NCBI RefSeq assembly: GCF_900683735.1
Contig: NZ_LR215979.1
Location: 3,472,001-3,536,000 of the forward strand
Direction of reading: 5' to 3'
Source of the DNA: Fusobacterium ulcerans ATCC 49185
GTDB taxonomy: Bacteria; Fusobacteriota; Fusobacteriia; Fusobacteriales; Fusobacteriaceae
DNA length: 64,000 nt
The notes beneath the pieces were generated by a model that worked only from the letters and a program-made list of their open reading frames with translations, did no database searches and was not told the origin of the DNA. The position numbers and the translations under genes are program-made. Below, one piece after another: positions 1-64,000 of this stretch (position 1 is the stretch's first letter; every line of letters begins with the position of its first letter).

Positions 1-1215
1 TCTTTAAAAGGAAAGAATGAAATAAAGGGAGAGGGAACATTATCAGCAGTTCAGGCTCTGTGTACAGCATTGAGCAGCTGTGTTGGAAATGGAAATATAG
101 TTGGGGTGGCTACTGCCATAGCCAGTGGAGGGCCAGGAGCAGTATTCTGGATGTGGGCAGCTGGAATAGTTGGAATGGCAACAAAGTATGCTGAGATAGT
201 ATTAGGTATAATCTATAGAGAAAAATCTGATGATGGAACTTATGTGGGAGGGCCCATGTATTATTTGTCAAAAGGATTGGGATGGAAAAAAATAGCTGTT
301 CTTTTTTCTATATTTATGTTTCTTCAAATAAGTGGAGGAGCACTTATACAATCTAATGCAGTAGCAATAGTAATAAAAGATATGTTTGGAATAAAACCTG
401 TATTTTCTGGACTTATGATGGCAGGAATAATTACAATAGTTGTTATTGGTGGTGTAAGAAGACTTGGAAAAGTAGCAGAAAGAATAATTCCTGTTATGAC
501 TATTATGTATTTTGTAGGGGGATTAGTAATAATAATTTCTAACTTTAATCATATAAGTTATGCTATAATAAGTATAATAACTTCTGCCTTTAATACACAA
601 GCAGTAGGGGGAGGAGTTTTAGGCTATACAATAAAAGAAGCAATGAGGTTTGGAGTAGCAAGAGGATTGTATTCCAATGAAGCTGGAGAAGGAAGTGCAC
701 CAGTGCTTCACTCTGCTGCTATTACAGATCATCCAGCAAGACAGGGACTTTATGGGATACTTGAGGTCTTTATTGATACTGTTGTCATCTGTTCACTGAC
801 AGCCTTTATTGTTTTAACTTCAGGAGTAGTAGAAATGGAAATATCACCAGCAGTTTATGTCATTACAGCTTTTGGAACTATACATTATATGTTTAGATAT
901 CTTATAGGGGCAAGTATGGTATTGTTTGCATTTTCTACTATATTATCTCAATGGTATTTTGGAAATGTGACATTGACTTATATTTTTAATTCCAAAGTAG
1001 CATCATATTTTAAATATGTATTTGTATGTCTTGCAGTAATAGGTTCTCTGAGCAGTTTAAAAATAGTGTGGCTTATACAAGATATAGTTCTGGGGTTGAT
1101 GATAATCCCAAATCTTATAGGACTTGTTCTTTTAAATAAAAAAGTTAAAGATGCAACTGAAGATTTTATGAGTATGATAAATAGAGGGGAGATAAAAAAA
1201 TATGTTGGCAAGTGA
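1..1215 (+). CDS. Sodium:alanine symporter (AGCS family), 5' end missing
   Basis: C-terminal 404 residues of an AGCS-family Na+/amino acid symporter of the inner membrane; such carriers move alanine or glycine with Na+. The frame is open from base 1, so the start lies upstream of the window. The family hallmark appears at once: a QALCTALSSCVGNGNIVGVA-like stretch, then GGPGAVFWMW and a GTYVGGPMYYL loop. About eight hydrophobic segments follow. The EAGEGSAPVLHSAA segment, typical of the family, sits near base 680. The stop codon lies inside the start of the downstream DeoR gene (14-nt overlap), so the two are probably co-transcribed. The family call is secure. The substrate (alanine, glycine or another small amino acid) cannot be read from the sequence. 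Confidence 0.93.
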   Translation, partial: SLKGKNEIKGEGTLSAVQALCTALSSCVGNGNIVGVATAIASGGPGAVFWMWAAGIVGMATKYAEIVLGIIYREKSDDGTYVGGPMYYLSKGLGWKKIAVLFSIFMFLQISGGALIQSNAVAIVIKDMFGIKPVFSGLMMAGIITIVVIGGVRRLGKVAERIIPVMTIMYFVGGLVIIISNFNHISYAIISIITSAFNTQAVGGGVLGYTIKEAMRFGVARGLYSNEAGEGSAPVLHSAAITDHPARQGLYGILEVFIDTVVICSLTAFIVLTSGVVEMEISPAVYVITAFGTIHYMFRYLIGASMVLFAFSTILSQWYFGNVTLTYIFNSKVASYFKYVFVCLAVIGSLSSLKIVWLIQDIVLGLMIIPNLIGLVLLNKKVKDATEDFMSMINRGEIKKYVGK

Positions 1216-1966
1216 TAGACAGGATAGAATATTAGAATTGTTAGAGCGAGATGGAAGTGTAAAAACTTCTAATCTTGTTAATATTATGGATGTTTCTCTT
1301 GAAACAATTCGTAGAGATTTGGATTTTTTAGAAAAACAGGGATATCTTCAAAAAGTATATGGAGGGGCTATTCTTAAAAATAAAGAGGGAAAAAATCTTA
1401 CTTATTCTTTAAGAGAATCAAAAAATACAGAAGAAAAAAGAGAAGTTGCTGTTTTAGCCTTAAAGTATATAAATGAAGGAGATACAATAGCTCTCAATGG
1501 AAGTACAACAAATATAGAAATAGCAAGACTGATAAAGGATAAATATTCTTCTTTGACAGTTGTTACCAATTCTCTCCTCATAGCAAATGAACTAGCAGAC
1601 ACAAAGGGAATAAATCTTATTTTGGCAGCTGGAATATATAATAAAACTGAGTTTGCATTTTTAGGAGAGATAACAGAACAATTTCTTCATAACTTTTCTG
1701 TTGATAAATCTTTCATATGTGTAGGAGGAATATCTCTAAAAAGAGGGGTAACAGATTTTCTTATTGAAGAGGTACTTGTAGAAAGAAAGATGGCAGAAAT
1801 AGCTGAAGAAGTATTTATTTTGGCAGATTCAACAAAGATAGAAAATAACTCACTCATAAAAATATGTGGTATAGAAAATTTAGATTTGATAATAACAGAT
1901 TCAAAGCTGGATGAAAATATTTTAAAAAAGTATCTTGAAAATGGAATTAAGATTATAAATAAATAG
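1202..1966 (+). CDS. DeoR-family transcriptional regulator
   Basis: A 254-residue DeoR/GlpR-type repressor. Residues about 5-58 form the winged helix-turn-helix, with the family signature SLETIRRDLDFLEKQGYL and the following VYGGA. Residues about 75-235 form the DeoRC sugar-phosphate sensor fold, with the conserved NGSTT and ADSTK segments. The start overlaps the end of the symporter gene by 14 nt, which implies translational coupling. These regulators usually answer to a phosphorylated sugar. Coupling to an amino-acid symporter is unusual, so the target may lie upstream of the window. The family is certain; the effector and operator are not visible here. Confidence 0.92.
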   Translation: MLASDRQDRILELLERDGSVKTSNLVNIMDVSLETIRRDLDFLEKQGYLQKVYGGAILKNKEGKNLTYSLRESKNTEEKREVAVLALKYINEGDTIALNGSTTNIEIARLIKDKYSSLTVVTNSLLIANELADTKGINLILAAGIYNKTEFAFLGEITEQFLHNFSVDKSFICVGGISLKRGVTDFLIEEVLVERKMAEIAEEVFILADSTKIENNSLIKICGIENLDLIITDSKLDENILKKYLENGIKIINK

Positions 1967-1971
1967 ATTAA

Positions 1972-2032
1972 AAAATATGGGTAGACAGAAAACTGTAAAA
2001 TTATATTTACACTTAAAAGTCACCCATATTTT
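1972..2032. terminator. Possible bidirectional terminator between deoR and cutC
   Basis: An 11-bp inverted repeat (1972-1982 with 2022-2032, aaaatatgggt/acccatatttt) sits between two convergent genes. The loop is long (about 39 nt) and contains a smaller tgtaaa/tttaca repeat. The A/T ends of the arms supply a U-run in either direction. The long loop makes this weaker than the other terminators in the window. Confidence 0.35.
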
Positions 2033-2035
2033 AAA

Positions 2036-2644
2036 TTACATTATTTTTTTACCATGATATTCAGAAGCTGGTATAGCAGCAGCAACTTCTTCAAAATTAT
2101 CACTTGTAACTTTTCCTGCTATCAGTATGATAATTCTGTTATCAGCCTTTTTTATCATGGCATTAAGAATATCTTTTCCTTCAAGTGCAGTTTCTTTAGT
2201 TCCAGAAGAAAGGATTCTTTTTACTCCAATTTCAACAAATCTGTCTATAACTTCAACAGGGTTTTCCAACTCATCTACAGCCTTATGAAATGTAACTTCC
2301 ATAGGAGAAGCAAGATCAACAAGTTCTTTTAAAGTTTCAAAATCAACTTTGTTATCAGCAGTAAGAACTCCAAGAACAACTCCTTTTATCCCTAATGATT
2401 TACATATTTTTATATCCTCTTTCATTATTTCTATTTCTTCTCTTGAATAACAGAAATCCCCTCCTCTTGGTCTGATTATAGGGAAAGCAGGAATAGTAAG
2501 TTTTGTAGCAGCCATTTTAATAGTACCATAAGATGGAGTAGTTCCACCAAGGTAAAGATTATCACATAATTCTATTCTGTCAGCTCCTCTTTTTTCAGCT
2601 GCAAGAGCTTCTGAAAATGATTCTACACATACTTCTTTTATCAT
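2036..2644 (-). CDS. cutC: Copper homeostasis protein CutC
   Basis: A 202-residue TIM-barrel protein of the CutC family. It begins with the family hallmark KEVCVESFSEALAAEKRGADRIELC and continues with GGTTPSYG, PIIRPRGGDFCYS, VTFHKAVDE and RILSSGT, all in the usual order. It is cytoplasmic. The name comes from copper tolerance in E. coli; the biochemical role in the family is still debated. It is a single gene, convergent with deoR and divergent from the amidase gene. The ATG at 2644 is preceded by aaggag at the proper distance on the minus strand. The length fits the shorter Firmicutes/Fusobacteria members. Confidence 0.93.
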   Translation of the reverse strand: MIKEVCVESFSEALAAEKRGADRIELCDNLYLGGTTPSYGTIKMAATKLTIPAFPIIRPRGGDFCYSREEIEIMKEDIKICKSLGIKGVVLGVLTADNKVDFETLKELVDLASPMEVTFHKAVDELENPVEVIDRFVEIGVKRILSSGTKETALEGKDILNAMIKKADNRIIILIAGKVTSDNFEEVAAAIPASEYHGKKIM

Positions 2645-2829
2645 AAAATTCTCCTTATTCTATAAATTTTTAATTTGTATTTTCATCTTGTTGTATATTT
2701 TTTATTTCATTTTTTATATTATATCCTATATTTTATCTTTATACCAGAGGGATAGATTTAAAATTTTAATATATAGTTATTTTTTCAATGAAATGTTAGA
2801 ATAAAGAAAAAGAATAAAGGGGGAAGATA

Positions 2830-3732
2830 ATGATATGTATAAGTAAAGATTATGTAACAGACATACTTAAATGGGATAATAAAGCAGCAGCTCATTGTAA
2901 AGATGGAGAGATAGTAGTATTTGAAACAAGAGATTGTTATGATAATTGTATAACAAGCTCAGAAAGACCGATGGGTGATAGAAAAGATGGACTTTCTAAT
3001 CCAGTAACAGGGGCATTGTATGTAGATGGAGCTGAAAAAGGAGATATATTAAAAGTTGAGATAAGAGATATAAAGCTTCGTCCTTGGGGAGTAATGCGTT
3101 CTTCAAATGTTGGAGGAGTTTTTTATGAGAAATATGATAAAAGAGAAGCTGTAATATATTCTATCAGAGATAATAAAATATTGTTTGATGATGTTTTAGA
3201 ATTAGATGTAGATTCTATGATAGGAGTTATTGGAACAGCTCCTGAAGGAGAAGAGGGGATTCCTACAATTACACCAGGAAAACATGGTGGAAACATGGAC
3301 TGTAAGAAGATAACAGCAGGTTCTATAATTTATCTTCCTGTAAATGTAGATGGAGGACTTTTATCTATGGGGGATATTCATGCTCTTATGGGAGATGGAG
3401 AGGTTTTTATTTGTGGACTGGAAACAGCTGGAGAGATAACTGTTAAGGTAAGTGTATTAAAAAATACAAAACTTCCAGTACCATTTTTATATTCTGGAGA
3501 AAAGGTTATGACTATACAATCTGCTGAAACTTTAGATAAAGCTGGAGATATGGCAGCAAAAGAGATGTTTGAATTTGTAAAAGATGCTTCTGGGCAGAGT
3601 GATTTGAAAACAGGAATGCTAATGTCATTACTTTCTGATATGGCAGTATGTCAAGTAGTGGATCCTCTTCTTACAATGAGAGTTGAATTTCCTCTTCCAG
3701 TACTTGAAAAATATGGGTACAAACTTCCTTAA
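2830..3732 (+). CDS. Acetamidase/formamidase family protein
   Basis: A 300-residue member of the FmdA/AmdA family, which hydrolyses short amides such as formamide or acetamide to the acid plus ammonia. Visible family features are NPVTGALYVDGAEKGDILKVEI near residues 57-78, a GTAPEGEEGIPTITPGKHGGNMDCK stretch holding the conserved GGN-D site, and GDIHALMGDGE near residue 185. It is cytoplasmic. A strong ribosome binding site (gggggaag) precedes the ATG. It stands alone, divergent from cutC, so context gives no substrate. In this genus an ammonia-releasing amidase would suit amino-acid-based metabolism, but that is inference. Confidence 0.9.
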   Translation: MICISKDYVTDILKWDNKAAAHCKDGEIVVFETRDCYDNCITSSERPMGDRKDGLSNPVTGALYVDGAEKGDILKVEIRDIKLRPWGVMRSSNVGGVFYEKYDKREAVIYSIRDNKILFDDVLELDVDSMIGVIGTAPEGEEGIPTITPGKHGGNMDCKKITAGSIIYLPVNVDGGLLSMGDIHALMGDGEVFICGLETAGEITVKVSVLKNTKLPVPFLYSGEKVMTIQSAETLDKAGDMAAKEMFEFVKDASGQSDLKTGMLMSLLSDMAVCQVVDPLLTMRVEFPLPVLEKYGYKLP

Positions 3733-3869
3733 AATAAAATTGTTATAAGATAAAACGATAATATAAAAAGTTATCTTGTAAATATAAAGAATAAAAAATA
3801 GTAAGAAAAAATTTACTTAATAAATAAAATCAAAAATATATGAAAAATATTTTAGGAGGTTTTAATGCT

Positions 3870-4270
3870 ATGAATGATGAATTGAAAATCAAGATGTACT
3901 CATTTACAGTGGACTGTATAGATCCTTACAAATTAGCAAAATTTTATGCTGATTTACTCAAATGGGAAATACCCTTTTATGATGAAGATTATGCCTGTAT
4001 ATGTCCTCCAAAAATATCTCAAGGGGCATATCCTGGGATAACATTTCAGCGTAATCCTGAATATGTACCTCCTGTGTGGCCAGAAAAACCTGAGGCTCAG
4101 CAGCAAATGGCACATTTAGACTTTGCTGTTAATAATTTAGAGGAAGCAGTTCACTATGCAGTTCAGTGTGGAGCAACAATTGCACCTGAGCAGTTCTCTG
4201 ATAGTTGGAGAGTTATTGCTTATGTCAGATGAAGCCAATTTTTGAAAGTCCTCATTTTGCATTACGATAG
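3870..4270 (+). pseudogene. VOC/glyoxalase-family gene broken by a frameshifting deletion
   Basis: A glyoxalase/VOC-type small protein gene. The start at 3870 is preferred because aggaggt (3854-3860) lies 9 nt upstream; an in-frame ATG at 3840 has no such site. The first 115 residues look normal (FTVDCIDPYKLAKFYADLLKW, FQRNPEYVPPVWPEKP, HLDFAVNNLEEAV). After Ser-Asp-Ser-Trp-Arg-Val the frame ends early at 4232. The family's usual tail then continues in another frame: Cys-Leu-Cys-Gln-Met-Lys and on to a TAG at 4270. Only 2 nt separate the Val codon (4212-4214) from the Cys codon (4217-4219), where relatives carry nine codons (a Met-Leu-Asp-Pro-Ala-Gly-His-Pro-Phe type segment). A 25-nt loss fits both the missing piece and the frame change. 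The gene is probably inactive. Confidence 0.75.
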
Positions 4271-4382
4271 AATATTATAATAATTCTATAAATACAGGGC
4301 TGACAACTTTGGTTTTGTCATTAAATTCAAACAAATTTTTGAACTGTTTTTAGTGTTTTAATAATGAAATATAACTATAAAA

Positions 4383-4423
4383 TCCCAGTAATTAAAACAG
4401 ATGAAACTGTCTAACTACTGGGA
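4383..4423. terminator. Bidirectional intrinsic terminator
   Basis: An 8-bp stem tcccagta (4383-4390) / tactggga (4416-4423), with an inner acag/ctgt pairing. It is followed on the plus strand by ctttattttattt and on the minus strand by ttttatag. It sits just past the stop of the minus-strand CGGC gene and can end transcription from both sides. Confidence 0.65.
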
Positions 4424-4430
4424 CTTTATT

Positions 4431-4865
4431 TTATTTGTTTAGAGCAGTGTAATCTTTGTATACTCCCTCTTCTCTTCTTCTTGTAGCAGTTTTAGAAAGA
4501 TAGCTTCCTTCAACAATATTTTCATACCCCATCTTGTTTATTATTTTCTTCATAGCATTGATAAATGGACATCTGTCAGAATGATGATTATCAAAGGCTA
4601 CACATGAAGCAAAATGTATAGCAACTTCATCTTTAGTGATAAGGTTTTCTTTAGCAATTAGTTTGTTGACATTTCCTAAAAGACTGTTGATACCTTTTCC
4701 ATGACATCCTCCACATTGAAAAGTAAGAAATCTAAGTTCTTCACTTTTAGGGTAATCTTTAAACACTCCTGTTCTAGTAAAAAATGAATTCATACAATGA
4801 AAACCACTGCATCTTCTTTTGGCAATTTCACATTGAATAGTGATGATAAGTCTTATATTTTCCAT
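4431..4865 (-). CDS. CGGC-domain protein (putative metal-binding)
   Basis: A 144-residue protein of the CGGC family, named for the Cys-Gly-Gly-Cys motif seen here at residues 51-54 (FQCGGCHGKGI). Further cysteines at 12, 19 and 24 and the FASCVAFDNHHSDRCPFINAMK segment also fit the family, whose members are thought to bind metal. No signal peptide, so it is probably cytoplasmic. The ATG has a good ribosome binding site (ggaggg). It runs divergently from the thiamine operon. Its biological role is not known and the neighbours do not settle it. Confidence 0.85.
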   Translation of the reverse strand: MENIRLIITIQCEIAKRRCSGFHCMNSFFTRTGVFKDYPKSEELRFLTFQCGGCHGKGINSLLGNVNKLIAKENLITKDEVAIHFASCVAFDNHHSDRCPFINAMKKIINKMGYENIVEGSYLSKTATRRREEGVYKDYTALNK

Positions 4866-4978
4866 TTTTCCCTCCTATGTTCCCTGTATAAAAATATAAT
4901 AACATAAAACAAAGATTGAAGATATGATTTATATAAATAAAATTCATATTTTAAAATCCAGATTTTTTTAAGAAATGC

Positions 4979-5007
4979 TAGACATTCATAAGGAATAGTG
5001 ATATTAT
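4979..5007 (+). promoter_or_regulatory. Promoter of the TPP riboswitch / ykoFEDC operon
   Basis: TAGACA (4979-4984), a 17-nt spacer and TATTAT (5002-5007). The predicted transcript would start near 5014, just before the aptamer, which supports the call. Assignment is by consensus match only. Confidence 0.55.
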
Positions 5008-5018
5008 AATTTAGTTGA

Positions 5019-5102
5019 ATTACTGGGGTGCTTAAAAAGCTGAGATAGGAAATTCCTGAACCCATATAACTTGATTCGGATAATACCGGCGAAAGGAGTA
5101 AT
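5019..5102 (+). ncRNA. TPP (thi-box) riboswitch aptamer
   Basis: All core pieces of the TPP aptamer are present in order: ggggtgc (5025-5031), gctgaga (5039-5045), a ctgaaccc segment (5056-5063), the ggataataccggcga core (5078-5092) and the closing P1 helix attact (5019-5024) / agtaat (5097-5102). The aptamer senses thiamine pyrophosphate in the nascent mRNA. It precedes an intrinsic terminator and the ykoFEDC thiamine/HMP uptake genes, so TPP should switch the operon off. Confidence 0.93.
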
Positions 5103-5126
5103 GTGTATATTTTTTATTAAATAACC

Positions 5127-5162
5127 AAACCTCCTTTTGCAGATATAAAAGGAGGTTTTTTT
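5127..5162 (+). terminator. Riboswitch-controlled terminator that also hides the ykoF ribosome binding site
   Basis: A perfect 12-bp stem (5127-5138 / 5147-5158) with an 8-nt loop and a T-run to 5162. The 3' arm contains ggagg (5151-5155), the ribosome binding site of ykoF, whose ATG is at 5164. The aptamer's 3' end (gcgaaaggag, 5089-5098) can pair with the 5' arm and loop edge (ctccttttgc, 5131-5140) over 10 bp with one G-U pair, forming an antiterminator when TPP is absent. Confidence 0.88.
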
Positions 5163-5163
5163 A

Positions 5164-5772
5164 ATGGGATTGAAAGATTGTTTATGGTGTATAGGTGGAG
5201 CAAGTAAAGGAGTAGCTGGAGGTAGATTTTCTCTTTATCCAATGGCTGATAATTTTGTAGATATTATTCTTGAAGGACTTGAAAAGACAGATACCTCAAA
5301 AGTATGGAAGCAAACTGATAAATTAAGCACATGTGTTAGAGGGAAAAGCACTCATGTATTTGATGTAGTTAAAGGTCTTTTTGTAAATGCCTATAAAGAA
5401 AATGTACATATGGCTCTTGAAGCTACTTTTTCTAAAGGATGCCCAGGGGATACTGATGCAGATTCATTTATGGAAGCAGATGATGAAAAAGTAAATGAAA
5501 AAAATATCAAAGATAAAAAATTTAATGTTGTAAGCAAAATATCTTTCTACCCTATGGGGGAAGAAGATTATATGGAGCATATAGCCAAAGCAGTAATGAC
5601 AGCAAAAGACAAGGGAGTTTTTGCTAAAAGTTCTCACTATGTGTCTATCTTAGAGGGAGATGTTCATGATGTGTTTGGTGTACTGGAAGAGATATTCCAG
5701 TATGGAGAGGCAAATCTTTCACACTATATTTTACAGGTTACTATTTCAGTAAATAGTCCAACAAAAGACTAG
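5164..5772 (+). CDS. ykoF: YkoF-family thiamine/HMP-binding protein
   Basis: A 202-residue protein of the YkoF family, which carries two related ferredoxin-like domains that bind thiamine or its pyrimidine precursor. The duplication shows here: GRFSLYPMADNFVDIILEGLEK near residues 20-42 is echoed by KISFYPMGEEDYMEHIAKAVM near 122-142, and each is followed by a region ending in VFDVVKGLF or VFGVLEEIF. No signal peptide, so it is cytoplasmic. It is the first gene of a four-gene operon under a TPP riboswitch. Its ribosome binding site lies in the terminator's 3' arm. The family call is strong; HMP rather than thiamine as ligand follows from the B. subtilis operon. Confidence 0.9.
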   Translation: MGLKDCLWCIGGASKGVAGGRFSLYPMADNFVDIILEGLEKTDTSKVWKQTDKLSTCVRGKSTHVFDVVKGLFVNAYKENVHMALEATFSKGCPGDTDADSFMEADDEKVNEKNIKDKKFNVVSKISFYPMGEEDYMEHIAKAVMTAKDKGVFAKSSHYVSILEGDVHDVFGVLEEIFQYGEANLSHYILQVTISVNSPTKD

Positions 5773-5788
5773 AATATCAGGAGGGAAA

Positions 5789-6382
5789 ATGTTTAACTGG
5801 AAACTAAAAGATGTAATAATGGTATCAATTTTTTCTGTAATATTTTCATTTATATATTTAGGAGCTGTATATTTTGCCAATTTTCTTGCAACAATACTTG
5901 CCCCTTTTGGATTAGCTCCTTTTGCCTATGAGATACTTTTTGGTGTATGGTTTATGGCTTCTACTTTTGTGCCATATATTGTACAGAGATCAGGAGTAGC
6001 AGTTGTATCAGAAGTTCTTTCTGCTCTGATAGAAGTTATCATGGGAAATATGTTTGGACCAATAGTTATTCTTTCTGGAATAATTCAAGGAATGGGGCCA
6101 GAGCTTGTATTTGCTAAGAATAAATATAGAAACTTTACTATGATGAATATGTGCCTTGCAGCAGGAGCAGCTTGTGTAGCAAGTTTTATATGGGGATTTA
6201 TAAGAGGAGGATTTGTAAAATATTCTCCAATGATGTTAGTATGTATGTTTATAGTAAGACTTATCAGTTCAGTTGTGTTTTCAGGTGTAATCTGTAAAAT
6301 AGCTGCTGATAAACTAGCAGAAACAGGAGCATTGAGTGGATATACTCTTGGGCAGCAGAATGACCCTGAAATGGAAGATTAA
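5789..6382 (+). CDS. ykoE: ECF transporter substrate-binding subunit, YkoE family (HMP/thiamine)
   Basis: A 197-residue membrane protein with five or six hydrophobic segments, the size and layout of the YkoE S-component that captures thiamine or hydroxymethylpyrimidine. The N-terminal WKLKDVIMVSIFSVIFSFIYLG helix and the central PYIVQRSGVAVVSEVLSALIEVIMGN segment are typical of the family. It lies 16 nt after ykoF with a good ribosome binding site (ggaggg) and is followed at once by the ATPase and T-component genes. The uptake complex would need YkoE, YkoD and YkoC together in the inner membrane. Confidence 0.9.
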   Translation: MFNWKLKDVIMVSIFSVIFSFIYLGAVYFANFLATILAPFGLAPFAYEILFGVWFMASTFVPYIVQRSGVAVVSEVLSALIEVIMGNMFGPIVILSGIIQGMGPELVFAKNKYRNFTMMNMCLAAGAACVASFIWGFIRGGFVKYSPMMLVCMFIVRLISSVVFSGVICKIAADKLAETGALSGYTLGQQNDPEMED

Positions 6383-6385
6383 TCT

Positions 6386-7828
6386 ATGGAAGAAGTTTTA
6401 AGATGTCAGGATATTGTTTTTAAATATAGAGAAACATCAAAAGAAAATATAATGGATGGATTTACATACTCTTTTAATAAAGGGAAAGTATATCTAATAA
6501 CAGGGTTTTCTGGATGTGGAAAAAGTACTCTAGCTAATGTTATTACAGGACTTTATCCAGATAGTAAAGGAATACTTTCCAAAGGAGAAGTAAAGCTTTT
6601 TGAAAAAGAAATATCTGAATATCCTCCTGAAAAAAGAGCAGAATATATTATGATGATGTTTCAAAATGCTGATACTCAGTTTTGTATGGATATAGTGAGA
6701 GATGAAATCATATTCTGTCTGGAAAATATTGCTTTTCCTGTAGAAAAAATGGATGAAATTATAGAAGCAGTACTAAAAAAGATTGGGATAGAGCATCTAA
6801 AGTATAGGAAAATATCTTCACTTTCAGGTGGAGAAAAACAAAAACTTTCACTGGCGTGTGTACTGGCAGTAGAGCCCCAAATTATAGTGCTGGATGAACC
6901 TTTTGCCAATGTGGATTATGAAAGCAGTCAGGAAATTGTAAATATATTGAAAAATATAAATAGAGAGAAAGAAGTGACTATAATAGCTGTAGATCACAGA
7001 ATATCTCTTTGGAAAGATATAGATTACACTCTTCTCCATTTAGGAAAAGGGTGTAGTTTTGTTGATAAAAATATTGATAAATATCTTGTTGATATAATAG
7101 ATGAAGAGGAATATAAAAAAAATTATCTGGAAAAATATGAGAAATTTAAAGATAGAGTAGATTCTATAGAGATAGAAGAATTAAAAATAGTATATGAAAA
7201 GAACTCTCTTCTGGAAGATATTAATATTAAGATAAAAGAGGGAAGCATTACTTCGATAATTGGAAAAAGTGGAGCTGGAAAAACTTCTCTTCTTAAAGCA
7301 ATAGCAGGAATATCTAAAATATCATCTGGAAATATAAAAATACTTGGAACAGATATCAAAAAAATCAGAGAGAAGATATTTATAAACACCATAGGAATAG
7401 TTTTTCAAAATCCCCAAAATCAATTTATTACATATAAAGTGATAGAAGAGATAATGTTTACTCTGAAAAAAAGATATCCTAAAGAGAATGAAAAAATTCT
7501 TTTAGAGAAAGCAGAAAATTTATTGAAAGAATTTGAACTTTACAAATATAGAAATTTTTCTCCTTTTTCACTTAGCCAGGGTCAGCAGAGAAAACTTGCT
7601 GTTTTATCTATGTTGGGAGCTGGACAGAAAATAATCCTTTGTGATGAGCCTACTTATGGGCAGGATAATAAAACAAGTATTGAAATAATGGAATTTCTTA
7701 AAAGAAAAGCTGATGAAGATGGAATCACTGTGGTAATGGTATCTCATGACAGAAATCTTGTATTCAGGTATTCAGATTTTATCTATGAAACTACATCTGA
7801 TAAAAAGATAAGGAGAGTGGAAGTATGA
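6386..7828 (+). CDS. ykoD: ECF transporter ATP-binding protein with two ABC domains (YkoD-like)
   Basis: A 480-residue fusion of two ABC ATPase domains, as in B. subtilis YkoD. Domain 1 has Walker A GFSGCGKST at residues 40-48, signature LSGGEKQ near 146 and Walker B IIVLDEPFANVD. Domain 2 has Walker A GKSGAGKT near 293, signature LSQGQQRK near 395 (Q in place of the first G) and Walker B IILCDEPTYGQD. It powers uptake through YkoE and YkoC at the cytoplasmic face. It starts 3 nt after the ykoE stop and overlaps ykoC by 4 nt (ATGA), so the operon is tightly coupled. Confidence 0.93.
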   Translation: MEEVLRCQDIVFKYRETSKENIMDGFTYSFNKGKVYLITGFSGCGKSTLANVITGLYPDSKGILSKGEVKLFEKEISEYPPEKRAEYIMMMFQNADTQFCMDIVRDEIIFCLENIAFPVEKMDEIIEAVLKKIGIEHLKYRKISSLSGGEKQKLSLACVLAVEPQIIVLDEPFANVDYESSQEIVNILKNINREKEVTIIAVDHRISLWKDIDYTLLHLGKGCSFVDKNIDKYLVDIIDEEEYKKNYLEKYEKFKDRVDSIEIEELKIVYEKNSLLEDINIKIKEGSITSIIGKSGAGKTSLLKAIAGISKISSGNIKILGTDIKKIREKIFINTIGIVFQNPQNQFITYKVIEEIMFTLKKRYPKENEKILLEKAENLLKEFELYKYRNFSPFSLSQGQQRKLAVLSMLGAGQKIILCDEPTYGQDNKTSIEIMEFLKRKADEDGITVVMVSHDRNLVFRYSDFIYETTSDKKIRRVEV

Positions 7829-8520
7829 TAAAACTCAATCCAGGATATAAAGGACTCACGATATTTCTAGTTTCTCTGCTCCTTTCTTTTGAATATAATT
7901 ACTATTTAAATTTTTCAGTATTCTGTATATGTGTTATGCTTATGATCATTAATAAAATTTCATTGAAAAAAATTCTATTTGCATTTCTCCCAGTACTTCT
8001 TCTGGCAGGGGGAGTATTTTTTACAGGAATGCTCTACAGCAATTCAGGAACTGCTGAGGATATAACCAACCTTACTAAGACAGTTGTGATTATAGGAAAT
8101 ATAGAAAATGGATTGCAGCTTTCAATAAGAATACTGGCTTATGCTGGGCTGGGACTTCTTTTTGTATTTACAACTGACCCAAGGCTTTTTATAATCAGCC
8201 TTATGCAGCAATTTCATCTTCCAGGAAATTTTGCCTATGGAATACTTGCAGCATATGGTTTCATTCCAGTGATAAAACAGGAATATGAGAATATGAGGTA
8301 TGCCTACAGAGCCAGAGGAGTGAAAAGAAATATATTTATGCTTCCAATGCTTGTGACAGCTGTACGTTCTTCTGAGAGCATTGCAATGGCTATGGAATCA
8401 AAAGGATTTAATGCAAAAAGCAAGAGAACAGAATATATAAAATTAAAGGTTACAAAATGGGATTATGTAGTTTTGATAGGAAGTACAGGAATAACACTTC
8501 TTGCAATGCTTCTATTTTAA
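7825..8520 (+). CDS. ykoC: ECF transporter transmembrane T-component (YkoC-like)
   Basis: A 231-residue integral membrane protein with four to six hydrophobic segments. It carries the EcfT coupling signature, here YRARGVKRN near residues 165-175 and ESKGFNAKSKRTEY near 190-204; these Arg-Gly-like helices contact the ATPase. Its ATG overlaps the stop of ykoD. As last gene of the operon it completes the thiamine/HMP ECF importer. No terminator is obvious directly after it, but the MerR gene follows after 62 nt with its own TATAAT-like box. Confidence 0.88.
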   Translation: MIKLNPGYKGLTIFLVSLLLSFEYNYYLNFSVFCICVMLMIINKISLKKILFAFLPVLLLAGGVFFTGMLYSNSGTAEDITNLTKTVVIIGNIENGLQLSIRILAYAGLGLLFVFTTDPRLFIISLMQQFHLPGNFAYGILAAYGFIPVIKQEYENMRYAYRARGVKRNIFMLPMLVTAVRSSESIAMAMESKGFNAKSKRTEYIKLKVTKWDYVVLIGSTGITLLAMLLF

Positions 8521-8582
8521 CTTTCTATTTTTTTCCTCCTGCTGTATAATAGGATAAAATATTTGAATGAGGAGAAATAAAA

Positions 8583-9401
8583 ATGAAGGAGCTTTTTTCT
8601 ATTGGAGAGATGGCAAAACTTTTTAATATGAGAGTTGGAACATTGAGATATTATGATGAAATAGATATTCTTAAACCTGAAAAAAAAGATGAAGAAACAG
8701 GATATAGATACTATTCCACTAAGCAGTTTGAAAGATTAAATACAATAAAATATCTTAGAGCTTTAGGAATGCCTCTTGAGAAAATAGAATCTTTTTTTGA
8801 AAGCAAGGATGTTGAAAATCTTAAAAATATTCTTGAAAAACAGCAAAAAAATACAAGAGAAAAAATAAGAGAACTTCAATATATAGATAAAAAAATAGAA
8901 AACAGATTAAAACAGCTTTCAGATTCATTGAATACAGTATATGATAAGATAGAGGAAAAACATATACTTGAAAGAAAAATAATACTTCTGAGAAAAGAAA
9001 TCCCTATTGGGGATGACCTTGAATATTCCATCAGAGAACTGGAAAGATTTAACAATCTGGAACCTGCTATGTTTTTAGGAAAAGTAGGAGTATCAGTATC
9101 AGAATATGATTTAAAGCATAGAAGTTTTAAAAATTTTTCCAGTATTTTTGTCTTTATAGAAGAAGGAGATAATATAAGTGGAGAAAATATAAGTCTGAAA
9201 GAGAGCGACTATCTTACTATAAGATTTTCAGGAACCCATACTGAATCAGACAGGTATTATACAAAACTTTTGAAATATATGGAAAAAAGGGGATATAGCC
9301 TAAATGGAGATTCAATAGAGATAACTCTTATAGATTTAGGAATAACAAATGATATTTCAAAATTTGTCACAGAACTTCAAATACCAGTTAAAAAATCTTG
9401 A
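8583..9401 (+). CDS. MerR-family regulator with C-terminal effector-binding domain
   Basis: A 272-residue MerR-type regulator of the BmrR/Mta style. Residues 4-72 are the winged helix (FSIGEMAKLFNMRVGTLRYYDEIDILKP and GYRYYSTKQFERL). Residues about 75-125 form the dimer coiled coil. Residues about 130-270 look like a GyrI/AraC effector-binding domain, which binds drugs or other hydrophobic ligands in relatives. The ribosome binding site (gaggag) is good. It is monocistronic, with a strong terminator directly after it. The regulated promoter is not identifiable; DUF554 downstream is a candidate only by position. Confidence 0.88.
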   Translation: MKELFSIGEMAKLFNMRVGTLRYYDEIDILKPEKKDEETGYRYYSTKQFERLNTIKYLRALGMPLEKIESFFESKDVENLKNILEKQQKNTREKIRELQYIDKKIENRLKQLSDSLNTVYDKIEEKHILERKIILLRKEIPIGDDLEYSIRELERFNNLEPAMFLGKVGVSVSEYDLKHRSFKNFSSIFVFIEEGDNISGENISLKESDYLTIRFSGTHTESDRYYTKLLKYMEKRGYSLNGDSIEITLIDLGITNDISKFVTELQIPVKKS

Positions 9402-9430
9402 CTCTACAGTTACTGTAGGGTCTATTCTTT
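9400..9430 (+). terminator. Intrinsic terminator after the MerR gene
   Basis: A 10-bp stem gactctacag (9400-9409) / ctgtagggtc (9413-9422) with one G-U pair and a 3-nt loop, then tattctttttta. It overlaps the MerR stop codon by 2 nt. Confidence 0.8.
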
Positions 9431-9461
9431 TTTATATAAAAGAAACAGGGGGGAAATTAAC

Positions 9462-10139
9462 ATGATAGGAACAATTGTCAATACAATTACAATTATACTA
9501 GGAAGTTTGCTAGGGAGTTTATTTAAAAAGGGAATAAAACAGGAGTATCAAGGAGCTATGCTTACAGCTATGGGGCTTGCAGCAACAGCACTTGGAGCTA
9601 ATGCAGTAGTAAGTAATATGCCTAAAAGCACTTTTCCAGTTCTTTTTATTATCAGTTTAGCTATTGGAAGTCTTACAGGAACAGTTATAAATATAGATAA
9701 AAGATTTCAAAGTTTAATGGGAAAATATTCAAAATCAGGGTTAGGGCAAGGACTTTCTACAGCTATACTTTTTTTCTGTATAGGAACTCTTTCTATATTA
9801 GGACCAATAGAAGCAGCTTTGAATAAAAATTATACTTATCTTTTTACAAATGCTACTCTTGATTTTGTAACTTCGATGGTGCTTGCTTCTACTTATGGAG
9901 TAGGAATAGCTATTGCAGCAGCAGTTCTTTTTTGCTGGCAGGGTTCTATATACTTATTTGCTGGATTTCTTTCAGCATTTTTATCACCAGATCTTCTTAC
10001 AGAGATATCTATTATTGGAGGAATACTTATAGCAAGTTCAGGAATATCTATATTGGGAATAAAAGATTGTAAAACTATGAATATGCTTCCTTCACTTCTT
10101 GTTCCAGTAATATGGTTTCTCATAAGATCTTTTTTTTAG
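9462..10139 (+). CDS. DUF554-family membrane protein
   Basis: A 225-residue polytopic inner-membrane protein of the DUF554 (YdfK/YqgA) family. It opens with MIGTIVNTITIILGSLLGSLFKKG, the usual family start, followed by GLAATALGAN and a central FCIGTLSILGPIEAALN segment. Six or seven hydrophobic stretches are visible. The molecular function of the family is unknown; a transport role is often assumed. The ribosome binding site (gggggg-like) precedes the ATG by 7-8 nt. The gene follows the MerR terminator and precedes the Fic module. Confidence 0.88.
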   Translation: MIGTIVNTITIILGSLLGSLFKKGIKQEYQGAMLTAMGLAATALGANAVVSNMPKSTFPVLFIISLAIGSLTGTVINIDKRFQSLMGKYSKSGLGQGLSTAILFFCIGTLSILGPIEAALNKNYTYLFTNATLDFVTSMVLASTYGVGIAIAAAVLFCWQGSIYLFAGFLSAFLSPDLLTEISIIGGILIASSGISILGIKDCKTMNMLPSLLVPVIWFLIRSFF

Positions 10140-10255
10140 GAGGAAATCTTTGTAAAACCTTTATTTATAAGGGATAAAGAGAGTTCTTTTTAATGGCAAT
10201 GAACAGAAAAATATGGTATAATATATTATCAGATAAATTATATTCAGGAGGATCC

Positions 10256-10414
10256 ATGACTAGAGATGAAGCTGTAAAAGCTGTTGATTATATAGTAAAA
10301 ACAAATGAGCTTGAAGGAGCAGTTTATACAGAGGAAGAGAAAGCTGATTTTATGGCAGCAGCAGAAGGAAGAATTTCAGTGGAGGAACTTATAGAAAAAA
10401 TTATAAATGACTAA
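10256..10414 (+). CDS. VbhA-type antitoxin (Fic inhibitor)
   Basis: A small acidic protein of 52 residues when started at 10256, where aggagg (10246-10251) sits just upstream; an in-frame ATG at 10193 would give 73 residues. A TATAAT box at about 10216-10221 also favours the inner start. It carries the class I Fic-inhibitory motif [S/T]xxxE[G/N], read here as Thr16-Asn-Glu-Leu-Glu20-Gly21, in an N-terminal helix. The C-terminal half (YTEEEKADFMAAAEGRISVEEL) matches the VbhA family. The inhibitory Glu would block ATP in the Fic active site. It ends 12 nt before the fic gene, the standard antitoxin-toxin order. Confidence 0.82.
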   Translation: MTRDEAVKAVDYIVKTNELEGAVYTEEEKADFMAAAEGRISVEELIEKIIND

Positions 10415-10426
10415 AGAGGTATTTCT

Positions 10427-11017
10427 ATGGGTGATAAATATGTTTATCCAGGAACAAAGATTTTAGTAAATAAGCTGGGAATAGTAGACAGGAAACTCCT
10501 TGAGAAAAAGGAGAAGAATTTGTCTGGAGCCAGACTCCTTGAGCTCAGACTTAGAAATGATATTAAGAAAACCTTTGATTTCAATTACTTGAAAAAGCTC
10601 CATAAACATATTTTTCAGGATGTATACTCATGGGCTGGAACTGTAAGAGATGTAAATATTGCTAAAGGGAAGTCCTTATTCTGCCTTGTGGAACATATAG
10701 AAGCTTATGGAGAAACAGTCTTTAAAAAAATAAAGGATGCTGATTATTTTAAAAATATAACTGATAAGTCGGAACTTGCTTTAAAACTTGCTGAAACAAT
10801 GCTGGATATAAATGCTCTTCACCCTTTCAGAGATGGAAATGGAAGAACTCAAAGAGAATTTATAAGACAGCTGGCAGAGGAAAGAGGATATGAACTCATA
10901 TTTGATCACATTACTCAAAGAGGAATAGTTGAATTATCTGACTTAACTAGTGATCCAGATGTTTTGGCATTGAAGTTTGAAAAGGGAATGACGTTAATGA
11001 ATAAAGAGGAAGCCTGA
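10427..11017 (+). CDS. Fic/DOC-family AMP-transferase toxin
   Basis: A 196-residue Fic protein. The catalytic motif is intact: HPFRDGNGRTQR at residues 132-143, with catalytic His132. The preceding beta-hairpin region has the usual YSWAGTVRDVNI (residues 67-78). Fic proteins of this class transfer AMP to target proteins, DNA gyrase and topoisomerase IV in studied VbhT/FicT examples. The intact motif plus a separate class I antitoxin upstream means activity is probably held in check by the antitoxin. It is 12 nt downstream of the antitoxin. No secretion signal or BID domain is visible, so this looks like a stand-alone chromosomal TA pair and not an effector. Confidence 0.92.
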   Translation: MGDKYVYPGTKILVNKLGIVDRKLLEKKEKNLSGARLLELRLRNDIKKTFDFNYLKKLHKHIFQDVYSWAGTVRDVNIAKGKSLFCLVEHIEAYGETVFKKIKDADYFKNITDKSELALKLAETMLDINALHPFRDGNGRTQREFIRQLAEERGYELIFDHITQRGIVELSDLTSDPDVLALKFEKGMTLMNKEEA

Positions 11018-11054
11018 AAGTTGAACTATATTTCAACTTAAAGGTCTTCCTCTT
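11004..11054. terminator. Bidirectional terminator between fic and the aminotransferase
   Basis: A two-part hairpin: outer stem aagaggaag (11004-11012) / cttcctctt (11046-11054) and inner stem aagttgaa (11018-11025) / ttcaactt (11032-11039). It overlaps the last fic codons and lies just before the convergent aminotransferase stop. Confidence 0.7.
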
Positions 11055-11061
11055 ATTAATT

Positions 11062-12213
11062 TTATAGAGATATCATATTTTCCATTCTGTCAAAAGCTTC
11101 TTCTAGTTTTGATATTTCAAGAGTGCAGGCTATTCTTACAAATCCCTTTACTCCAAAAGGAGTACCATTTACAACTATTATATTGCATTTTTCTAAAAGA
11201 AAATCTGTAAATTCTTCAGAAGTCATTCCAGTTTTTTCAATATTTAGAAATAAATATATCCCTCCCTGTGCTTTGAAACAGTCAAGGAAAGGTATTTTCT
11301 TAACTCTGTCATAGCAGTAATCAACTCTTTCCTTAAATATAGGGACAAGTTTCTTTTTTTGCTTATCAAAATCTTTAAGGGCATGAAGGGCACATCTTTG
11401 AGATACAGCAGGTGCACTGTAAATGATAGATTCATTTATATAGTTGATACAGTTTATAAGTTCAGGAACCTGAGATATAACATATCCAATTCTCCATCCA
11501 GTCATAGCAAAATTTTTAGAAAAACTGCATACAGATATAGTTCTTTCTTTCATTCCATCCAAAGTAATAATAGGAGTAAAAGTTTCCTCATATGAATAGA
11601 AATCATAGACATCATCTGCTACAACTAAAAGATCATATTTTTCAGCAATCTCTTTGATAATATTCATACTTTCCAGAGTATAGCATACTCCAGTAGGATT
11701 AGAAGGTGAATTTATCACTATACATTTTGTTTTTGATGTTACAGCTTTTTCTAAGTCCTCTTTTATTATCTGAAAATTATTTTCAAGTTTTGTTTCTACA
11801 ATTACAGGAACTCCATCAGATAATTTTATCTGGTCTGCATATACTGGAAAAAAAGGTGCAAGAAGTATTGCCTCTTCTCCTTTGTTGAGAATACTTTTAA
11901 ATATAAGATAAAGAGCATGGCAAGCTCCAGTAGTTATCATGACATCTTTAGGATTGAAGTTATAGTTTTTAAAATTTTCTTTATGATATTTACATATTTC
12001 TTCTCTTAGTTCAAGATAACCATATGAGTCAGTATAGTGAGTATGCCCATTTTTAGCATCAGCCATAGCCATTTCAATCAGATATTCATCAGTGTCAATA
12101 TCCAAATCTCCTATCCCTAGATTAATAAGAGGAAGAGAACAAGTTTCTGATCCCTTTTTATTTCCCATAGAGTAATTTCTTTCTTTAAACTTATCTGCAA
12201 TAAAGCTTTTCAT
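11062..12213 (-). CDS. PLP-dependent class I/II aminotransferase
   Basis: A 383-residue fold-type I aminotransferase, cytoplasmic, using pyridoxal phosphate. Visible motifs are NLGIGDLDIDTDEYLIEM near the start, HYTDSYGYLELREEI, the SPSNPTG cofactor segment, VADDVYDFYSYEE, and SFSKNFAMTGWRIGYV with the Schiff-base lysine near residue 231. C-terminal FVRIACTLE holds the carboxylate-binding Arg. It resembles aspartate/aromatic or alanine-type enzymes; substrate is not decidable from sequence. Last gene of a minus-strand operon with the dehydrogenase (13-nt gap) and amino-acid-binding lipoprotein, so a role in breakdown or reshaping of an imported amino acid is likely. Confidence 0.9.
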   Translation of the reverse strand: MKSFIADKFKERNYSMGNKKGSETCSLPLINLGIGDLDIDTDEYLIEMAMADAKNGHTHYTDSYGYLELREEICKYHKENFKNYNFNPKDVMITTGACHALYLIFKSILNKGEEAILLAPFFPVYADQIKLSDGVPVIVETKLENNFQIIKEDLEKAVTSKTKCIVINSPSNPTGVCYTLESMNIIKEIAEKYDLLVVADDVYDFYSYEETFTPIITLDGMKERTISVCSFSKNFAMTGWRIGYVISQVPELINCINYINESIIYSAPAVSQRCALHALKDFDKQKKKLVPIFKERVDYCYDRVKKIPFLDCFKAQGGIYLFLNIEKTGMTSEEFTDFLLEKCNIIVVNGTPFGVKGFVRIACTLEISKLEEAFDRMENMISL

Positions 12214-12225
12214 TTGTATTTCCCC

Positions 12226-13287
12226 CTATAATGCAAAAAGTGTTTCTTTTAAATTTTCTTTATTTATATTAAATTCCATATCTATTATATCAGGACCTGC
12301 AAGAATAGCCCAAAGGATTTTATCTTCCATCTCTTCAAACTCCTCTTTTTTTACTACTTCTGATAATTTTGTTGGAAAAACCATTTTTTTATAAAATGGA
12401 AGAAGCTCTTTATATTCCTCTTTTTTTCCTTCAAGAAGGAGTTGTACAAGTATGCCAAATGCCACCACTTCTCCATGAAGATGTTCTTTTTCCAGTGAAG
12501 GAAGCAAAGTAAGACCATAAAAAACAGAATGAGCAATAGCTCCATTGAGAAATTCATCAACTAGATTGGAAACCATTCCAGTATTTACTATAATGGAGAG
12601 AACCACTTTCTTGAATTCATCATTGATATTCTCAGCAAAGTAAGCAGAAATTCCATTTTTAAGTATTACAGAACTGCAGAGATGACTTATCTCTTTTCCC
12701 AGAGAATTTGGATAACTTATATTTCCATTATTTTTTTTAGAAACATATTCATGTTTCATTCTCACTTCATAAAATTTAGCAAGAGTATCTCCCATACCTG
12801 CCCATATATATTTATCAGGAGCGGATTTAATAGTTTCTAAATCTATAAAAGTTTTTTTGGGTGGAGCAGGGAAATTAAAGAATTCCTTAAAGCTTCCATC
12901 ATTATTATATACAACTGATAAAGCAGATGCAGCTGAACAGGTAGAAGCAATAGTAGGGATAGAAAATATTTCTATCCCCAATTTAAATGCCGCTATCTTA
13001 GCTGTATCTATGGCTTTTCCTCCTCCAATTCCAAGGAGAATATCAAATTTTTTATTCAATGTATTGTTTAATATTTTTTCAACATTTTCATATGAGCATT
13101 CTCCATGGTACATTTCAATAGAATACTCTTTACCTGAAAGCATAGAAAGAAGCTTATCTTTTATACTGTCAAAAGATTTTTCTCCTCCAATGATAAGTAT
13201 ATTGTTGTATGGAGCAATCTCTTTTTTCAGATGTTCCCATATGTTTTTGTCTATAAAGTAAGAAGTGAATGAAAAATTTTCAAACAT
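12226..13287 (-). CDS. Iron-containing alcohol dehydrogenase family (glycerol-dehydrogenase-like)
   Basis: A 353-residue group III dehydrogenase. The start at 13287 is chosen because ggagg lies 7 nt upstream; an upstream in-frame ATG at 13311 lacks one. The NAD(P)-binding glycine motif GIGGGKAIDTAK sits in the N-terminal half, followed by SIPTIASTCSAAS. The metal ligands are plausible: an Asp in the WAGMGDTLAKFYE helix and His residues in GAIAHSVFYGL and LHGEVVAFG. The enzyme would interconvert an alcohol and a ketone or aldehyde. It lies between the amino-acid-binding lipoprotein and the aminotransferase genes, so a keto acid or derived carbonyl compound is a reasonable substrate class, but that is inference. 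Confidence 0.88.
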   Translation of the reverse strand: MFENFSFTSYFIDKNIWEHLKKEIAPYNNILIIGGEKSFDSIKDKLLSMLSGKEYSIEMYHGECSYENVEKILNNTLNKKFDILLGIGGGKAIDTAKIAAFKLGIEIFSIPTIASTCSAASALSVVYNNDGSFKEFFNFPAPPKKTFIDLETIKSAPDKYIWAGMGDTLAKFYEVRMKHEYVSKKNNGNISYPNSLGKEISHLCSSVILKNGISAYFAENINDEFKKVVLSIIVNTGMVSNLVDEFLNGAIAHSVFYGLTLLPSLEKEHLHGEVVAFGILVQLLLEGKKEEYKELLPFYKKMVFPTKLSEVVKKEEFEEMEDKILWAILAGPDIIDMEFNINKENLKETLFAL

Positions 13288-13300
13288 AGTTATGCCTCCA

Positions 13301-14041
13301 TTACACACCATATTTTTCTCTTAATTTTTGAATAGTGCCATCATCAATAAGTTCTTGAAGAGCTTTATTGAATTTTTCCATAAGTTCTGTGTCATCTTTA
13401 TTAAAAGCAATAGCTTTAGGTTCTCCTTCAAGAGCTCCTACAAACATAAGCTCAGGATTGTTTTCTACAAATTTTACAGCAACACTTTCATCAAGTACAA
13501 TACCATCTATCTTACCACTTTTTAAAGCAACAAGAGCACCAGTATTAGATGAGAAAGGAGTTACAGTGGCACCTTTTATTTTTCTTGCAGCAGCTTCTTT
13601 TGTAGTCCCAAGTTCAGCACCATAGTTTTTATTTTCCAAATCCTCTAGCCCGTTGATAGGTTTGCTTTTGTTAGCTATAAAAGCTACATTAGAAGAAAGA
13701 TAAGGAATTGAGAAATTAACAGCTTTTGCTCTTTCAGGAGTGATGCTCATTCCAGCTATTACAGCATCCATTTTCTTTGTTTGAAGTGCAGGAATAAGTC
13801 CATCAAAGTTTGTATTAGACCATTTATACTGAATATCTAATTTTTGAGCTATAGCAGCTATAATATCAGCATCAAGTCCACATACTTTACCATCTTCCAG
13901 ATATTCAAAAGGTGGATATTCAGCATTAGTTCCTATTACATAGACTTTGTCAGTTTTGGCTTGTCCACCCTTAGAAGTTCCACAAGCAGCAGCCAGTACC
14001 AATAATACAGATAACATAAATAATTTAAAAAGTTTTTTCAT
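13301..14041 (-). CDS. Amino-acid ABC transporter substrate-binding lipoprotein
   Basis: A 246-residue family 3 solute-binding protein. The start at 14041 is set by ggaggg 7 nt upstream. It has a lipoprotein signal with lipobox Leu-Ala-Ala-Ala-Cys20, so it is anchored on the outer face of the inner membrane. The mature part reads YVIGTNAEYPPFEYLEDG, then GLDADIIAAIAQKL, a DGLIPALQTKKMDAVIAGMSIT segment and a C-terminal LIDDGTIQKLREKYG, all typical of polar-amino-acid binders (Arg/His/Gln/cystine class). No permease or ATPase gene accompanies it here, so it must work with components encoded elsewhere. First gene of the operon, preceded by a 258-nt leader with an attenuator. Confidence 0.92.
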   Translation of the reverse strand: MKKLFKLFMLSVLLVLAAACGTSKGGQAKTDKVYVIGTNAEYPPFEYLEDGKVCGLDADIIAAIAQKLDIQYKWSNTNFDGLIPALQTKKMDAVIAGMSITPERAKAVNFSIPYLSSNVAFIANKSKPINGLEDLENKNYGAELGTTKEAAARKIKGATVTPFSSNTGALVALKSGKIDGIVLDESVAVKFVENNPELMFVGALEGEPKAIAFNKDDTELMEKFNKALQELIDDGTIQKLREKYGV

Positions 14042-14070
14042 AAATTTTCCCTCCATGTCTTATTAAGATT

Positions 14071-14114
14071 TAAAATTAAAAAAAGTACTGATCCCTAAAA
14101 AGAATCAGTACTTT
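14071..14114 (-). terminator. Leader terminator (attenuator) before the amino-acid-binding-protein operon
   Basis: A perfect 11-bp stem atcagtacttt/aaagtactgat (plus-strand positions 14104-14114 and 14082-14092) with an 11-nt loop, followed in the minus direction by a run of seven or eight T. It lies between the operon's promoter (14307-14335) and its first gene, so it can cut off transcription before the coding region. A terminator in this position implies a control mechanism. Confidence 0.8.
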
Positions 14115-14195
14115 AATAAACGAACCCATAAAATATACTCAGGGAAAACTTTTCCCATCTTTGAAAAATATATTTATATTATGAATAATGCCATA

Positions 14196-14270
14196 TTAAA
14201 GAATCCTTTTATATAGGAATATGTTGAAAATATTTAATTGTGGCATACTCCTTAGATTCTTAAATAACAT
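14196..14270 (-). CDS. Putative leader peptide (24 codons) upstream of the attenuator
   Basis: A short frame beginning with ATG at 14270, with ggag (14277-14280) 6 nt upstream, and ending in TAA at 14196-14198. The peptide has 24 residues, with five Leu, three Phe, three Ile and a Tyr, and includes an Ile-Phe-Asn-Ile-Phe-Leu-Tyr run near the end. It lies about 30 nt after the predicted transcription start and before the terminator. Two inverted-repeat pairs compete around it: aagaatc within codons 4-6 can pair with gattctt at its end or in the terminator, and atgcca in codons 9-10 can pair with tggcat just past its stop. The layout fits ribosome-mediated attenuation, but this is inference. 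Confidence 0.5.
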   Translation of the reverse strand: MLFKNLRSMPQLNIFNIFLYKRIL

Positions 14271-14306
14271 TTTTTTCTCCTTTTGATAATTTTATTTATT
14301 GAAGTG

Positions 14307-14335
14307 ATTATATAACTTGAAAAGGATATTGTCAA
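14307..14335 (-). promoter_or_regulatory. Promoter of the amino-acid-binding / dehydrogenase / aminotransferase operon
   Basis: Minus strand TTGACA (14330-14335), a 17-nt spacer and TATAAT (14307-14312): a perfect sigma-70-type match. Transcription should start near 14300, giving a 258-nt leader. Confidence 0.85.
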
Positions 14336-14555
14336 TATATTTTTTAAAAAATATTTTTCATAAAAAAATAAATAGAGAAAAAAGTTTTGCAGAAAGAGTG
14401 AGGATTCATATGGGCTTTAAATGTCTAATTGTATATTATTTTTAATCTTAAATTCAGGAGAAGAGATAAAGTTCTTGTAAAAAAATGAAAAATCACGTAG
14501 TATAGTTATATCGAACAAATATAAGATAGAGAGAAACTTAAAATTAATATATTCA

Positions 14556-14584
14556 TTGAAATAAATAAGAAAATGTGATACGAT
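14556..14584 (+). promoter_or_regulatory. Promoter of the peptide/nickel-class ABC operon
   Basis: TTGAAA (14556-14561), a 17-nt spacer and TACGAT (14579-14584), about 66 nt before the start codon. The remaining intergenic DNA from 14336 to 14555 is AT-rich and shows no gene or structure I can support. Confidence 0.55.
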
Positions 14585-14650
14585 AAATCAGCTTTAATAT
14601 TATTAATGATGTATTATGAAACACATTTTTTAATGGATTAGGGAGGAAAA

Positions 14651-16144
14651 ATGCATTTGAAAGGTAGAAATAAAAAACTGATAGTAGCAGCACTATTGGG
14701 ACTAACTCTTTTAGGATGTGGAAAAGAGGAAAAAGCTCCTGAAAAAAAAGTGGTGAGAACTATAACTAGTATGGATATAGATAGTCTAAACCCTTATAAA
14801 CTTGTATCAAGTGGTTCAGAAGAGATAATGATGAATGTTTTTGAAGGACTTGTAATGCCAACTATTGATGGAGGACTTTACCCAGCAGTAGCAAAGGAAT
14901 ATAAGATATCAGAAGATGGACTGACATATACTTTTGAAATAAGAGAGGGAATCAAATTTCACAATGGAAATCCTCTGGATGTAAAAGATGTAGAATTTTC
15001 TTTGAGAAAAATGTCAGGAAGAGAGGGAGATACTCCTGCTCAAGCTATGTTCTCAAATATAGATGATATAAAAATAACTGGAGAAAATAAAGTAACAATA
15101 ACTCTCAAAGTTCCAGATTCAGCTTTTATCTATTATATGACAGAGGGGATAGTTCCAGATGAAAATGGAGCTTCTTTGGATAAAGAAGCAATAGGAACAG
15201 GACCTTTTAAAGTATCTGGGTATGATAGAGAACAAAAAATAACTCTGACAAAGAATGATGATTACTGGGGAGAAAAAGCTAAAATAGATGAAGTTGAAAT
15301 CTTTGTAACTCCAAATGCTGAAACGGCTTTTCTTAAACTTTTATCTGGAGAGATAGATATTCTACCTCGTGTAGATTCAAAGAGATTAAATGAACTTAAA
15401 AATTTTAAAACAATATCAGGAGCTCAAAATACAGTTCAATTATTTGCCCTTAATAATAAATTTGAACCCTTCAGCCATAAAGAAGTGAGAGAAGCTATTA
15501 ATTTGGCAGTGGATAAAGATGGAATAATCAAAAATGTAATGGGTGGATATGGAATAAAACTTGAAACAAATATGAGTCCAGTGATGAAAAAATATAGCAT
15601 AGAAAATATTGGTGAAAAAAGAGATGTTGAAAAAGCAAAAGAACTTTTAAAAAATGCTGGATATGAAAATCTTAAATTTACAGTAAAAGTTCCAAGCAAC
15701 TATGCTATGCATGTATCAACTGCTCAAGTAATAGCTGAACAGCTTAAAGAAGCAGGAATTACAATGGATATAGAAACTGTAGAATGGGCAACTTGGCTGT
15801 CAGATGTTTACAGTGGAAGAAAATATGAAGCAACTATAGTAGGACTTACAGGGAAACTTGATCCAGATTCAATTTTAAAGAGATATGTTTCAAGTTATCC
15901 TAGAAATTTCTTCAACTATGAAAATCCAAAATATGATAAACTTATTGCAGATGCAAAAATAACATCTGATGAGAATAAAAGGATTGAATATTATAAAGAA
16001 GCTCAAAGAATATTGAGAGATGAAAATGTAGCAGTTTTCATAATGGACCCAGAACTTATAACAGCTGTAAATAAAAATATAAATGGATATGTGTTCTATC
16101 CACTCTCATTTACGAACTTCGCAAAAATTAGTATTGGAGATTAA
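14651..16144 (+). CDS. ABC transporter substrate-binding lipoprotein (peptide/nickel family 5)
   Basis: A 497-residue family 5 solute-binding protein (DppA/OppA/NikA class). It has a lipoprotein signal with Leu-Leu-Gly-Cys23 and anchors on the outer face of the inner membrane. Family features are DIDSLNPYKL after the signal, YEGLVMPT-like EGLVMPTIDGGLYPAVAKEYKIS, the YTFEIREGIKFHNG block, TGPFKVSGYDREQKITLTKNDDYWG and a C-terminal YYKEAQRIL. It starts an operon with two permeases and two ATPases. The ligand may be a peptide, nickel or a metallophore complex; the short ATPases downstream lean slightly towards the nickel/metallophore side. A ggagg site precedes the ATG. Confidence 0.92.
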   Translation: MHLKGRNKKLIVAALLGLTLLGCGKEEKAPEKKVVRTITSMDIDSLNPYKLVSSGSEEIMMNVFEGLVMPTIDGGLYPAVAKEYKISEDGLTYTFEIREGIKFHNGNPLDVKDVEFSLRKMSGREGDTPAQAMFSNIDDIKITGENKVTITLKVPDSAFIYYMTEGIVPDENGASLDKEAIGTGPFKVSGYDREQKITLTKNDDYWGEKAKIDEVEIFVTPNAETAFLKLLSGEIDILPRVDSKRLNELKNFKTISGAQNTVQLFALNNKFEPFSHKEVREAINLAVDKDGIIKNVMGGYGIKLETNMSPVMKKYSIENIGEKRDVEKAKELLKNAGYENLKFTVKVPSNYAMHVSTAQVIAEQLKEAGITMDIETVEWATWLSDVYSGRKYEATIVGLTGKLDPDSILKRYVSSYPRNFFNYENPKYDKLIADAKITSDENKRIEYYKEAQRILRDENVAVFIMDPELITAVNKNINGYVFYPLSFTNFAKISIGD

Positions 16145-16145
16145 G

Positions 16146-17060
16146 ATGTACTATATAAAAAAACTGGTGAAAATGATTTTTTCTATATTTCTTATAGGAA
16201 CACTTTCATTTTTGCTCTTAGAGATGATTCCAGGAGATCCAGCATCAGCAATACTTGGTGTTGAGAGCAGTCCAGAAGACATTGAATTATTGAGAGAAGC
16301 ACTTGGATTGAATAAGAGTTTGATAGTAAGATATCTTACTTGGGGGAAAGGAGTACTTGCAGGGGATTTTGGAAATTCCTTTAAGTACTCTGAACCTGTT
16401 GTTGATCTTATTCTTAAAAGACTTCCTCTTACATTAGAAATAGCTTTGATTTCGATAGGGATAGTCTTTTTAGTGTCTGTACCCCTATCTTTTTTGCTAT
16501 ATAAAATAAAAAATAAACATGTGAAAAAATTTGGGGATTTTATGATAGGTCTTTTTATCTCAGTTCCATCATTCTGGCTGGGAATAATTTTTATGTTTAT
16601 TTTTGGTGTAATATTAAGATGGTTCTCTGTGGGATATAATAATACTTTTGCTTCTCTTCTTCTCCCATGTGTAGTTATAGCTATTCCAAATATAGGAATA
16701 ATTACAAGCTATATCAGAAGTAATCTGGAATATGAGATGAGAGAGGAATATATAAAATATCTCTATGTAAATGGACTTAAAATGAAATGGCTGAATCTAT
16801 ATATTTTGAAAAACTCTATTCTCCCAGTTGTTCCTTTGATAGGAATTATGATAATAGATCTTATTACTGGAATAGTAATAATAGAGCAGATATTTTCTAT
16901 TCCAGGAATAGGAAGACTTCTTATAACTTCTGTAGTGACAAGGGATATACCTTTAATACAGGGATTAATTTTTTATACATCTGTAGTCCTTGTTCTTATT
17001 AATTTTATTATAGATATTCTCTATTCAGTCATTGATCCTAGAATAAGGAAAGGGGAATAG
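16146..17060 (+). CDS. ABC transporter permease (DppB/NikB class)
   Basis: A 304-residue permease with about six membrane helices. The start at 16146 is preferred: it lies just past the stop of the binding-protein gene, and the reading MYYIKKLVKMIFSIFLIGTLSF is the usual family N-terminus. An upstream in-frame ATG at 16083 would overlap the previous gene by 62 nt. Family features are EMIPGDPASAILG, GDFGNSFKYSEPV, the EYIKYLYVNGLKMKWLNLYILKNSILPV coupling loop (EAA motif) and IPGIGRLLITSVVTRDIPLIQG. It pairs with the next permease to form the membrane channel. Confidence 0.92.
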   Translation: MYYIKKLVKMIFSIFLIGTLSFLLLEMIPGDPASAILGVESSPEDIELLREALGLNKSLIVRYLTWGKGVLAGDFGNSFKYSEPVVDLILKRLPLTLEIALISIGIVFLVSVPLSFLLYKIKNKHVKKFGDFMIGLFISVPSFWLGIIFMFIFGVILRWFSVGYNNTFASLLLPCVVIAIPNIGIITSYIRSNLEYEMREEYIKYLYVNGLKMKWLNLYILKNSILPVVPLIGIMIIDLITGIVIIEQIFSIPGIGRLLITSVVTRDIPLIQGLIFYTSVVLVLINFIIDILYSVIDPRIRKGE

Positions 17061-17061
17061 A

Positions 17062-17820
17062 ATGAAAAAAAGATATATTGTACTTATACTCCTTTTAGTA
17101 ATAATAGTGTGTTTCTATCAGAATCCATATGCAATGAATAATAATATGATACTTGCAGGTCCAAGTTTAAAAAATCTACTGGGATGTGATAATTTAGGAA
17201 GGGATATTTTCAGCAGACTTGTATTGGGTTCTTTCTATACTCTGCTTATAGCCTTTGTTTCTGTGGCACTTTCTGTAATTGCAGGAACAATGATAGGAAG
17301 TATAGCAGGTTATTATGGAAAAGCGTTAGATTCTGTAATTACATCTTTTATAGAGGTAATAATAGCTATTCCATCTATACTGATCGCTCTTGGAGTAATA
17401 ATAATACTAAAGACAGGGTTTATATCTATGATAGTAGCAATCTTTATTATTTACCTTCCAAGATGTGTAAATATGGTAAGAGGCCTTGTTAAAAAAGAGA
17501 GAAATATGGAATATGTAGTAGCAGCTAAAACATATGGAGTATCAGATTTAAGAATAATTTTCTATCATATACTACCAAATATAATGAAACCTGTACTTAT
17601 TAGTTTTACAACTGGATTTGCAGGAGCGATATTGACAGAAGCAGGGCTAGGATATCTTGGATTGGGAATACAGCCTCCATATCCTACATGGGGAAATATT
17701 CTGAATCAATCACAGTCATATTTTTTATCAGCTCCATGGTTTACTATAGCTCCAGGGCTTGCCATAATATTCACAGTTTATCAGATGAATAAACTTGAAA
17801 AGAGAGGAAAAAGATTCTAA
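17062..17820 (+). CDS. ABC transporter permease (DppC/NikC class)
   Basis: A 252-residue permease with about five to six membrane helices, the partner of the preceding permease. The LGCDNLGRDIFSRLVLGSFYTLLIA segment near residues 36-60 is the family hallmark, and EYVVAAKTYGVSDLRIIFYHILPN forms the ATPase-coupling loop. TEAGLGYLGLGIQPPYPTWGN follows, also typical. At 252 residues it is shorter than most DppC proteins (about 290), closer to NikC. It starts 1 nt after the upstream stop; the ATPase start codon overlaps its stop, so the operon is compact. Confidence 0.92.
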   Translation: MKKRYIVLILLLVIIVCFYQNPYAMNNNMILAGPSLKNLLGCDNLGRDIFSRLVLGSFYTLLIAFVSVALSVIAGTMIGSIAGYYGKALDSVITSFIEVIIAIPSILIALGVIIILKTGFISMIVAIFIIYLPRCVNMVRGLVKKERNMEYVVAAKTYGVSDLRIIFYHILPNIMKPVLISFTTGFAGAILTEAGLGYLGLGIQPPYPTWGNILNQSQSYFLSAPWFTIAPGLAIIFTVYQMNKLEKRGKRF

Positions 17821-18548
17821 TGATAATAAATATAGAGAAATTAAATCTGGAAATTGATGGACAGGTACTTTTAAAAGATATGAGTTTTCATATGGAAAAG
17901 GGTGAAATAGTTGCTCTTGTAGGGGAGTCTGGAAGTGGAAAGACCCTGACTACTAAATTTATACTTGGAATACTTCCAGAGAGAAGTATAATACATTATG
18001 AAAAATTTGAAAAGAACTGTAAAATAGGAGCAGTTTTCCAAAATGCTTTTATATCATTAAATCCAACGATAAAGATAGGAAGTCAATTAAGAAGGCTTTA
18101 TGAATCACATTATGGAAATAATGGAAACTGGAAAGAGGAAGTAACAGCTTTGTTAGAAAAAGTTGGAATAAAAGAAACTGATAAATTTTTAAAAAAATAT
18201 CCTCATGAAACAAGTGGGGGAGAAAGGCAAAGAGTAGTCATAGCAGGAGCATTGATAGGAAAACCAGAAGTATTGATAGCTGATGAGGTAACTACAGCAC
18301 TAGATATGAGAACAAAGAGAGAGGTAATAACTCTATTTAAGAATATAAGAAAAGAACTTGGAATATCTATACTTTTTATTTCCCATGATCTGGATTCTAT
18401 AAAAAACTTTGCAGACAGAGCCTGTGTTATGTACAAAGGAAATATTGTAGAAGAAAACAGCTGTGAGGGAATATTTGAACATCAGGAACACCCCTATGTA
18501 AAAAAACTTATAGGTTTTTCAAAAACTCTGTGGACAAGAGGAGAATAA
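17820..18548 (+). CDS. ABC transporter ATP-binding protein (DppD/NikD class)
   Basis: A 242-residue ABC ATPase. Walker A is GESGSGKT near residue 38, the Q-loop reads AVFQNAFISLNP, the signature is TSGGERQR, Walker B is VLIADEVTTALD, and the H-loop is ISHDLDS. It lacks the C-terminal oligopeptide extension that gives most DppD/OppD proteins about 330 residues, so it is nearer NikD in size. It is translated from the ATG overlapping the permease stop. With the next ATPase it forms the motor of the importer. Confidence 0.92.
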   Translation: MIINIEKLNLEIDGQVLLKDMSFHMEKGEIVALVGESGSGKTLTTKFILGILPERSIIHYEKFEKNCKIGAVFQNAFISLNPTIKIGSQLRRLYESHYGNNGNWKEEVTALLEKVGIKETDKFLKKYPHETSGGERQRVVIAGALIGKPEVLIADEVTTALDMRTKREVITLFKNIRKELGISILFISHDLDSIKNFADRACVMYKGNIVEENSCEGIFEHQEHPYVKKLIGFSKTLWTRGE

Positions 18549-18549
18549 G

Positions 18550-19296
18550 ATGTTTTTAGAGGTAAGAAATCTAAATAAATACTATAATTCAAGAAATCTT
18601 TTTTCCAAAGAGAAAAAGCAGATATTGAAGGATGTAACTTTTGATGTAAAAGAGGGAGAAATATTCTCAATTATTGGGCAGTCAGGAGCAGGAAAATCCA
18701 CTATTGGAAAGATACTTTTGGGAATAGAAAAAGAAAGTAGTGGAGATATAATGCTTATGGGACGTCCTCTCAAAGAAATGGTAAAAAAAGAGGTACAGAT
18801 GGTATTTCAAGACCCATATAGTTCTTTAAATCCTGCTATGAAAATAGGAAAAATACTGGAAGAACCATTGAAAGTAAATGGAGTGAAAGATAAAAAAGAG
18901 CGAGAAGAAAGAGTAAAGGCTATGCTCAAAGAGATAGGGCTGGAAGAAACATGTGGAAGAAAATATCCATCAGAATTAAGTGGAGGGCAGAGACAGAGGG
19001 TAGTTATTGGAGCTGCTATGATATTGAAGCCAAAACTTGTAGTATGTGATGAACCAGTGGCATCTCTTGACCTTTCTATACAGAATCAGATATTGAATCT
19101 TATCAAAAAATTCAATAGGGAGTATAATACCACTTTTATTTTTATTTCTCATGATTTGGGAGTTGTATATAATATTTCTCATAGAGTTCTTCTTTTGTAT
19201 AAAGGAGAAATCCAAGAGATAAGAGAAACTGTTGAGTTCTTTAAAAATCCTAAAAGTGAATATGGCAAATATTTTCTTGATGGAATAAAAGTTTAG
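18550..19296 (+). CDS. ABC transporter ATP-binding protein (DppF/NikE class)
   Basis: A 248-residue ABC ATPase, second motor subunit of the operon. Walker A is GQSGAGKST, the Q-loop region reads QMVFQDPYSSLNPAM, the signature is LSGGQRQR, Walker B is LVVCDEPVASLD, and the H-loop is ISHDLG. The VFQDPYSSLNP segment is specific to the peptide/nickel class. It lacks the C-terminal extension of full-size DppF. It starts 1 nt after the preceding stop and is followed by a terminator at 19340. Confidence 0.92.
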   Translation: MFLEVRNLNKYYNSRNLFSKEKKQILKDVTFDVKEGEIFSIIGQSGAGKSTIGKILLGIEKESSGDIMLMGRPLKEMVKKEVQMVFQDPYSSLNPAMKIGKILEEPLKVNGVKDKKEREERVKAMLKEIGLEETCGRKYPSELSGGQRQRVVIGAAMILKPKLVVCDEPVASLDLSIQNQILNLIKKFNREYNTTFIFISHDLGVVYNISHRVLLLYKGEIQEIRETVEFFKNPKSEYGKYFLDGIKV

Positions 19297-19339
19297 AAGT
19301 AAATTTCTGGTTAGAAGAAGATTAAATTATAAAATATAT

Positions 19340-19379
19340 AGATGAGAGTGATTAGCAATAAGTCCTCTCATCTTTTTTC
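19340..19379. terminator. Bidirectional intrinsic terminator
   Basis: A 9-bp stem agatgagag (19340-19348) / ctctcatct (19365-19373), loop 16 nt, then tttttt. It ends the ABC operon and, read from the minus strand, the convergent radical SAM gene. Confidence 0.75.
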
Positions 19380-19380
19380 T

Positions 19381-20250
19381 TTAAAATAAACTTAATTGAG
19401 AAGTAGAATTTTTTTCATCAAAAGCATTGAGATATTCAAAGATTTCTCTATTATTATGTAAAATTCCATGCTGTGAACATTTTCTGTGAAATAATTCCAT
19501 TAATCTTCTATTATTGAGACTAACTATTTCATATTTATTTCCAAAAGTGTGAATATATCTTTTCTTCATATGGGGGAATAATTTGTCTAATTGCTGATAA
19601 AAATATTCTCTGCTCCCTTCTCGAAGTGTCATACCAATTCCAAAACATATAATTCCATGAACTTTAGCTTCAATACAATAATCTAAAAGTCCATTAATAT
19701 TTTCAACAGTATCATTAATAAATGGCAGGATAGGACAGAGCCATACTACTGTTGGTATGCCTGCATCTCTTAACTTTTTTAATACTTCAAAACGTTTTTT
19801 TGTGGTACTTACATTAGGTTCAATTTTTCTGCATAAATCTTCATCATAGGTTGTTAAAGTGATTTGAACTACACATTTTGTCTTTTCATTTATTTTTTTC
19901 AATAAATCTAAATCTCTCAATATCATATCTGACTTTGTTATAAGAGTAAAACCAAAACCATAATTATATATTAAATCTAGTGTTTTTCTGACATTTTTGA
20001 TTTTTAATTCAAGAGGAATATAAGGATCAGTCATTGAACCAGTACTAACCATACATTTTTTTCGTTTGCGTTTAAGAGTTTTTTCCAATAGTTCAACAGC
20101 ATTTTCTTTGACTTCAATATCTTCAAAGTCATGTAGTATTCTATAGCAGCTGCTTCTTGAATCGCAATAAATACATCCATGAGAACACCCACGATAGAGG
20201 TTCATTCCATTTTTAGCTGATAGGATTCCTTTTACTTTTACATAGTGCAT
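19381..20250 (-). CDS. Radical SAM protein, SPL-like family
   Basis: A 289-residue radical SAM protein. The [4Fe-4S] motif CxxxCxxC is Cys22, Cys26, Cys29 (within YRGCSHGCIYCDSR). The pattern GMNLYRGCSHGCIYCD places it with the spore-photoproduct-lyase-like family found widely in bacteria that do not sporulate. KCMVSTGSMTDPYIPLE and TLITKSDMILRDLDLL match the family barrel. No SPASM domain is seen, so it is unlikely to be a sulfatase-maturing enzyme. It is cytoplasmic and single, facing its own promoter region at 20251-20400. Substrate unknown; DNA or nucleotide repair has been suggested for relatives. Confidence 0.88.
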   Translation of the reverse strand: MHYVKVKGILSAKNGMNLYRGCSHGCIYCDSRSSCYRILHDFEDIEVKENAVELLEKTLKRKRKKCMVSTGSMTDPYIPLELKIKNVRKTLDLIYNYGFGFTLITKSDMILRDLDLLKKINEKTKCVVQITLTTYDEDLCRKIEPNVSTTKKRFEVLKKLRDAGIPTVVWLCPILPFINDTVENINGLLDYCIEAKVHGIICFGIGMTLREGSREYFYQQLDKLFPHMKKRYIHTFGNKYEIVSLNNRRLMELFHRKCSQHGILHNNREIFEYLNAFDEKNSTSQLSLF

Positions 20251-20442
20251 GTTATCTCCTTAATTGAGCAAAAAAATAAAGTATTAAAATAAAGAATAAT
20301 TAAATATTATCTATATTATATCATAGATATTTAAATGTAAGTAAAAAAATAAAATTTTCAAAATTTGTAAATAATAAAAGAAAAAACGAAAGATAGATAT
20401 GCATTTTCTGAAATTGAAAATTGATAAGTTTATTTTGGAGGG

Positions 20443-20487
20443 AACTTCATATAATCCAAAACCAAGCTTAAAGGATTATATGAAGTT
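20443..20487 (-). terminator. Strong 3' hairpin after the M20 gene
   Basis: A perfect 15-bp inverted repeat (20443-20457 with 20473-20487) with a 15-nt loop, starting 12 nt beyond the M20 stop codon. On the minus strand no long U-run follows it, so it may terminate weakly or protect the mRNA's 3' end. Confidence 0.55.
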
Positions 20488-20499
20488 TAATTTAATTAA

Positions 20500-21675
20500 T
20501 TACCCTAAATATTTTAGAGCAAGATTTGTGAAAATTTTTATTCCATTTTCTATTGTTTTTTCAGGAACTAAGAATTTTGAATTATGCAAGGGATATTTAA
20601 CTTTTTCATCTTCTCCTGCTCCTAGCCAAGCAAAACTGCCTTTTATTTCTTTTAAATATTCTCCAAAATCTTCCGAAGTCATAACAGCTTTAGAAGGAAC
20701 TATAACATTTTTTTCCCCTAAAACTTCAGCAGCACAAGCTCTAAAGAATATGCTTGTTTCATAATCATTAATAACAGGAGCATATCCCCAATGATAGTTA
20801 TATTCATAATCAATATCATAAATAAGTTTGAAACCTTCCAATATATTTTTACATTTTTGTTTTATGTATGTTCTTAACTCGTTATTATATGTTCTGGCAC
20901 TTCCACTTAAAAATATTTCACTAGGGATAGCATTTCCCATAAATGTATCTGGTTTGAATATTCCAAAATTCCAAACCAGATTTTCAAATGGATCTATGTA
21001 ATGCATCCTTATTCCAGCTACAGTATTTAAAAATTGAGAAGCCACATAAATTGGATTTATACATTGATGTGGAAGTCCGATATGACCACTCTTGCCTTTT
21101 ATTTTGATTTTTATTAAATCACAGCTTGCCATCATTTCATTATTTCCAATAGCTATTTGTCCAACTGGAAGATCAGGCCATACATGAGCAGCAAATATAG
21201 AGTCTACATTATTTAAAACTCCAGCCTTTATAAGTCCTTTTGCTCCTCCTTCTATTCCTTGTTCTTCAGCAGGTTGGAATATTATTTTTATATTTCCATT
21301 TATTTTGTTTTTCATTTTATTTAAAATAACAGCAGTTCCTAACATAATAGCCATGTGAGCATCATGACCACAAGCATGCATATAACCATTATTTAAAGAT
21401 TTAAATTCACACTCTGTATCTTCTTTTAGAGGTAGAGCATCCATATCAGCTCTAAAAGCTATAGTTTTTCCAGAGTACTCTCCATTAATATAGGCTATTA
21501 TAGCAGTTTCATAGATATTAGTTTCATATTTTATACCATTTTTTTCTAAAAAATTAATTATACATCTTTGAGTTTCAAATTCAACATATCTATCTTCTGG
21601 ATGTTGATGTAAAAATTTTCTTGCTTCAATTATTTCTTCCCAATATGTTTGGATTAAATTTTCTATACTTTTCAT
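20500..21675 (-). CDS. M20-family amidohydrolase / aminoacylase
   Basis: A 391-residue metallohydrolase of the M20D type, which cleaves N-acyl amino acids or similar amides. The metal site is visible: HACGHDAHMAIMLG (first His and bridging Asp), FQPAEEQGIEGGAKG (catalytic Glu and metal Glu), and a later AAHVWPDLPVG His. The C-terminal LHNSKFLVPE holds the last ligand. It is cytoplasmic. It follows the YfcC carrier by 11 nt and is probably co-transcribed from the sigma-54 promoter at 23131-23146. A likely role is to hydrolyse the substrate imported by the carrier. Confidence 0.92.
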   Translation of the reverse strand: MKSIENLIQTYWEEIIEARKFLHQHPEDRYVEFETQRCIINFLEKNGIKYETNIYETAIIAYINGEYSGKTIAFRADMDALPLKEDTECEFKSLNNGYMHACGHDAHMAIMLGTAVILNKMKNKINGNIKIIFQPAEEQGIEGGAKGLIKAGVLNNVDSIFAAHVWPDLPVGQIAIGNNEMMASCDLIKIKIKGKSGHIGLPHQCINPIYVASQFLNTVAGIRMHYIDPFENLVWNFGIFKPDTFMGNAIPSEIFLSGSARTYNNELRTYIKQKCKNILEGFKLIYDIDYEYNYHWGYAPVINDYETSIFFRACAAEVLGEKNVIVPSKAVMTSEDFGEYLKEIKGSFAWLGAGEDEKVKYPLHNSKFLVPEKTIENGIKIFTNLALKYLG

Positions 21676-21686
21676 AAATTTTCCTC

Positions 21687-23087
21687 CTAGAATGGACCAT
21701 AATTTATTAATGTAGCAATTATAAGAGAAACTATAGCAAGAGCTATTAATTTTAAAACTAGAGGGAAAATATATTTTACGTATTTTTCATAGCTTATTTT
21801 TCCCATTGCAATAAAAGCAAATATTAATCCTGAAGTTGGATAAATCATATTAGTTATACCATCTCCAAATTGGAAGGCCAGAACTGCTGTTTGTTGAGTC
21901 ACATTTACTAAATCAGCTAACGGAGACATTATTGGCATAGTAACGACAGCCTTTCCACTTCCAGAGTTTATAAAGAAGTTAAGTATTAATTGAACAAAGA
22001 ACATGCAGATAGAACTCATAAATCCTCCAACTTTTTCAAGAGGAATAGAGACAGAATGAACTATTGTATCAACAATCATACCTTTAGTAAGAATGATTTG
22101 TACAGCTCTAGCTAGAACTACACACATAGATCCCATATAGAAGGTTTTTCCAGTCTTTATTATTTTAGTTGCTATTTCATTACTGTCATATCCAGCAATG
22201 ATTCCAGCAATAATTCCTGAAATTATTAAAATTGCAGTCATATCATTAAGTTTGAAATTAAATACAATTGCACCAATAACCATGAAAACTATTGTGGCAA
22301 AGAGCATAATTAATAAAGCTTTTTGTCTTAAAGTTAAATTTTCATTGAAGTTATCAGAATTTGTTTCTAAATCAGAGACATCAATATCAGCTACTAGACT
22401 TTTACTTTTATCTTTTTTTACAGCATCAGCATATTTTAATATATGATGAGCAGATATTAAAAAGCCAATTATCCATATTATCAATCTGAATTCAAATCCA
22501 GAATAGATAGGAAGACCAACAATTTCATGTGCTATCAAAATGGTATATGGATTAACAGGAGCAAGAGAAAATGATACAAATGTAGGAACCATAACAATAG
22601 CAACTCCAGTTAAAGTATCATAACCTGCTGCAAGAGCAAATCCAATCATGAGAGGAGTAAATACTAAATTTCCATCTAAAATTCCAGTAAAACCAGATCT
22701 TATAGCAAAGAATGTCATAAAAATTAAAATAAGAGTTTTAGTTTTATTATTTCCATCTTTTTTTAAAAGATTACTTATAAAATTTTGAAAAACTCCACTC
22801 TCTGTGTAAACTCCAAGACAAGCTGATCCTACTAACATTGTTGCAATAATGGAAGCTGTGGAAGCAAAACCTTCTGGAATAGCTTTAAACCAATTAAAAA
22901 TAGAAACAGGAACTTGTCTAATATACTGAAAACTATTTGGATCTATCTTGGTTACTCCATCAACTTTTATTCGCTCATATGTTCCAGCTGGAACAATATA
23001 AGTCATAATACCAGTGATAATAATTACCCCAATAAGAATAGCGTATACATGAGGTATTTTGAATTTTGATATTTTTTCTTTATTCAT
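21687..23087 (-). CDS. YfcC-family (DcuC/ArcD-like) transporter
   Basis: A 466-residue membrane carrier with about 11-12 hydrophobic segments. The N-terminus IPHVYAILIGVIIITGIMTYIVPAGTYER is the hallmark of the YfcC family, and the C-terminal half has NSGSGKAVVTMPIMSPLADLV and QFGDGITNMIYPTSG, also typical. Relatives are thought to carry amino acids or dicarboxylates, but few have been tested. A ggagg-like site (aaggggagg) lies before the ATG. It is transcribed from a sigma-54-type promoter with the M20 gene and diverges from the sigma-54 activator gene. Confidence 0.9.
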   Translation of the reverse strand: MNKEKISKFKIPHVYAILIGVIIITGIMTYIVPAGTYERIKVDGVTKIDPNSFQYIRQVPVSIFNWFKAIPEGFASTASIIATMLVGSACLGVYTESGVFQNFISNLLKKDGNNKTKTLILIFMTFFAIRSGFTGILDGNLVFTPLMIGFALAAGYDTLTGVAIVMVPTFVSFSLAPVNPYTILIAHEIVGLPIYSGFEFRLIIWIIGFLISAHHILKYADAVKKDKSKSLVADIDVSDLETNSDNFNENLTLRQKALLIMLFATIVFMVIGAIVFNFKLNDMTAILIISGIIAGIIAGYDSNEIATKIIKTGKTFYMGSMCVVLARAVQIILTKGMIVDTIVHSVSIPLEKVGGFMSSICMFFVQLILNFFINSGSGKAVVTMPIMSPLADLVNVTQQTAVLAFQFGDGITNMIYPTSGLIFAFIAMGKISYEKYVKYIFPLVLKLIALAIVSLIIATLINYGPF

Positions 23088-23130
23088 AGAATGAAACCTC
23101 CCCTTGTGTATAATGATGTTATATTAAATA

Positions 23131-23146
23131 AGCAAAAAGTATGCCA
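23131..23146 (-). promoter_or_regulatory. Sigma-54 (-24/-12) promoter for the yfcC-M20 operon
   Basis: On the minus strand the sequence reads TGGCATACTTTTTGCT, an exact match to the sigma-54 consensus TGGCAYRN4TTGCW. It lies 44 nt upstream of the carrier's start codon. The divergent neighbour encodes a sigma-54 activator. A partial palindrome acaat (23179-23183) / attgt (23196-23200) further upstream may be an activator site. Confidence 0.85.
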
Positions 23147-23361
23147 TAAAAAAGATAAAAAAGTCTTAAAAATAAAGTACAATGTTAATAATTTTATTGT
23201 GTATCTAATTAAAATAAGTATAACTTTAAATTATTAAAATTAAATGGGATAAAAAGTGTTGAGAATAAAAAAGGCTTTTCTTTTATAAATATGGTATGAT
23301 TGACTTAAGAAATAATAATGGGATGATAAAGTAAAAAAAGGATGAAAATGGAGTGAGAGAA

Positions 23362-25440
23362 ATGAAGAAAAAATTACTTCTTATAACTACAAGAAAAGAT
23401 ATGATGGTATTATATTTAGAAGAATTAATAAAAATATTTGAAGGGTATCTTGAAATTTTTTCATGTTGTTTACAAGAAAAAAATCCAGAAGAGATTATAT
23501 TGGAGGAGGCAGACATAGTTTTAGTTACAAGTCCTTATACTTTTTTTCTGGGAAGAAACAGAATGAAGGCTACTTCTAAAGTAATAAATTTGAATTTTAC
23601 TTTTAAAAAAGAAAAAATCGAAGAACTAAAAAAATTGCCAGTGAACACTGATGCCATAGCTTGCTTTGATTTTTCATCTTCATCCCACCAAGCTGCTTTT
23701 ACTCTTCAGGAAGCTGGAGTAGATAATTTAAATATATTTCCTTATTATCCAGGAAATCCAAATTTAGAAAATAAAGAGATAGAAACAGCAATAATAAGTG
23801 AATATGCAACTGAAATTCCATCTAAAATAAAATATATTATAGATTTAGGAAGAAGGAAGATATCTTTTGCTACAATTCTTGATATAGTTATAAAATCAAA
23901 TATTTTAGATGAGGTAATAGAAGAAAGAATATATAATTATTTCAAAGATACAGCTATTCCTAATGGTTATTTAAGCTATTTTTATGATGGATCTTCAGTT
24001 GTAAAGATGCAGTTAAACACTATTATAAATTGTATAGATTACGGAATAATGATTTTAGATAATGAGTATAATATTGTTAATTTTAATAAAAAATTTATTG
24101 AACTTTTTAATTTAAGAGGAGATATAACTAATTTTAATCTAAATGAATTAGAAATAAGTAATGAAATAAAAAAAATAATCTTAGAGAATTTTAGTATAAA
24201 AGACCAGCTATTTGAAATAAAAGAATTTCAAAAAAGAATTTTATTATCCAAAGAAAAAATAAATAAAAAAGATTTGAATTATAATATTTTTATTGTTTTA
24301 ATAAAAGATATAACAGATATTATAAATCTAGAAAATTATTTAAGAAAGCAGATAGCAAAAAAGGGACATGTTGCAAAATATACTTTTGATGATATTAAAG
24401 GAAATAGTTTAGAGATAAAAGATTGTTTAGAAAGAGCTGAAAAAATAGGAAAAATAGATAAACCAACATTAATCTTGGGAGAATCAGGGACAGGAAAAGA
24501 ACTTTTTGCACATTCTATCCATAATATTTCTGTCAGAAAAAAATTTCCTTTTATAGCTGCAAATTGTGCAGCAATACCAGCTAATCTTCTTGAAAGTGAA
24601 TTATTTGGCTATGAAGAAGGAGCATTTACTGGAGCTAAAAAAGGTGGGAAAATAGGTATATTTGAAATGGCTCATAAAGGAACATTATTTTTGGATGAAA
24701 TAGGAGAGTTATCATTGGAAACACAAGCGAAACTTTTAAGAGTAGTAGAAGACAAAGAAATAAGAAGGATAGGAAGCAGTGATATAATAAGTTGTGATGT
24801 AAGAATAATTGCAGCTACCAATAGAAATTTGGAGGAATTAATAGAAAAAGGCAAATTTAGATTAGATTTATACTACAGACTAAATACTTTAATAATTGAA
24901 ATTCCAGCTCTTCGTGAAAGAAAGGAAGATATTCCACAATTTATAAAATATTTTTTTGAGAAAGAAAGCAAAAGCGAATTAAAAATTGAAGAAGATGTTT
25001 TAAATTTTTTAATAAAATATGAATGGAAAGGAAATGTGAGAGAGTTAAGAAATTGTATTGAATATATGGCAAATGTATACGAAGATAGAATAAAAATGAA
25101 GGATCTTCCAATTTATATATATAAAAAATACTTGAATGAAAATAAAGAAAAAGTGAAATCAGAAGAAATTAACAGAGAGAGGATAGAGAATCAAGATTTT
25201 GATAAAAAAATATTATTAAAAATTTTTGAACTTTTACAAAAACAAAATATAGGAAGAAGAAGATTAAAAGAAAGGTTGCAATTTTTTGATATAAATATTT
25301 CAGAATATAAGTTAAGGGAAATTATTTTGTACTTTAATAAAAAAGGGTATATTTTTACTAATAAAGGAAGAAAAGGAATATTTATAACAGAAAAAGGAAA
25401 AAATTTTTATAAAGAATTAGAAAAAATTAGTGTAAAATAG
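23362..25440 (+). CDS. Sigma-54-dependent transcriptional activator
   Basis: A 692-residue enhancer-binding protein. The start at 23362 (ATG, ggag 8 nt upstream) is preferred to an in-frame GTG at 23353. Residues 1-200 form an N-terminal sensory region not firmly assigned; about 220-330 look like a PAS domain; about 340-570 are the AAA+ sigma-54 domain with Walker A GESGTGKE near 372, the sigma-54 contact loop GAFTGA near 422 and Walker B TLFLDEIGELS. The end is unusual: instead of a Fis-type helix-turn-helix, residues about 610-690 look like a winged helix (NIGRRRLKERLQ, KKGYIFTNKGRKGIFITEKG). It very probably drives the adjacent sigma-54 promoter. Confidence 0.92.
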   Translation: MKKKLLLITTRKDMMVLYLEELIKIFEGYLEIFSCCLQEKNPEEIILEEADIVLVTSPYTFFLGRNRMKATSKVINLNFTFKKEKIEELKKLPVNTDAIACFDFSSSSHQAAFTLQEAGVDNLNIFPYYPGNPNLENKEIETAIISEYATEIPSKIKYIIDLGRRKISFATILDIVIKSNILDEVIEERIYNYFKDTAIPNGYLSYFYDGSSVVKMQLNTIINCIDYGIMILDNEYNIVNFNKKFIELFNLRGDITNFNLNELEISNEIKKIILENFSIKDQLFEIKEFQKRILLSKEKINKKDLNYNIFIVLIKDITDIINLENYLRKQIAKKGHVAKYTFDDIKGNSLEIKDCLERAEKIGKIDKPTLILGESGTGKELFAHSIHNISVRKKFPFIAANCAAIPANLLESELFGYEEGAFTGAKKGGKIGIFEMAHKGTLFLDEIGELSLETQAKLLRVVEDKEIRRIGSSDIISCDVRIIAATNRNLEELIEKGKFRLDLYYRLNTLIIEIPALRERKEDIPQFIKYFFEKESKSELKIEEDVLNFLIKYEWKGNVRELRNCIEYMANVYEDRIKMKDLPIYIYKKYLNENKEKVKSEEINRERIENQDFDKKILLKIFELLQKQNIGRRRLKERLQFFDINISEYKLREIILYFNKKGYIFTNKGRKGIFITEKGKNFYKELEKISVK

Positions 25441-25478
25441 TAAATGTGGAAGTTATTGAAAAAACAGGGAGGAATGAA

Positions 25479-26171
25479 ATGAAAACAATAGGTTTGATTG
25501 GTGGGATGAGCTGGGAAAGTACAGTAACTTATTATGAAATAATCAATAGAACAATAAAAGAAAAACTTGGAGGACTTCATTCAGGGAAATTGGTTCTTTT
25601 CAGTGTAGATTTTCAGGAGATAGAAGAGTGCCAAGCAAAAGGTGAATGGGATAAAAGTGCAAAAATTTTGACAGAAGCAGCACAAAGTCTGGAAAAAGCA
25701 GGAGCAGATTTTATAGTTATCTGTACAAATACAATGCATAAAATAGCTCCAGACATTCAAAGAAATATTAATATTCCTATATTTCATATAGCAGAGGCGA
25801 CAGCTGATGAACTAGATAAAAAAGATATAAAAAAAGTTGCTCTGTTAGGAACAAAATATACTATGGAGCAGGACTTTTATAAGAATAAACTAATAGATAG
25901 AGGAATTGAAGTTGTAATTCCTGATGATGAGGACAGGGCAGAGGTAAACAGAGTAATTTATGAAGAATTATGTCTTGGGAAGATACTGCCATTATCTAAA
26001 AAGAAATTTCTTGAAATAATGGACAAATTATTAGAAAAAGGGGCTCAGGGAGTTATACTTGGATGTACAGAGATTGGTCTTTTAGTACAGCAAAAAGATA
26101 CAGATATTTCTTTATTTGATACAGCAGAAATACATGCAAAGAGTGCAGCTTTGAAATCAATAGAGAAATAA
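25479..26171 (+). CDS. Aspartate/glutamate racemase family protein
   Basis: A 230-residue cofactor-free racemase. The start at 25479 is chosen because gggagg lies 6 nt upstream; an in-frame GTG at 25446 is less likely. It opens with the family signature KTIGLIGGMSWESTVTYYEIINR. The two catalytic cysteines are visible in IVICTNTMHK and VILGCTEIGLL, which abstract and return the alpha proton. It is cytoplasmic. It lies 38 nt after the activator gene and is probably co-transcribed with it. Beside an amino-acid-type carrier and an amidohydrolase, it may convert the freed amino acid between D and L forms, but the exact substrate is unknown. Confidence 0.9.
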   Translation: MKTIGLIGGMSWESTVTYYEIINRTIKEKLGGLHSGKLVLFSVDFQEIEECQAKGEWDKSAKILTEAAQSLEKAGADFIVICTNTMHKIAPDIQRNINIPIFHIAEATADELDKKDIKKVALLGTKYTMEQDFYKNKLIDRGIEVVIPDDEDRAEVNRVIYEELCLGKILPLSKKKFLEIMDKLLEKGAQGVILGCTEIGLLVQQKDTDISLFDTAEIHAKSAALKSIEK

Positions 26172-26219
26172 TTTTTAAAACTTTACAACTAAGTGATACT
26201 TATATAAAGGGGAAAGATA

Positions 26220-27224
26220 ATGAAAAAAATGTTGATTTCATGTAGCTTATTAATACTTCTGCTATTCACAGGATGTTTTCTAAATACAGCAGAAAATGTA
26301 CAATTGGAAAAAAGAGATGGAATAGTCTATAGAGTAGGAGAAAATAAACCTTTTACAGGAACAATGAAAAGTTTTCATTCAAATGGAAAACTAGCAGTAA
26401 TAGAAAAATTTAAGAATGGAAAAAATAATGGAAAAGTAAAAAAATATTATGAAGATGGGAGTTTATCGACAGAGTATTCCTACAAGAATGGAAGTCTTCA
26501 TGGAAAATATGTAGACTTTTATGAGAATGGAAAACTTCAGAGAGAGATAGAGTTTAAAAACGGAAAAAAGCATGGAATAGTAAGATGTTACTGTGGAGAA
26601 GATGGAAAGCTTCATCAGGATTCTATGTATGATGAGGGAAAACTTACAGGGAAAAGAACTACATATTATCCAAATGGCAGCCTTTTGGAAATAACAGAAT
26701 GGAAAGATGATAAACTTTCAGGAATATTTGAACAATACTATATGAATGGACAGCTGAAGATAAAGGGTACTTTTAAAGATGGAAAAGCTGAAGGAATGGG
26801 AAGTGAATATTATGAAGATGGAAGTCTCATGGGAGAAACAATGTATCTCAATGGAAAGGCTGAAGGATATTCTGCAGAATATTATTCAAATGGAAAAACA
26901 GCTAAAGAAATCAACTATACAGATGGAGTTGAACATGGAGATAGCATAAGTTTTCATTCCAATGGTCAGATACGGGAAAAAGGAAGATATATTCATGGAA
27001 AAAAGGAAGGTATCTGGGAAATGTACTATTCAGATGGAAGGGTTATAAATAGAATAACATTTAAAGATGGTGATTCTAAATATGGTGAGGAATATAATTA
27101 TGATATCAACAGAAATTTAGAACTGAAAGTCACTTGGAATGCTGTTAATGATAAGTTTATATATGAACATTATAAAGGTGGAAAAATTGTAAATAAGCTA
27201 GTGCAGGGAAATGATGAAGAATAA
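26220..27224 (+). CDS. MORN/YwqK-repeat lipoprotein
   Basis: A 334-residue protein made almost entirely of about eleven repeats of a Tyr-x-x-x-Gly-x-Leu-x-x-x-x-x-x-Lys-Asn-Gly-Lys-x-x-Gly pattern (MORN_2 type). The signal peptide ends in a lipobox Phe-Thr-Gly-Cys19, so it is a membrane-anchored lipoprotein outside the cytoplasm. Repeats recur about every 22-24 residues from residue 45 to 300 (for example NGKNNGKVKKYYEDGSLSTEY). Proteins of this type are often labelled YwqK-family antitoxin, but no toxin gene lies beside it, and the lipobox argues for a surface or periplasmic role. Function unknown. Confidence 0.85.
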   Translation: MKKMLISCSLLILLLFTGCFLNTAENVQLEKRDGIVYRVGENKPFTGTMKSFHSNGKLAVIEKFKNGKNNGKVKKYYEDGSLSTEYSYKNGSLHGKYVDFYENGKLQREIEFKNGKKHGIVRCYCGEDGKLHQDSMYDEGKLTGKRTTYYPNGSLLEITEWKDDKLSGIFEQYYMNGQLKIKGTFKDGKAEGMGSEYYEDGSLMGETMYLNGKAEGYSAEYYSNGKTAKEINYTDGVEHGDSISFHSNGQIREKGRYIHGKKEGIWEMYYSDGRVINRITFKDGDSKYGEEYNYDINRNLELKVTWNAVNDKFIYEHYKGGKIVNKLVQGNDEE

Positions 27225-27305
27225 AAATTATAAAGAAAAAAAGAATTTTGCAGACAGCCCGAATAATATACATAGAACATAAAAAATTCAAAGGGGTGGT
27301 ACTGA

Positions 27306-27845
27306 ATGACTATTTATGATTTTAAAGTTAAAAATGTAGATGGAACAGAAGAAACATTGGAGAAATATAAAGGAAAAGTATTGCTTATAGTAAATACAGC
27401 TACAAGATGTGGACTTACATCTCAATATGAAGGGCTTGAAAAACTTTATGAAAAATATTGTGACAAAGGATTTGAAATATTAGATTTTCCAAGCAATCAA
27501 TTCTTGAAACAAGCACCAGAAAGCAGCAAAGAAATAGCTGAATTCTGTCAATTAAGATATGGAACTAAATTTAAAACTTTTGCTAAAATAGATGTAAATG
27601 GAAAAAATGCAGATCCTCTCTATATATATTTGAAAGACAGAGCAAATGAAGAGATAAAAAATAGAGAAACAGATTCTTTTAAAGATAAACTTGAAAAATT
27701 AGGACAGACATTATTAGGAAAAGAGATAAAATGGAACTTTACTAAATTCCTAATAGGAAAAGATGGAGAAATAATAGGAAGATTTTCTCCTACTGTAACA
27801 CCTGATGAAATAGATGCAGAAGTAGCAAGAGCAATATTGAAATAA
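27306..27845 (+). CDS. Glutathione peroxidase-family thiol peroxidase
   Basis: A 179-residue thioredoxin-fold peroxidase. The catalytic residue is Cys35 in NTATRCGLTSQYEGLEKLYEKY; the partner Trp is in the WNFTKFLIG motif near the end. In most Cys-type bacterial homologues a second, resolving Cys follows in FPCNQF; here the same place reads FPSNQF, so that Cys is missing. The enzyme reduces hydroperoxides, probably using thioredoxin or another thiol donor. It is cytoplasmic, with a ggggtgg ribosome binding site, and a terminator follows. A protective role in an anaerobe exposed to oxygen is likely. Confidence 0.9.
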   Translation: MTIYDFKVKNVDGTEETLEKYKGKVLLIVNTATRCGLTSQYEGLEKLYEKYCDKGFEILDFPSNQFLKQAPESSKEIAEFCQLRYGTKFKTFAKIDVNGKNADPLYIYLKDRANEEIKNRETDSFKDKLEKLGQTLLGKEIKWNFTKFLIGKDGEIIGRFSPTVTPDEIDAEVARAILK

Positions 27846-27864
27846 CATAAATAAAATATTTATT

Positions 27865-27897
27865 AAAAAGCAGATCTTTTATGGTCTGCTTTTTTAT
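27865..27897 (+). terminator. Intrinsic terminator after the glutathione peroxidase gene
   Basis: A 12-bp stem aaaaagcagatc (27865-27876) / ggtctgcttttt (27883-27894) with one wobble pair and a 6-nt loop, then TT. Confidence 0.8.
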
Positions 27898-28051
27898 TAA
27901 AAAAATACACTTTAAAAGTCTGCTTTGATGAAGAAAAAAGAATCTGAAAGCAACTAAAAATAGCAGTTTTTAACAAAAAAGCAACTATTAATATGTAGAG
28001 ATATTTTTCTGTCTATGTTACAATTTAATTAAAAAAGATGGGGTGAGATCT

Positions 28052-28522
28052 ATGTCGTGGAAATTAAAAGAAGAAGACCTTCAATTCATAGAGGAAAACG
28101 AGGAACAAATAAAGGAATATGTAGGAAAAAAAGGAGAACAATATATAAATATCTGGAGAGAAGGAAAAAAAATTAATCCAGCAGCTCTTTTTTTAGGAGT
28201 AGCATGGCTGGGATATAGAGGAATGTATAAAATTATAATGTATCTTCTTGTAGCTTTTGTTCTTACAGATATTCTTATGATATTTTTGAGAATAGATTTA
28301 TCAAGAATATCTGGAATAGTTGGAGGAGTAATTCTAGGAATATATGGAAGTTACTGGTATTTTTTACAGGTTAAAAAGGATATACTTGCTGGAAAAGAAA
28401 AATGTATAGATGGCGGAGTAGGTGTAGTACTGTCTTTAGTAATGCTTGCAGGATATGTACTCTTCTCAGTTTATGTAGTTGATACATTTTTCTATTATAT
28501 GCTTTATGGATATTATTATTAA
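28052..28522 (+). CDS. DUF2628-family small membrane protein
   Basis: A 156-residue protein with an acidic N-terminal stretch and three hydrophobic segments. INPAALFLGVAWLGYRGMYKI near residues 44-64 is the DUF2628 hallmark. The start at 28052 (ATG) is preferred to an in-frame GTG at 28043, with a ggggtgag site upstream. It ends 37 nt before the VWA-protein gene, so the two may form an operon. Function unknown; the family occurs widely as small inner-membrane proteins. Confidence 0.8.
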   Translation: MSWKLKEEDLQFIEENEEQIKEYVGKKGEQYINIWREGKKINPAALFLGVAWLGYRGMYKIIMYLLVAFVLTDILMIFLRIDLSRISGIVGGVILGIYGSYWYFLQVKKDILAGKEKCIDGGVGVVLSLVMLAGYVLFSVYVVDTFFYYMLYGYYY

Positions 28523-28559
28523 ACTTTGTATACTAAAATATATTACTGAGGAGGAGTTT

Positions 28560-29690
28560 ATGAAGAAAATTTTATTGATAGCAACAGTTTTTGTTTTTTC
28601 TGCTTTAACAGTATTTGCAACAGGGCAAAAACCAGAAAATACAGCAGTTGAACAGACAAAAGCCTTGGAGAAAGATGTGGAAATTGTTTTTGTACTGGAT
28701 ACTACTGGGTCAATGGGAGGGCTTATTCAGGGAGCTAAAACTAAGATATGGAGTATAGTAAATGAGGTAATGCAGAATCATAAAGATTCAAAAGTGAAAA
28801 TTGGATTAGTAGCTTATAGAGATCGTGGGGATGTTTATGTGACTAAAGTTACACAGCTTAATGAAAATCTTGATGAAATATACAGTGTATTAATGGAATA
28901 CAAAGCTCAAGGTGGGGGAGATGACCCTGAAGATGTAAGAAAAGCTCTTCATGAAAGTTTAGAAGTAATTCAATGGTCAGCACCTAGAGAAAATTTATCA
29001 CAGATAATATTCCTAGTAGGAGATGCACCTCCTCATGATGATTATAATGATTCTCCTGATACTGGTGTTACTGCAAAAAAAGCTAAAAGTAAAGGAATTA
29101 TTATAAATACTATTCAATGTGGAAATATGCCAGATACAGATCGTTACTGGAAAGCAATAGCACAATTTGGTGGTGGAGAATATTTTCATATTTCTGGAGA
29201 TGGAGGAGTAAAAGTTGTAACAACTCCTTATGATGATAAACTTTATGAGTTAAATAAAAGAATAGATAAAACATATATAACATATGGAAGTTCTGAAGTA
29301 AGAACTGAAGCAGTGAAAAAATTTGATTCAGAAAAACATTCAGTAGATGTTGCTCCAGTAGAAGCAAAAGCTTCAAGAGCAATAAATAAAGCAATAAACA
29401 AATATAGTTACTCTAAGGAAGACTTAGTACAGGCAGTAGAAAACAAGGAAGTTTCTTTAAAAGATGTTAAGGATAATGAACTTCCTGAAAATATGCAGAG
29501 AATGTCTTTAAAAGCTAGAGAAGGATATATTCAAAGTATTATAGATACTCGTAAAGAGATAAGAGAAGAAATAATAAAAGTTTCAAAAGAGAGAGAACAG
29601 TATATAATAGAACAGGAGAAAAAAGGAACAGCAGGTAAGAGTGAATTTGATTCTGCTGTATCAGAAGTTCTTAAAAAGCAAATAAAATAG
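28560..29690 (+). CDS. Exported von Willebrand factor A (VWA) domain protein
   Basis: A 376-residue protein with a Sec signal peptide (residues 1-20, MKKILLIATVFVFSALTVFA) and no lipobox, so it is periplasmic or secreted. The start at 28560 follows gaggaggag; an upstream in-frame start at 28479 lies inside the DUF2628 gene. Residues about 35-230 form a VWA domain with the metal-ion-dependent adhesion site DTTGSMG near 44, plus AYRDRGDVYVT and FLVGDAPPHDDYND. The C-terminal 130 residues are charged and partly helical with no recognised domain. VWA proteins bind protein partners through the metal site. The partner here is unknown. Confidence 0.88.
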   Translation: MKKILLIATVFVFSALTVFATGQKPENTAVEQTKALEKDVEIVFVLDTTGSMGGLIQGAKTKIWSIVNEVMQNHKDSKVKIGLVAYRDRGDVYVTKVTQLNENLDEIYSVLMEYKAQGGGDDPEDVRKALHESLEVIQWSAPRENLSQIIFLVGDAPPHDDYNDSPDTGVTAKKAKSKGIIINTIQCGNMPDTDRYWKAIAQFGGGEYFHISGDGGVKVVTTPYDDKLYELNKRIDKTYITYGSSEVRTEAVKKFDSEKHSVDVAPVEAKASRAINKAINKYSYSKEDLVQAVENKEVSLKDVKDNELPENMQRMSLKAREGYIQSIIDTRKEIREEIIKVSKEREQYIIEQEKKGTAGKSEFDSAVSEVLKKQIK

Positions 29691-29701
29691 TATAAAAATT
29701 A

Positions 29702-29790
29702 AAAGAAAGATGTGAAAAGTTAATAAAATTTTAAAATGTTAAAAATTTTAGAACTTTATTTTAGTCTATAAACATCTTTCTTTTTTAATT
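29702..29790 (+). terminator. Intrinsic terminator after the VWA gene
   Basis: A 12-bp stem aaagaaagatgt (29702-29713) / acatctttcttt (29772-29783), then TTT. The loop is long (58 nt) and itself carries a gttaataaaatttt-type inner repeat. Confidence 0.6.
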
Positions 29791-29873
29791 GAAATAATAA
29801 AGTGGAAATAATTATGTAAACAATGTTAGAATGTATTCATATGGCTATAAAAATTTTACAGGGAGGCAGAAAA

Positions 29874-30794
29874 TTGAAGGATTTTTTAACTAATAAAGTT
29901 TTAATGGTAAGACCAATAGCATTTACTTATAATGCAGAAACAGCTAAAGATAATCTTTATCAAAAAAATGATCACAAAGATGGAAAAGAATTACAAGATA
30001 AGGCAGTAGTAGAATTTGATACTTTAGTAGAAAAATTGAGAGAGGCAACTATAGAAGTATTAATTGTACAAGATACTAAGGAACCTCATACTCCTGATAG
30101 CATTTTTCCAAATAATTGGTTCAGTACACATAAAGATGAAACATTAGTTTTATATCCTATGTATGCAGAAAATAGAAGATTGGAGAGAACTCCTAAAATT
30201 TTAGATTTTGTAAAAGACAAGGAAGCTCTGAAAATAATAGATCTTACTGAAAACGAAAAAGAAGGTAAAGTACTGGAAGGAACTGGAAGTATGTGCCTAG
30301 ATAGAAAAAATAAGATAGCATATGCAAGTTTATCAAAGAGAACAAACAAAGAACTTTTTGAAGAGTTTTGTAAGATGATGAATTATAAGCCTGTAAGTTT
30401 CTCTGGAAAACAGACTATAGATGGGAAACAATCTCCAATATATCATACAAATGTTTTGATGGCTATTGGGGAAGAATATGTTCTTATATTTTTAGATTCA
30501 ATAGTAGATGAAAAGGAAAAAGAAATAGTAAGAAAATCTATATTGAATTCTGGAAAAGAGCTTATAGAAATAACAGAAGAGCAGACAAATCATTTTTTAG
30601 GAAATGCTCTGGAACTTAGAAAAAAAGATGGAAGCAAAGTATTAGTAATGTCTAAGTCAGCCAATGATATATTAAGAGATGATCAGAGAAAAATAATAGA
30701 AAAATCAGCAAAGATAGTATATTCAGATATTCCTACAATCGAAAGATATGGTGGGGGTTCAGTAAGATGTATGATAGCAGAATTTTTCTTATAA
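29874..30794 (+). CDS. ctlX: Citrulline hydrolase CtlX / amidinotransferase-family protein
   Basis: A 306-residue member of the guanidine-modifying (arginine deiminase/DDAH-like) superfamily. The motifs match CtlX: PDSIFPNNWFSTHKDETLVLYPM, GTGSMCLDRKNKIAYAS, YHTNVLMAIGEEY and GGGSVRCMIAEFF, the last holding the catalytic Cys. CtlX proteins act on citrulline or related ureido compounds. I chose a TTG start at 29874 because ggagg (29862-29866) lies 7 nt upstream; an ATG at 29823 is in frame but lacks a site and gives an odd N-terminal extension. Cytoplasmic and single. Confidence 0.88.
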   Translation: MKDFLTNKVLMVRPIAFTYNAETAKDNLYQKNDHKDGKELQDKAVVEFDTLVEKLREATIEVLIVQDTKEPHTPDSIFPNNWFSTHKDETLVLYPMYAENRRLERTPKILDFVKDKEALKIIDLTENEKEGKVLEGTGSMCLDRKNKIAYASLSKRTNKELFEEFCKMMNYKPVSFSGKQTIDGKQSPIYHTNVLMAIGEEYVLIFLDSIVDEKEKEIVRKSILNSGKELIEITEEQTNHFLGNALELRKKDGSKVLVMSKSANDILRDDQRKIIEKSAKIVYSDIPTIERYGGGSVRCMIAEFFL

Positions 30795-30810
30795 TATAGA
30801 AAGAAAAGTA

Positions 30811-30862
30811 TGAGGGATCAAAAGCTGGATTAAATTTCTGCTCCTAGATCCCTCACTTTATT
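30811..30862 (+). terminator. Intrinsic terminator after ctlX
   Basis: A 9-bp stem tgagggatc (30811-30819) / gatccctca (30847-30855) with a 27-nt loop, followed by ctttatttt. Confidence 0.65.
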
Positions 30863-30880
30863 TTCAGATATCTAAATTAA

Positions 30881-31255
30881 TTATCTATTAACTACATAAA
30901 CTAGTTTTGAACTAAATATAAGTATCAGACTTTCTATAATATAGATAATAAATAAAGAAATTTCTAAATATGTCATTAAGCTAGGAAGAAAAATATGAAT
31001 TACAGCTGCCAGTGTTCTAAATATAATATCAGTTTTTCTATAAAATGAAATAAGGATTCCAATAATTATTAATTCTTCTAATACCAGCAATACAATTCCA
31101 TTCAATACATCTCCATTAGCTTTTACTGCTTTCTGATACTATATTATTCCAATAAATAAACAAATAGTAGCAACAAAAATACTTTCAACAGTACCTTTTG
31201 AAAATAGATATACCTGGAATATTCTCCATAAGATGTAAGATTTGTGATAGAAATT
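30881..31255 (-). pseudogene. Decayed small membrane-protein gene
   Basis: On the minus strand a frame of 74 codons (30881-31105) encodes three strongly hydrophobic segments (LNGIVLLVLEELIIIGILIS, TLAAVIHIFLPSLMTYLEIS and IIYIIESLILIF). The frame continues upstream past an in-frame TAG near 31139 with another membrane segment (TVESIFVATICLFIGII) preceded by SYILWRIFQVYLFSKG. The coding look of both parts in one frame suggests a single membrane protein broken by a nonsense change, with no usable start at its head. The family is not recognised. A small live protein starting at the TTG at 31105 is possible but lacks a ribosome binding site. Confidence 0.45.
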
Positions 31256-31408
31256 ATACTATTTAATTTTATATTTTTCAAATATTAAAATTGTTTTAAA
31301 TATATATATGGCTAATTTTTAAAAAATCAGAATAACTTTTAAAGATAGAAATAAAGAAAAAATTGAAAAAGTAATAAAATAAATTATTAAAAAAAATTCA
31401 AAAAAGTA
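31256..31408. other. AT-rich intergenic stretch before the hrcA promoter
   Basis: Very AT-rich DNA between the decayed membrane gene and the hrcA promoter. I see no gene, RNA or clear repeat in it. Confidence 0.5.
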
Positions 31409-31437
31409 TTGACAAATATATAAAATTGATGTATCTT
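31409..31437 (+). promoter_or_regulatory. Promoter of the hrcA-grpE-dnaK heat-shock operon
   Basis: TTGACA (31409-31414), a 17-nt spacer and TATCTT (31432-31437). Predicted start near 31444, so the CIRCE operator begins at about +6, the usual place for HrcA repression. Confidence 0.75.
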
Positions 31438-31449
31438 CTTAATAGAGAA

Positions 31450-31476
31450 TTAGCACTCTTCTCACATGAGTGCTAA
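31450..31476 (+). promoter_or_regulatory. CIRCE operator (HrcA binding site)
   Basis: TTAGCACTC (31450-31458), 9-nt spacer, GAGTGCTAA (31468-31476): a perfect match to the CIRCE inverted repeat. HrcA binds it and represses the operon until heat or misfolded protein occupies GroEL. Here it lies directly before hrcA itself, so the operon is autoregulated. Confidence 0.97.
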
Positions 31477-31493
31477 CAAAAAGGTGATGAAAG

Positions 31494-32513
31494 ATGTCTA
31501 TTTCAGAAAGAGAAAAGCTAGTATTAAACGCAATAGTAAATTATTATTTAACTTTTGGAGATACTATCGGTTCAAGAACTTTGGTAAAAAAATATGGGAT
31601 TGATCTTTCATCAGCAACTATTAGAAATGTAATGGCTGACTTGGAAGATATGGGATATATATCAAAAACTCATACATCTTCTGGGAGAATCCCTACAGAC
31701 AAAGGATATAAATATTATCTTGATGAACTGCTGAAAGTTGAAAAACTTACAAAAGAGGAAAAGAATAATATAGAACTTGAGTATGAGCATAGAATCAATG
31801 AACTTGATCAGCTTCTGCAAAAAACTTCTTCTCTTCTTTCTAAGATGACAACTTATGCAGGGATAGCAATAGAGCCAAGCACTATAGTAGAAAGAATAAA
31901 AAGAATAGAACTAGTACATATAGACGAGTTTATGATTCTGGCTGTTATAGTTATGGAGAACAGGGCTGTAAAGACTAAAAAGATAATGCTGGATCAGTCT
32001 ATTTCAAAAGAGGAACTTGAGGGAATCTCAAGAGAGTTAAATATAAAAGTAGCAAATCATGAAATAAATTCAGGAAATATAGAAAAATTTATTTTAGGAA
32101 AAAAATTATTAACAGTTGATATAGAACAATATGAAGATGACAGTAAACTGTTTATAAATAATGTTCCGAGTATCTTTAAAGATAAGAATGTTAATGAGGT
32201 TTCAGAAGTCTTAGAACTTTTCCACCATAGAAAAGATATAAAACTTTTATTTGAGCAGCTTGTGAAAAACAGGGACAGCTCCTATGGAAAAGTGAATGTA
32301 GTATTTGGAGAAGAATTAGGAATAAAAGGATTAGAAGACTATAGCTTCGTATATTCATTATATAAGGCAGGAGCATCTCAAGGAATACTTGGAGTAATAG
32401 GTCCCAAAAGAATGGCATATTCAAAAACAATGGGACTGATAAAATATGTAACTCAAGAAGTAAATAAAATGTTAAACAAAATAGAGAGAAAGGACGAAAC
32501 AAATGATAAATGA
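31494..32513 (+). CDS. hrcA: Heat-inducible transcription repressor HrcA
   Basis: A 339-residue repressor of class I heat-shock genes. Residues about 1-75 form the winged helix (TIGSRTLVKKYGIDLSSATIRNVMADLEDMGYI and HTSSGRIPTDKGYKYYLDEL), the strongest family marker. The rest is the GAF-like and dimerisation part, ending in GVIGPKRMAYSKTMGLIKYVT. It binds the CIRCE site 18 nt upstream of its own start codon. Its 3' end overlaps grpE by 11 nt, so the two are translationally coupled. Length is normal for the family. Confidence 0.97.
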   Translation: MSISEREKLVLNAIVNYYLTFGDTIGSRTLVKKYGIDLSSATIRNVMADLEDMGYISKTHTSSGRIPTDKGYKYYLDELLKVEKLTKEEKNNIELEYEHRINELDQLLQKTSSLLSKMTTYAGIAIEPSTIVERIKRIELVHIDEFMILAVIVMENRAVKTKKIMLDQSISKEELEGISRELNIKVANHEINSGNIEKFILGKKLLTVDIEQYEDDSKLFINNVPSIFKDKNVNEVSEVLELFHHRKDIKLLFEQLVKNRDSSYGKVNVVFGEELGIKGLEDYSFVYSLYKAGASQGILGVIGPKRMAYSKTMGLIKYVTQEVNKMLNKIERKDETNDK

Positions 32514-33138
32514 TAAAGAAAAAGAATTAGAAAAGGAATTAGATAAAGAAATGAAAAAGGAAGTTGAAACTTTCGAAGAAGATATAATAAAAGAGGAAGA
32601 AGCAAAAGAAGAATGTGGATGCGGATGTAAAGGTCATGGAGAAGAAAAAGGATCTTGCTGCTGCGATAAAGAAGAAAAGGACACAGATGAAGAAATTGGA
32701 AAGTTAAAAGCTGAAGTAGAAGATTGGAAACAATCTTACCTTAGAAAACAAGCTGATTTTCAAAACTTTACAAAAAGAAAAGAAAAAGAAGTTGAAGAAT
32801 TAAGAAAATTCGCTTCTGAAAAAATAGTTACAAAATTATTAGATGGAGTTGATAACTTAGAAAGAGCTATATCAGCCTCAGAAGCAACAAAAGATTTTGA
32901 TGGTCTTGTAAAAGGTGTGGATATGATATTAGGTCAACTGAAAGGTATCATGGAAACTGAAGGTGTAGAATCAATAAAAGCTGAAGGAAAATATGATCCA
33001 ATGTATCATCATGCTGTAATGGTAGAAGATAATCCAGAATTTGAAGATGATACTATTATTCTTGAACTTCAAAAAGGTTATACAATGAAAGGTAAAGTAA
33101 TAAGACCAGCAATGGTTAAAGTATGTAAAAGAGGTTAA
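32503..33138 (+). CDS. grpE: Nucleotide exchange factor GrpE with a Cys-rich N-terminal insert
   Basis: A 211-residue GrpE that exchanges ADP for ATP on DnaK. The long N-terminal coiled coil, the ADFQNFTKRKEKE segment near residue 85 and the C-terminal MVEDNPEFEDDTIILELQKGYTMKGKVIRPAMVKV are standard. Unusual: residues 38-54 hold six cysteines and a histidine (Cys38, 40, 42, His45, Cys52, 53, 54) in a highly acidic setting, which looks like a metal-binding insert. GrpE proteins normally have an acidic tail here with no cysteines. It lies between hrcA and dnaK in the heat-shock operon. Confidence 0.95.
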   Translation: MINDKEKELEKELDKEMKKEVETFEEDIIKEEEAKEECGCGCKGHGEEKGSCCCDKEEKDTDEEIGKLKAEVEDWKQSYLRKQADFQNFTKRKEKEVEELRKFASEKIVTKLLDGVDNLERAISASEATKDFDGLVKGVDMILGQLKGIMETEGVESIKAEGKYDPMYHHAVMVEDNPEFEDDTIILELQKGYTMKGKVIRPAMVKVCKRG

Positions 33139-33203
33139 TAAAAAACCTTAATATAAAAAAGTTAAAAATAAAATTTAAATATAGACGACATTTTAGGAGG
33201 TAA

Positions 33204-35036
<1,833 letters not shown>

Positions 35037-35073
35037 TAATTAATTGAATAATTCCTGAAAAGGAAAACCAATA

Positions 35074-35104
35074 GAGGGAATAGGGTACTTTACTCTATTC
35101 CCTT
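35074..35104 (+). terminator. Hairpin after dnaK (weak terminator or processing site)
   Basis: Stem gggaatag (35076-35083) / ctattccc (35095-35102), extended by partly paired flanks (agag/tttct, acca/tggt). No U-run follows, so full termination is doubtful. Confidence 0.4.
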
Positions 35105-35150
35105 TCTGGTAATTAGATTTGACTATCTTTGACAGAATAAAGGAGGGGAA

Positions 35151-35618
35151 ATGAAAGGAAGAGGATACCTAGAGATAAAAGATTTAGGAATGCTTGAGGT
35201 ATGTGAGGAAATAGATGGTATCAGCAGTGTCAACTTTAGAGAAGTTAAACTGGAAGAAATATATTCAGAAGAAGTAGAGAAATGTATAGAACAGCTTAAA
35301 GAATATTTTGCTGGAAAAAGAAAAACTTTTGATATAAAACTTGATATAAGTCAGGGAACAGAATTTCAGCAGGAAGCTTGGAAAGCTCTGTTAGCAATAC
35401 CATATGGAGAAACAAGATCATATCAAGGTCAGGCAATAGCTATGAAAAATCCTAAGGCTGTGAGAGCTGTTGGCGGAGCTAATCACAGAAATCCTATTTC
35501 AATCATAATCCCTTGTCACAGAGTAATAGGTAAGAATGGAAAATTAACAGGATATGGAGGAGGTCTTTTCAGAAAAGAATATCTGCTGGACCTGGAAAAA
35601 GCTGAATATAGGAGATAA
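35151..35618 (+). CDS. ogt: Methylated-DNA-protein-cysteine methyltransferase
   Basis: A 155-residue O6-alkylguanine-DNA alkyltransferase that repairs O6-methylguanine by moving the methyl group onto its own cysteine. The active site is IIPCHRVIGKNGKLTGYGGG, with the acceptor Cys in PCHRV. FQQEAWKALLAIPYGETRSYQGQ and AVRAVGGANHRNP complete the C-terminal domain. It is cytoplasmic and consumed in one reaction. It lies 115 nt after dnaK and 3 nt before the epimerase-like gene, placing a DNA-repair gene inside the heat-shock gene string. Confidence 0.95.
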   Translation: MKGRGYLEIKDLGMLEVCEEIDGISSVNFREVKLEEIYSEEVEKCIEQLKEYFAGKRKTFDIKLDISQGTEFQQEAWKALLAIPYGETRSYQGQAIAMKNPKAVRAVGGANHRNPISIIIPCHRVIGKNGKLTGYGGGLFRKEYLLDLEKAEYRR

Positions 35619-35620
35619 AA

Positions 35621-36493
35621 ATGGAATATAGTTTAAAAAATAGTTTGATGGAAATAAGAGTAGAGAGTTTAGGTGCTGAACTTACAGGAATGAAAGATTT
35701 AGAAGCAGGGATAGAACATATATGGCAGAAAGATCCTCAATTTTGGGCAAAGAGTTCTCCTATACTATTTCCTTTTGTTGGAGCTTTAAAGGATGACAGA
35801 TATTTTTATGAAGGAAAAGAATATAATCTTAATTTAAAACATGGATTTGCAAGAGATTATGAATTTCAGATGAGTGATCAGGGAGATGACTATCTGGAAT
35901 TTCTTTTTGCTTCAAATGATGAAACAAGAAGAGTATATCCTTTTGATTTTAAACTTTATGTAAAATATATTATAAAAGATAAAAAGTTAAGAATTGAATA
36001 TAAAATAGAAAATACAGGAAAAAGAGAAATGTATTTTTCATTGGGAGCACATCCAGCATTTAATATACCAGTAGGAAATGGAATGGGATTTTCAGATTAT
36101 TATCTGGAATTTGAAAAAACAGAAACAGGAGAGGTAAAAACTTTTAATGGAACTTTGATATCTTCTCAAAAGAAAATAAAAGCTTTTGAGGGAAAGAGAA
36201 TCAATTTAGAAATAGATACTTTTAAAAATGATGCTCTCATTATTGAAAATCCAAATTCTAAAGTTGTTTATTTAAAAAACAATAAGAACAGTAGAGGAAT
36301 AAAGTTTGTATATGAAGGTTTTAAATATATAGCTTTCTGGAATAAACCAGGAGCAGAATATGTGTGTCTGGAGCCTTGGAATGGAATATCAGACTTTGAT
36401 AATGCTTCAGGAAACCTTAAAGAAAAAGCAGGAATAGAAAAAATAGAAAAAGATGAAATATACCAAAAAGCATTAGACATAACTATTTTATAG
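35621..36493 (+). CDS. Aldose 1-epimerase-family protein (LacX-like)
   Basis: A 290-residue beta-sandwich protein of the aldose-1-epimerase superfamily, LacX subgroup. Family features are GAELTGMKDLEAGIEHIWQKDPQFWAKSSPILFPFVGALKDD at residues 19-60 (with the conserved WAKSSPILFPFVG), LKHGFARDYEF, and SLGAHPAFNIP near residue 140 holding the catalytic His. The C-terminal FAFW-like IAFWNKPGAEYVCLEPWNG fits. It would interconvert sugar anomers; LacX members are not biochemically well defined. It is directly coupled to ogt (2-nt gap). Confidence 0.9.
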   Translation: MEYSLKNSLMEIRVESLGAELTGMKDLEAGIEHIWQKDPQFWAKSSPILFPFVGALKDDRYFYEGKEYNLNLKHGFARDYEFQMSDQGDDYLEFLFASNDETRRVYPFDFKLYVKYIIKDKKLRIEYKIENTGKREMYFSLGAHPAFNIPVGNGMGFSDYYLEFEKTETGEVKTFNGTLISSQKKIKAFEGKRINLEIDTFKNDALIIENPNSKVVYLKNNKNSRGIKFVYEGFKYIAFWNKPGAEYVCLEPWNGISDFDNASGNLKEKAGIEKIEKDEIYQKALDITIL

Positions 36494-36572
36494 TTTATAT
36501 AAAAATAGTATCATGTTATAATGAAATTTGTGATATAATACTTTAGATATTAGAAATGGAGGAAAATATTAA

Positions 36573-37745
36573 ATGGCAAAAAGAGATTATTATGAAGTGT
36601 TAGGAGTAGCAAAAGATGCTTCTGAAGCTGATATTAAGAAAGCATACAGAAAAGCTGCCATGAAATATCATCCTGATAAATTCAGTAACGCCAGCGAAAA
36701 AGAGAAAAAAGATGCTGAAGAAAAATTCAAAGAGATAAATGAAGCATATCAGGTGATATCGGACAAGGAAAAAAGAGCTCAGTATGATAGATTTGGTCAT
36801 GCAGCCTTTGAACAAGGCGGACCAGGAGCAGGTGGATTCGGAGGAGGATTCAGCAGCGAAGGATTTGAAGATATATTCAGTTCATTCTTTGGTGGAGGAT
36901 CTGGTGGATTCGGAGGATTCAGTGGTTTTGGAGGGGGAAGCTCTAGAAGAAACTATGTAGAACCAGGAGCTGACTTGAGATATCAAGTGGAAATTACCCT
37001 TGAAGAAGCTGCAAAAGGTGTAGAAAAAACAATAAAATATAAGAGAAATGGAAAATGCAGTACTTGTAATGGAAATGGAGCTGAACCAGGAAGTGCGATG
37101 AAAAAATGTACTAAGTGTGGAGGTTCTGGAAGAGTTAAAACAGTTCAAAGAACTATACTTGGAAATTTTGAAAGCTTTGTTGAATGTGATGAGTGTCATG
37201 GAAAGGGAGAAATTCCTGAGAAAAAATGTAAAACTTGTCATGGAACAGGTATTGTAAAAGAAACAGTAGAAAAGAAAATAAAAATACCAGCAGGAATAGA
37301 TGATGGTCAAAAATTAAGACTTGATGGAATGGGAGAAGCCAGTGAAAATGGTGGACCTAATGGAGATCTTTATGTAATAATAAGAGTCAAAGAACATGAA
37401 TTGTTCCAAAGAAGAGGAGATGATATACTTTGTGAAGTGCCTATTACATTCACAACTGCTGCTCTTGGAGGAGAAGTGGAGATCCCTACTCTGAATGGTA
37501 AAAAGAATATAAAAATACCAGCTGGAACACAAACTGGAAAATTTTTCAAATTGAGAGGAGAAGGTATCAAATCTTTGAGAAGCTCTATGGTTGGAGATCA
37601 ACTAGTACAAGTAGTAGTGGAAACTCCTACTGATCTTAATGATAAACAAAAAGAACTACTAAAATCTTTTGATGACAGTTTAAAAGATAAAAACTATAAA
37701 AAACATAAAAGTTTAAAAGATAAAATAAAAGCTTTTTTTAAATAA
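36573..37745 (+). CDS. dnaJ: Chaperone protein DnaJ (Hsp40)
   Basis: A 390-residue type I Hsp40. Residues 1-75 form the J domain with HPD at about 32-34 (KYHPDKF). A Gly/Phe-rich linker follows (residues 88-128). The zinc region has four CxxCxGxG repeats: [24 protein letters not shown] and CKTCHGTG. The C-terminal peptide-binding domains complete it. It delivers substrates to DnaK and stimulates its ATPase. It lies 80 nt after the epimerase gene, with possible TATAAT boxes in the gap, and may have its own promoter. No CIRCE is seen here. Confidence 0.97.
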
Positions 37746-37781
37746 AATGCTCAAAAAAAGCTAGATAAATCTTAGAAAAAA

Positions 37782-37810
37782 TTGAAAAAAAGCTTATGAT
37801 ATGGTATACT
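37782..37810 (+). promoter_or_regulatory. Promoter of yajC
   Basis: TTGAAA (37782-37787), a 17-nt spacer and TATACT (37805-37810), 34 nt before the yajC start codon. Good sigma-70-type match. Confidence 0.7.
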
Positions 37811-37844
37811 TGTAACAAAGCTTTTCTGATGAGGGGGATTAACA

Positions 37845-38114
37845 ATGGAACAATTATTAGGTAAATATGGTGGAATGGGACTAACTTTTGTAGTATGGAT
37901 AGCTGTATTCTACTTCTTATTAATATTGCCAAACAAGAAAAAACAGAAGAAACAAAAAGAAATGATGGATTCACTAAAAGAAGGATCAGAAGTAGTTACT
38001 GTTGGTGGAATAAAAGGTACTATAGTTTCTGTAAGCGACGATTATGTAGAAGTAAGAGTTGATAAAGGTGTGAAAATAACTTTCACTAAAGGAGCTATTT
38101 CTAGAGTATTATAG
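37845..38114 (+). CDS. yajC: Preprotein translocase subunit YajC
   Basis: An 89-residue protein with one N-terminal membrane helix (LTFVVWIAVFYFLLILPNKKKQKKQKEMMDSL), the YajC hallmark, followed by a cytoplasmic domain (EGSEVVTVGGIKGTIVSVSDDYVEVRV). It sits in the inner membrane with SecDF and assists Sec-dependent export. It has its own promoter and a terminator directly after it. SecD and SecF genes are not in the window. Confidence 0.95.
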   Translation: MEQLLGKYGGMGLTFVVWIAVFYFLLILPNKKKQKKQKEMMDSLKEGSEVVTVGGIKGTIVSVSDDYVEVRVDKGVKITFTKGAISRVL

Positions 38115-38124
38115 TAATTGAAAT

Positions 38125-38156
38125 AAAACGACAATGAACATTGTCGTTTTTTCTTT
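38125..38156 (+). terminator. Intrinsic terminator after yajC
   Basis: A 12-bp stem aaaacgacaatg (38125-38136) / cattgtcgtttt (38139-38150) followed by tttcttt. The two innermost pairs probably open to make the loop. Confidence 0.8.
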
Positions 38157-38175
38157 AATAAAGCGGGGACATAAG

Positions 38176-39195
38176 ATGAAGAGGATACTTACAATTTTTT
38201 TATTTTTGTTTTTGACAGTGCTTTCATTTGCTGGAAATATTAGATCAGTAAAACTGAATGGAGCTGTTCTTACTATGGATTTTGCAGGATCAGAAAAACC
38301 AAAGTATACAATGAATTATGACGAGTACAACAAATTGATTTTTTTAGAATTTCCAGGGAGTACTCTCACTAAAAAAATAGATAGTAAAAGCTTCACAGGA
38401 AAATATATAGAAAGCCTTGAAGTTGTAGATTACAGTGGATCAGTTGGTTTTTTTATTAAACTGAGAAAAAATATCACTTATACAGGAAGGATAGCTTCAA
38501 AAGGAAACGATTTTATTCTTACATTCAATGACAAATCTCAAAAAAAACAATTTACAATAGCTATAGATGCTGGACATGGTGGAAAAGACCCAGGAGCAAT
38601 TGGATTTAAAAAATATTATGAAAAAACAGTAACTCTAGCAGTGAGCAAATATTTGAGAGATGAATTGAAAAAAGATTTTAATGTTGTCATGACAAGAGAT
38701 ACAGATGTCTTTGTGACTTTATCACAACGTCCTAAAATAGCGAATAAAGCAAAAGCGAATATGTTTATCAGTATACATGCCAATGCAGCTGTATCAAGTA
38801 AAATGAATGGAGTAGAAGTTTTCTACTTCTCTAAAAAATCTTCACCATATGCTGAAAGAATAGCCTCATTTGAAAACAGTTTTGGAGACAAATATGGTGA
38901 AAACAGCAGTGATATAGCTCAAATAATGGGTGAGCTTGCATATAAGAAAAATCAGGAAAGTTCTATTGGTTTTGCAAGAAAGACAAATAATGCTTTAGCT
39001 GATGCAATAGGATTAAATAATAGAGGAATACATGGAGCTAACTTTGCTGTACTGAGAGGATTTAATGGACCAAGTGTTTTGGTGGAAGTAGGATTTATAA
39101 GTAACAAAAGTGATCTTCAGAAAATAACAAATCCAGTATATCAGAAGAAGATGGCAAAAGAGATAGCTGAGATGGTAAGAGGATATTTTTATTGA
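38176..39195 (+). CDS. N-acetylmuramoyl-L-alanine amidase (Amidase_3)
   Basis: A 339-residue exported cell-wall hydrolase. The start at 38176 is chosen because an in-frame ATG at 38134 lies inside the yajC terminator. A Sec signal (MKRILTIFLFLFLTVLSFAG) is followed by an AMIN-like N-terminal domain (residues about 22-125). The Amidase_3 domain holds the zinc ligands: AIDAGHGGKDPGAIG, the Glu in YYEKTVTLAVSKYLRD, and FISIHANA; the catalytic Glu lies in LVEVGFISN. It cuts the bond between muramic acid and the stem peptide, in cell separation or wall turnover. It precedes the GerMN gene by 18 nt. Confidence 0.93.
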   Translation: MKRILTIFLFLFLTVLSFAGNIRSVKLNGAVLTMDFAGSEKPKYTMNYDEYNKLIFLEFPGSTLTKKIDSKSFTGKYIESLEVVDYSGSVGFFIKLRKNITYTGRIASKGNDFILTFNDKSQKKQFTIAIDAGHGGKDPGAIGFKKYYEKTVTLAVSKYLRDELKKDFNVVMTRDTDVFVTLSQRPKIANKAKANMFISIHANAAVSSKMNGVEVFYFSKKSSPYAERIASFENSFGDKYGENSSDIAQIMGELAYKKNQESSIGFARKTNNALADAIGLNNRGIHGANFAVLRGFNGPSVLVEVGFISNKSDLQKITNPVYQKKMAKEIAEMVRGYFY

Positions 39196-39213
39196 TCAGT
39201 GTGAGGTGAAGCA

Positions 39214-39738
39214 GTGAAAAAAAAATGGATAGGAGTATTAATAGGAATATGGATAGTTGCTGCAATATGTGGAACTGCATATTCTAATATTGTAAATGAT
39301 AAAGGGATAAAGACTATCACAAATAATGAATTTAATACAGAAGAGAAGCCTAAGGAAAAGGCAGTAATATATGTTCCTGCATCAGATGAGAAATCACTTG
39401 TAAAAAGAGATGAAAATATAGAAGAAAGTCAGAGCAGAAGAGATAAAGCTGTTAAGATAATTGCTAAAACTTTAGAAATACTTCAAAATGAAGGTTTTCT
39501 TGAGAGTAAAGATATTACTGTTTTAAATTTATATTTTAGTGGAGATACAGTGTATATAGATTTAAGCTCATCATCAAAAGAGATGGATGATAATAGTCGT
39601 AAAAATTTATTAAATATTTATTCAATAGTAAATAGTCTTACAGAGCTTGAAAATATCAGCAGAGTAAAAATATTGATAAATGGAAAAGATGGAAGTAAAA
39701 ACTTAGGTAAATTTTATAATAGAAATATAAATATATAA
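39214..39738 (+). CDS. GerMN-domain membrane-anchored protein
   Basis: A 174-residue protein starting with GTG at 39214, with a gaggt site 6 nt upstream. An N-terminal signal anchor (WIGVLIGIWIVAAICGTAY) is followed by a charged linker and a GerMN domain (residues about 75-170), seen in KIIAKTLEILQNEG, NLYFSGDTVYIDLSSS and SRVKILINGKDG. GerMN domains occur with cell-wall amidases in peptidoglycan-related proteins, so the pairing with the upstream amidase fits. No sporulation role is implied in a non-sporulating genus. The exact function is unknown. Confidence 0.8.
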   Translation: MKKKWIGVLIGIWIVAAICGTAYSNIVNDKGIKTITNNEFNTEEKPKEKAVIYVPASDEKSLVKRDENIEESQSRRDKAVKIIAKTLEILQNEGFLESKDITVLNLYFSGDTVYIDLSSSSKEMDDNSRKNLLNIYSIVNSLTELENISRVKILINGKDGSKNLGKFYNRNINI

Positions 39739-39752
39739 TCAAATAGAAAATT

Positions 39753-39796
39753 AGAGAGTATCTTGAAAAAACAAGATCCTCTCTTTTTTATTTTTT
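39753..39796. terminator. Bidirectional intrinsic terminator
   Basis: Stem agagag(t)atctt (39753-39764) / aagat(c)ctctct (39773-39784) with one mismatch, followed by tttttatttttt. It also serves the convergent DUF202 gene. Confidence 0.75.
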
Positions 39797-39805
39797 TGAA
39801 AAAAT

Positions 39806-40081
39806 TTAAAATTTGATATGTTCATATCTTCTCTTAGTCTTTATATATCTTTTAAAACCAAAAATTAAAACGATAATACTGAAAATTACGAGAACATATC
39901 CTAAAAAAACAACTAAAGTATTATCTACAAATTTTATAAAACCAATACCTGCAGCAAAAAAACTGATAAAAGTTCTTAGATATGCCAGAAGAGTTCTTTC
40001 ATTTGCTAGAATTGTTCTGTCAGTTGCAAGAAAATCTCTAAGTATCATATCTTCTTTATTATGATTGTATTTATTTGTCAT
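39806..40081 (-). CDS. DUF202/YidH-family small membrane protein
   Basis: A 91-residue inner-membrane protein. FLATDRTILANERTLLAYLRTFISF near residues 18-42 is the DUF202 hallmark, followed by two hydrophobic helices (FFAAGIGFIKFVDNTLVVFLGYVLVIFSIIVLIFGFKRY). Function unknown. Single gene, convergent with the GerMN-protein gene. Confidence 0.88.
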   Translation of the reverse strand: MTNKYNHNKEDMILRDFLATDRTILANERTLLAYLRTFISFFAAGIGFIKFVDNTLVVFLGYVLVIFSIIVLIFGFKRYIKTKRRYEHIKF

Positions 40082-40448
40082 TTAAAAACATCCCTTCTGA
40101 TAAAATTTTTTAAAAATTAAATTTTTATACTGATATAAAGATAACATCAATTTTAAAATTATTCAAATTTATTTTTTAAAATTGATTTTTATTTTATAAA
40201 AAAATCTCTCTTTTAGTTTTTTATTTAAAACATTTAGAAAAATATTGAAATAAGGGCTTAAATAAAAAAACAAAAAATATCTAATGAAAATAAGATTAAA
40301 AAAGACTTATTTGAAAAAATAAAATACATAATGTTTTAATAGTGAGTAAAATTTTTTTTTATTTTTTTTTTAGATACAAGTTGATATGAAGTGATTAATA
40401 TAGTAGTTTAGGTGTATGATACAAGTTAAAACCTAGTAAAAATCAGTA
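40082..40448. other. AT-rich intergenic region with a repeated 10-mer
   Basis: Extremely AT-rich DNA upstream of the first GntR gene, without a credible gene. The 10-mer gatacaagtt occurs twice (40373-40382 and 40418-40427), 45 nt apart. The second copy ends 21 nt before the -35 box of the GntR promoter, so the pair may be a regulator binding site. Confidence 0.5.
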
Positions 40449-40477
40449 TTGACAACAGTTAAAGGTTGAATTATACT
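40449..40477 (+). promoter_or_regulatory. Promoter of the sulfatase/symporter locus
   Basis: TTGACA (40449-40454), a 17-nt spacer and TATACT (40472-40477), 48 nt before the GntR start codon. Strong consensus match. Confidence 0.8.
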
Positions 40478-40525
40478 TATCGTAATAGAAAAGATAATAT
40501 TATTAAAAACCCATGGGAGAAAATT

Positions 40526-41248
40526 ATGTTTGAGATTAATAAGAAAAGTGAGGTTCCTTTATACCAGCAATTAGTACATAGTATAAAAAAACATATTGAA
40601 GAAGGTACATTAAAAGAAAATGATAAAATTCCTGCTGAATCAGAATTCTGTACTGTATATGATCTTAGCAGGACAACTGTAAGACAGGCTTTAAGAGCTT
40701 TGGAAAAAGAAGGATATATTTATAAACTTCAAGGAAAGGGAAGTTATGTATCATCTCCTAAAATTTATCAAAATCGTTCAGGTTTCAGTAAATTTTATGA
40801 TGATATGACGAGCCTAGGAAAAATTCCTGTTTCTAAAATATTATCACTGAAAATTAAAAAGCCAAATACTCTTGTTAAAGAGAGAATGAACCTTTCTGAT
40901 GATGGACTTATATGTAAGCTTGTATGGATAAGATATGGGAATGATGAAGCTTTAATCTATGAAACTATTTATCTGAACTACTCTTTAGTAGAAGGAATTG
41001 AAAATATTGATCTCAAATCAAAAAAATTATATGATGTTTTAACAAATGAATTTGGAATAAAGATAACTCATGGAAAAGAGTTGTTTTATCCATGTAAATT
41101 GGATACTTCTGAGGCTAAATTTCTGGGATTAAATGAAGGAGATTTAGGAATGAAAGTAGAAAGAACAGTTTTCCAAGGAAGTAAGGTTTTAGAATACACA
41201 AAATCTACAGTGAGAGGAGATAGGTTTGTTTATACAACGAATTTTTAA
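40526..41248 (+). CDS. GntR-family regulator with UTRA domain (HutC type), first copy
   Basis: A 240-residue regulator. The start at 40526 (ggaga upstream) is preferred to an in-frame TTG at 40466, which lies upstream of the predicted -10 box and so would not be transcribed. Residues 1-75 form the GntR winged helix (VPLYQQLVHSIKKHI and CTVYDLSRTTVRQALRALEKEGYIYKLQGKGSYV). Residues about 90-235 form the UTRA ligand domain. HutC/NagR-type proteins sense sugars or sugar phosphates. It precedes the symporter by 32 nt and probably controls the locus. A paralogue lies at 44575. Confidence 0.93.
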   Translation: MFEINKKSEVPLYQQLVHSIKKHIEEGTLKENDKIPAESEFCTVYDLSRTTVRQALRALEKEGYIYKLQGKGSYVSSPKIYQNRSGFSKFYDDMTSLGKIPVSKILSLKIKKPNTLVKERMNLSDDGLICKLVWIRYGNDEALIYETIYLNYSLVEGIENIDLKSKKLYDVLTNEFGIKITHGKELFYPCKLDTSEAKFLGLNEGDLGMKVERTVFQGSKVLEYTKSTVRGDRFVYTTNF

Positions 41249-41280
41249 AAATCTCCATTGAAATAAATTAGGAGGGAAAA

Positions 41281-42978
41281 ATGACTTTTTTTACATTTGT
41301 TTTAATAACAGCATTAATTGCTTTTGTTTCATGGTTAAAAACTAAAGGTGAAGACAACAGTGCACAGGGATATTTTTTAGCAGGGAGAGGTTTAAGTGCC
41401 ACTGTTATCGGATTTTCAATGGTGTTGACAAGTCTTTCAACAGAACAATTAGTAGGAGTAAATGCTTCTTCATATATAAGTAATTTTTCAATAATAGCAT
41501 GGACTGTACAATCTGTAGTTCCTTTATGCGTACTTGCATTATTTCTTTTACCAAGATACTTAAAGGGTGGATTTACAACTATACCTGAATTTTTTGAGGA
41601 AAGATATGATAAACAAACAAGACAGATAATGTCACTACTTTTCCTAGTTGCATATACTTTTGTAATGATACCAGGGGCACTTTATTCAGGGGCTATTGCT
41701 TTTACACAAATATTTGATGTAACAGGAATGTTTGGAGTAAGTTTTAATACAGCTCTTTGGGGAGTGGTATGGCTGATTGGAATTATTGGAGGAATCTATG
41801 CAATATTTGGTGGACTGAAAGCAGTTGCAGTATCAGATACACTAAATGGATTTGCTTTGATAATAGGGGGAACAATGATACCTTTCTTTGCTCTAAAATT
41901 TTTAGGAGATGGAAGTTTATCAAAGGGAGTAGATATAGTTACATCATCACATATGGAAAAATTGACAGCTTGGGGAGCAGCAGGAGATCCAGTACCTTGG
42001 ACAACAATATTTACTGGAATATTAATAGTAAACTTTTTTTACTGGACAACAAATCAGGCAATAATCCAAAGATCTCTTGCAGCTAAAAGTTTGGCAGAAG
42101 GACAAAAAGGAATCTTATATGCAGGAATATTTCTATTATTCCTTCCTGTATTATTAAATGTTCCTGGACTTATTTCTTTCCATATTTTTGGAGATTCACT
42201 GGGAAATATAGATTTAGCCTATCCAACACTTGTATCAAAAGTTTTACCAAAACCTTTGCTGGGATTTTTCACAGCATGTTTGTTTGGAGCAATATTGAGT
42301 ACATTTAATTCATTTATAAATAGTGCTGCAACATTATTCTGCTATGATATTTACAAACCAATATTTAATAAAAATATATCAGATGAAGATTTAATAAAAG
42401 TAGCTAAGATAGCTGGAACTATAATAGCAATAGTATCTATGATAATAGCACCATTACTTCAGTATGGAACAGGAGGATTATTCCTGCTTCTAAAAAGATT
42501 TGCAGGATTCTTCAACATACCTATAGTTGCTCTTGTAGCGGTAGGATTCTTGAATAAGACAGTATCTGGAAAAGCAGCAAGAATAACAGTACTCCTTCAT
42601 GTAATATTATATTTTTCATTAGTATGGATATTTAAAGTAAAACTAAACTTTGTTCATGTAATGGGAGGGCTATTTGTATTTGACATAATAGCAATGTTTA
42701 TTCTAGGAAGTGTTTTCAAAAGAGAAAAACCATATGTTCCATCAGTTAAAAACAAATCAGATGTAGATTTAACAAATTGGAAATATGCAAAGGAAGCATC
42801 AACTCTGCTTGTATTGGGGCTGTGTTATCTATATTGTGTTCTTTCTCCAATAGGGCTGGCAGGAGGAAATAGTCTGACAAAGATAACAATGGTATTTGCA
42901 GTAATTGCTCTGGTATTAATGGGAGCTTTAAATATAAAAAAGAAAAAAGTAACTAGAGTAGTAAGTGAAGAGTATTAA
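41281..42978 (+). CDS. Sodium:solute symporter (SSS family)
   Basis: A 565-residue carrier with about 13-14 membrane helices, of the SGLT-like SSS family that couples uptake of sugars or other solutes to Na+. Family features are [36 protein letters not shown] at residues 30-65, the [15 protein letters not shown] segment, [18 protein letters not shown] and the [17 protein letters not shown] region. A ggaggg site precedes the ATG. It is flanked by a GntR regulator and a sulfatase, so the likely solute is a sulfated sugar or amino sugar. That is inferred from context; no family member is known to me as a sulfo-sugar carrier. Confidence 0.9.
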
Positions 42979-43024
42979 AGAAAATCGGAAACAAGGCAGC
43001 TGGAAATTTAAGGAGGAAAAATAA

Positions 43025-44479
43025 ATGAATAATAATATAGCTTTTATATTATTAGATCAAGTAAGAGTTGATATGTTAGGAACATATGGGCATAAAATAG
43101 TAAAAACACCAAATATGGATGCAATAGCAGCAGATGGAGTCAAATTTAATAATGCATTTACTCCAGCTTCTGTATGCAGTCCAGCAAGAACTTCACTATT
43201 TACAGGACAGATGCCAAGCAATCATGGGCTTATGAGAAATAGTGAAAAGGGTGGCTTGGGAGATCCTTCACTATCAAACCCTAATATAATAACAGAGATG
43301 CAGGATCATATGAATTATTTAATTGGGAAATGGCATGTTGGGAAAACAGTTCTTCCTAGAGATTTTGGATTTAAAGGCCATAACTTTGATGGATATGGAT
43401 ATCCAGGAAGCGGAGTATATAAAAATCTTGTATTTGCACAAGGACCAGAGCAGGAAACAAGGTATAAAGACTGGCTAGAGGAAAAAGGTTTTGAAATACC
43501 AGAAGTTTCTAAAAGCTACTTTGGAGAAAATGATCATCTTAGAGTTCAAGAGCTTTGTGGACTTTTAAGTGGGACAAGAGAAGCTACTCTTCCTTTCTTT
43601 GTAGTAGATGAAGCAAAAAAAGCTGTACTTGAAGCTAAAAAAGAAAATAAACCATTCTTTATATGGATGAATTTTTGGGGACCTCATACTCCTTGCGTGA
43701 TTCCAGAGCCTTATTATTCAATGTATAAATCTGAAGAGGTAGTTTTAGATAAAAGCTTCTATAATCCCATGGTAGGAAAACCAAATCACTATAGAGATAT
43801 AGCTAAAATGTGGGGAGTATGGGATGCTTCTGAAGAGAGATGGAAAGAAGTTATTGCTAAATTCTGGGGATATATAACTTTAATAGATGATGCAATAGGA
43901 GAGTTTGTGAAATTCTTAAAAGAAGAAGGTCTTTATGAAAGTTTATTTATGGCAATAACAGCTGATCATGGAGATGCAATGGGAGCTCACAGAATTATAG
44001 AAAAAGGGGAATTTATGTTTGATACAACATATAGAATTCCTATGATAATCAAAGATCCTTGTTCAAATAGGAAAAATGAAGAAGACAATAATTTTGTATA
44101 TCTTCATGATTTAACACCTACTTGTAATGATGTTGCAGGAAAAAATATTTCTGGTTTCTTTGATGGAGAATCTCTTCTTCCTATTTTAAGAGAGGGAAAA
44201 AGTAATGGAAGAAAAGGAGTTCTTGGACAGCTGGCTGGACACTTTGTGTATTTTGAACAGAGAATGTGGAGAAGAGAAGACTATAAGATAATTTTTAATG
44301 CTTCAGATGTTGGAGAGCTTTATGATATGAAAAATGATAAAGAGGAAATGAATAATCTATTCTATGATGAAAAATATAAAAATGTAAAAAAAGAGATGTT
44401 AGAAGAGCTTTACAGTGAAATGGTAAAGTTAAAAGATCCATTGACAGGATGGCTTTACAGAATAATATACGAAATCTAA
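43025..44479 (+). CDS. Sulfatase (Cys-type, formylglycine-dependent), no signal peptide
   Basis: A 484-residue arylsulfatase-family enzyme that removes sulfate esters. The active-site motif CxPxR is Cys51-Ser-Pro-Ala-Arg55 (in VCSPARTSLFTGQ); Cys51 must be oxidised to formylglycine by a radical SAM maturase not encoded here. Metal ligands are plausible in LLDQVRVDM and ITADHGDAMGAH; KWHVGK also fits. No signal peptide is present, so it acts in the cytoplasm, unlike the exported sulfatases of most gut bacteria. It stands 46 nt after the symporter gene, suggesting desulfation after import. Confidence 0.92.
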   Translation: MNNNIAFILLDQVRVDMLGTYGHKIVKTPNMDAIAADGVKFNNAFTPASVCSPARTSLFTGQMPSNHGLMRNSEKGGLGDPSLSNPNIITEMQDHMNYLIGKWHVGKTVLPRDFGFKGHNFDGYGYPGSGVYKNLVFAQGPEQETRYKDWLEEKGFEIPEVSKSYFGENDHLRVQELCGLLSGTREATLPFFVVDEAKKAVLEAKKENKPFFIWMNFWGPHTPCVIPEPYYSMYKSEEVVLDKSFYNPMVGKPNHYRDIAKMWGVWDASEERWKEVIAKFWGYITLIDDAIGEFVKFLKEEGLYESLFMAITADHGDAMGAHRIIEKGEFMFDTTYRIPMIIKDPCSNRKNEEDNNFVYLHDLTPTCNDVAGKNISGFFDGESLLPILREGKSNGRKGVLGQLAGHFVYFEQRMWRREDYKIIFNASDVGELYDMKNDKEEMNNLFYDEKYKNVKKEMLEELYSEMVKLKDPLTGWLYRIIYEI

Positions 44480-44574
44480 AGAATGATTGTAAAGTTAAAA
44501 ATAGTAAATCTCTTGTAAAATAATTGGACAGATGATATTATTTAATTAATAATAAAATATTTATGGAGGACAGG

Positions 44575-45300
44575 ATGCTGTTAAATAAATCTAAAAGTCC
44601 ACTTTACTACCAATTAGCAGAGATTATCATAGAAGAAATAAAAACTAAAAATTTAAAAGAAGATGATAAAATTCTTACTGAAAGAGAATATTGTGAAAAA
44701 TATAATTTAAGCAGAGCCACAGTGAGACAGGGAATAGCCTATTTAGAAAAAAAAGGATATCTATATAAAATTCAAGGGTGTGGAACTTTTGTTTCATCAA
44801 GAGTACTAAAACAGAAACTTTTGAAATTCTATAGCTTTACAGAGGAAATGAAAAAGCAGGGAAAAACTCCAGAATCAAAAATACTTTCATTTAAAGAAAA
44901 AATAGCTGGAGAAAAAATAGCTCAGGAATTAAACCTGGATAAAGAGGAAAAGATATTTGAGCTTGTAAGATTAAGACTGGCTGATGAAGATATATATATG
45001 TATGAAAAAACTTACCTTCCAGTTAAAAAATTTTTAAATTTTTCTAAAAAGGATATTTTAAATATACCTTTGTATGATGTTTTACAGAAGAAATACAATA
45101 TAATTTTCAGCAAAGCAACTGAAAGGTTTTCAGTTCTCAGTGCAGATAAGAAAATTTCTGAAGCTTTGGAAATAGATGAAAAGAGTCCTATTATAAAACT
45201 TCAGAGATGGACATATACTGGAATAGAAAAAATAGAATATACAGTAAGTTTTCTTCGTGGAGATAAATTTGAATTTGAAGTAGATTTAGAAGATAACTAA
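44575..45300 (+). CDS. GntR-family regulator with UTRA domain, second copy
   Basis: A 241-residue HutC-type regulator. The start at 44575 is preferred because ggagga (44565-44570) lies upstream; an ATG at 44563 has none. Residues 3-75 are the winged helix (SPLYYQLAEIIIEEI and EKYNLSRATVRQGIAYLEKKGYLYKIQGCGTFV), and the rest is the UTRA sensor. It is a divergent paralogue of the first GntR protein. A possible promoter (TTGGAC, 17 nt, TAATAA at 44524-44552) precedes it and a terminator follows. With the first regulator it brackets the symporter and sulfatase genes. Confidence 0.92.
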   Translation: MLLNKSKSPLYYQLAEIIIEEIKTKNLKEDDKILTEREYCEKYNLSRATVRQGIAYLEKKGYLYKIQGCGTFVSSRVLKQKLLKFYSFTEEMKKQGKTPESKILSFKEKIAGEKIAQELNLDKEEKIFELVRLRLADEDIYMYEKTYLPVKKFLNFSKKDILNIPLYDVLQKKYNIIFSKATERFSVLSADKKISEALEIDEKSPIIKLQRWTYTGIEKIEYTVSFLRGDKFEFEVDLEDN

Positions 45301-45330
45301 AAATCAGGCTCATATGAGTCTGATTTTTAA
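45301..45330 (+). terminator. Intrinsic terminator after the second GntR gene
   Basis: A 12-bp near-perfect hairpin (45301-45312 / 45315-45326, one G-U pair) starting right after the stop codon, then TTT. It separates the regulator from the kinase-aldolase operon. Confidence 0.75.
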
Positions 45331-45409
45331 AAGCTAAAAATTGGTACGGACAACATAACAAATAATAAATAAATATTTCAGAGAGATAGAATGAAAGAAA
45401 GGGGATAAA

Positions 45410-46363
45410 ATGGCTTATTTTGTTGGAATAGATATAGGTGGGACAAACGTTGAAATTGGAATTTTAGATGAAAAAGCTGAAATATTAAAGAAGACAAGTA
45501 TAAAGACAAATTCTCAAAATGGTAGTGAAGAAACCTTTACAAGAATATGGAACACAGTGAAGCAATTAGCAGAAGAATTGAAGATTTCACAGGCTGAAAT
45601 TGAAGCTGTTGGGATGGGAATTCCTGGACCAGTAGTAAATAATTCAGTTGTAAAAATAGCAGCGAATTTTTCTTGGGGAAATGATTTTCCTGCAAAGGAA
45701 CTTATGGAAAAGATTTCAGGAAAATCTGTGAAAGTAGGAAATGATGTAAAGGTTATTGCTTTAGGGGAAGCACTTTTTGGAGCAGCAAAAGAATATAAAA
45801 ATAGTATAACGATTCCTATTGGAACTGGGATTGCAGCAGGAATAATAATAAATGGACAGATAGTAGAGGGTTCTGGAGGAGCAGCTGGAGAACTGGGACA
45901 TATAGTGGTAAATAAAAATGGATATAAATGTGGGTGCGGTCTTACAGGATGCCTTGAAACATATTGCTCTGCCACTGGAATTGTAAGAGAAGGAATAAAA
46001 AGATTAGAGAAAGATAAAAATAATGAACTGTATAAAAAAATAAATGGAGATTTGAGCAGATTAGAAGCAAAGGACATATTTGACTTGGCTAGATCTGGAG
46101 ATAAGTTTTCAATAGGGATAGTAGATTTTTTTTGTGAGTATATGGCGGAAGGTCTTGGGATACTTTTGAATATAGTAAACCCTGAAATAATTATTTTCAC
46201 TGGGGGAGTTGCAAGAGCAGGAGATGTTTTATTAGATGGAATAAAGAAATATTTGTCAAAATATGCTCTTGGAATGACTATGGAAAATCTTAAAATTTCT
46301 TTTGGGGAATTAAATGAAGAAGCTGGAATAAAAGGGGCAGCAGCACTAGTAATGAAAAAATAA
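45410..46363 (+). CDS. ROK-family sugar kinase
   Basis: A 317-residue ROK kinase. The ATP phosphate loop is GIDIGGTNVEIGIL at residues 5-18, the sugar-binding Asp lies in KVGNDVKVIALGE, and the zinc motif is GYKCGCGLTGCLETYCSATG, with an ELGH before it. ROK kinases phosphorylate glucose, N-acetylglucosamine, N-acetylmannosamine or allied sugars. Here the companion genes suggest an amino sugar of the galactose series. It is cytoplasmic, begins a four-gene operon and lies 110 nt after the GntR gene; a ttggta box at 45341 may belong to its promoter. Confidence 0.92.
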   Translation: MAYFVGIDIGGTNVEIGILDEKAEILKKTSIKTNSQNGSEETFTRIWNTVKQLAEELKISQAEIEAVGMGIPGPVVNNSVVKIAANFSWGNDFPAKELMEKISGKSVKVGNDVKVIALGEALFGAAKEYKNSITIPIGTGIAAGIIINGQIVEGSGGAAGELGHIVVNKNGYKCGCGLTGCLETYCSATGIVREGIKRLEKDKNNELYKKINGDLSRLEAKDIFDLARSGDKFSIGIVDFFCEYMAEGLGILLNIVNPEIIIFTGGVARAGDVLLDGIKKYLSKYALGMTMENLKISFGELNEEAGIKGAAALVMKK

Positions 46364-46383
46364 ATTATATAAAGGAGAGAAAA

Positions 46384-47526
46384 ATGGAATTTAAAAATTG
46401 TGTGACATGGAAAGAAATAATTCAACAGCCATGTATTTGGAGAGAAGAAGTGGAAATAATAAAGGAAAGACTTCCAGAAATAAGCAGATTTTTAGATGGA
46501 TTAAAAGAAAATAAAATCAAAGTAATATTTACAGGGGCAGGGTCATCAGAATTTGTAGGAAATACAATAAGTTCATATATAAACAGTAGATTGGATATAG
46601 AAGTAGTTTCTATTCCTACTACAGATATAGTATCTATGCCAGAACAATATTTAGACAGAGATACAGCAACAATACTGATATCTTGTGCAAGATCAGGAAA
46701 TTCTCCTGAGAGTGTAGCAACAGTGGAGTTAGCAGATAAATTAGTAAAGAATATATACCACATATTTGTAACTTGCAATCCAGAAGGAAAGCTGGCAAAA
46801 ATATCAGAAAATCAAGACAACAAATTTTTACTGTTAATGCCTGAGAAAACAAATGATAAAGGATTTGCCATGACAGGAAGTTTTTCATCTATGGTAGTTG
46901 CTGGAGTACTTATTCTATTGAGAGAAAAATTTGAACATTATGCAGAAAAAGTAGTTTATATATCAAAAATTATAGAGAAAAATTTAAAAAATATTTTAGC
47001 AGATGTAGAAATTATTTCAGACTTGGATATAGAAAGAATAGTATATTTAGGAGATGGGGCTTTAAAAGGACTGGCAGAGGAAGTATCCTTAAAGGTTTTA
47101 GAACTTACTGGTGGGAAAATAGCTTCTTTCTATAATACTTTTTTAGGATTTAGACATGGACCTAAATCAATAGTAAATGATAAGACAACTATTGTATGTA
47201 TGATGTCAAATAATAAGCATACAAGAGTTTATGAACTTGACTTGCTAAAAGAATTTAAAAGTGAAAATGGAGAAAAGAAAATAGTGGTATTGGATACTAT
47301 TTTTGATAAAGAGGTAAAAGAAAACTCTGATTTCTATTTTTCTTTTGGAGATGAAAAAATGGGAGAGATGGAAGAGGTAGTTGCAGGACTTGGATATCTT
47401 GTATATGGACAATTGATTTCTCTTTTAAAATCATCAAAACTTGGAATAAATCCAGATAATCCTTGTCCTACAGGGGAAGTAAATAGAGTGGTTAAAGGTG
47501 TAATTATTCATAACTATGAGAAATAA
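46384..47526 (+). CDS. agaS: SIS-domain protein, AgaS-like (galactosamine-6-phosphate deaminase/isomerase)
   Basis: A 380-residue protein with two sugar-isomerase (SIS) domains. The first begins with IKVIFTGAGSSEFVGNTISSYI and has LISCARSGNSPESVATVELA; the second holds IVYLGDGALKGLAEEVSLKVLELT and FLGFRHGPKSIVND. AgaS relatives turn galactosamine-6-phosphate into tagatose-6-phosphate plus ammonia. It lies between the ROK kinase (20-nt gap) and the class II aldolase (20-nt gap), the right order for that pathway. The family call is strong; the exact reaction is inferred from family and context. Confidence 0.9.
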   Translation: MEFKNCVTWKEIIQQPCIWREEVEIIKERLPEISRFLDGLKENKIKVIFTGAGSSEFVGNTISSYINSRLDIEVVSIPTTDIVSMPEQYLDRDTATILISCARSGNSPESVATVELADKLVKNIYHIFVTCNPEGKLAKISENQDNKFLLLMPEKTNDKGFAMTGSFSSMVVAGVLILLREKFEHYAEKVVYISKIIEKNLKNILADVEIISDLDIERIVYLGDGALKGLAEEVSLKVLELTGGKIASFYNTFLGFRHGPKSIVNDKTTIVCMMSNNKHTRVYELDLLKEFKSENGEKKIVVLDTIFDKEVKENSDFYFSFGDEKMGEMEEVVAGLGYLVYGQLISLLKSSKLGINPDNPCPTGEVNRVVKGVIIHNYEK

Positions 47527-47534
47527 AATTCTAG

Positions 47535-48398
<864 letters not shown>

Positions 48399-48400
48399 TT

Positions 48401-49345
48401 ATGAATAAAATTTTAACAGTTACACTTAATCCAGCAATAGATGTAAGATACAATATTGAAAAAATTGTGCTGGGAAATGTAAATAGAACTTCAACTATTG
48501 AAAAAAATGCTGGAGGAAAGGGAATAAATGTAAGCCGAGTAATAAAGCAACTGGGAGGAGATATTCTTTCTACAGGAATTGTAGGAGGATATACAGGGAA
48601 ACTATTTTTATCAAAATTGAATAAAGACAGTATAGAGAATAGTTTTTTAGAAACTGATTTTGAAACAAGAACATGTATAGCTGCAATTGATAAGAGCACA
48701 GGAAAAATAACTGAATTTCTTGAATCAGCTGAGGGAAAGGAAAAAGATTTTGAGAAATTTTTAGAAAAATATATCTCTATTTTAGAAAATGGAGTAAAGT
48801 TAGTATGTGGTTCAGGAAGTCTTCTAAAAGGAATAAAAAAAGACTCCTACAATATTCTTATAAATGAAGCTTCTAAAAGAGGGATAAAATTTATTCTGGA
48901 TACAAGTGGAGAAACTCTTGCTGAAGGGATTAAAGCTGCTCCTTTTCTTATAAAACCTAATCAAGATGAGTTGGAAGATATGTTTAAGAAAAAATTTGCT
49001 ACTTTAGAAGAAATAATTGAAGGATCAAGGGAGATTATAAAAAAAGGAGTAGAAAATGTAATGGTAACTCTTGGAGGAGATGGAGCTGTTTTGGTAACTA
49101 AGAATGAAGTATACAGAGCAACTTTTCTAAAAGTGCAAATAAAAAATACTGTAGGATCAGGAGATTCGACAATTGGAGGATTTGCCTATGGAATTGCTGA
49201 AGGAAAAAGTTTAGAAGAAAGTTTTAAACTGGGAGTAGCCTGTGGAACTACAAATGCAATGCTTGATACAACAGGGAGTATTGATTTAGAAATTCTGGAT
49301 ACTGTATTAAAAAGTATAAAAATAGAGAAAGTATTAAATAATTAA
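48401..49345 (+). CDS. PfkB-family kinase (tagatose-6-phosphate / 1-phosphofructokinase type)
   Basis: A 314-residue ribokinase-family kinase of the LacC/FruK subgroup. N-terminal TVTLNPAIDVRY is the subgroup hallmark, followed by NAGGKGINVSRVIKQLGG (sugar binding). The catalytic Asp lies in NTVGSGDSTIGGFAYG, and the ATP site in VTLGGDGAVLVT. The reaction is ATP-dependent phosphorylation at C1 or C6 of a ketohexose phosphate, here most likely tagatose-6-phosphate to the bisphosphate consumed by the aldolase upstream. It ends the operon; a strong terminator follows. Confidence 0.92.
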   Translation: MNKILTVTLNPAIDVRYNIEKIVLGNVNRTSTIEKNAGGKGINVSRVIKQLGGDILSTGIVGGYTGKLFLSKLNKDSIENSFLETDFETRTCIAAIDKSTGKITEFLESAEGKEKDFEKFLEKYISILENGVKLVCGSGSLLKGIKKDSYNILINEASKRGIKFILDTSGETLAEGIKAAPFLIKPNQDELEDMFKKKFATLEEIIEGSREIIKKGVENVMVTLGGDGAVLVTKNEVYRATFLKVQIKNTVGSGDSTIGGFAYGIAEGKSLEESFKLGVACGTTNAMLDTTGSIDLEILDTVLKSIKIEKVLNN

Positions 49346-49359
49346 GTAAAAAAATTATA

Positions 49360-49408
49360 AAAACATCTGAATTACACAATCTCTTTAAATTGTAATTCAG
49401 ATGTTTTT
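49360..49408. terminator. Strong bidirectional terminator
   Basis: A 17-bp perfect stem (49360-49376 / 49391-49407) with a 14-nt loop and A/T runs on both sides. It ends the kinase-aldolase operon and the convergent GGDEF/EAL gene. Confidence 0.88.
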
Positions 49409-49422
49409 AAAAAATAAGATTA

Positions 49423-52400
49423 TTATTCAAAGTATTTTATTTCAAATTCACTTATGGAAATAGGTCTGCTATATAAATATCCTTGAGCATAATTACATTT
49501 TAAATTTGCCAAAAGAGAATTGAGTTCTTCAGTTTCTATTCCTTCTCCTACAGTTTTTACATTCATTTCTTTACACATGTTGATAACACTTTTTACAATT
49601 ATTTGTTTTTCTTGACTCAACTGCAGTTTATCAACAAGGCTTTTATCCAGCTTCAAAGTATCAAATTCTAATGTTGTGAACAGACTGATATTACTGTATT
49701 TACTTCCAAAATCATCAAGAGCAATAGAAAAACCAGCATTCTTTATATCTTTACTTATACTTGAAATTATTTTAGTATCTATTTCTCCAATAGTTTCAGT
49801 TATTTCTATTTCTATTAAATTACTTGTAACATCATATTTAGACATTATTATTTTTAGTGTTTTTACAAATTCTGATTCAAGAAGTGTATTTCTTGAAAAA
49901 TTTAGAGATATAGGAACTAATTTTTTTCCTTCTTTCTTCCATCTGTCAAGGAGTTTGCAGACTCCTTCAAATACGAAAAAGTCTATATAACGAATAAGAC
50001 GTTCTCTCTCAAGTAATGGAATAAACTTAATTGGTGGAGTTATATTTCCCTCAGCATCTATATGTCTGATAAGTGCTTCCATACCAGACAGCTCTTTTGT
50101 TTTAAGATCTATTTTTGGCTGTAAGAATATGTGATACTCATTATTTTTAATTTCAGTCAATAGTTTTTGAAGAAGTATAGGACGATAATGTTTGCTTGTG
50201 AAATTTGTATTTTGGTAATATTTTTGTTTATCAATATACATAAGCTCCTCAGCATTTTTATGAAGAACATCAAAATCTATCTCATGGTCAGTCCACGAAT
50301 ATCCTATTGATAATCCTCCATTTTCAAAAGATGAAAATTCAAGTTTTATATTTTCTATATTTCTTTTAAAAACTTCCTCATCAATATTTTCACATACAAT
50401 AAGGAATTCATCTCCACTAAGTCTGAATAGTTTTTCTTCTGCAAAATATTTTTTGAATATATTAGCAGTTTTTACAATCATCTCATCTCCGAAATGAGGT
50501 CCATATTTTTCATTGAGTTGTTTTAAACCATTTATATCAGAAGTTATTAAGCCAAGTGAAACATAGTCATGGAAGTTTCTGTTCCATTTATATTCTACAA
50601 AGCTTTTATGATTAGATAATCCTGTAAGCATATCATGATAATCTAAAAAAGAAAATTTATTTTTTAGTATCTCATCTTTTATTTTATTTTCAATGACATA
50701 ACTTACTAACTCAAAGAAACCAATATTTGCAAATGAATTATTTATATTATCCAATATTAAATAGAATGAATCTTGATGAAAAGCTTCAATAGTTATTGAA
50801 AAATATGACTGAATATTAAGTCTGCTGAAATTTAAATAATTGACTATATCGCTATTTTTCAATGATTCAATATCATTTATTTTTAATATTTTTTTATTTT
50901 TATGGAAACTTTCCCAATCAGATCCTTTTTTTATTTTTAAATCATTCCAATGTTTTTTGTTAGATAATTTTCCAGGATGACAATATTCAAAAGTGCATAC
51001 ATATTGATGGAGAGCTTCATCATACTTTATGATGGAAACATGGTCAGCTTCATAATATTTTCCAAGGATATCAGTTACATATTGGAATAATGTATTGGTT
51101 ACAGCAGAGTTTTCAGCTGTTCTTTTAAAATCAATTAAAATATTTTCTAGATTATTTATTTCAGGGTCTTTTTTTAAAGATTTTATTTCCATGTTTTCAG
51201 CATCTTTATTATTTGCTTTAGAAGCAGGGATATAAGAACATTTTAAAGTTTTATAAATATCTATATCTTTACTGTAAATAATAGCTTCTTTATGATCAGT
51301 TACAGGGTTATTGAAAATTTTTATATTGAGAAGAATTGAAATTACTTTATTATCAGCTTTTATAACACGTAATTCCAATGAATCTTCAATTTTACCTTTT
51401 TTAATATTTTCTAATATATTTTCTTTAGAAAAAATATATTTTACTCTTTCTTTATCTTCTGGATGAACAAAAGTAATTAATTTTTTAAGAAAATATGTAT
51501 ATGTGTATTCTAAGTCATTATCAAAATATTCTTGCCAAATACCAAATATATCGCTTACTTTATTTTGTGAAAGATTAATATGTGCATATCCCATAGAATC
51601 TTCTATAAGAGCCTTTTTTAAAGTTGTTTGGAAAAGTTTTAGAAATTGAAATTCCTGATGTTCAGTTATATCTTCTACAATTCCAATTACTTTTCTAGTT
51701 GGGTTATTGTTAATGATAATATTATTAAGAGTTATTTTAGTCCATTTATATTTAGTAGCTCTCAATCTTGTTTTTATTGTACAGCTATTTTTATTTTTTC
51801 CATTTATTACTGCATTATACAGTTCACGATATCTTTCTATATGATCTGGATGGATTTCCTTATTTTCTATTCTGCTTTCAGGAACATTGTATATAATTCT
51901 AGGACTTTCATTTCCATCAGGGAGTTTTAAATGAGTGAGAGTCTTAGAATCTAAATCATATTCAAATATGATGTTTTTAGAAGAATCTAGAGCAAGTTTA
52001 AGTTTTTCTTGATTGAACTTAAGCTCATTTTCCATTTCCTTCCGATCAGTAATGTCAATGACAATAGAATTGATAATACGTTCATCTCCCTCTTTGACAA
52101 AAACTCCCTTTGTCAGAAGATACCTGATTTCACCATTTTTTCTTGTTACTCTTTTTTCATATTCAAAACTTTCAAGATTATTTTCCAGAGCATTTTTTAA
52201 GATAGCATGTACTTTAGAAATATCTTCAGGGAAAGTAACAGCAATGAGCTTGTTTCCAAGGATAACTTTCATTTCTTCAGCTGTATATCCATGAATTTTA
52301 TAAAATCCATCATTACCATAAATAATAGTAAGGTCTTCATCAAATTTTAATTTATAGACTCCTCCTGGAATATTATTAGTAATAGTTTTTATATTTTCTT

Positions 52401-53223
52401 CAAGTTGTATCTTATCAGTAATATTAAAGCAGATACTTACTATTACAAGACCATTTTCTGTTTCTACAAGTCGTCCTCTATCTAATACCCATATATATGA
52501 ACCATCACTTTTTTTCATACGATATTTAACTTCATATTCATCTTTGCTTTCAAATGAAGAAGCAACAACTTCACAAACATGTTTTCTGTCATCAGGATGA
52601 ATACCATTTATAACAAGTCCATCTATATCTTTTATAAATTCTTCTTGAGATTCATATTCTAATTTTTTTAAAAGCTGATCATTTATAAAATATAGGGGGA
52701 AATTTTCTTTGTAATAACCTCCTATCATTCCACCAGGGATAGAGGAATTTAGGAGATCAAAGGCAGTATATTGAGCATTAAGATGAATATTTCCTATTTT
52801 TTTTCTAAAATTAAGAAAATTATTTGAAGCATGTATAGGGATAGATATATGTATTTTATTAAATTTATATCCTTGCTCAGTTTTTCTTATAATTATACTG
52901 ACTCTCAAATTTGCAAGAACAGTATTAGAGTTTTCTTTTTTCAGCTCACTTATACAGATAAGTAAAAAAAGATTTTCAGCAATATTAAAAATTTCTAAAT
53001 ATTCAAAATTTACTTCATAAGGAGAAGGATTAGTTTTAATTTCTTTAGTAATCATGGTTTTCATTTCTTCAAAATTAAAAACTATATCTGTTTCGCTTAC
53101 TCCAAAAGCAAAAATATCATCATCTAAAAAAGATAAAGTTTTTTGAATATTTCTTTCTTTAAAATAAGCAGTATTAAATTGTATAAAAAAATCTTTAATT
53201 TCCTCATATTTATCAATGTACAT
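49423..53223 (-). CDS. Multi-PAS GGDEF/EAL cyclic-di-GMP signalling protein with an NTF2-like N-terminus
   Basis: A 1266-residue signalling protein. The start at 53223 follows aggggg; an in-frame ATG at 53250 has a weaker site. In order: an NTF2/SnoaL-like domain (residues about 1-140), three PAS/PAC units (about 150-280, 280-410 and 410-540), a fourth PAS-like unit (about 545-690), a GAF-like region (about 715-880), GGDEF (about 890-1005) and EAL (about 1020-1262). The GGDEF signature is RLSGDEF (Ser for the first Gly). The EAL part keeps the usual residues: EALIR, NFS, EITE, DDFG, LKLDKS, GEGIE and AQGYL, so phosphodiesterase activity is likely. No membrane segment: a cytoplasmic sensor. 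Confidence 0.93.
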   Translation of the reverse strand: MYIDKYEEIKDFFIQFNTAYFKERNIQKTLSFLDDDIFAFGVSETDIVFNFEEMKTMITKEIKTNPSPYEVNFEYLEIFNIAENLFLLICISELKKENSNTVLANLRVSIIIRKTEQGYKFNKIHISIPIHASNNFLNFRKKIGNIHLNAQYTAFDLLNSSIPGGMIGGYYKENFPLYFINDQLLKKLEYESQEEFIKDIDGLVINGIHPDDRKHVCEVVASSFESKDEYEVKYRMKKSDGSYIWVLDRGRLVETENGLVIVSICFNITDKIQLEENIKTITNNIPGGVYKLKFDEDLTIIYGNDGFYKIHGYTAEEMKVILGNKLIAVTFPEDISKVHAILKNALENNLESFEYEKRVTRKNGEIRYLLTKGVFVKEGDERIINSIVIDITDRKEMENELKFNQEKLKLALDSSKNIIFEYDLDSKTLTHLKLPDGNESPRIIYNVPESRIENKEIHPDHIERYRELYNAVINGKNKNSCTIKTRLRATKYKWTKITLNNIIINNNPTRKVIGIVEDITEHQEFQFLKLFQTTLKKALIEDSMGYAHINLSQNKVSDIFGIWQEYFDNDLEYTYTYFLKKLITFVHPEDKERVKYIFSKENILENIKKGKIEDSLELRVIKADNKVISILLNIKIFNNPVTDHKEAIIYSKDIDIYKTLKCSYIPASKANNKDAENMEIKSLKKDPEINNLENILIDFKRTAENSAVTNTLFQYVTDILGKYYEADHVSIIKYDEALHQYVCTFEYCHPGKLSNKKHWNDLKIKKGSDWESFHKNKKILKINDIESLKNSDIVNYLNFSRLNIQSYFSITIEAFHQDSFYLILDNINNSFANIGFFELVSYVIENKIKDEILKNKFSFLDYHDMLTGLSNHKSFVEYKWNRNFHDYVSLGLITSDINGLKQLNEKYGPHFGDEMIVKTANIFKKYFAEEKLFRLSGDEFLIVCENIDEEVFKRNIENIKLEFSSFENGGLSIGYSWTDHEIDFDVLHKNAEELMYIDKQKYYQNTNFTSKHYRPILLQKLLTEIKNNEYHIFLQPKIDLKTKELSGMEALIRHIDAEGNITPPIKFIPLLERERLIRYIDFFVFEGVCKLLDRWKKEGKKLVPISLNFSRNTLLESEFVKTLKIIMSKYDVTSNLIEIEITETIGEIDTKIISSISKDIKNAGFSIALDDFGSKYSNISLFTTLEFDTLKLDKSLVDKLQLSQEKQIIVKSVINMCKEMNVKTVGEGIETEELNSLLANLKCNYAQGYLYSRPISISEFEIKYFE

Positions 53224-53441
53224 AATTCCCCCTACTTTGATTTGAGTCATGCTTTCACTTACCCAATATAATTTTACTATATATCTGCATGAAAAACAAC
53301 CAAAGTTTTCTTTGAATGCAGAAAAAATACTGATTTTTTAAAAAAATTTTGAAAAGAGAGAATAAAATGATACACTTAAATTGACGGGAAATAAAAATAT
53401 AGAAATTTGTGGAATATATTTAATTTGGCGGAGGCAATATT

Positions 53442-54008
53442 ATGCTGGAAGAATTAAGAGAAAAGGTCAGAAAAAAAATGGGAGAAAAAAGATATATACA
53501 TACCTTAGGTGTGGAGGAAAAAGCGGCTGAATTGGCAAAAAAATATATAGCTGATGAAAAAAAATGTAGAATAGCGGCAATACTACATGATGTGGCTAAA
53601 GAAATGTCAATAGATAAGATGAGAGATATATGTCAAAAAAATTTTTCTGATGAACTTTCAAAAGAAGATATGGATATAAATGAGATACTTCATGGATTTG
53701 CAGGGTGTATAATAGCAAGAGATGAATTTGGGATAACAGATGAGGATATTTTAAATGGGATAAAGTATCATACTGTTGGAAAAAGAGGGCTCAGTCTTTT
53801 AGGCAGAATAATATATATCGCAGATGGTATTGAAAAAAACAGAAATTATCCTGCTGTAGAAGAGATAAGAAAAGAAGTTGAAAAAGACTTGGACAAAGGA
53901 ATAATATTGGAAATTGATAAAAAAATAGAATATCTGATGGGGAAAAAAGGAAAAATACATAGAAATACAGCAGATATGAGAGCATGGCTGAATGAAGAAA
54001 CAGCCTAA
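53442..54008 (+). CDS. yqeK: HD-domain nucleotide hydrolase YqeK
   Basis: A 188-residue HD-domain protein of the YqeK family, whose members hydrolyse diadenosine tetraphosphate symmetrically. Metal ligands are seen in YIHTLGVEEKAAELA, ILHDVAKEM (HD motif), HGFAGCIIARDEFGI, IKYHTVGK and IIYIADGIE. A ggagg site precedes the ATG. It is followed by rnr: its stop lies in the ribosome binding site region of rnr (gap 10 nt), so both are co-transcribed. Often such genes lie beside nadD or rsfS; here they do not. Confidence 0.93.
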   Translation: MLEELREKVRKKMGEKRYIHTLGVEEKAAELAKKYIADEKKCRIAAILHDVAKEMSIDKMRDICQKNFSDELSKEDMDINEILHGFAGCIIARDEFGITDEDILNGIKYHTVGKRGLSLLGRIIYIADGIEKNRNYPAVEEIRKEVEKDLDKGIILEIDKKIEYLMGKKGKIHRNTADMRAWLNEETA

Positions 54009-54018
54009 GGAGGAAAAA

Positions 54019-56136
54019 ATGAATTTAGATAAAGAATTAGAAAAACTTAAACAACTGATGGATAAAGGAAAAGGTTTAAAACTGGATGAAATAACAAAGC
54101 TTTTAGGATGGTCTCTTAAAAATAAAAAAGAAAATAGAGAGATATTGGATAAATGGATAGAAGATGGAGACCTCATGAAAAATAACAGAGGTAAGTATAA
54201 TATTCCAGAAAATCTTGGATTTATAAAAGGAACTTTCAGTATAATAAAAGATAGATTTGCTTTTGTGGATACTGCAGATGAAGGAATATTTATTCCTAAA
54301 CCACATTTCAACTCTGCATTAGATGGGGATACTGTATTGGTAAAAATAACAGCAGGTCTAAATGGAGATAAGAAAAAAGAGGGAGAAGTAGTAAAAGTAA
54401 TAAGCAGAGAAAGAGATACGATAGTTGGAATACTTCAAAGAAATGAAAATTTTGGTTTTGTAACACCTACACATTCATTTGGAAAGGATATATATATTCC
54501 ATATAGGATGATGAAAGATGCAAAAAATCAACAGCTTGTTGTAGTAAAAATAACTTCATGGGGAACTAATGAAAAGAAGCCTGAAGGAGAAATAATAGAA
54601 GTAATTGGAGATCCATACAATACTAATAATATGATTGAGGCTCTTATTGTAAGAGAGGGAATGTCAGAAACTTTTTCTAAACCTGTATTGATAGAAGCAA
54701 GAAATATACCAGTGACTGTATCTAAAGAGGAAATTGTAAAGAGAAAGGATTTGAGAGACCTTTCTATAATAACGATAGATGGAGATGACGCAAAAGATTT
54801 AGATGATGCTGTATATGTAAAAAAACTTCCAAATGGAAACTACAAATTGATAGTAAGTATAGCAGATGTTTCTCACTATATACCAGAAGGATCTATGCTT
54901 GATCAGGAAGCTTTTAAAAGAGGAAACTCAGTTTATTTAGTAGACAGAGTGCTTCCTATGTTTCCTAAAGAGATATCTAATGGAATATGTTCGCTGAATC
55001 CTAATGAGGATAAACTTACATTTACATGTGAGATGGAGATAGATCAGAACGGTAAGGTAGTAGACTCTGATATATATAAATCTGTAATAAAAAGTGTAAG
55101 AAGAATGACATATACAAATGTTAACAGAATGATAGCTGGAGAAGAGGAAGCTTTAAAGGAATATTCTGATATCAAAGATATGGTAATGGAAATGCTTGAA
55201 CTTTCTAAAATAATAAGACAGGTAAAATATAATAGGGGAAGTATAGACTTTGATCTTCCAGAGATAAAACTGGTACTTGATGAAGAGGGAAAAGTAAAAT
55301 ATATTAAAAACAGAGAAAGAGGAGAATCTGAAAGAATAATAGAAGATTTCATGATAGCTGCAAATGAAACTGTAGCTGAAAAACTTTTCTGGATGGAGAT
55401 TCCATCAGTATATAGAACACACGAAAAACCAGATCCTGAAAGAATAAAAAATCTGAATGAAACATTGAGTAAATTTAAATACAGAATACATTCATTAGAT
55501 GATATACATCCTAAAAAATTCCAGAAAATAATAGAAGGTTCAAAAGAAAGAGGGATAAATCTTCTTGTACATAAGCTTATCCTTATGGCATTGAAACAGG
55601 CAAGATATACAGTGGATAATTTAGGACATTTTGGATTGGCTTCTGGGTATTACACACATTTTACTTCACCAATCAGAAGATATGCAGATTTGACTGTTCA
55701 TAGAATACTTAATTCTGTACTTCATGGATATCCAAGTAAGAAAGTAATAGCTAGAAATGCTGAAGAACTTCCACAAATATGTACTCATATATCTAAAACT
55801 GAGAGATCAGCTATGAAGATAGAAGATGAAAGTATAAAAATTAAACTTGTAGAATATATGATAGATAAAGTTGGAGAAGAGTATGATGCTACTATTGTAG
55901 GATTCAGTAATAAAAGAGTATTCTTTGAAACTGAGGAACATGTAGAATGTTTCTGGGATGTAGTAGCAGCTAAACACTATTATGAATTTGATGACAGAGA
56001 TTATGTAATGAAAGATAAAGATGGTGGAAAAGTATACAGTATTGGAGACAAGTATAAAGTTATTTTGGTGAGAGCAAGTCTTGCAGAACTTGAAATAGAA
56101 GTAGTACCTCAAGTAGCTATGGAAGAGGGATTATAA
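54019..56136 (+). CDS. rnr: Ribonuclease R
   Basis: A 705-residue 3'-5' exoribonuclease of the RNase II/R family. The start at 54019 is chosen because aaggagg lies 5 nt upstream; an ATG at 53992 overlaps yqeK. In order: an N-terminal helix-turn-helix-like part, two cold-shock domains (about 65-215), the RNB catalytic domain from about 245 with TIDGDDAKDLDDAVYV (metal Asp residues), and a C-terminal S1 domain (from about 620). It degrades structured RNA and takes part in RNA turnover and quality control, with tmRNA in some species. It follows yqeK and precedes the aldo/keto reductase by 10 nt. Confidence 0.95.
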   Translation: MNLDKELEKLKQLMDKGKGLKLDEITKLLGWSLKNKKENREILDKWIEDGDLMKNNRGKYNIPENLGFIKGTFSIIKDRFAFVDTADEGIFIPKPHFNSALDGDTVLVKITAGLNGDKKKEGEVVKVISRERDTIVGILQRNENFGFVTPTHSFGKDIYIPYRMMKDAKNQQLVVVKITSWGTNEKKPEGEIIEVIGDPYNTNNMIEALIVREGMSETFSKPVLIEARNIPVTVSKEEIVKRKDLRDLSIITIDGDDAKDLDDAVYVKKLPNGNYKLIVSIADVSHYIPEGSMLDQEAFKRGNSVYLVDRVLPMFPKEISNGICSLNPNEDKLTFTCEMEIDQNGKVVDSDIYKSVIKSVRRMTYTNVNRMIAGEEEALKEYSDIKDMVMEMLELSKIIRQVKYNRGSIDFDLPEIKLVLDEEGKVKYIKNRERGESERIIEDFMIAANETVAEKLFWMEIPSVYRTHEKPDPERIKNLNETLSKFKYRIHSLDDIHPKKFQKIIEGSKERGINLLVHKLILMALKQARYTVDNLGHFGLASGYYTHFTSPIRRYADLTVHRILNSVLHGYPSKKVIARNAEELPQICTHISKTERSAMKIEDESIKIKLVEYMIDKVGEEYDATIVGFSNKRVFFETEEHVECFWDVVAAKHYYEFDDRDYVMKDKDGGKVYSIGDKYKVILVRASLAELEIEVVPQVAMEEGL

Positions 56137-56146
56137 GGAGAAATAT

Positions 56147-57142
56147 ATGAGATATATAGCTGATGAAAAAAGATATAATGATATGAGATATAGAAAATGT
56201 GGAAATAGTGGACTTTACCTTCCAGTAATATCTTTAGGGTTATGGCAGAATTTTGGAGAAGAAACACCTTTAGATATTCAAAAGAAAAAATTATTTAAAG
56301 CTTTTGATCTTGGAATAACTCATTTTGATTTGGCTAATAATTATGGAAGACCAGCAGATGGTTCTGCTGAAGAAAATTTTGGAAGAATATTGAAATCTGA
56401 TTTGAATTCCTATAGAGATGAGATGATAATATCTACAAAAGCTGGATATGATATGTGGGAAGGACCTTATGGAAATGGAGGTTCAAGAAAATATATTATG
56501 GCAAGCTTAAATCAAAGTTTGAAAAGAATGGGATTAGAATATGTTGATATATTTTACCACCATAGACCCGATCTAGATACTCCTTTAGAAGAATCTATGA
56601 CAGCTCTTGCTGATATAGTAAAACAAGGAAAAGCTTTGTATGTAGGAATATCTAATTATAAAGCTGAAGAAGCAGAGAAAGCTATAAAAATACTTAATGA
56701 ATTAAAAGTTCCATGCCTTATAAATCAAATTAGATATAATATGTTTGAGAGATGGGCTGAAGAAAAACTTTTTGAAATATTGGAGAATTCGGGAACTGGC
56801 TGTATGTGTTACAGCCCTTTAGCACAGGGAGCTTTAACTAACAGATATATCAACAATGATGTGCCTTCTGATTCAAGAGCAGCAAGAACAGGAACTACCA
56901 TAGCAGAACGTTATCTTGATGAAAAAAAGCTGTCAAAGATAAGAGGACTGAATAAAATAGCAGAAGAAAGAAATCAGAGTATGGCACAAATGGCTCTTGC
57001 ATGGGTGTTGAGAAGAAAAGAAGTAACAAGTGTACTGATAGGAGCAAGCAGACCAGATCAAATAGAAGATAATGTAAAAACTATTCAGAATTTAGAATTT
57101 TCAGAAGATGAGATTGTAAAAATAGAAAATATCTTAAAATAA
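56147..57142 (+). CDS. Aldo/keto reductase (YghZ/MgrA-like)
   Basis: A 331-residue NADPH-dependent oxidoreductase with the aldo/keto reductase barrel. The catalytic set is visible: Asp and Tyr in HFDLANNYG, Lys in ISTKAGYDMW and His in YVDIFYHHRPD. The YRKCGNSGLYLPVISLGLWQNFG start and GPYGNGGSRKYIMASLNQSLKRMG match the YghZ subgroup, known for L-glyceraldehyde-3-phosphate and methylglyoxal reduction. ATG is preceded by aaggag. It follows rnr by 10 nt and ends with a terminator, so it may be the last gene of a yqeK-rnr operon. Confidence 0.92.
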   Translation: MRYIADEKRYNDMRYRKCGNSGLYLPVISLGLWQNFGEETPLDIQKKKLFKAFDLGITHFDLANNYGRPADGSAEENFGRILKSDLNSYRDEMIISTKAGYDMWEGPYGNGGSRKYIMASLNQSLKRMGLEYVDIFYHHRPDLDTPLEESMTALADIVKQGKALYVGISNYKAEEAEKAIKILNELKVPCLINQIRYNMFERWAEEKLFEILENSGTGCMCYSPLAQGALTNRYINNDVPSDSRAARTGTTIAERYLDEKKLSKIRGLNKIAEERNQSMAQMALAWVLRRKEVTSVLIGASRPDQIEDNVKTIQNLEFSEDEIVKIENILK

Positions 57143-57150
57143 GACGAAGA

Positions 57151-57182
57151 AGAGAATCATAAATGGTTCTCTTTTTTCTTTT
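57151..57182 (+). terminator. Intrinsic terminator after the aldo/keto reductase gene
   Basis: Stem agagaatc (57151-57158) / ggttctct (57165-57172) with a G-U pair and a 6-nt loop, then TTTTTCTTTTTT. Confidence 0.75.
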
Positions 57183-57231
57183 TTAAAATTGTAGTTATTT
57201 GACTTATATAGGGAAAAAGAAAGTGTTGTAT

Positions 57232-57324
57232 AACAGTTGTTTTTTATACTGTTTATTTTAAAAGCAATCTTAAAGTACGATAAAAAGATAAAAATTATAA
57301 AAATTAAACTGTTGTATATCAGTT
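57232..57324 (+). promoter_or_regulatory. Two inverted repeats upstream of the nhaC promoter (possible operators)
   Basis: AACAGT (57232-57237) / ACTGTT (57248-57253) with a 10-nt spacer, and AACTG (57307-57311) / CAGTT (57320-57324) with an 8-nt spacer. The half-sites are alike and both lie upstream of the -35 box at 57341, a pattern for a dimeric regulator. No regulator gene is adjacent. The remaining DNA of this 327-nt gap shows no gene. Confidence 0.45.
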
Positions 57325-57340
57325 TAAATAGTTATATCTC

Positions 57341-57369
57341 TTGACGAATAGGGAATGAAAGATTATATT
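57341..57369 (+). promoter_or_regulatory. Promoter of the nhaC-M20 operon
   Basis: TTGACG (57341-57346), a 17-nt spacer and TATATT (57364-57369), about 100 nt before the start codon. Good sigma-70-type match. Confidence 0.7.
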
Positions 57370-57469
57370 TATATTATAATAAGTGATGAAAAAATAAATA
57401 TATATTTATTTAAAATATATTTAAAGGGGGCAGAAGAAATTATTTTTTTATAATAAGGGGGGTATAATT

Positions 57470-58822
57470 ATGAATATTAAAACAGAGGGAGAAAAAAAGA
57501 ATTATGGAGGTTGGGCATTTATTCCACTAGTTGTATTTTTAATAATATACTTAGGAGGAGGAATGTTTTTCTCAGCTAGGGGAGTAGCAAGTCCATTTAA
57601 TCAGCTTCCAAGACATGCAGCACTGCTTATAGGAGTTATCATAGCTTTTGCTATGAACAGAAAAATGAAATTGGATGATAAAATCAATATATTTACAACC
57701 ACTTCAGGAGAGAGCGGAGTAATGATGATGGCTCTTATCTTTCTTTTGGCAGGAGCTTTTGCAGGGGTAGCAAAAGGAATGGGAGGAGTAGACTCTGTTG
57801 TAAATCTTGGACTTACATTTGTTCCAAAACAGTTTTTAGTTCCAGGATTATTTGTGATATCAGCATTTATATCTACAGCAATGGGAACTTCAACAGGAAC
57901 ACTTGTTGCAGTTGCTCCAATTGCATTGGGAATATCTGAAAAAGTAGGATTAAATCCAGCCATAACATTGGCAGCAGTTTTGGGAGGAGCTATGTTTGGA
58001 GATAATCTGTCAGTTATATCAGATACTACAATTGCAGCTACTAGGGGAGTAGGCTGTGAAATGAAAGATAAATTCAGAATGAACTTTTTGATTGCTATAC
58101 CAGCAGCAATTGCAACAATCATAGCTTTTACTATAGTAGGAGGAGCTGGACAGATTGAAGGAGAATTAAGCTATAATTTAATAAAAGTAGTTCCATATTT
58201 AGCAGTACTTATAGCAGCAGTTGTAGGAGTAAATGTATTTACAGTTCTTATAGGAGGAATTCTGTTTGCAGGTTTAGTAGGATTTGTAACTGGAAGTATG
58301 ACATTTGTAACATTTTTCCAATCAGTAGCAAAGGGTATGGATGGAATGATGAACGTTACTATTATGGCTATTCTTATTAGAGGGCTTATTGGACTGATAA
58401 AAGAATATGGTGGAATAGAATGGCTTGTACAAAAACTTACTGGAAATATTAAAACTCGTAAGGGGGCTGAATATAGTATAGCAGTTCTAGTATCTGTACT
58501 GGTTTTCTGTCTTGTAAATAATACTATTGCTATTATAATAGCTTCTCCAATAGCCAAGCAGGTAGGAGAGAAATTTAAAATAGCTCCAAAAAGAACAGCA
58601 AGTTTATTGGATATATTCAGTTGTGTAATTTTGTGCTTAGCTCCACATGCTGGAGGAATGCTTCTTATAACATCTATGGCATCAGTTTCACCAATAGAAA
58701 TAATAAGTTTTTCTTTCTATCAGGTATTTTTAGGAATTTGTACTATAATAACTATCCAATTTGGACTTATGAAAACTAAAGAGGAAAAAGAAGCAGACTT
58801 ACTGGAAAAACAAAGTGTTTAG
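57470..58822 (+). CDS. Na+/H+ antiporter family protein (NhaC type)
   Basis: A 450-residue carrier with about 11-12 membrane helices. The family core is visible: AMGTSTGTLVAVAPIALGISEKVGLNPAITLAAVLGGAMFGDNLSVISDTTIAATRGVG near residues 135-195, and NNTIAIIIASPIAKQVG further on. NhaC members exchange Na+ and H+, but some carry organic acids (such as malate against lactate) or amino acids. A strong ggggggt site precedes the ATG. The next gene, 26 nt on, encodes an M20 amidohydrolase, so a role in uptake of that enzyme's substrate is at least as likely as ion balance. Confidence 0.88.
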   Translation: MNIKTEGEKKNYGGWAFIPLVVFLIIYLGGGMFFSARGVASPFNQLPRHAALLIGVIIAFAMNRKMKLDDKINIFTTTSGESGVMMMALIFLLAGAFAGVAKGMGGVDSVVNLGLTFVPKQFLVPGLFVISAFISTAMGTSTGTLVAVAPIALGISEKVGLNPAITLAAVLGGAMFGDNLSVISDTTIAATRGVGCEMKDKFRMNFLIAIPAAIATIIAFTIVGGAGQIEGELSYNLIKVVPYLAVLIAAVVGVNVFTVLIGGILFAGLVGFVTGSMTFVTFFQSVAKGMDGMMNVTIMAILIRGLIGLIKEYGGIEWLVQKLTGNIKTRKGAEYSIAVLVSVLVFCLVNNTIAIIIASPIAKQVGEKFKIAPKRTASLLDIFSCVILCLAPHAGGMLLITSMASVSPIEIISFSFYQVFLGICTIITIQFGLMKTKEEKEADLLEKQSV

Positions 58823-58848
58823 CTGAGAAAAGTGAGACAGGAGGAAAA

Positions 58849-60039
58849 ATGGACAGGATAATAGAATTAGCAGAAAAATATTCTAATGAAATGATTGCAA
58901 ATCGTAGAAAAATACACAAAAATCCAGAACTAGGAGGACAGGAAGTAAATACTTCAAACTTTATAGTTGATGAGTTGGAAAAATTAGGGATAGAAGTAAA
59001 AAGAGGATTTGCCAAAACTGGAATACAGGGAATGATATATGGTAAAAATCCTGCTGGAAGGACAATAATGATAAGAGCGGATATAGATGCCCTTCCTATG
59101 AGCGAAGAAAATGATCTTGAATATAAATCACAGGTAGAAGGAAAAATGCATGCCTGTGGACATGATGTACATACAGCTGCTTTATTAGGAGCAGCAAAGA
59201 TATTATCTCAATTAAAAAATGAACTTGATGGAAATGTTAAATTATGCTTCCAGCCAGCAGAAGAAACAATAGGTGGAGCAGATTTAATGGTAGAGGATGG
59301 AATATTGGAAAATCCAAAAGTGGACTATGTAATTGGAATGCATGTAGAACCTAATGAAAAAATAGGGACTGCTTCCATAGAGCCTGGACCAGTAAGTTCA
59401 TATCCTGACTTCTTTGAGGTAAAGTTTATTGGAAGAGGAGGACATGGTTCATTTCCTTCTAAAAGCATAGACCCTATACTTCCAGCAGTAGAGACATATA
59501 ATCTCTTAAATCTCATATCTAAAAAAGTGTCACCACTAGAGCCATGTGTGGTACAGATATGTAGATTTAATGCTGGAACATATGATGCTATTATTCCAAA
59601 TGAAGCAGTAATTGCAGGAACAGTAAGAACTTTACATAGACATAATCGTGAATTTGTAAAAGAACAAATGGACAAGATAATAAAAAATATAAGCGAAATA
59701 TATGGAGTGGAATATAAATTTTCTTATAGAGGAAAGACATTCCCTGTATATAATACACCAGAGATAATAGAAGCAGTGAGAGAAAGTGTAAAGGACGTTT
59801 TTAACAAAGGGTTTGTTGTAAATCAAAGTTTTAAAATAGGAGGAGATGATTTTTGTTTCTTTAGTGAAAATACTCCAGCTACATATATTATAGTAGGAAG
59901 TGCAAATGAGGATAAAGAAACACAGTACCCTCTTCATAATCCTAAATTTAATGTAGATGAAGAAGTAATAAAAATTGGAGCAGCAGCATTTGCTAAAATA
60001 GCATACGATTATTTAAATGGAAAATATAAAGGGATATAG
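58849..60039 (+). CDS. M20-family amidohydrolase / aminoacylase, second copy
   Basis: A 396-residue M20D metallohydrolase. The metal site is HACGHDVHTAALLGAAK, FQPAEETIGGADLMV (catalytic Glu), GMHVEPN and the C-terminal LHNPKFNVDEE. HKNPELGGQEVNTSNFI near residue 24 is typical of aminoacylase/hippurate-hydrolase-like members. It is cytoplasmic, with an aggagg site, and co-transcribed with the NhaC-type carrier (26-nt gap). It shares the family and motifs of the M20 protein at 20500-21675 but is not a recent copy. Substrate unknown: N-acyl amino acids or related amides. Confidence 0.93.
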   Translation: MDRIIELAEKYSNEMIANRRKIHKNPELGGQEVNTSNFIVDELEKLGIEVKRGFAKTGIQGMIYGKNPAGRTIMIRADIDALPMSEENDLEYKSQVEGKMHACGHDVHTAALLGAAKILSQLKNELDGNVKLCFQPAEETIGGADLMVEDGILENPKVDYVIGMHVEPNEKIGTASIEPGPVSSYPDFFEVKFIGRGGHGSFPSKSIDPILPAVETYNLLNLISKKVSPLEPCVVQICRFNAGTYDAIIPNEAVIAGTVRTLHRHNREFVKEQMDKIIKNISEIYGVEYKFSYRGKTFPVYNTPEIIEAVRESVKDVFNKGFVVNQSFKIGGDDFCFFSENTPATYIIVGSANEDKETQYPLHNPKFNVDEEVIKIGAAAFAKIAYDYLNGKYKGI

Positions 60040-60047
60040 GTAAAATC

Positions 60048-60084
60048 AAAGAAGCTGACTTATAAATAAGCCAGCTTCTTTTCA
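60048..60084. terminator. Bidirectional intrinsic terminator
   Basis: A 15-bp stem with one mismatch (60048-60062 / 60067-60081, core aaagaagctg/cagcttcttt) then ttttc. It lies between the convergent M20 and glutamine synthetase genes. Confidence 0.8.
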
Positions 60085-60126
60085 TTATATTATATTGAAG
60101 TGTGTTGATAACAAAATTAAAAATTA

Positions 60127-62235
60127 TTAAAGATTAAATAATAGATCGAAATATGTAGGAATAGGCCATACAGATTTCTCTATAAGTAATTCAAGTTCAT
60201 CTACGATAGTTCTCATTTCATTAAGTACTGGAATTAATTCAGTATCATAGTAGACAGCTTTTTTATAGCAGTCTGAAATAGAAAATGCTGTTTTAGTTCC
60301 TTCATTTAATTTAGTAATAGTATCTTTCAGACTATTCTTATAACCAATTACTTTCACAAGATGTTCTTTGTCATATTGAATAAATTTTTCTTCTCCAAGT
60401 GCTGTTCTTACATTATTAATCATTTGAGAAATATTATTAATATATTTAGTTACACAAGGATATATTTCATTTCTTGCCATTCTCACAGCAGTTGATATTT
60501 CAATGTTTGATTGATTGTTATATCTATCACAGTAGATTTTAAATCTTGAATAAAGTTCTTCTCTAGTAAGAATGCCATTTCTTTCAAATAAAGCCATAGT
60601 ATCTTCTTTGATATATACTGGAAGTCCTTCAATAGTATTTTTCAAGTTAGAAAGACCAAGTTCTTCAGCAGTTTCTATCCAAGAACCTTCATAACCATTT
60701 CCATTGAAGATTATTCTTTTATGCTTTTTATATCTTTCTTTTATCAATTTAATAATAGAGGTATTGATATTTTTTGATGAAGTATCCTCTGATAATAAAT
60801 CAGCATACTCTTTCAAGACATTTGCAACAATAGTATTTAAAACAAATACTGGAGTTGAAGGAGAAGCACTTGAACCAGGCATTCTGAATTCAAATTTATT
60901 TCCTGTAAATGCAAAAGGAGAAGTTCTGTTTCTATCTGAAAAATCTTTTGCTATTTTAGGAATATGTATATCTATATCAATTACTCCTTCTTCAGTAGAA
61001 GAAATATCAATATCTTCTATATTTTCTAATAATTGTTGCAATTGATCTCCTAGAAATATAGAAATGACAGCTGGAGGAGCTTCATGTCCGCCTAATCTAT
61101 GGTCATTTCCTGGAGTAGCAGTAGATGCTCTCAGTATATCAGCATGTTTGTCAATTCCTTCAACTACTGCCATTGTATAAAGAAGAAACTGAAGGTTATC
61201 TTGTGTTAAAGTATCTGGATCAAAAATATTTACTCCAGTATCAGTTGAAAGAGACCAGTTGCAGTGTTTACCTGAGCCATTGATGCCTTGGAATGGTTTT
61301 TCATGAAGTAAGGCTGCCAGTTGATGTCTGTTGGCTACTTTCTTTATGGTATCCATAGTAAGATGGTTTTGATCTACAGCTACATTTGCTGATGCAAACA
61401 TGAGAGCAAGTTCAAACTGATTAGGAGCAACTTCATTGTGTTTTGTTTTAGCTATCACTCCAATTTTCCAAAGCTCACTGTCAAGTTCAGCCATAAAAAC
61501 TTCTACTCTCTCCTTTATAGTTCCATAGTAATGATCATTCATTTCTTGACCTTTTGGAGGAAGATTACCAAAAAGTGTTCTTCCGGCTAAAGATAGATCA
61601 AGGCGTCTATCCCAGAATTTTTTATCAACTAAAAAATACTCTTGTTCTACTCCCAAAGTAACATTAATATGTTTAGTTTCAGTGTCACCTAATAATTTTT
61701 GAATTCTTAGAGATTGATTTTCAATAGCTTTAATAGATTTGAGAAGAGGGACTTTTTTGTCAAGAGCTTCTCCATTGTATCCAACAAAGGCTGTAGGGAT
61801 ATAAAGAGTTTTAGAGAGACCATCGCCTTTTAGGAACATTGGAGAAGTTGTATCCCATGCAGTATAACCACGAGCTTCAAAAGTTGAACGCAGTCCGCCA
61901 TTTGGGAAAGAAGAAGTGTCAGCTTCACCTTTAATAAGAGATTTTCCAGAAAATTGAGACAGAATAGTTCCATCAGAAGAAACAGAGATAAAGGATTCAT
62001 GTTTTTCAGCAGTGAGGTCAGTGAGAGGTTGGAACCAGTGGGTAAAGTGAGTGGCACCATTTTCAATGGCCCAGTTTTTTACAGTAGATGCAATTATATC
62101 TGCGACTTCTGAAGGCAGTTCACCCTCACCAAGTTGAGCAGATTTAAATTTTTTGAATATTGTTTCAGGCACCCTACTTTTCAAGTCTAGTTCAGAAAAA
62201 TAGTTAATCCCAAAGGTTTCTAGCATACTTTTCAT
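60127..62235 (-). CDS. glnN: Glutamine synthetase type III
   Basis: A 702-residue GS III, which joins ammonia to glutamate using ATP. The start at 62235 is set by aaggagg 6 nt upstream; an earlier in-frame ATG at 62283 has none. GS III-specific length and motifs are present: LGVEQEYFLVDKKFWDRR, KHNEVAPNQFELALMF, NGSGKHCNWSLSTDTG, GNDHRLGGHEAPPA and NRTSPFAFTGNKFEFRMPGSS. It is the only GS in the window and has its own promoter, with an extended -10. The next gene upstream is a MocR-type regulator reading in the same direction, with a terminator between them. Confidence 0.96.
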   Translation of the reverse strand: MKSMLETFGINYFSELDLKSRVPETIFKKFKSAQLGEGELPSEVADIIASTVKNWAIENGATHFTHWFQPLTDLTAEKHESFISVSSDGTILSQFSGKSLIKGEADTSSFPNGGLRSTFEARGYTAWDTTSPMFLKGDGLSKTLYIPTAFVGYNGEALDKKVPLLKSIKAIENQSLRIQKLLGDTETKHINVTLGVEQEYFLVDKKFWDRRLDLSLAGRTLFGNLPPKGQEMNDHYYGTIKERVEVFMAELDSELWKIGVIAKTKHNEVAPNQFELALMFASANVAVDQNHLTMDTIKKVANRHQLAALLHEKPFQGINGSGKHCNWSLSTDTGVNIFDPDTLTQDNLQFLLYTMAVVEGIDKHADILRASTATPGNDHRLGGHEAPPAVISIFLGDQLQQLLENIEDIDISSTEEGVIDIDIHIPKIAKDFSDRNRTSPFAFTGNKFEFRMPGSSASPSTPVFVLNTIVANVLKEYADLLSEDTSSKNINTSIIKLIKERYKKHKRIIFNGNGYEGSWIETAEELGLSNLKNTIEGLPVYIKEDTMALFERNGILTREELYSRFKIYCDRYNNQSNIEISTAVRMARNEIYPCVTKYINNISQMINNVRTALGEEKFIQYDKEHLVKVIGYKNSLKDTITKLNEGTKTAFSISDCYKKAVYYDTELIPVLNEMRTIVDELELLIEKSVWPIPTYFDLLFNL

Positions 62236-62314
62236 TTTTCTCCTCCTTATAAATAAAAAAATATTTTTATTATAAAGAAACACGTGCTCTTTTTTTCAAA
62301 AATTTTATTTCAAA

Positions 62315-62343
62315 ATTTTAGCATAAGATTATTTTTTACGCAA
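62315..62343 (-). promoter_or_regulatory. Promoter of glnN (extended -10)
   Basis: Minus strand TTGCGT (62338-62343), a 17-nt spacer and TAAAAT (62315-62320), with TGC just before the -10 box (extended -10). The transcript would have a leader of about 70 nt. The rest of the gap from 62344 to 62482 is very AT-rich without other features I can support. Confidence 0.65.
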
Positions 62344-62482
62344 TACTTTTTTTTAAGTAATATGATGCTGAAAAAATATAAATTTAAAATTTAGAAGTAT
62401 TTAACAGTAATATTATTAAAGAAAAAAATATAAAAAAAATTTATGATGTTTAAAATAATTTTATGTATTGTGCTAAAAAATA

Positions 62483-62514
62483 AAAAAAGTACCATAATAA
62501 TACGATACTTTTTT
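62483..62514 (-). terminator. Intrinsic terminator after the MocR-type gene
   Basis: Stem aaaaaagta (62483-62491) / tactttttt (62506-62514) with a 14-nt loop; on the minus strand the 3' arm itself provides the U-run. It lies 42 nt past the regulator's stop codon. Confidence 0.65.
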
Positions 62515-62556
62515 AAAAATAAAATTTATAGTATTTATAATAATTATTATAAATTT

Positions 62557-64000
62557 CTATCTTAAGAGAAGAGAAATAAAATCTTCTTTGAATAAAAAAT
62601 CTTTTTTCTGTGAAAATTCTTCTAAAGACTTTTTGATTATTTCAATACCTCTTATTATTTCTTCTTTTGTTACAGCAGCAAAACTTAAACGAATATGGTC
62701 ATTTTCCTGTTCATCATTTATATAAAATACAGAGTCAGGAAGAATAGAAACATGTCTTTCTTTTAACACATTATAGAATACATTAGAATTAAGCCCTTTT
62801 GGCAGTTTTATCCATATATAGAATCCCCCATTGGGAATATATGGAAGTTCTATTTCTTTTATTTCTTTCAAAAGAGATAAAGTGAGTTCATATTTTTCTT
62901 TAAATACTTCTCTTAACTTTTCTATGTGAGGTTCTAAATATCCTCTTTTGATAAAAAGATGAAGAGCCAGCTGCAGAAGACCTGCAGAAGATATATCAGC
63001 AGAAAATTTTGCAGCAATAATATCAGAAATTAAGTTAGTAGGAACAATCATATATCCAAGTCTTAATCCAGGCATTATGAGCTTTGAAAAAGAATTTATA
63101 TATATAACTTTATTTTTTCTGTCCATAGTTTTTAAAGGAGTAGTAATATTGTTGTAATAATAGAGATGAGAATGACAGTCATCTTCTATAATAGTGAAAT
63201 TATATTTTTCTGAAAGTTCTAGTATTTTTTTCTTCTTTTCTGTTGACCATGAAATTCCAGTTGGACTTTCAAAATTTATCATAGTATAAATAAAATCTAC
63301 TTTATTTTTTTGTAGAATTTTTTCTAACTCTTCAATATTTATCCCATCTTCTTCTAAAGGAACACTTATCATTTTAGCTATTTCAGAAAAAGTGTTTATA
63401 GCCCCATAATATGTGGGAGTTGCAGCTACCATTGTAGTAGTTTTTCTTTTTAGAATGATTTTTTTTATAAGATCCAATGCTTGTTGGGAACCTGAAACTA
63501 TTTGAATATTATTTGGAGATGTATAAATATTACTGTTTTTAAGTTTTTCAGCTATTGTTTCTCTTAATTCTAAAAGTCCCTGTGTATTAAAATAATTGAA
63601 AGCTTTTTCTCCATAATTATTAAATATATCATTTATGAGTTCCTGAAAAATAGAAACAGGATAAAGATCAGCAGCAGGAGTAGCGCTTGCAAAATTTATA
63701 TCTTTATTTATTATTGCAAAATTATTTATGACAGGTTTTTGAGTATTTGAGATAAGTTTATTTTTTTCTTTGACAAAACATCCTTTTCCAGAAAGCTTAA
63801 AGATATAGTTATTCTTCTCTAAAAGGTCATAAGCTTTCAATACAGTAAGTGTATTTATATCAAATTTAATAGCTATCTGCCTGATAGAAGGGAGCTTTTC
63901 ATTAGGAAGAGCTTCACCAGTTTCTATCATATTTTTTATAGAGTCATACAACTGCAAGTAAATTTTATGAGGTGAATCTTTGTAGATTAAAAAATTAAGT
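62557..64000 (-). CDS. MocR-family regulator (GntR HTH fused to aminotransferase-like domain), 5' end off the window
   Basis: The frame is open to the right edge with no stop, so the gene starts beyond base 64000; 480 codons are visible. The visible N-terminus is the GntR winged helix (YLQLYDSIKNMIETGEALPNEKLPSIRQIAIKF and NYIFKLSGKGCFV). From about residue 100 a fold-type I aminotransferase domain follows, with INSFSKLIMPGLRLGYMIVP holding the PLP lysine and HIRLSFAAV near the end. MocR proteins sense amino acids or PLP-related compounds (GabR, PdxR). A TTG at 63957 could be read as a start but would cut into the conserved helix. The ligand is unknown. Confidence 0.9.
   Translation of the reverse strand, partial: LNFLIYKDSPHKIYLQLYDSIKNMIETGEALPNEKLPSIRQIAIKFDINTLTVLKAYDLLEKNNYIFKLSGKGCFVKEKNKLISNTQKPVINNFAIINKDINFASATPAADLYPVSIFQELINDIFNNYGEKAFNYFNTQGLLELRETIAEKLKNSNIYTSPNNIQIVSGSQQALDLIKKIILKRKTTTMVAATPTYYGAINTFSEIAKMISVPLEEDGINIEELEKILQKNKVDFIYTMINFESPTGISWSTEKKKKILELSEKYNFTIIEDDCHSHLYYYNNITTPLKTMDRKNKVIYINSFSKLIMPGLRLGYMIVPTNLISDIIAAKFSADISSAGLLQLALHLFIKRGYLEPHIEKLREVFKEKYELTLSLLKEIKEIELPYIPNGGFYIWIKLPKGLNSNVFYNVLKERHVSILPDSVFYINDEQENDHIRLSFAAVTKEEIIRGIEIIKKSLEEFSQKKDFLFKEDFISLLLR

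What the first reader, a model, noticed from the sequence alone, without database searches (positions are those of the whole stretch)
14042..14335. Promoter, 24-codon leader peptide and terminator before an amino-acid-related operon: candidate attenuator
Seen: a perfect TTGACA-17-TATAAT promoter, an ATG frame of 24 codons with its own ribosome binding site, then a perfect 11-bp terminator, all before the binding-lipoprotein gene. The segment aagaatc in the leader frame (plus 14255-14261) can pair with gattctt at the end of the frame (14199-14205) or with the same sequence in the terminator (14100-14106); atgcca/tggcat (14241-14246 / 14188-14193) offers a further pairing. The peptide is rich in Leu, Ile, Phe. 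No T-box, lysine, glycine or SAM riboswitch core was found. This may be ribosome-mediated attenuation or an undescribed leader RNA.
Basis: partly seen in the sequence, partly recalled or inferred. Interest (0 to 1): 0.6.

Follow-up and report, generated by a model that had tools for sequence, protein, structure and literature searches.

The report
Arginine attenuator before fusobacterial uptake operon
A short RNA leader in a Fusobacterium genome encodes a tiny peptide with a rare arginine codon, and it most likely lets the cell switch on an arginine-uptake operon when arginine runs low; the same kind of switch sits before many arginine genes in this bacterial family.

Summary
In detail: minus strand 14335-14082 holds a perfect sigma-70 promoter, a ribosome binding site, a 24-codon ORF (14270-14196) and an intrinsic terminator before a Lys/Arg/Orn-type binding-lipoprotein gene. 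Comparison across Fusobacteriaceae shows a family of such leaders. A blind finder gave 49 distinct peptides; 47 are leaders before arginine-type uptake or metabolism genes, and all 47 carry arginine. Other copies precede argC, argG and argH. Arg is 4.8-fold enriched; 91 of 126 Arg codons are the rare AGG (genes: 9%); 91 of 96 AGG triplets lie in frame. ArgR passes its cut-off in 0 of 96 Fusobacteriales genomes. Folding fits classical ribosome-mediated attenuation: the Arg-codon region pairs with downstream leader (protector), which can instead pair with the terminator's 5' arm (antiterminator), as predicted in the window when a ribosome sits at Arg7. Not shown: transcription, termination, arginine response. 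At equilibrium the terminator beats the antiterminator by 3.5 kcal/mol in the window copy, so switching must be kinetic. Verdict: an arginine-specific member of the classical attenuator kind, in a phylum where my searches found none described.

The parts
14307..14335 (-). sigma-70 promoter TTGACA-17-TATAAT
   Evidence: 12 of 12 consensus; same element in relatives
14277..14284 (-). ribosome binding site of the leader ORF
   Evidence: sequence; aligned
14196..14270 (-). leader ORF, 24 codons and stop, MLFKNLRSMPQLNIFNIFLYKRIL
   Evidence: frame kept without indels in 4 orthologs
14250..14252 (-). Arg codon 7 (AGG), proposed sensor codon
   Evidence: Arg at codons 3-11 in 38 of 38 leader clusters, AGG bias and frame
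14205..14207 (-). Arg codon 22 (AGG), outside the zone where a stall favours the antiterminator
14187..14271 (-). protector hairpin 1:2 (arms 14271-14244 and 14223-14187)
   Evidence: predicted; 1:2 pairing enriched in the family
14192..14210 (-). antiterminator 5' strand (region 2), AAAAGGAUUCUUUAAUA plus one more pair
14098..14119 (-). antiterminator 3' strand (region 3), overlapping the terminator 5' arm
14082..14114 (-). intrinsic terminator hairpin (3:4), T run follows
   Evidence: one compensatory pair in an ortholog
13301..14041 (-). SBP_bac_3 binding lipoprotein, best NCBIfam match Lys/Arg/Orn-binding model, below its cut-off
12226..13287 (-). iron-containing alcohol dehydrogenase / GldA-like protein
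11062..12213 (-). class I/II aminotransferase (closest NCBIfam model PRK06348, below cut-off)

Best explanation
The leader is a classical ribosome-mediated transcription attenuator that senses the supply of charged arginyl-tRNA and controls an operon for a basic-amino-acid binding protein. With enough arginine, the ribosome reads the leader ORF to its stop, covers region 2, and the terminator at 14114-14082 forms: transcription stops. Without a ribosome the ORF folds on itself, which also leaves the terminator the better structure. With little arginine, the ribosome stalls at AGG codon 7, covers region 1 and frees region 2 (14210-14194). Region 2 pairs with the terminator's 5' arm (14119-14098) before the 3' arm is made, and RNA polymerase reads on into the operon. 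It is one of five such leaders found in this genome and part of a family-wide arginine regulon. Shown by computation: conserved anatomy, Arg enrichment, AGG codon bias and frame, genes controlled, alternative pairings. Inferred: translation, stalling, termination and the arginine response.
For: Blind finder without any Arg requirement: 49 distinct peptides in 217 loci; 47 are leaders before SBP, ABC permease, M20, argG or GldA-like genes, all 47 with 1-5 Arg; the other two are the rpmH gene itself and a Leu-run leader before ilvB. Arg 126 of 918 codons against 2.8% in genes; AGG 91 of 126 Arg codons against 366 of 3950 in genes; Arg at codons 3-11 in 38 of 38 clusters. 91 of 96 AGG triplets in frame, against 366 of 6166 in genes. 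Arg leaders before argC, argH and SBP-argG-argH. Five copies in the own genome. Terminator-arm sequestration 0.35 without ribosome, 0.59 stalled at Arg, 0.31 at stop, 0.41 with shuffled linker (38 leaders). 1:2 and 2:3 pairings enriched, 1:3 and 2:4 not. Window antiterminator predicted in 4 of 4 orthologs. ArgR over cut-off in 0 of 96 genomes.
Against: With the whole terminator present the window leader prefers it even with the 5' part masked (P at least 0.87; -34.1 against -30.6 kcal/mol). Only 23 of 38 leaders show the stalled state clearly above both other states; L112, L126, L273 and L283 do not fit. The Leu leader meant as positive control does not show the pattern either (0.49/0.57/0.57), perhaps because the finder took the second of two terminators. 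Without a ribosome the window arm is already half paired, with the leader's 5' end (0.51). Any stall at codons 2-17 would do, so structure alone does not single out Arg. The window leader has one Arg codon in the useful zone, F. mortiferum only one in all. The window antiterminator has no change on both sides in 4 sequences. Some downstream genes (M20 amidohydrolase, dimethylargininase-like) are not plainly anabolic. The p-values treat related leaders as independent.
Confidence: 0.85

Rival explanations
1. Arrest peptide: the nascent peptide itself binds free arginine, ornithine or another ligand and stalls the ribosome, as SpeFL does with ornithine (recalled), rather than sensing uncharged tRNA.
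For: Within the subfamily of the window (SBP-GldA-aminotransferase operon) a motif LR(N/S)...LN recurs across genera. Leader-peptide control by arginine and ornithine exists in Salmonella speF (PMC6386406, passages).
Against: Across subfamilies only Arg is constant, lengths run from 11 to about 40 residues, and synonymous choice is strong (AGG), which suits codon speed, not peptide chemistry. A stall caused by high arginine would turn on uptake and biosynthesis when they are not needed.
Confidence: 0.08
2. Antibiotic-induced stalling: Arg-X-Arg motifs in the peptides stall macrolide-bound ribosomes and induce the operon.
For: Several peptides hold R-x-R (e.g. MLRRLRNRLK); an Arg-Leu-Arg motif in antibiotic leader peptides is described in PMC8632094 (passages).
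Against: Downstream genes are arginine biosynthesis and uptake, not resistance genes; the window peptide has no R-x-R.
Confidence: 0.03
3. The leader works without an intrinsic-terminator switch, for example by Rho-dependent termination or by hiding the SBP ribosome binding site.
For: The whole-leader fold lets UUUUCCCU of the linker pair with AGGGAAAA at the SBP RBS; speF in Salmonella uses Rho and RNase G.
Against: A strong terminator recurs in the leaders, with a compensatory change in one ortholog, and its 5' arm is the target of enriched pairing. The recurrence is partly built in, since the finder asks for a terminator.
Confidence: 0.06
4. A constitutive strong promoter followed by a small ORF and a chance terminator; no regulation.
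For: No expression data are at hand.
Against: Five copies in one genome, leaders in at least 8 genera, in-frame AGG bias p 3e-37.
Confidence: 0.02

Closest known systems
Ribosome-mediated transcription attenuators of trp, his, leu, ilv operons (trpL, hisL, leuL; recalled)
   Same: Leader ORF with codons of the regulated amino acid, mutually exclusive protector, antiterminator and intrinsic terminator, before genes that supply that amino acid
   Different: Senses arginine through AGG codons; found in Fusobacteriaceae; in the window copy a single sensor codon in the useful zone instead of a run; uptake as well as biosynthesis genes
Salmonella orf34-speF (SpeFL, DUF2618)
   Same: Leader peptide with Arg codons (AGG, CGG) that sense arginine (PMC6386406, passages)
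   Different: There Rho termination, RNase G decay and RBS masking control ornithine decarboxylase; here an intrinsic terminator and uptake/biosynthesis genes; no Pfam match of four leader peptides
Staphylococcus aureus rbfL
   Same: Short leader peptide with rare AGA/AGG codons that senses arginine limitation (PMC13009471, passages)
   Different: There a paused ribosome blocks the RBS of rbf and lowers expression; here a stall is predicted to raise transcription
Histidine leader peptides before hisS paralogs in bacilli
   Same: Attenuator with matching codons outside Proteobacteria and Actinobacteria (PMC2965389, passages)
   Different: Amino acid, genes and phylum; that main text holds no mention of Fusobacter

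Membership tests
Ribosome-mediated transcription attenuator | Short translated-looking ORF with RBS between promoter and first gene | tested here: met
   frame-specific AGG bias argues for translation
Ribosome-mediated transcription attenuator | Codons of the regulated amino acid enriched in the ORF | tested here: met
   Arg 4.8-fold, 38 of 38 clusters at codons 3-11; the window copy itself has 2 Arg of 24
Ribosome-mediated transcription attenuator | Downstream genes supply that amino acid | tested here: met
   argC 426 bits and argH 611 bits over cut-off; argG; for the window operon only a Lys/Arg/Orn-type SBP below cut-off
Ribosome-mediated transcription attenuator | Intrinsic terminator with alternative protector and antiterminator pairings | tested here: met
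   for the family; window antiterminator predicted, without covariation
Ribosome-mediated transcription attenuator | Antiterminator can compete with the terminator | tested here: inconclusive
   Window: 3.5 kcal/mol weaker at equilibrium; in L077, L088, L091 and L117 it wins when the 5' part is masked
Ribosome-mediated transcription attenuator | Expression responds to charged tRNA of that amino acid | not testable with these tools
   Needs reporter or RNA work
T-box | T-box covariance model match | tested here: not met
   Rfam scans: no T-box in the window
Lysine, glycine, SAM riboswitch | Aptamer model match | tested here: not met
   only a TPP riboswitch elsewhere in the window
SpeFL / DUF2618 | Pfam domain match of the peptide | tested here: not met
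   Four leader peptides of this genome, 0 Pfam matches to E 10; short peptides limit the test

The most novel reading that the evidence does not exclude
Fusobacteriaceae run a whole arginine regulon (uptake, argCJB, argG, argH) without ArgR, by parallel AGG-codon leader attenuators that read the charging of one single-copy tRNA-Arg(CCU); leaders have spread to unrelated operons and kept the AGG code while peptide and RNA sequence drifted.
Probability: 0.5. Interest if true: 0.7.

Novelty: new member of a known kind. Interest (0 to 1): 0.6.

Why it matters
It gives a concrete, testable mechanism for arginine control in an order where the usual repressor ArgR was not found over its cut-off in any of 96 genomes, and it adds arginine to the amino acids read by terminator-type attenuators. 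The extreme AGG bias, with one tRNA-Arg(CCU) gene in this genome, is a natural test of selective tRNA charging (theory in PMC1183508, passages). Arginine is a contested nutrient in mouth and gut, where some fusobacteria live (recalled).

Tried and rejected
Leu/Ile/Phe as the signal: not constant among relatives. Pairing of the Arg region with the terminator arm (1:3) and of the linker with the 3' arm (2:4): no enrichment over dinucleotide shuffles (also with mononucleotide shuffles). Known riboswitches and T-box: none in this leader. AGG pattern search of 61 genomes with 3 mismatches: mostly chance, reversed-pattern controls as frequent; only the exact copies were useful. Equilibrium folding with the terminator present: the terminator wins in most leaders, so pre-terminator folding was used instead. 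Covariation of the window antiterminator on 4 orthologs: uninformative. Outgroup: the finder on 70 loci L128-L197 (nearly all other phyla) gave 4 hits, none before an SBP gene. The sequence model R1 found strong matches in family f1; its weak matches in the 35 other genomes of the order (best E about 2.5e-5) were not inspected, so absence there is not claimed. Paper searches for a fusobacterial or arginine terminator attenuator gave no such report in the open library; most subscription papers are missing from it.

Limits of the counts: one of the 38 clusters (L054) also came by the AGG pattern, but the same leader was fetched independently as L239 by the M20 search. Rows dropped before those counts: L051 (rpmH gene) and L260 (Leu leader). 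Leaders seen only by eye or by a relaxed rule (L031, L075, L089, L096, L108, L109) are not in the counts.

Full report
What is there. On the minus strand the leader runs from a perfect TTGACA-17-TATAAT promoter (14335-14307) through an RBS (14284-14277), a 24-codon ORF (14270-14196, MLFKNLRSMPQLNIFNIFLYKRIL) and a terminator (14114-14082) to the start of an SBP_bac_3 lipoprotein at 14041. Next come a GldA-like dehydrogenase and a class I/II aminotransferase. The leader folds better than all 200 dinucleotide shuffles (z -3.7). No Rfam family reaches its gathering score in it.

Relatives. The leader DNA recurs at 89-96% identity in three genomes of the genus (G001-G003) and partly in two more. 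One of these, G010, has a contig of the same length (40,400 bases) as a Fusobacterium mortiferum contig that carries the same leader peptide. The same search found a second leader in the window's own genome, before an M20 amidohydrolase and two SBP genes: MLFNKLRIRNRKNNKNIEYLISFVC. Upstream regions of SBP relatives in other genera showed the same promoter, short ORF and terminator with different peptides that share Arg codons. The own genome has five in all: window; M20 operon (L031); SBP plus alanine-racemase-like gene (L098); SBP plus argG (L108); ABC permease, ATPase and SBP (L109). All five are found by a sequence model, which was built from them and 31 others.

Blind census. A finder that asks for promoter, RBS, short ORF, terminator and a following gene, and nothing about amino acids, was run on 217 fusobacterial loci (827 kb): 65 hits, 49 distinct peptides. 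Of these, 47 lie before SBP, ABC permease, M20, argG or GldA-like genes and all 47 contain Arg (1 to 5). The other two are the rpmH gene itself and a Leu-run peptide before acetolactate synthase. With later loci the count is 263 loci, 98 hits and 58 distinct peptides. A Trp-Trp peptide before a TrpX-like transporter gene (name recalled) also appeared. The Leu and Trp cases suggest that attenuation with matching codons is in general use in these bacteria. Leaders of the Arg kind were seen in at least 8 of the 14 genera of the family (g1, g4, g6, g8, g9, g12, g13, g14). The loci were chosen by gene homology, so this is not a random sample.

Arginine and AGG. Over 38 clusters less than 70% alike, Arg makes up 126 of 918 codons (13.7%), against 2.84% in 139,065 background codons (binomial p 2e-47). 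Shuffling nucleotides within each ORF gives 49.7 +- 6.6 Arg codons. AGG is 91 of the 126 Arg codons, against 366 of 3950 in genes (Fisher p 4e-61). All 38 have Arg within codons 3-11. Of 96 AGG triplets in these ORFs 91 are in frame (p 3e-37), whereas in genes 366 of 6166 are. An RNA motif or a Shine-Dalgarno mimic would not need the reading frame, so this argues for translation and for selection on the codon. The genome has one tRNA-Arg(CCU) gene, two tRNA-Arg(UCU), one UCG and one ACG.

Genes controlled. Among leader-led genes, argC scores 426 bits (cut-off 234) and argH 611 (cut-off 280). Full-length argG scores 590 bits in the own genome (cut-off 334). Arg leaders stand before argC in five loci from five genomes (L349, L351, L356, L358, L362; argC-like by sequence, one of the five, L349, scored), directly before argH (L363), and before an SBP-argG-argH cluster (L354). 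A dimethylargininase-like gene follows the SBP in L090 and L091 (378 bits for L091, below the cut-off of 450). In Cetobacterium-like genomes (g4) the GldA-like and aminotransferase genes of the window operon have an Arg leader of their own (L079, L103). ArgR (PF01316) passes its cut-off in 0 of 96 genomes of the order, with one hit below cut-off; the control set passes in 8 of 14, and E. coli and B. subtilis are among the 9 that ring.

Switch. In pre-terminator RNA the terminator's 5' arm is sequestered upstream with mean probability 0.35 without ribosome, 0.59 with a ribosome stalled at the last N-terminal Arg codon, 0.31 with a ribosome at the stop, and 0.41 with a shuffled linker (38 leaders; Wilcoxon p 7e-7, 9e-8 and 4e-6). 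In 23 of 38 the stalled state exceeds both others by at least 0.1; L112, L126, L273 and L283 do not fit. The Leu leader L260 gave 0.49/0.57/0.57, so the test failed on that control, perhaps because the finder took the second of two tandem terminators. Against dinucleotide shuffles, pairing of the Arg region with the downstream leader (1:2) and of the downstream leader with the terminator 5' arm (2:3) is enriched (Fisher p 2e-18 and 6e-5). Arg region with terminator arm (1:3) and downstream leader with 3' arm (2:4) are not (0.70 and 0.94). This is the classical logic.

The window copy. With a ribosome at codon 7, AAAAGGAUUCUUUAAUA (14210-14194) pairs with UAUUAAAG (14118-14111) and GAUUCUUUU (14106-14098), taking the terminator arm; with a ribosome at the stop, the arm is nearly free. 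Both pictures hold in 4 of 4 orthologs. Masking up to A-site codons 2-17 gives arm sequestration of 0.63-0.70; from codon 19 on it is 0.22 or less. Arg7 is thus well placed and Arg22 is not. At equilibrium, however, the terminator structure is 3.5 kcal/mol better than the antiterminator structure, so read-through would depend on the antiterminator forming first. The terminator has one compensatory pair among the four orthologs; the antiterminator has 100% paired cells but no change on both sides.

Known systems. Salmonella speF senses arginine through two Arg codons (AGG, CGG) in orf34, but by Rho, RNA structure and RNase G (PMC6386406, abstract and passages). S. aureus rbfL senses arginine with rare AGA/AGG codons but by RBS occlusion (PMC13009471, passages). 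A survey of premature terminators describes His leader peptides in bacilli and its main text does not mention Fusobacter (PMC2965389, passages). A study of Actinobacteria reports attenuators or leader peptides for trp, leu, ilv and cys genes (PMC1262725, passages). A screen of 26 genomes that included Fusobacteria reports cysS and other uORF motifs; of its two uses of 'arginine' I saw one, about carA in beta-proteobacteria (PMC8632094, passages). Selective tRNA charging explains codon bias in attenuator leaders (PMC1183508, passages). None of my ten paper searches found an arginine terminator attenuator or any fusobacterial one in its listing. The library lacks most subscription papers.

Verdict. 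The feature is real and very likely an arginine attenuator. The mechanism is of a known kind; the amino acid, the AGG code, the phylum and the scale of the regulon are what is new.

Noticed in passing
window 5014-5114 (+): TPP riboswitch, 83.7 bits against a gathering score of 54.3.
   Followed up: no
L360 (G079), before ilvB: Leu-run leader MILTKVLFMNLLLLLLVLLDLNRNQLNRFEK with two terminators before acetolactate synthase (734 bits): likely a Leu attenuator in Fusobacteriaceae.
   Followed up: partly
L359 (G034): Leader MSKRLTWWCKNESNKF... with tandem Trp codons and a terminator before a TrpX-like ABC binding-protein gene: likely a Trp attenuator.
   Followed up: partly
L349, L351, L354, L356, L358, L362, L363: A second terminator-like hairpin lies between the Arg attenuator's terminator and the argC, argH or SBP gene; it matches no Rfam family and its signal is unknown.
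   Followed up: no
window 14041-11062 (-) and relatives: SBP, GldA-like dehydrogenase and aminotransferase form a conserved operon across genera with no named pathway; its Arg leader suggests an unassigned use of arginine or a related amino acid.
   Followed up: partly
L348 and L352 (G030, G072): Arg leader before an operon with a 242-residue protein of unassigned function, a 749-residue SBP-permease-like protein, an ATPase and (in L348) an argH-like gene.
   Followed up: no
L355 (G000:587160-587219): SAM riboswitch before a metF-like gene (name from memory); the leader model matched only its promoter part.
   Followed up: yes
window 14148-14045 (-): In the whole-leader fold a linker segment UUUUCCCU (14148-14141) can pair with AGGGAAAA at the SBP ribosome binding site (14052-14045), a possible extra layer of control.
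   Followed up: no
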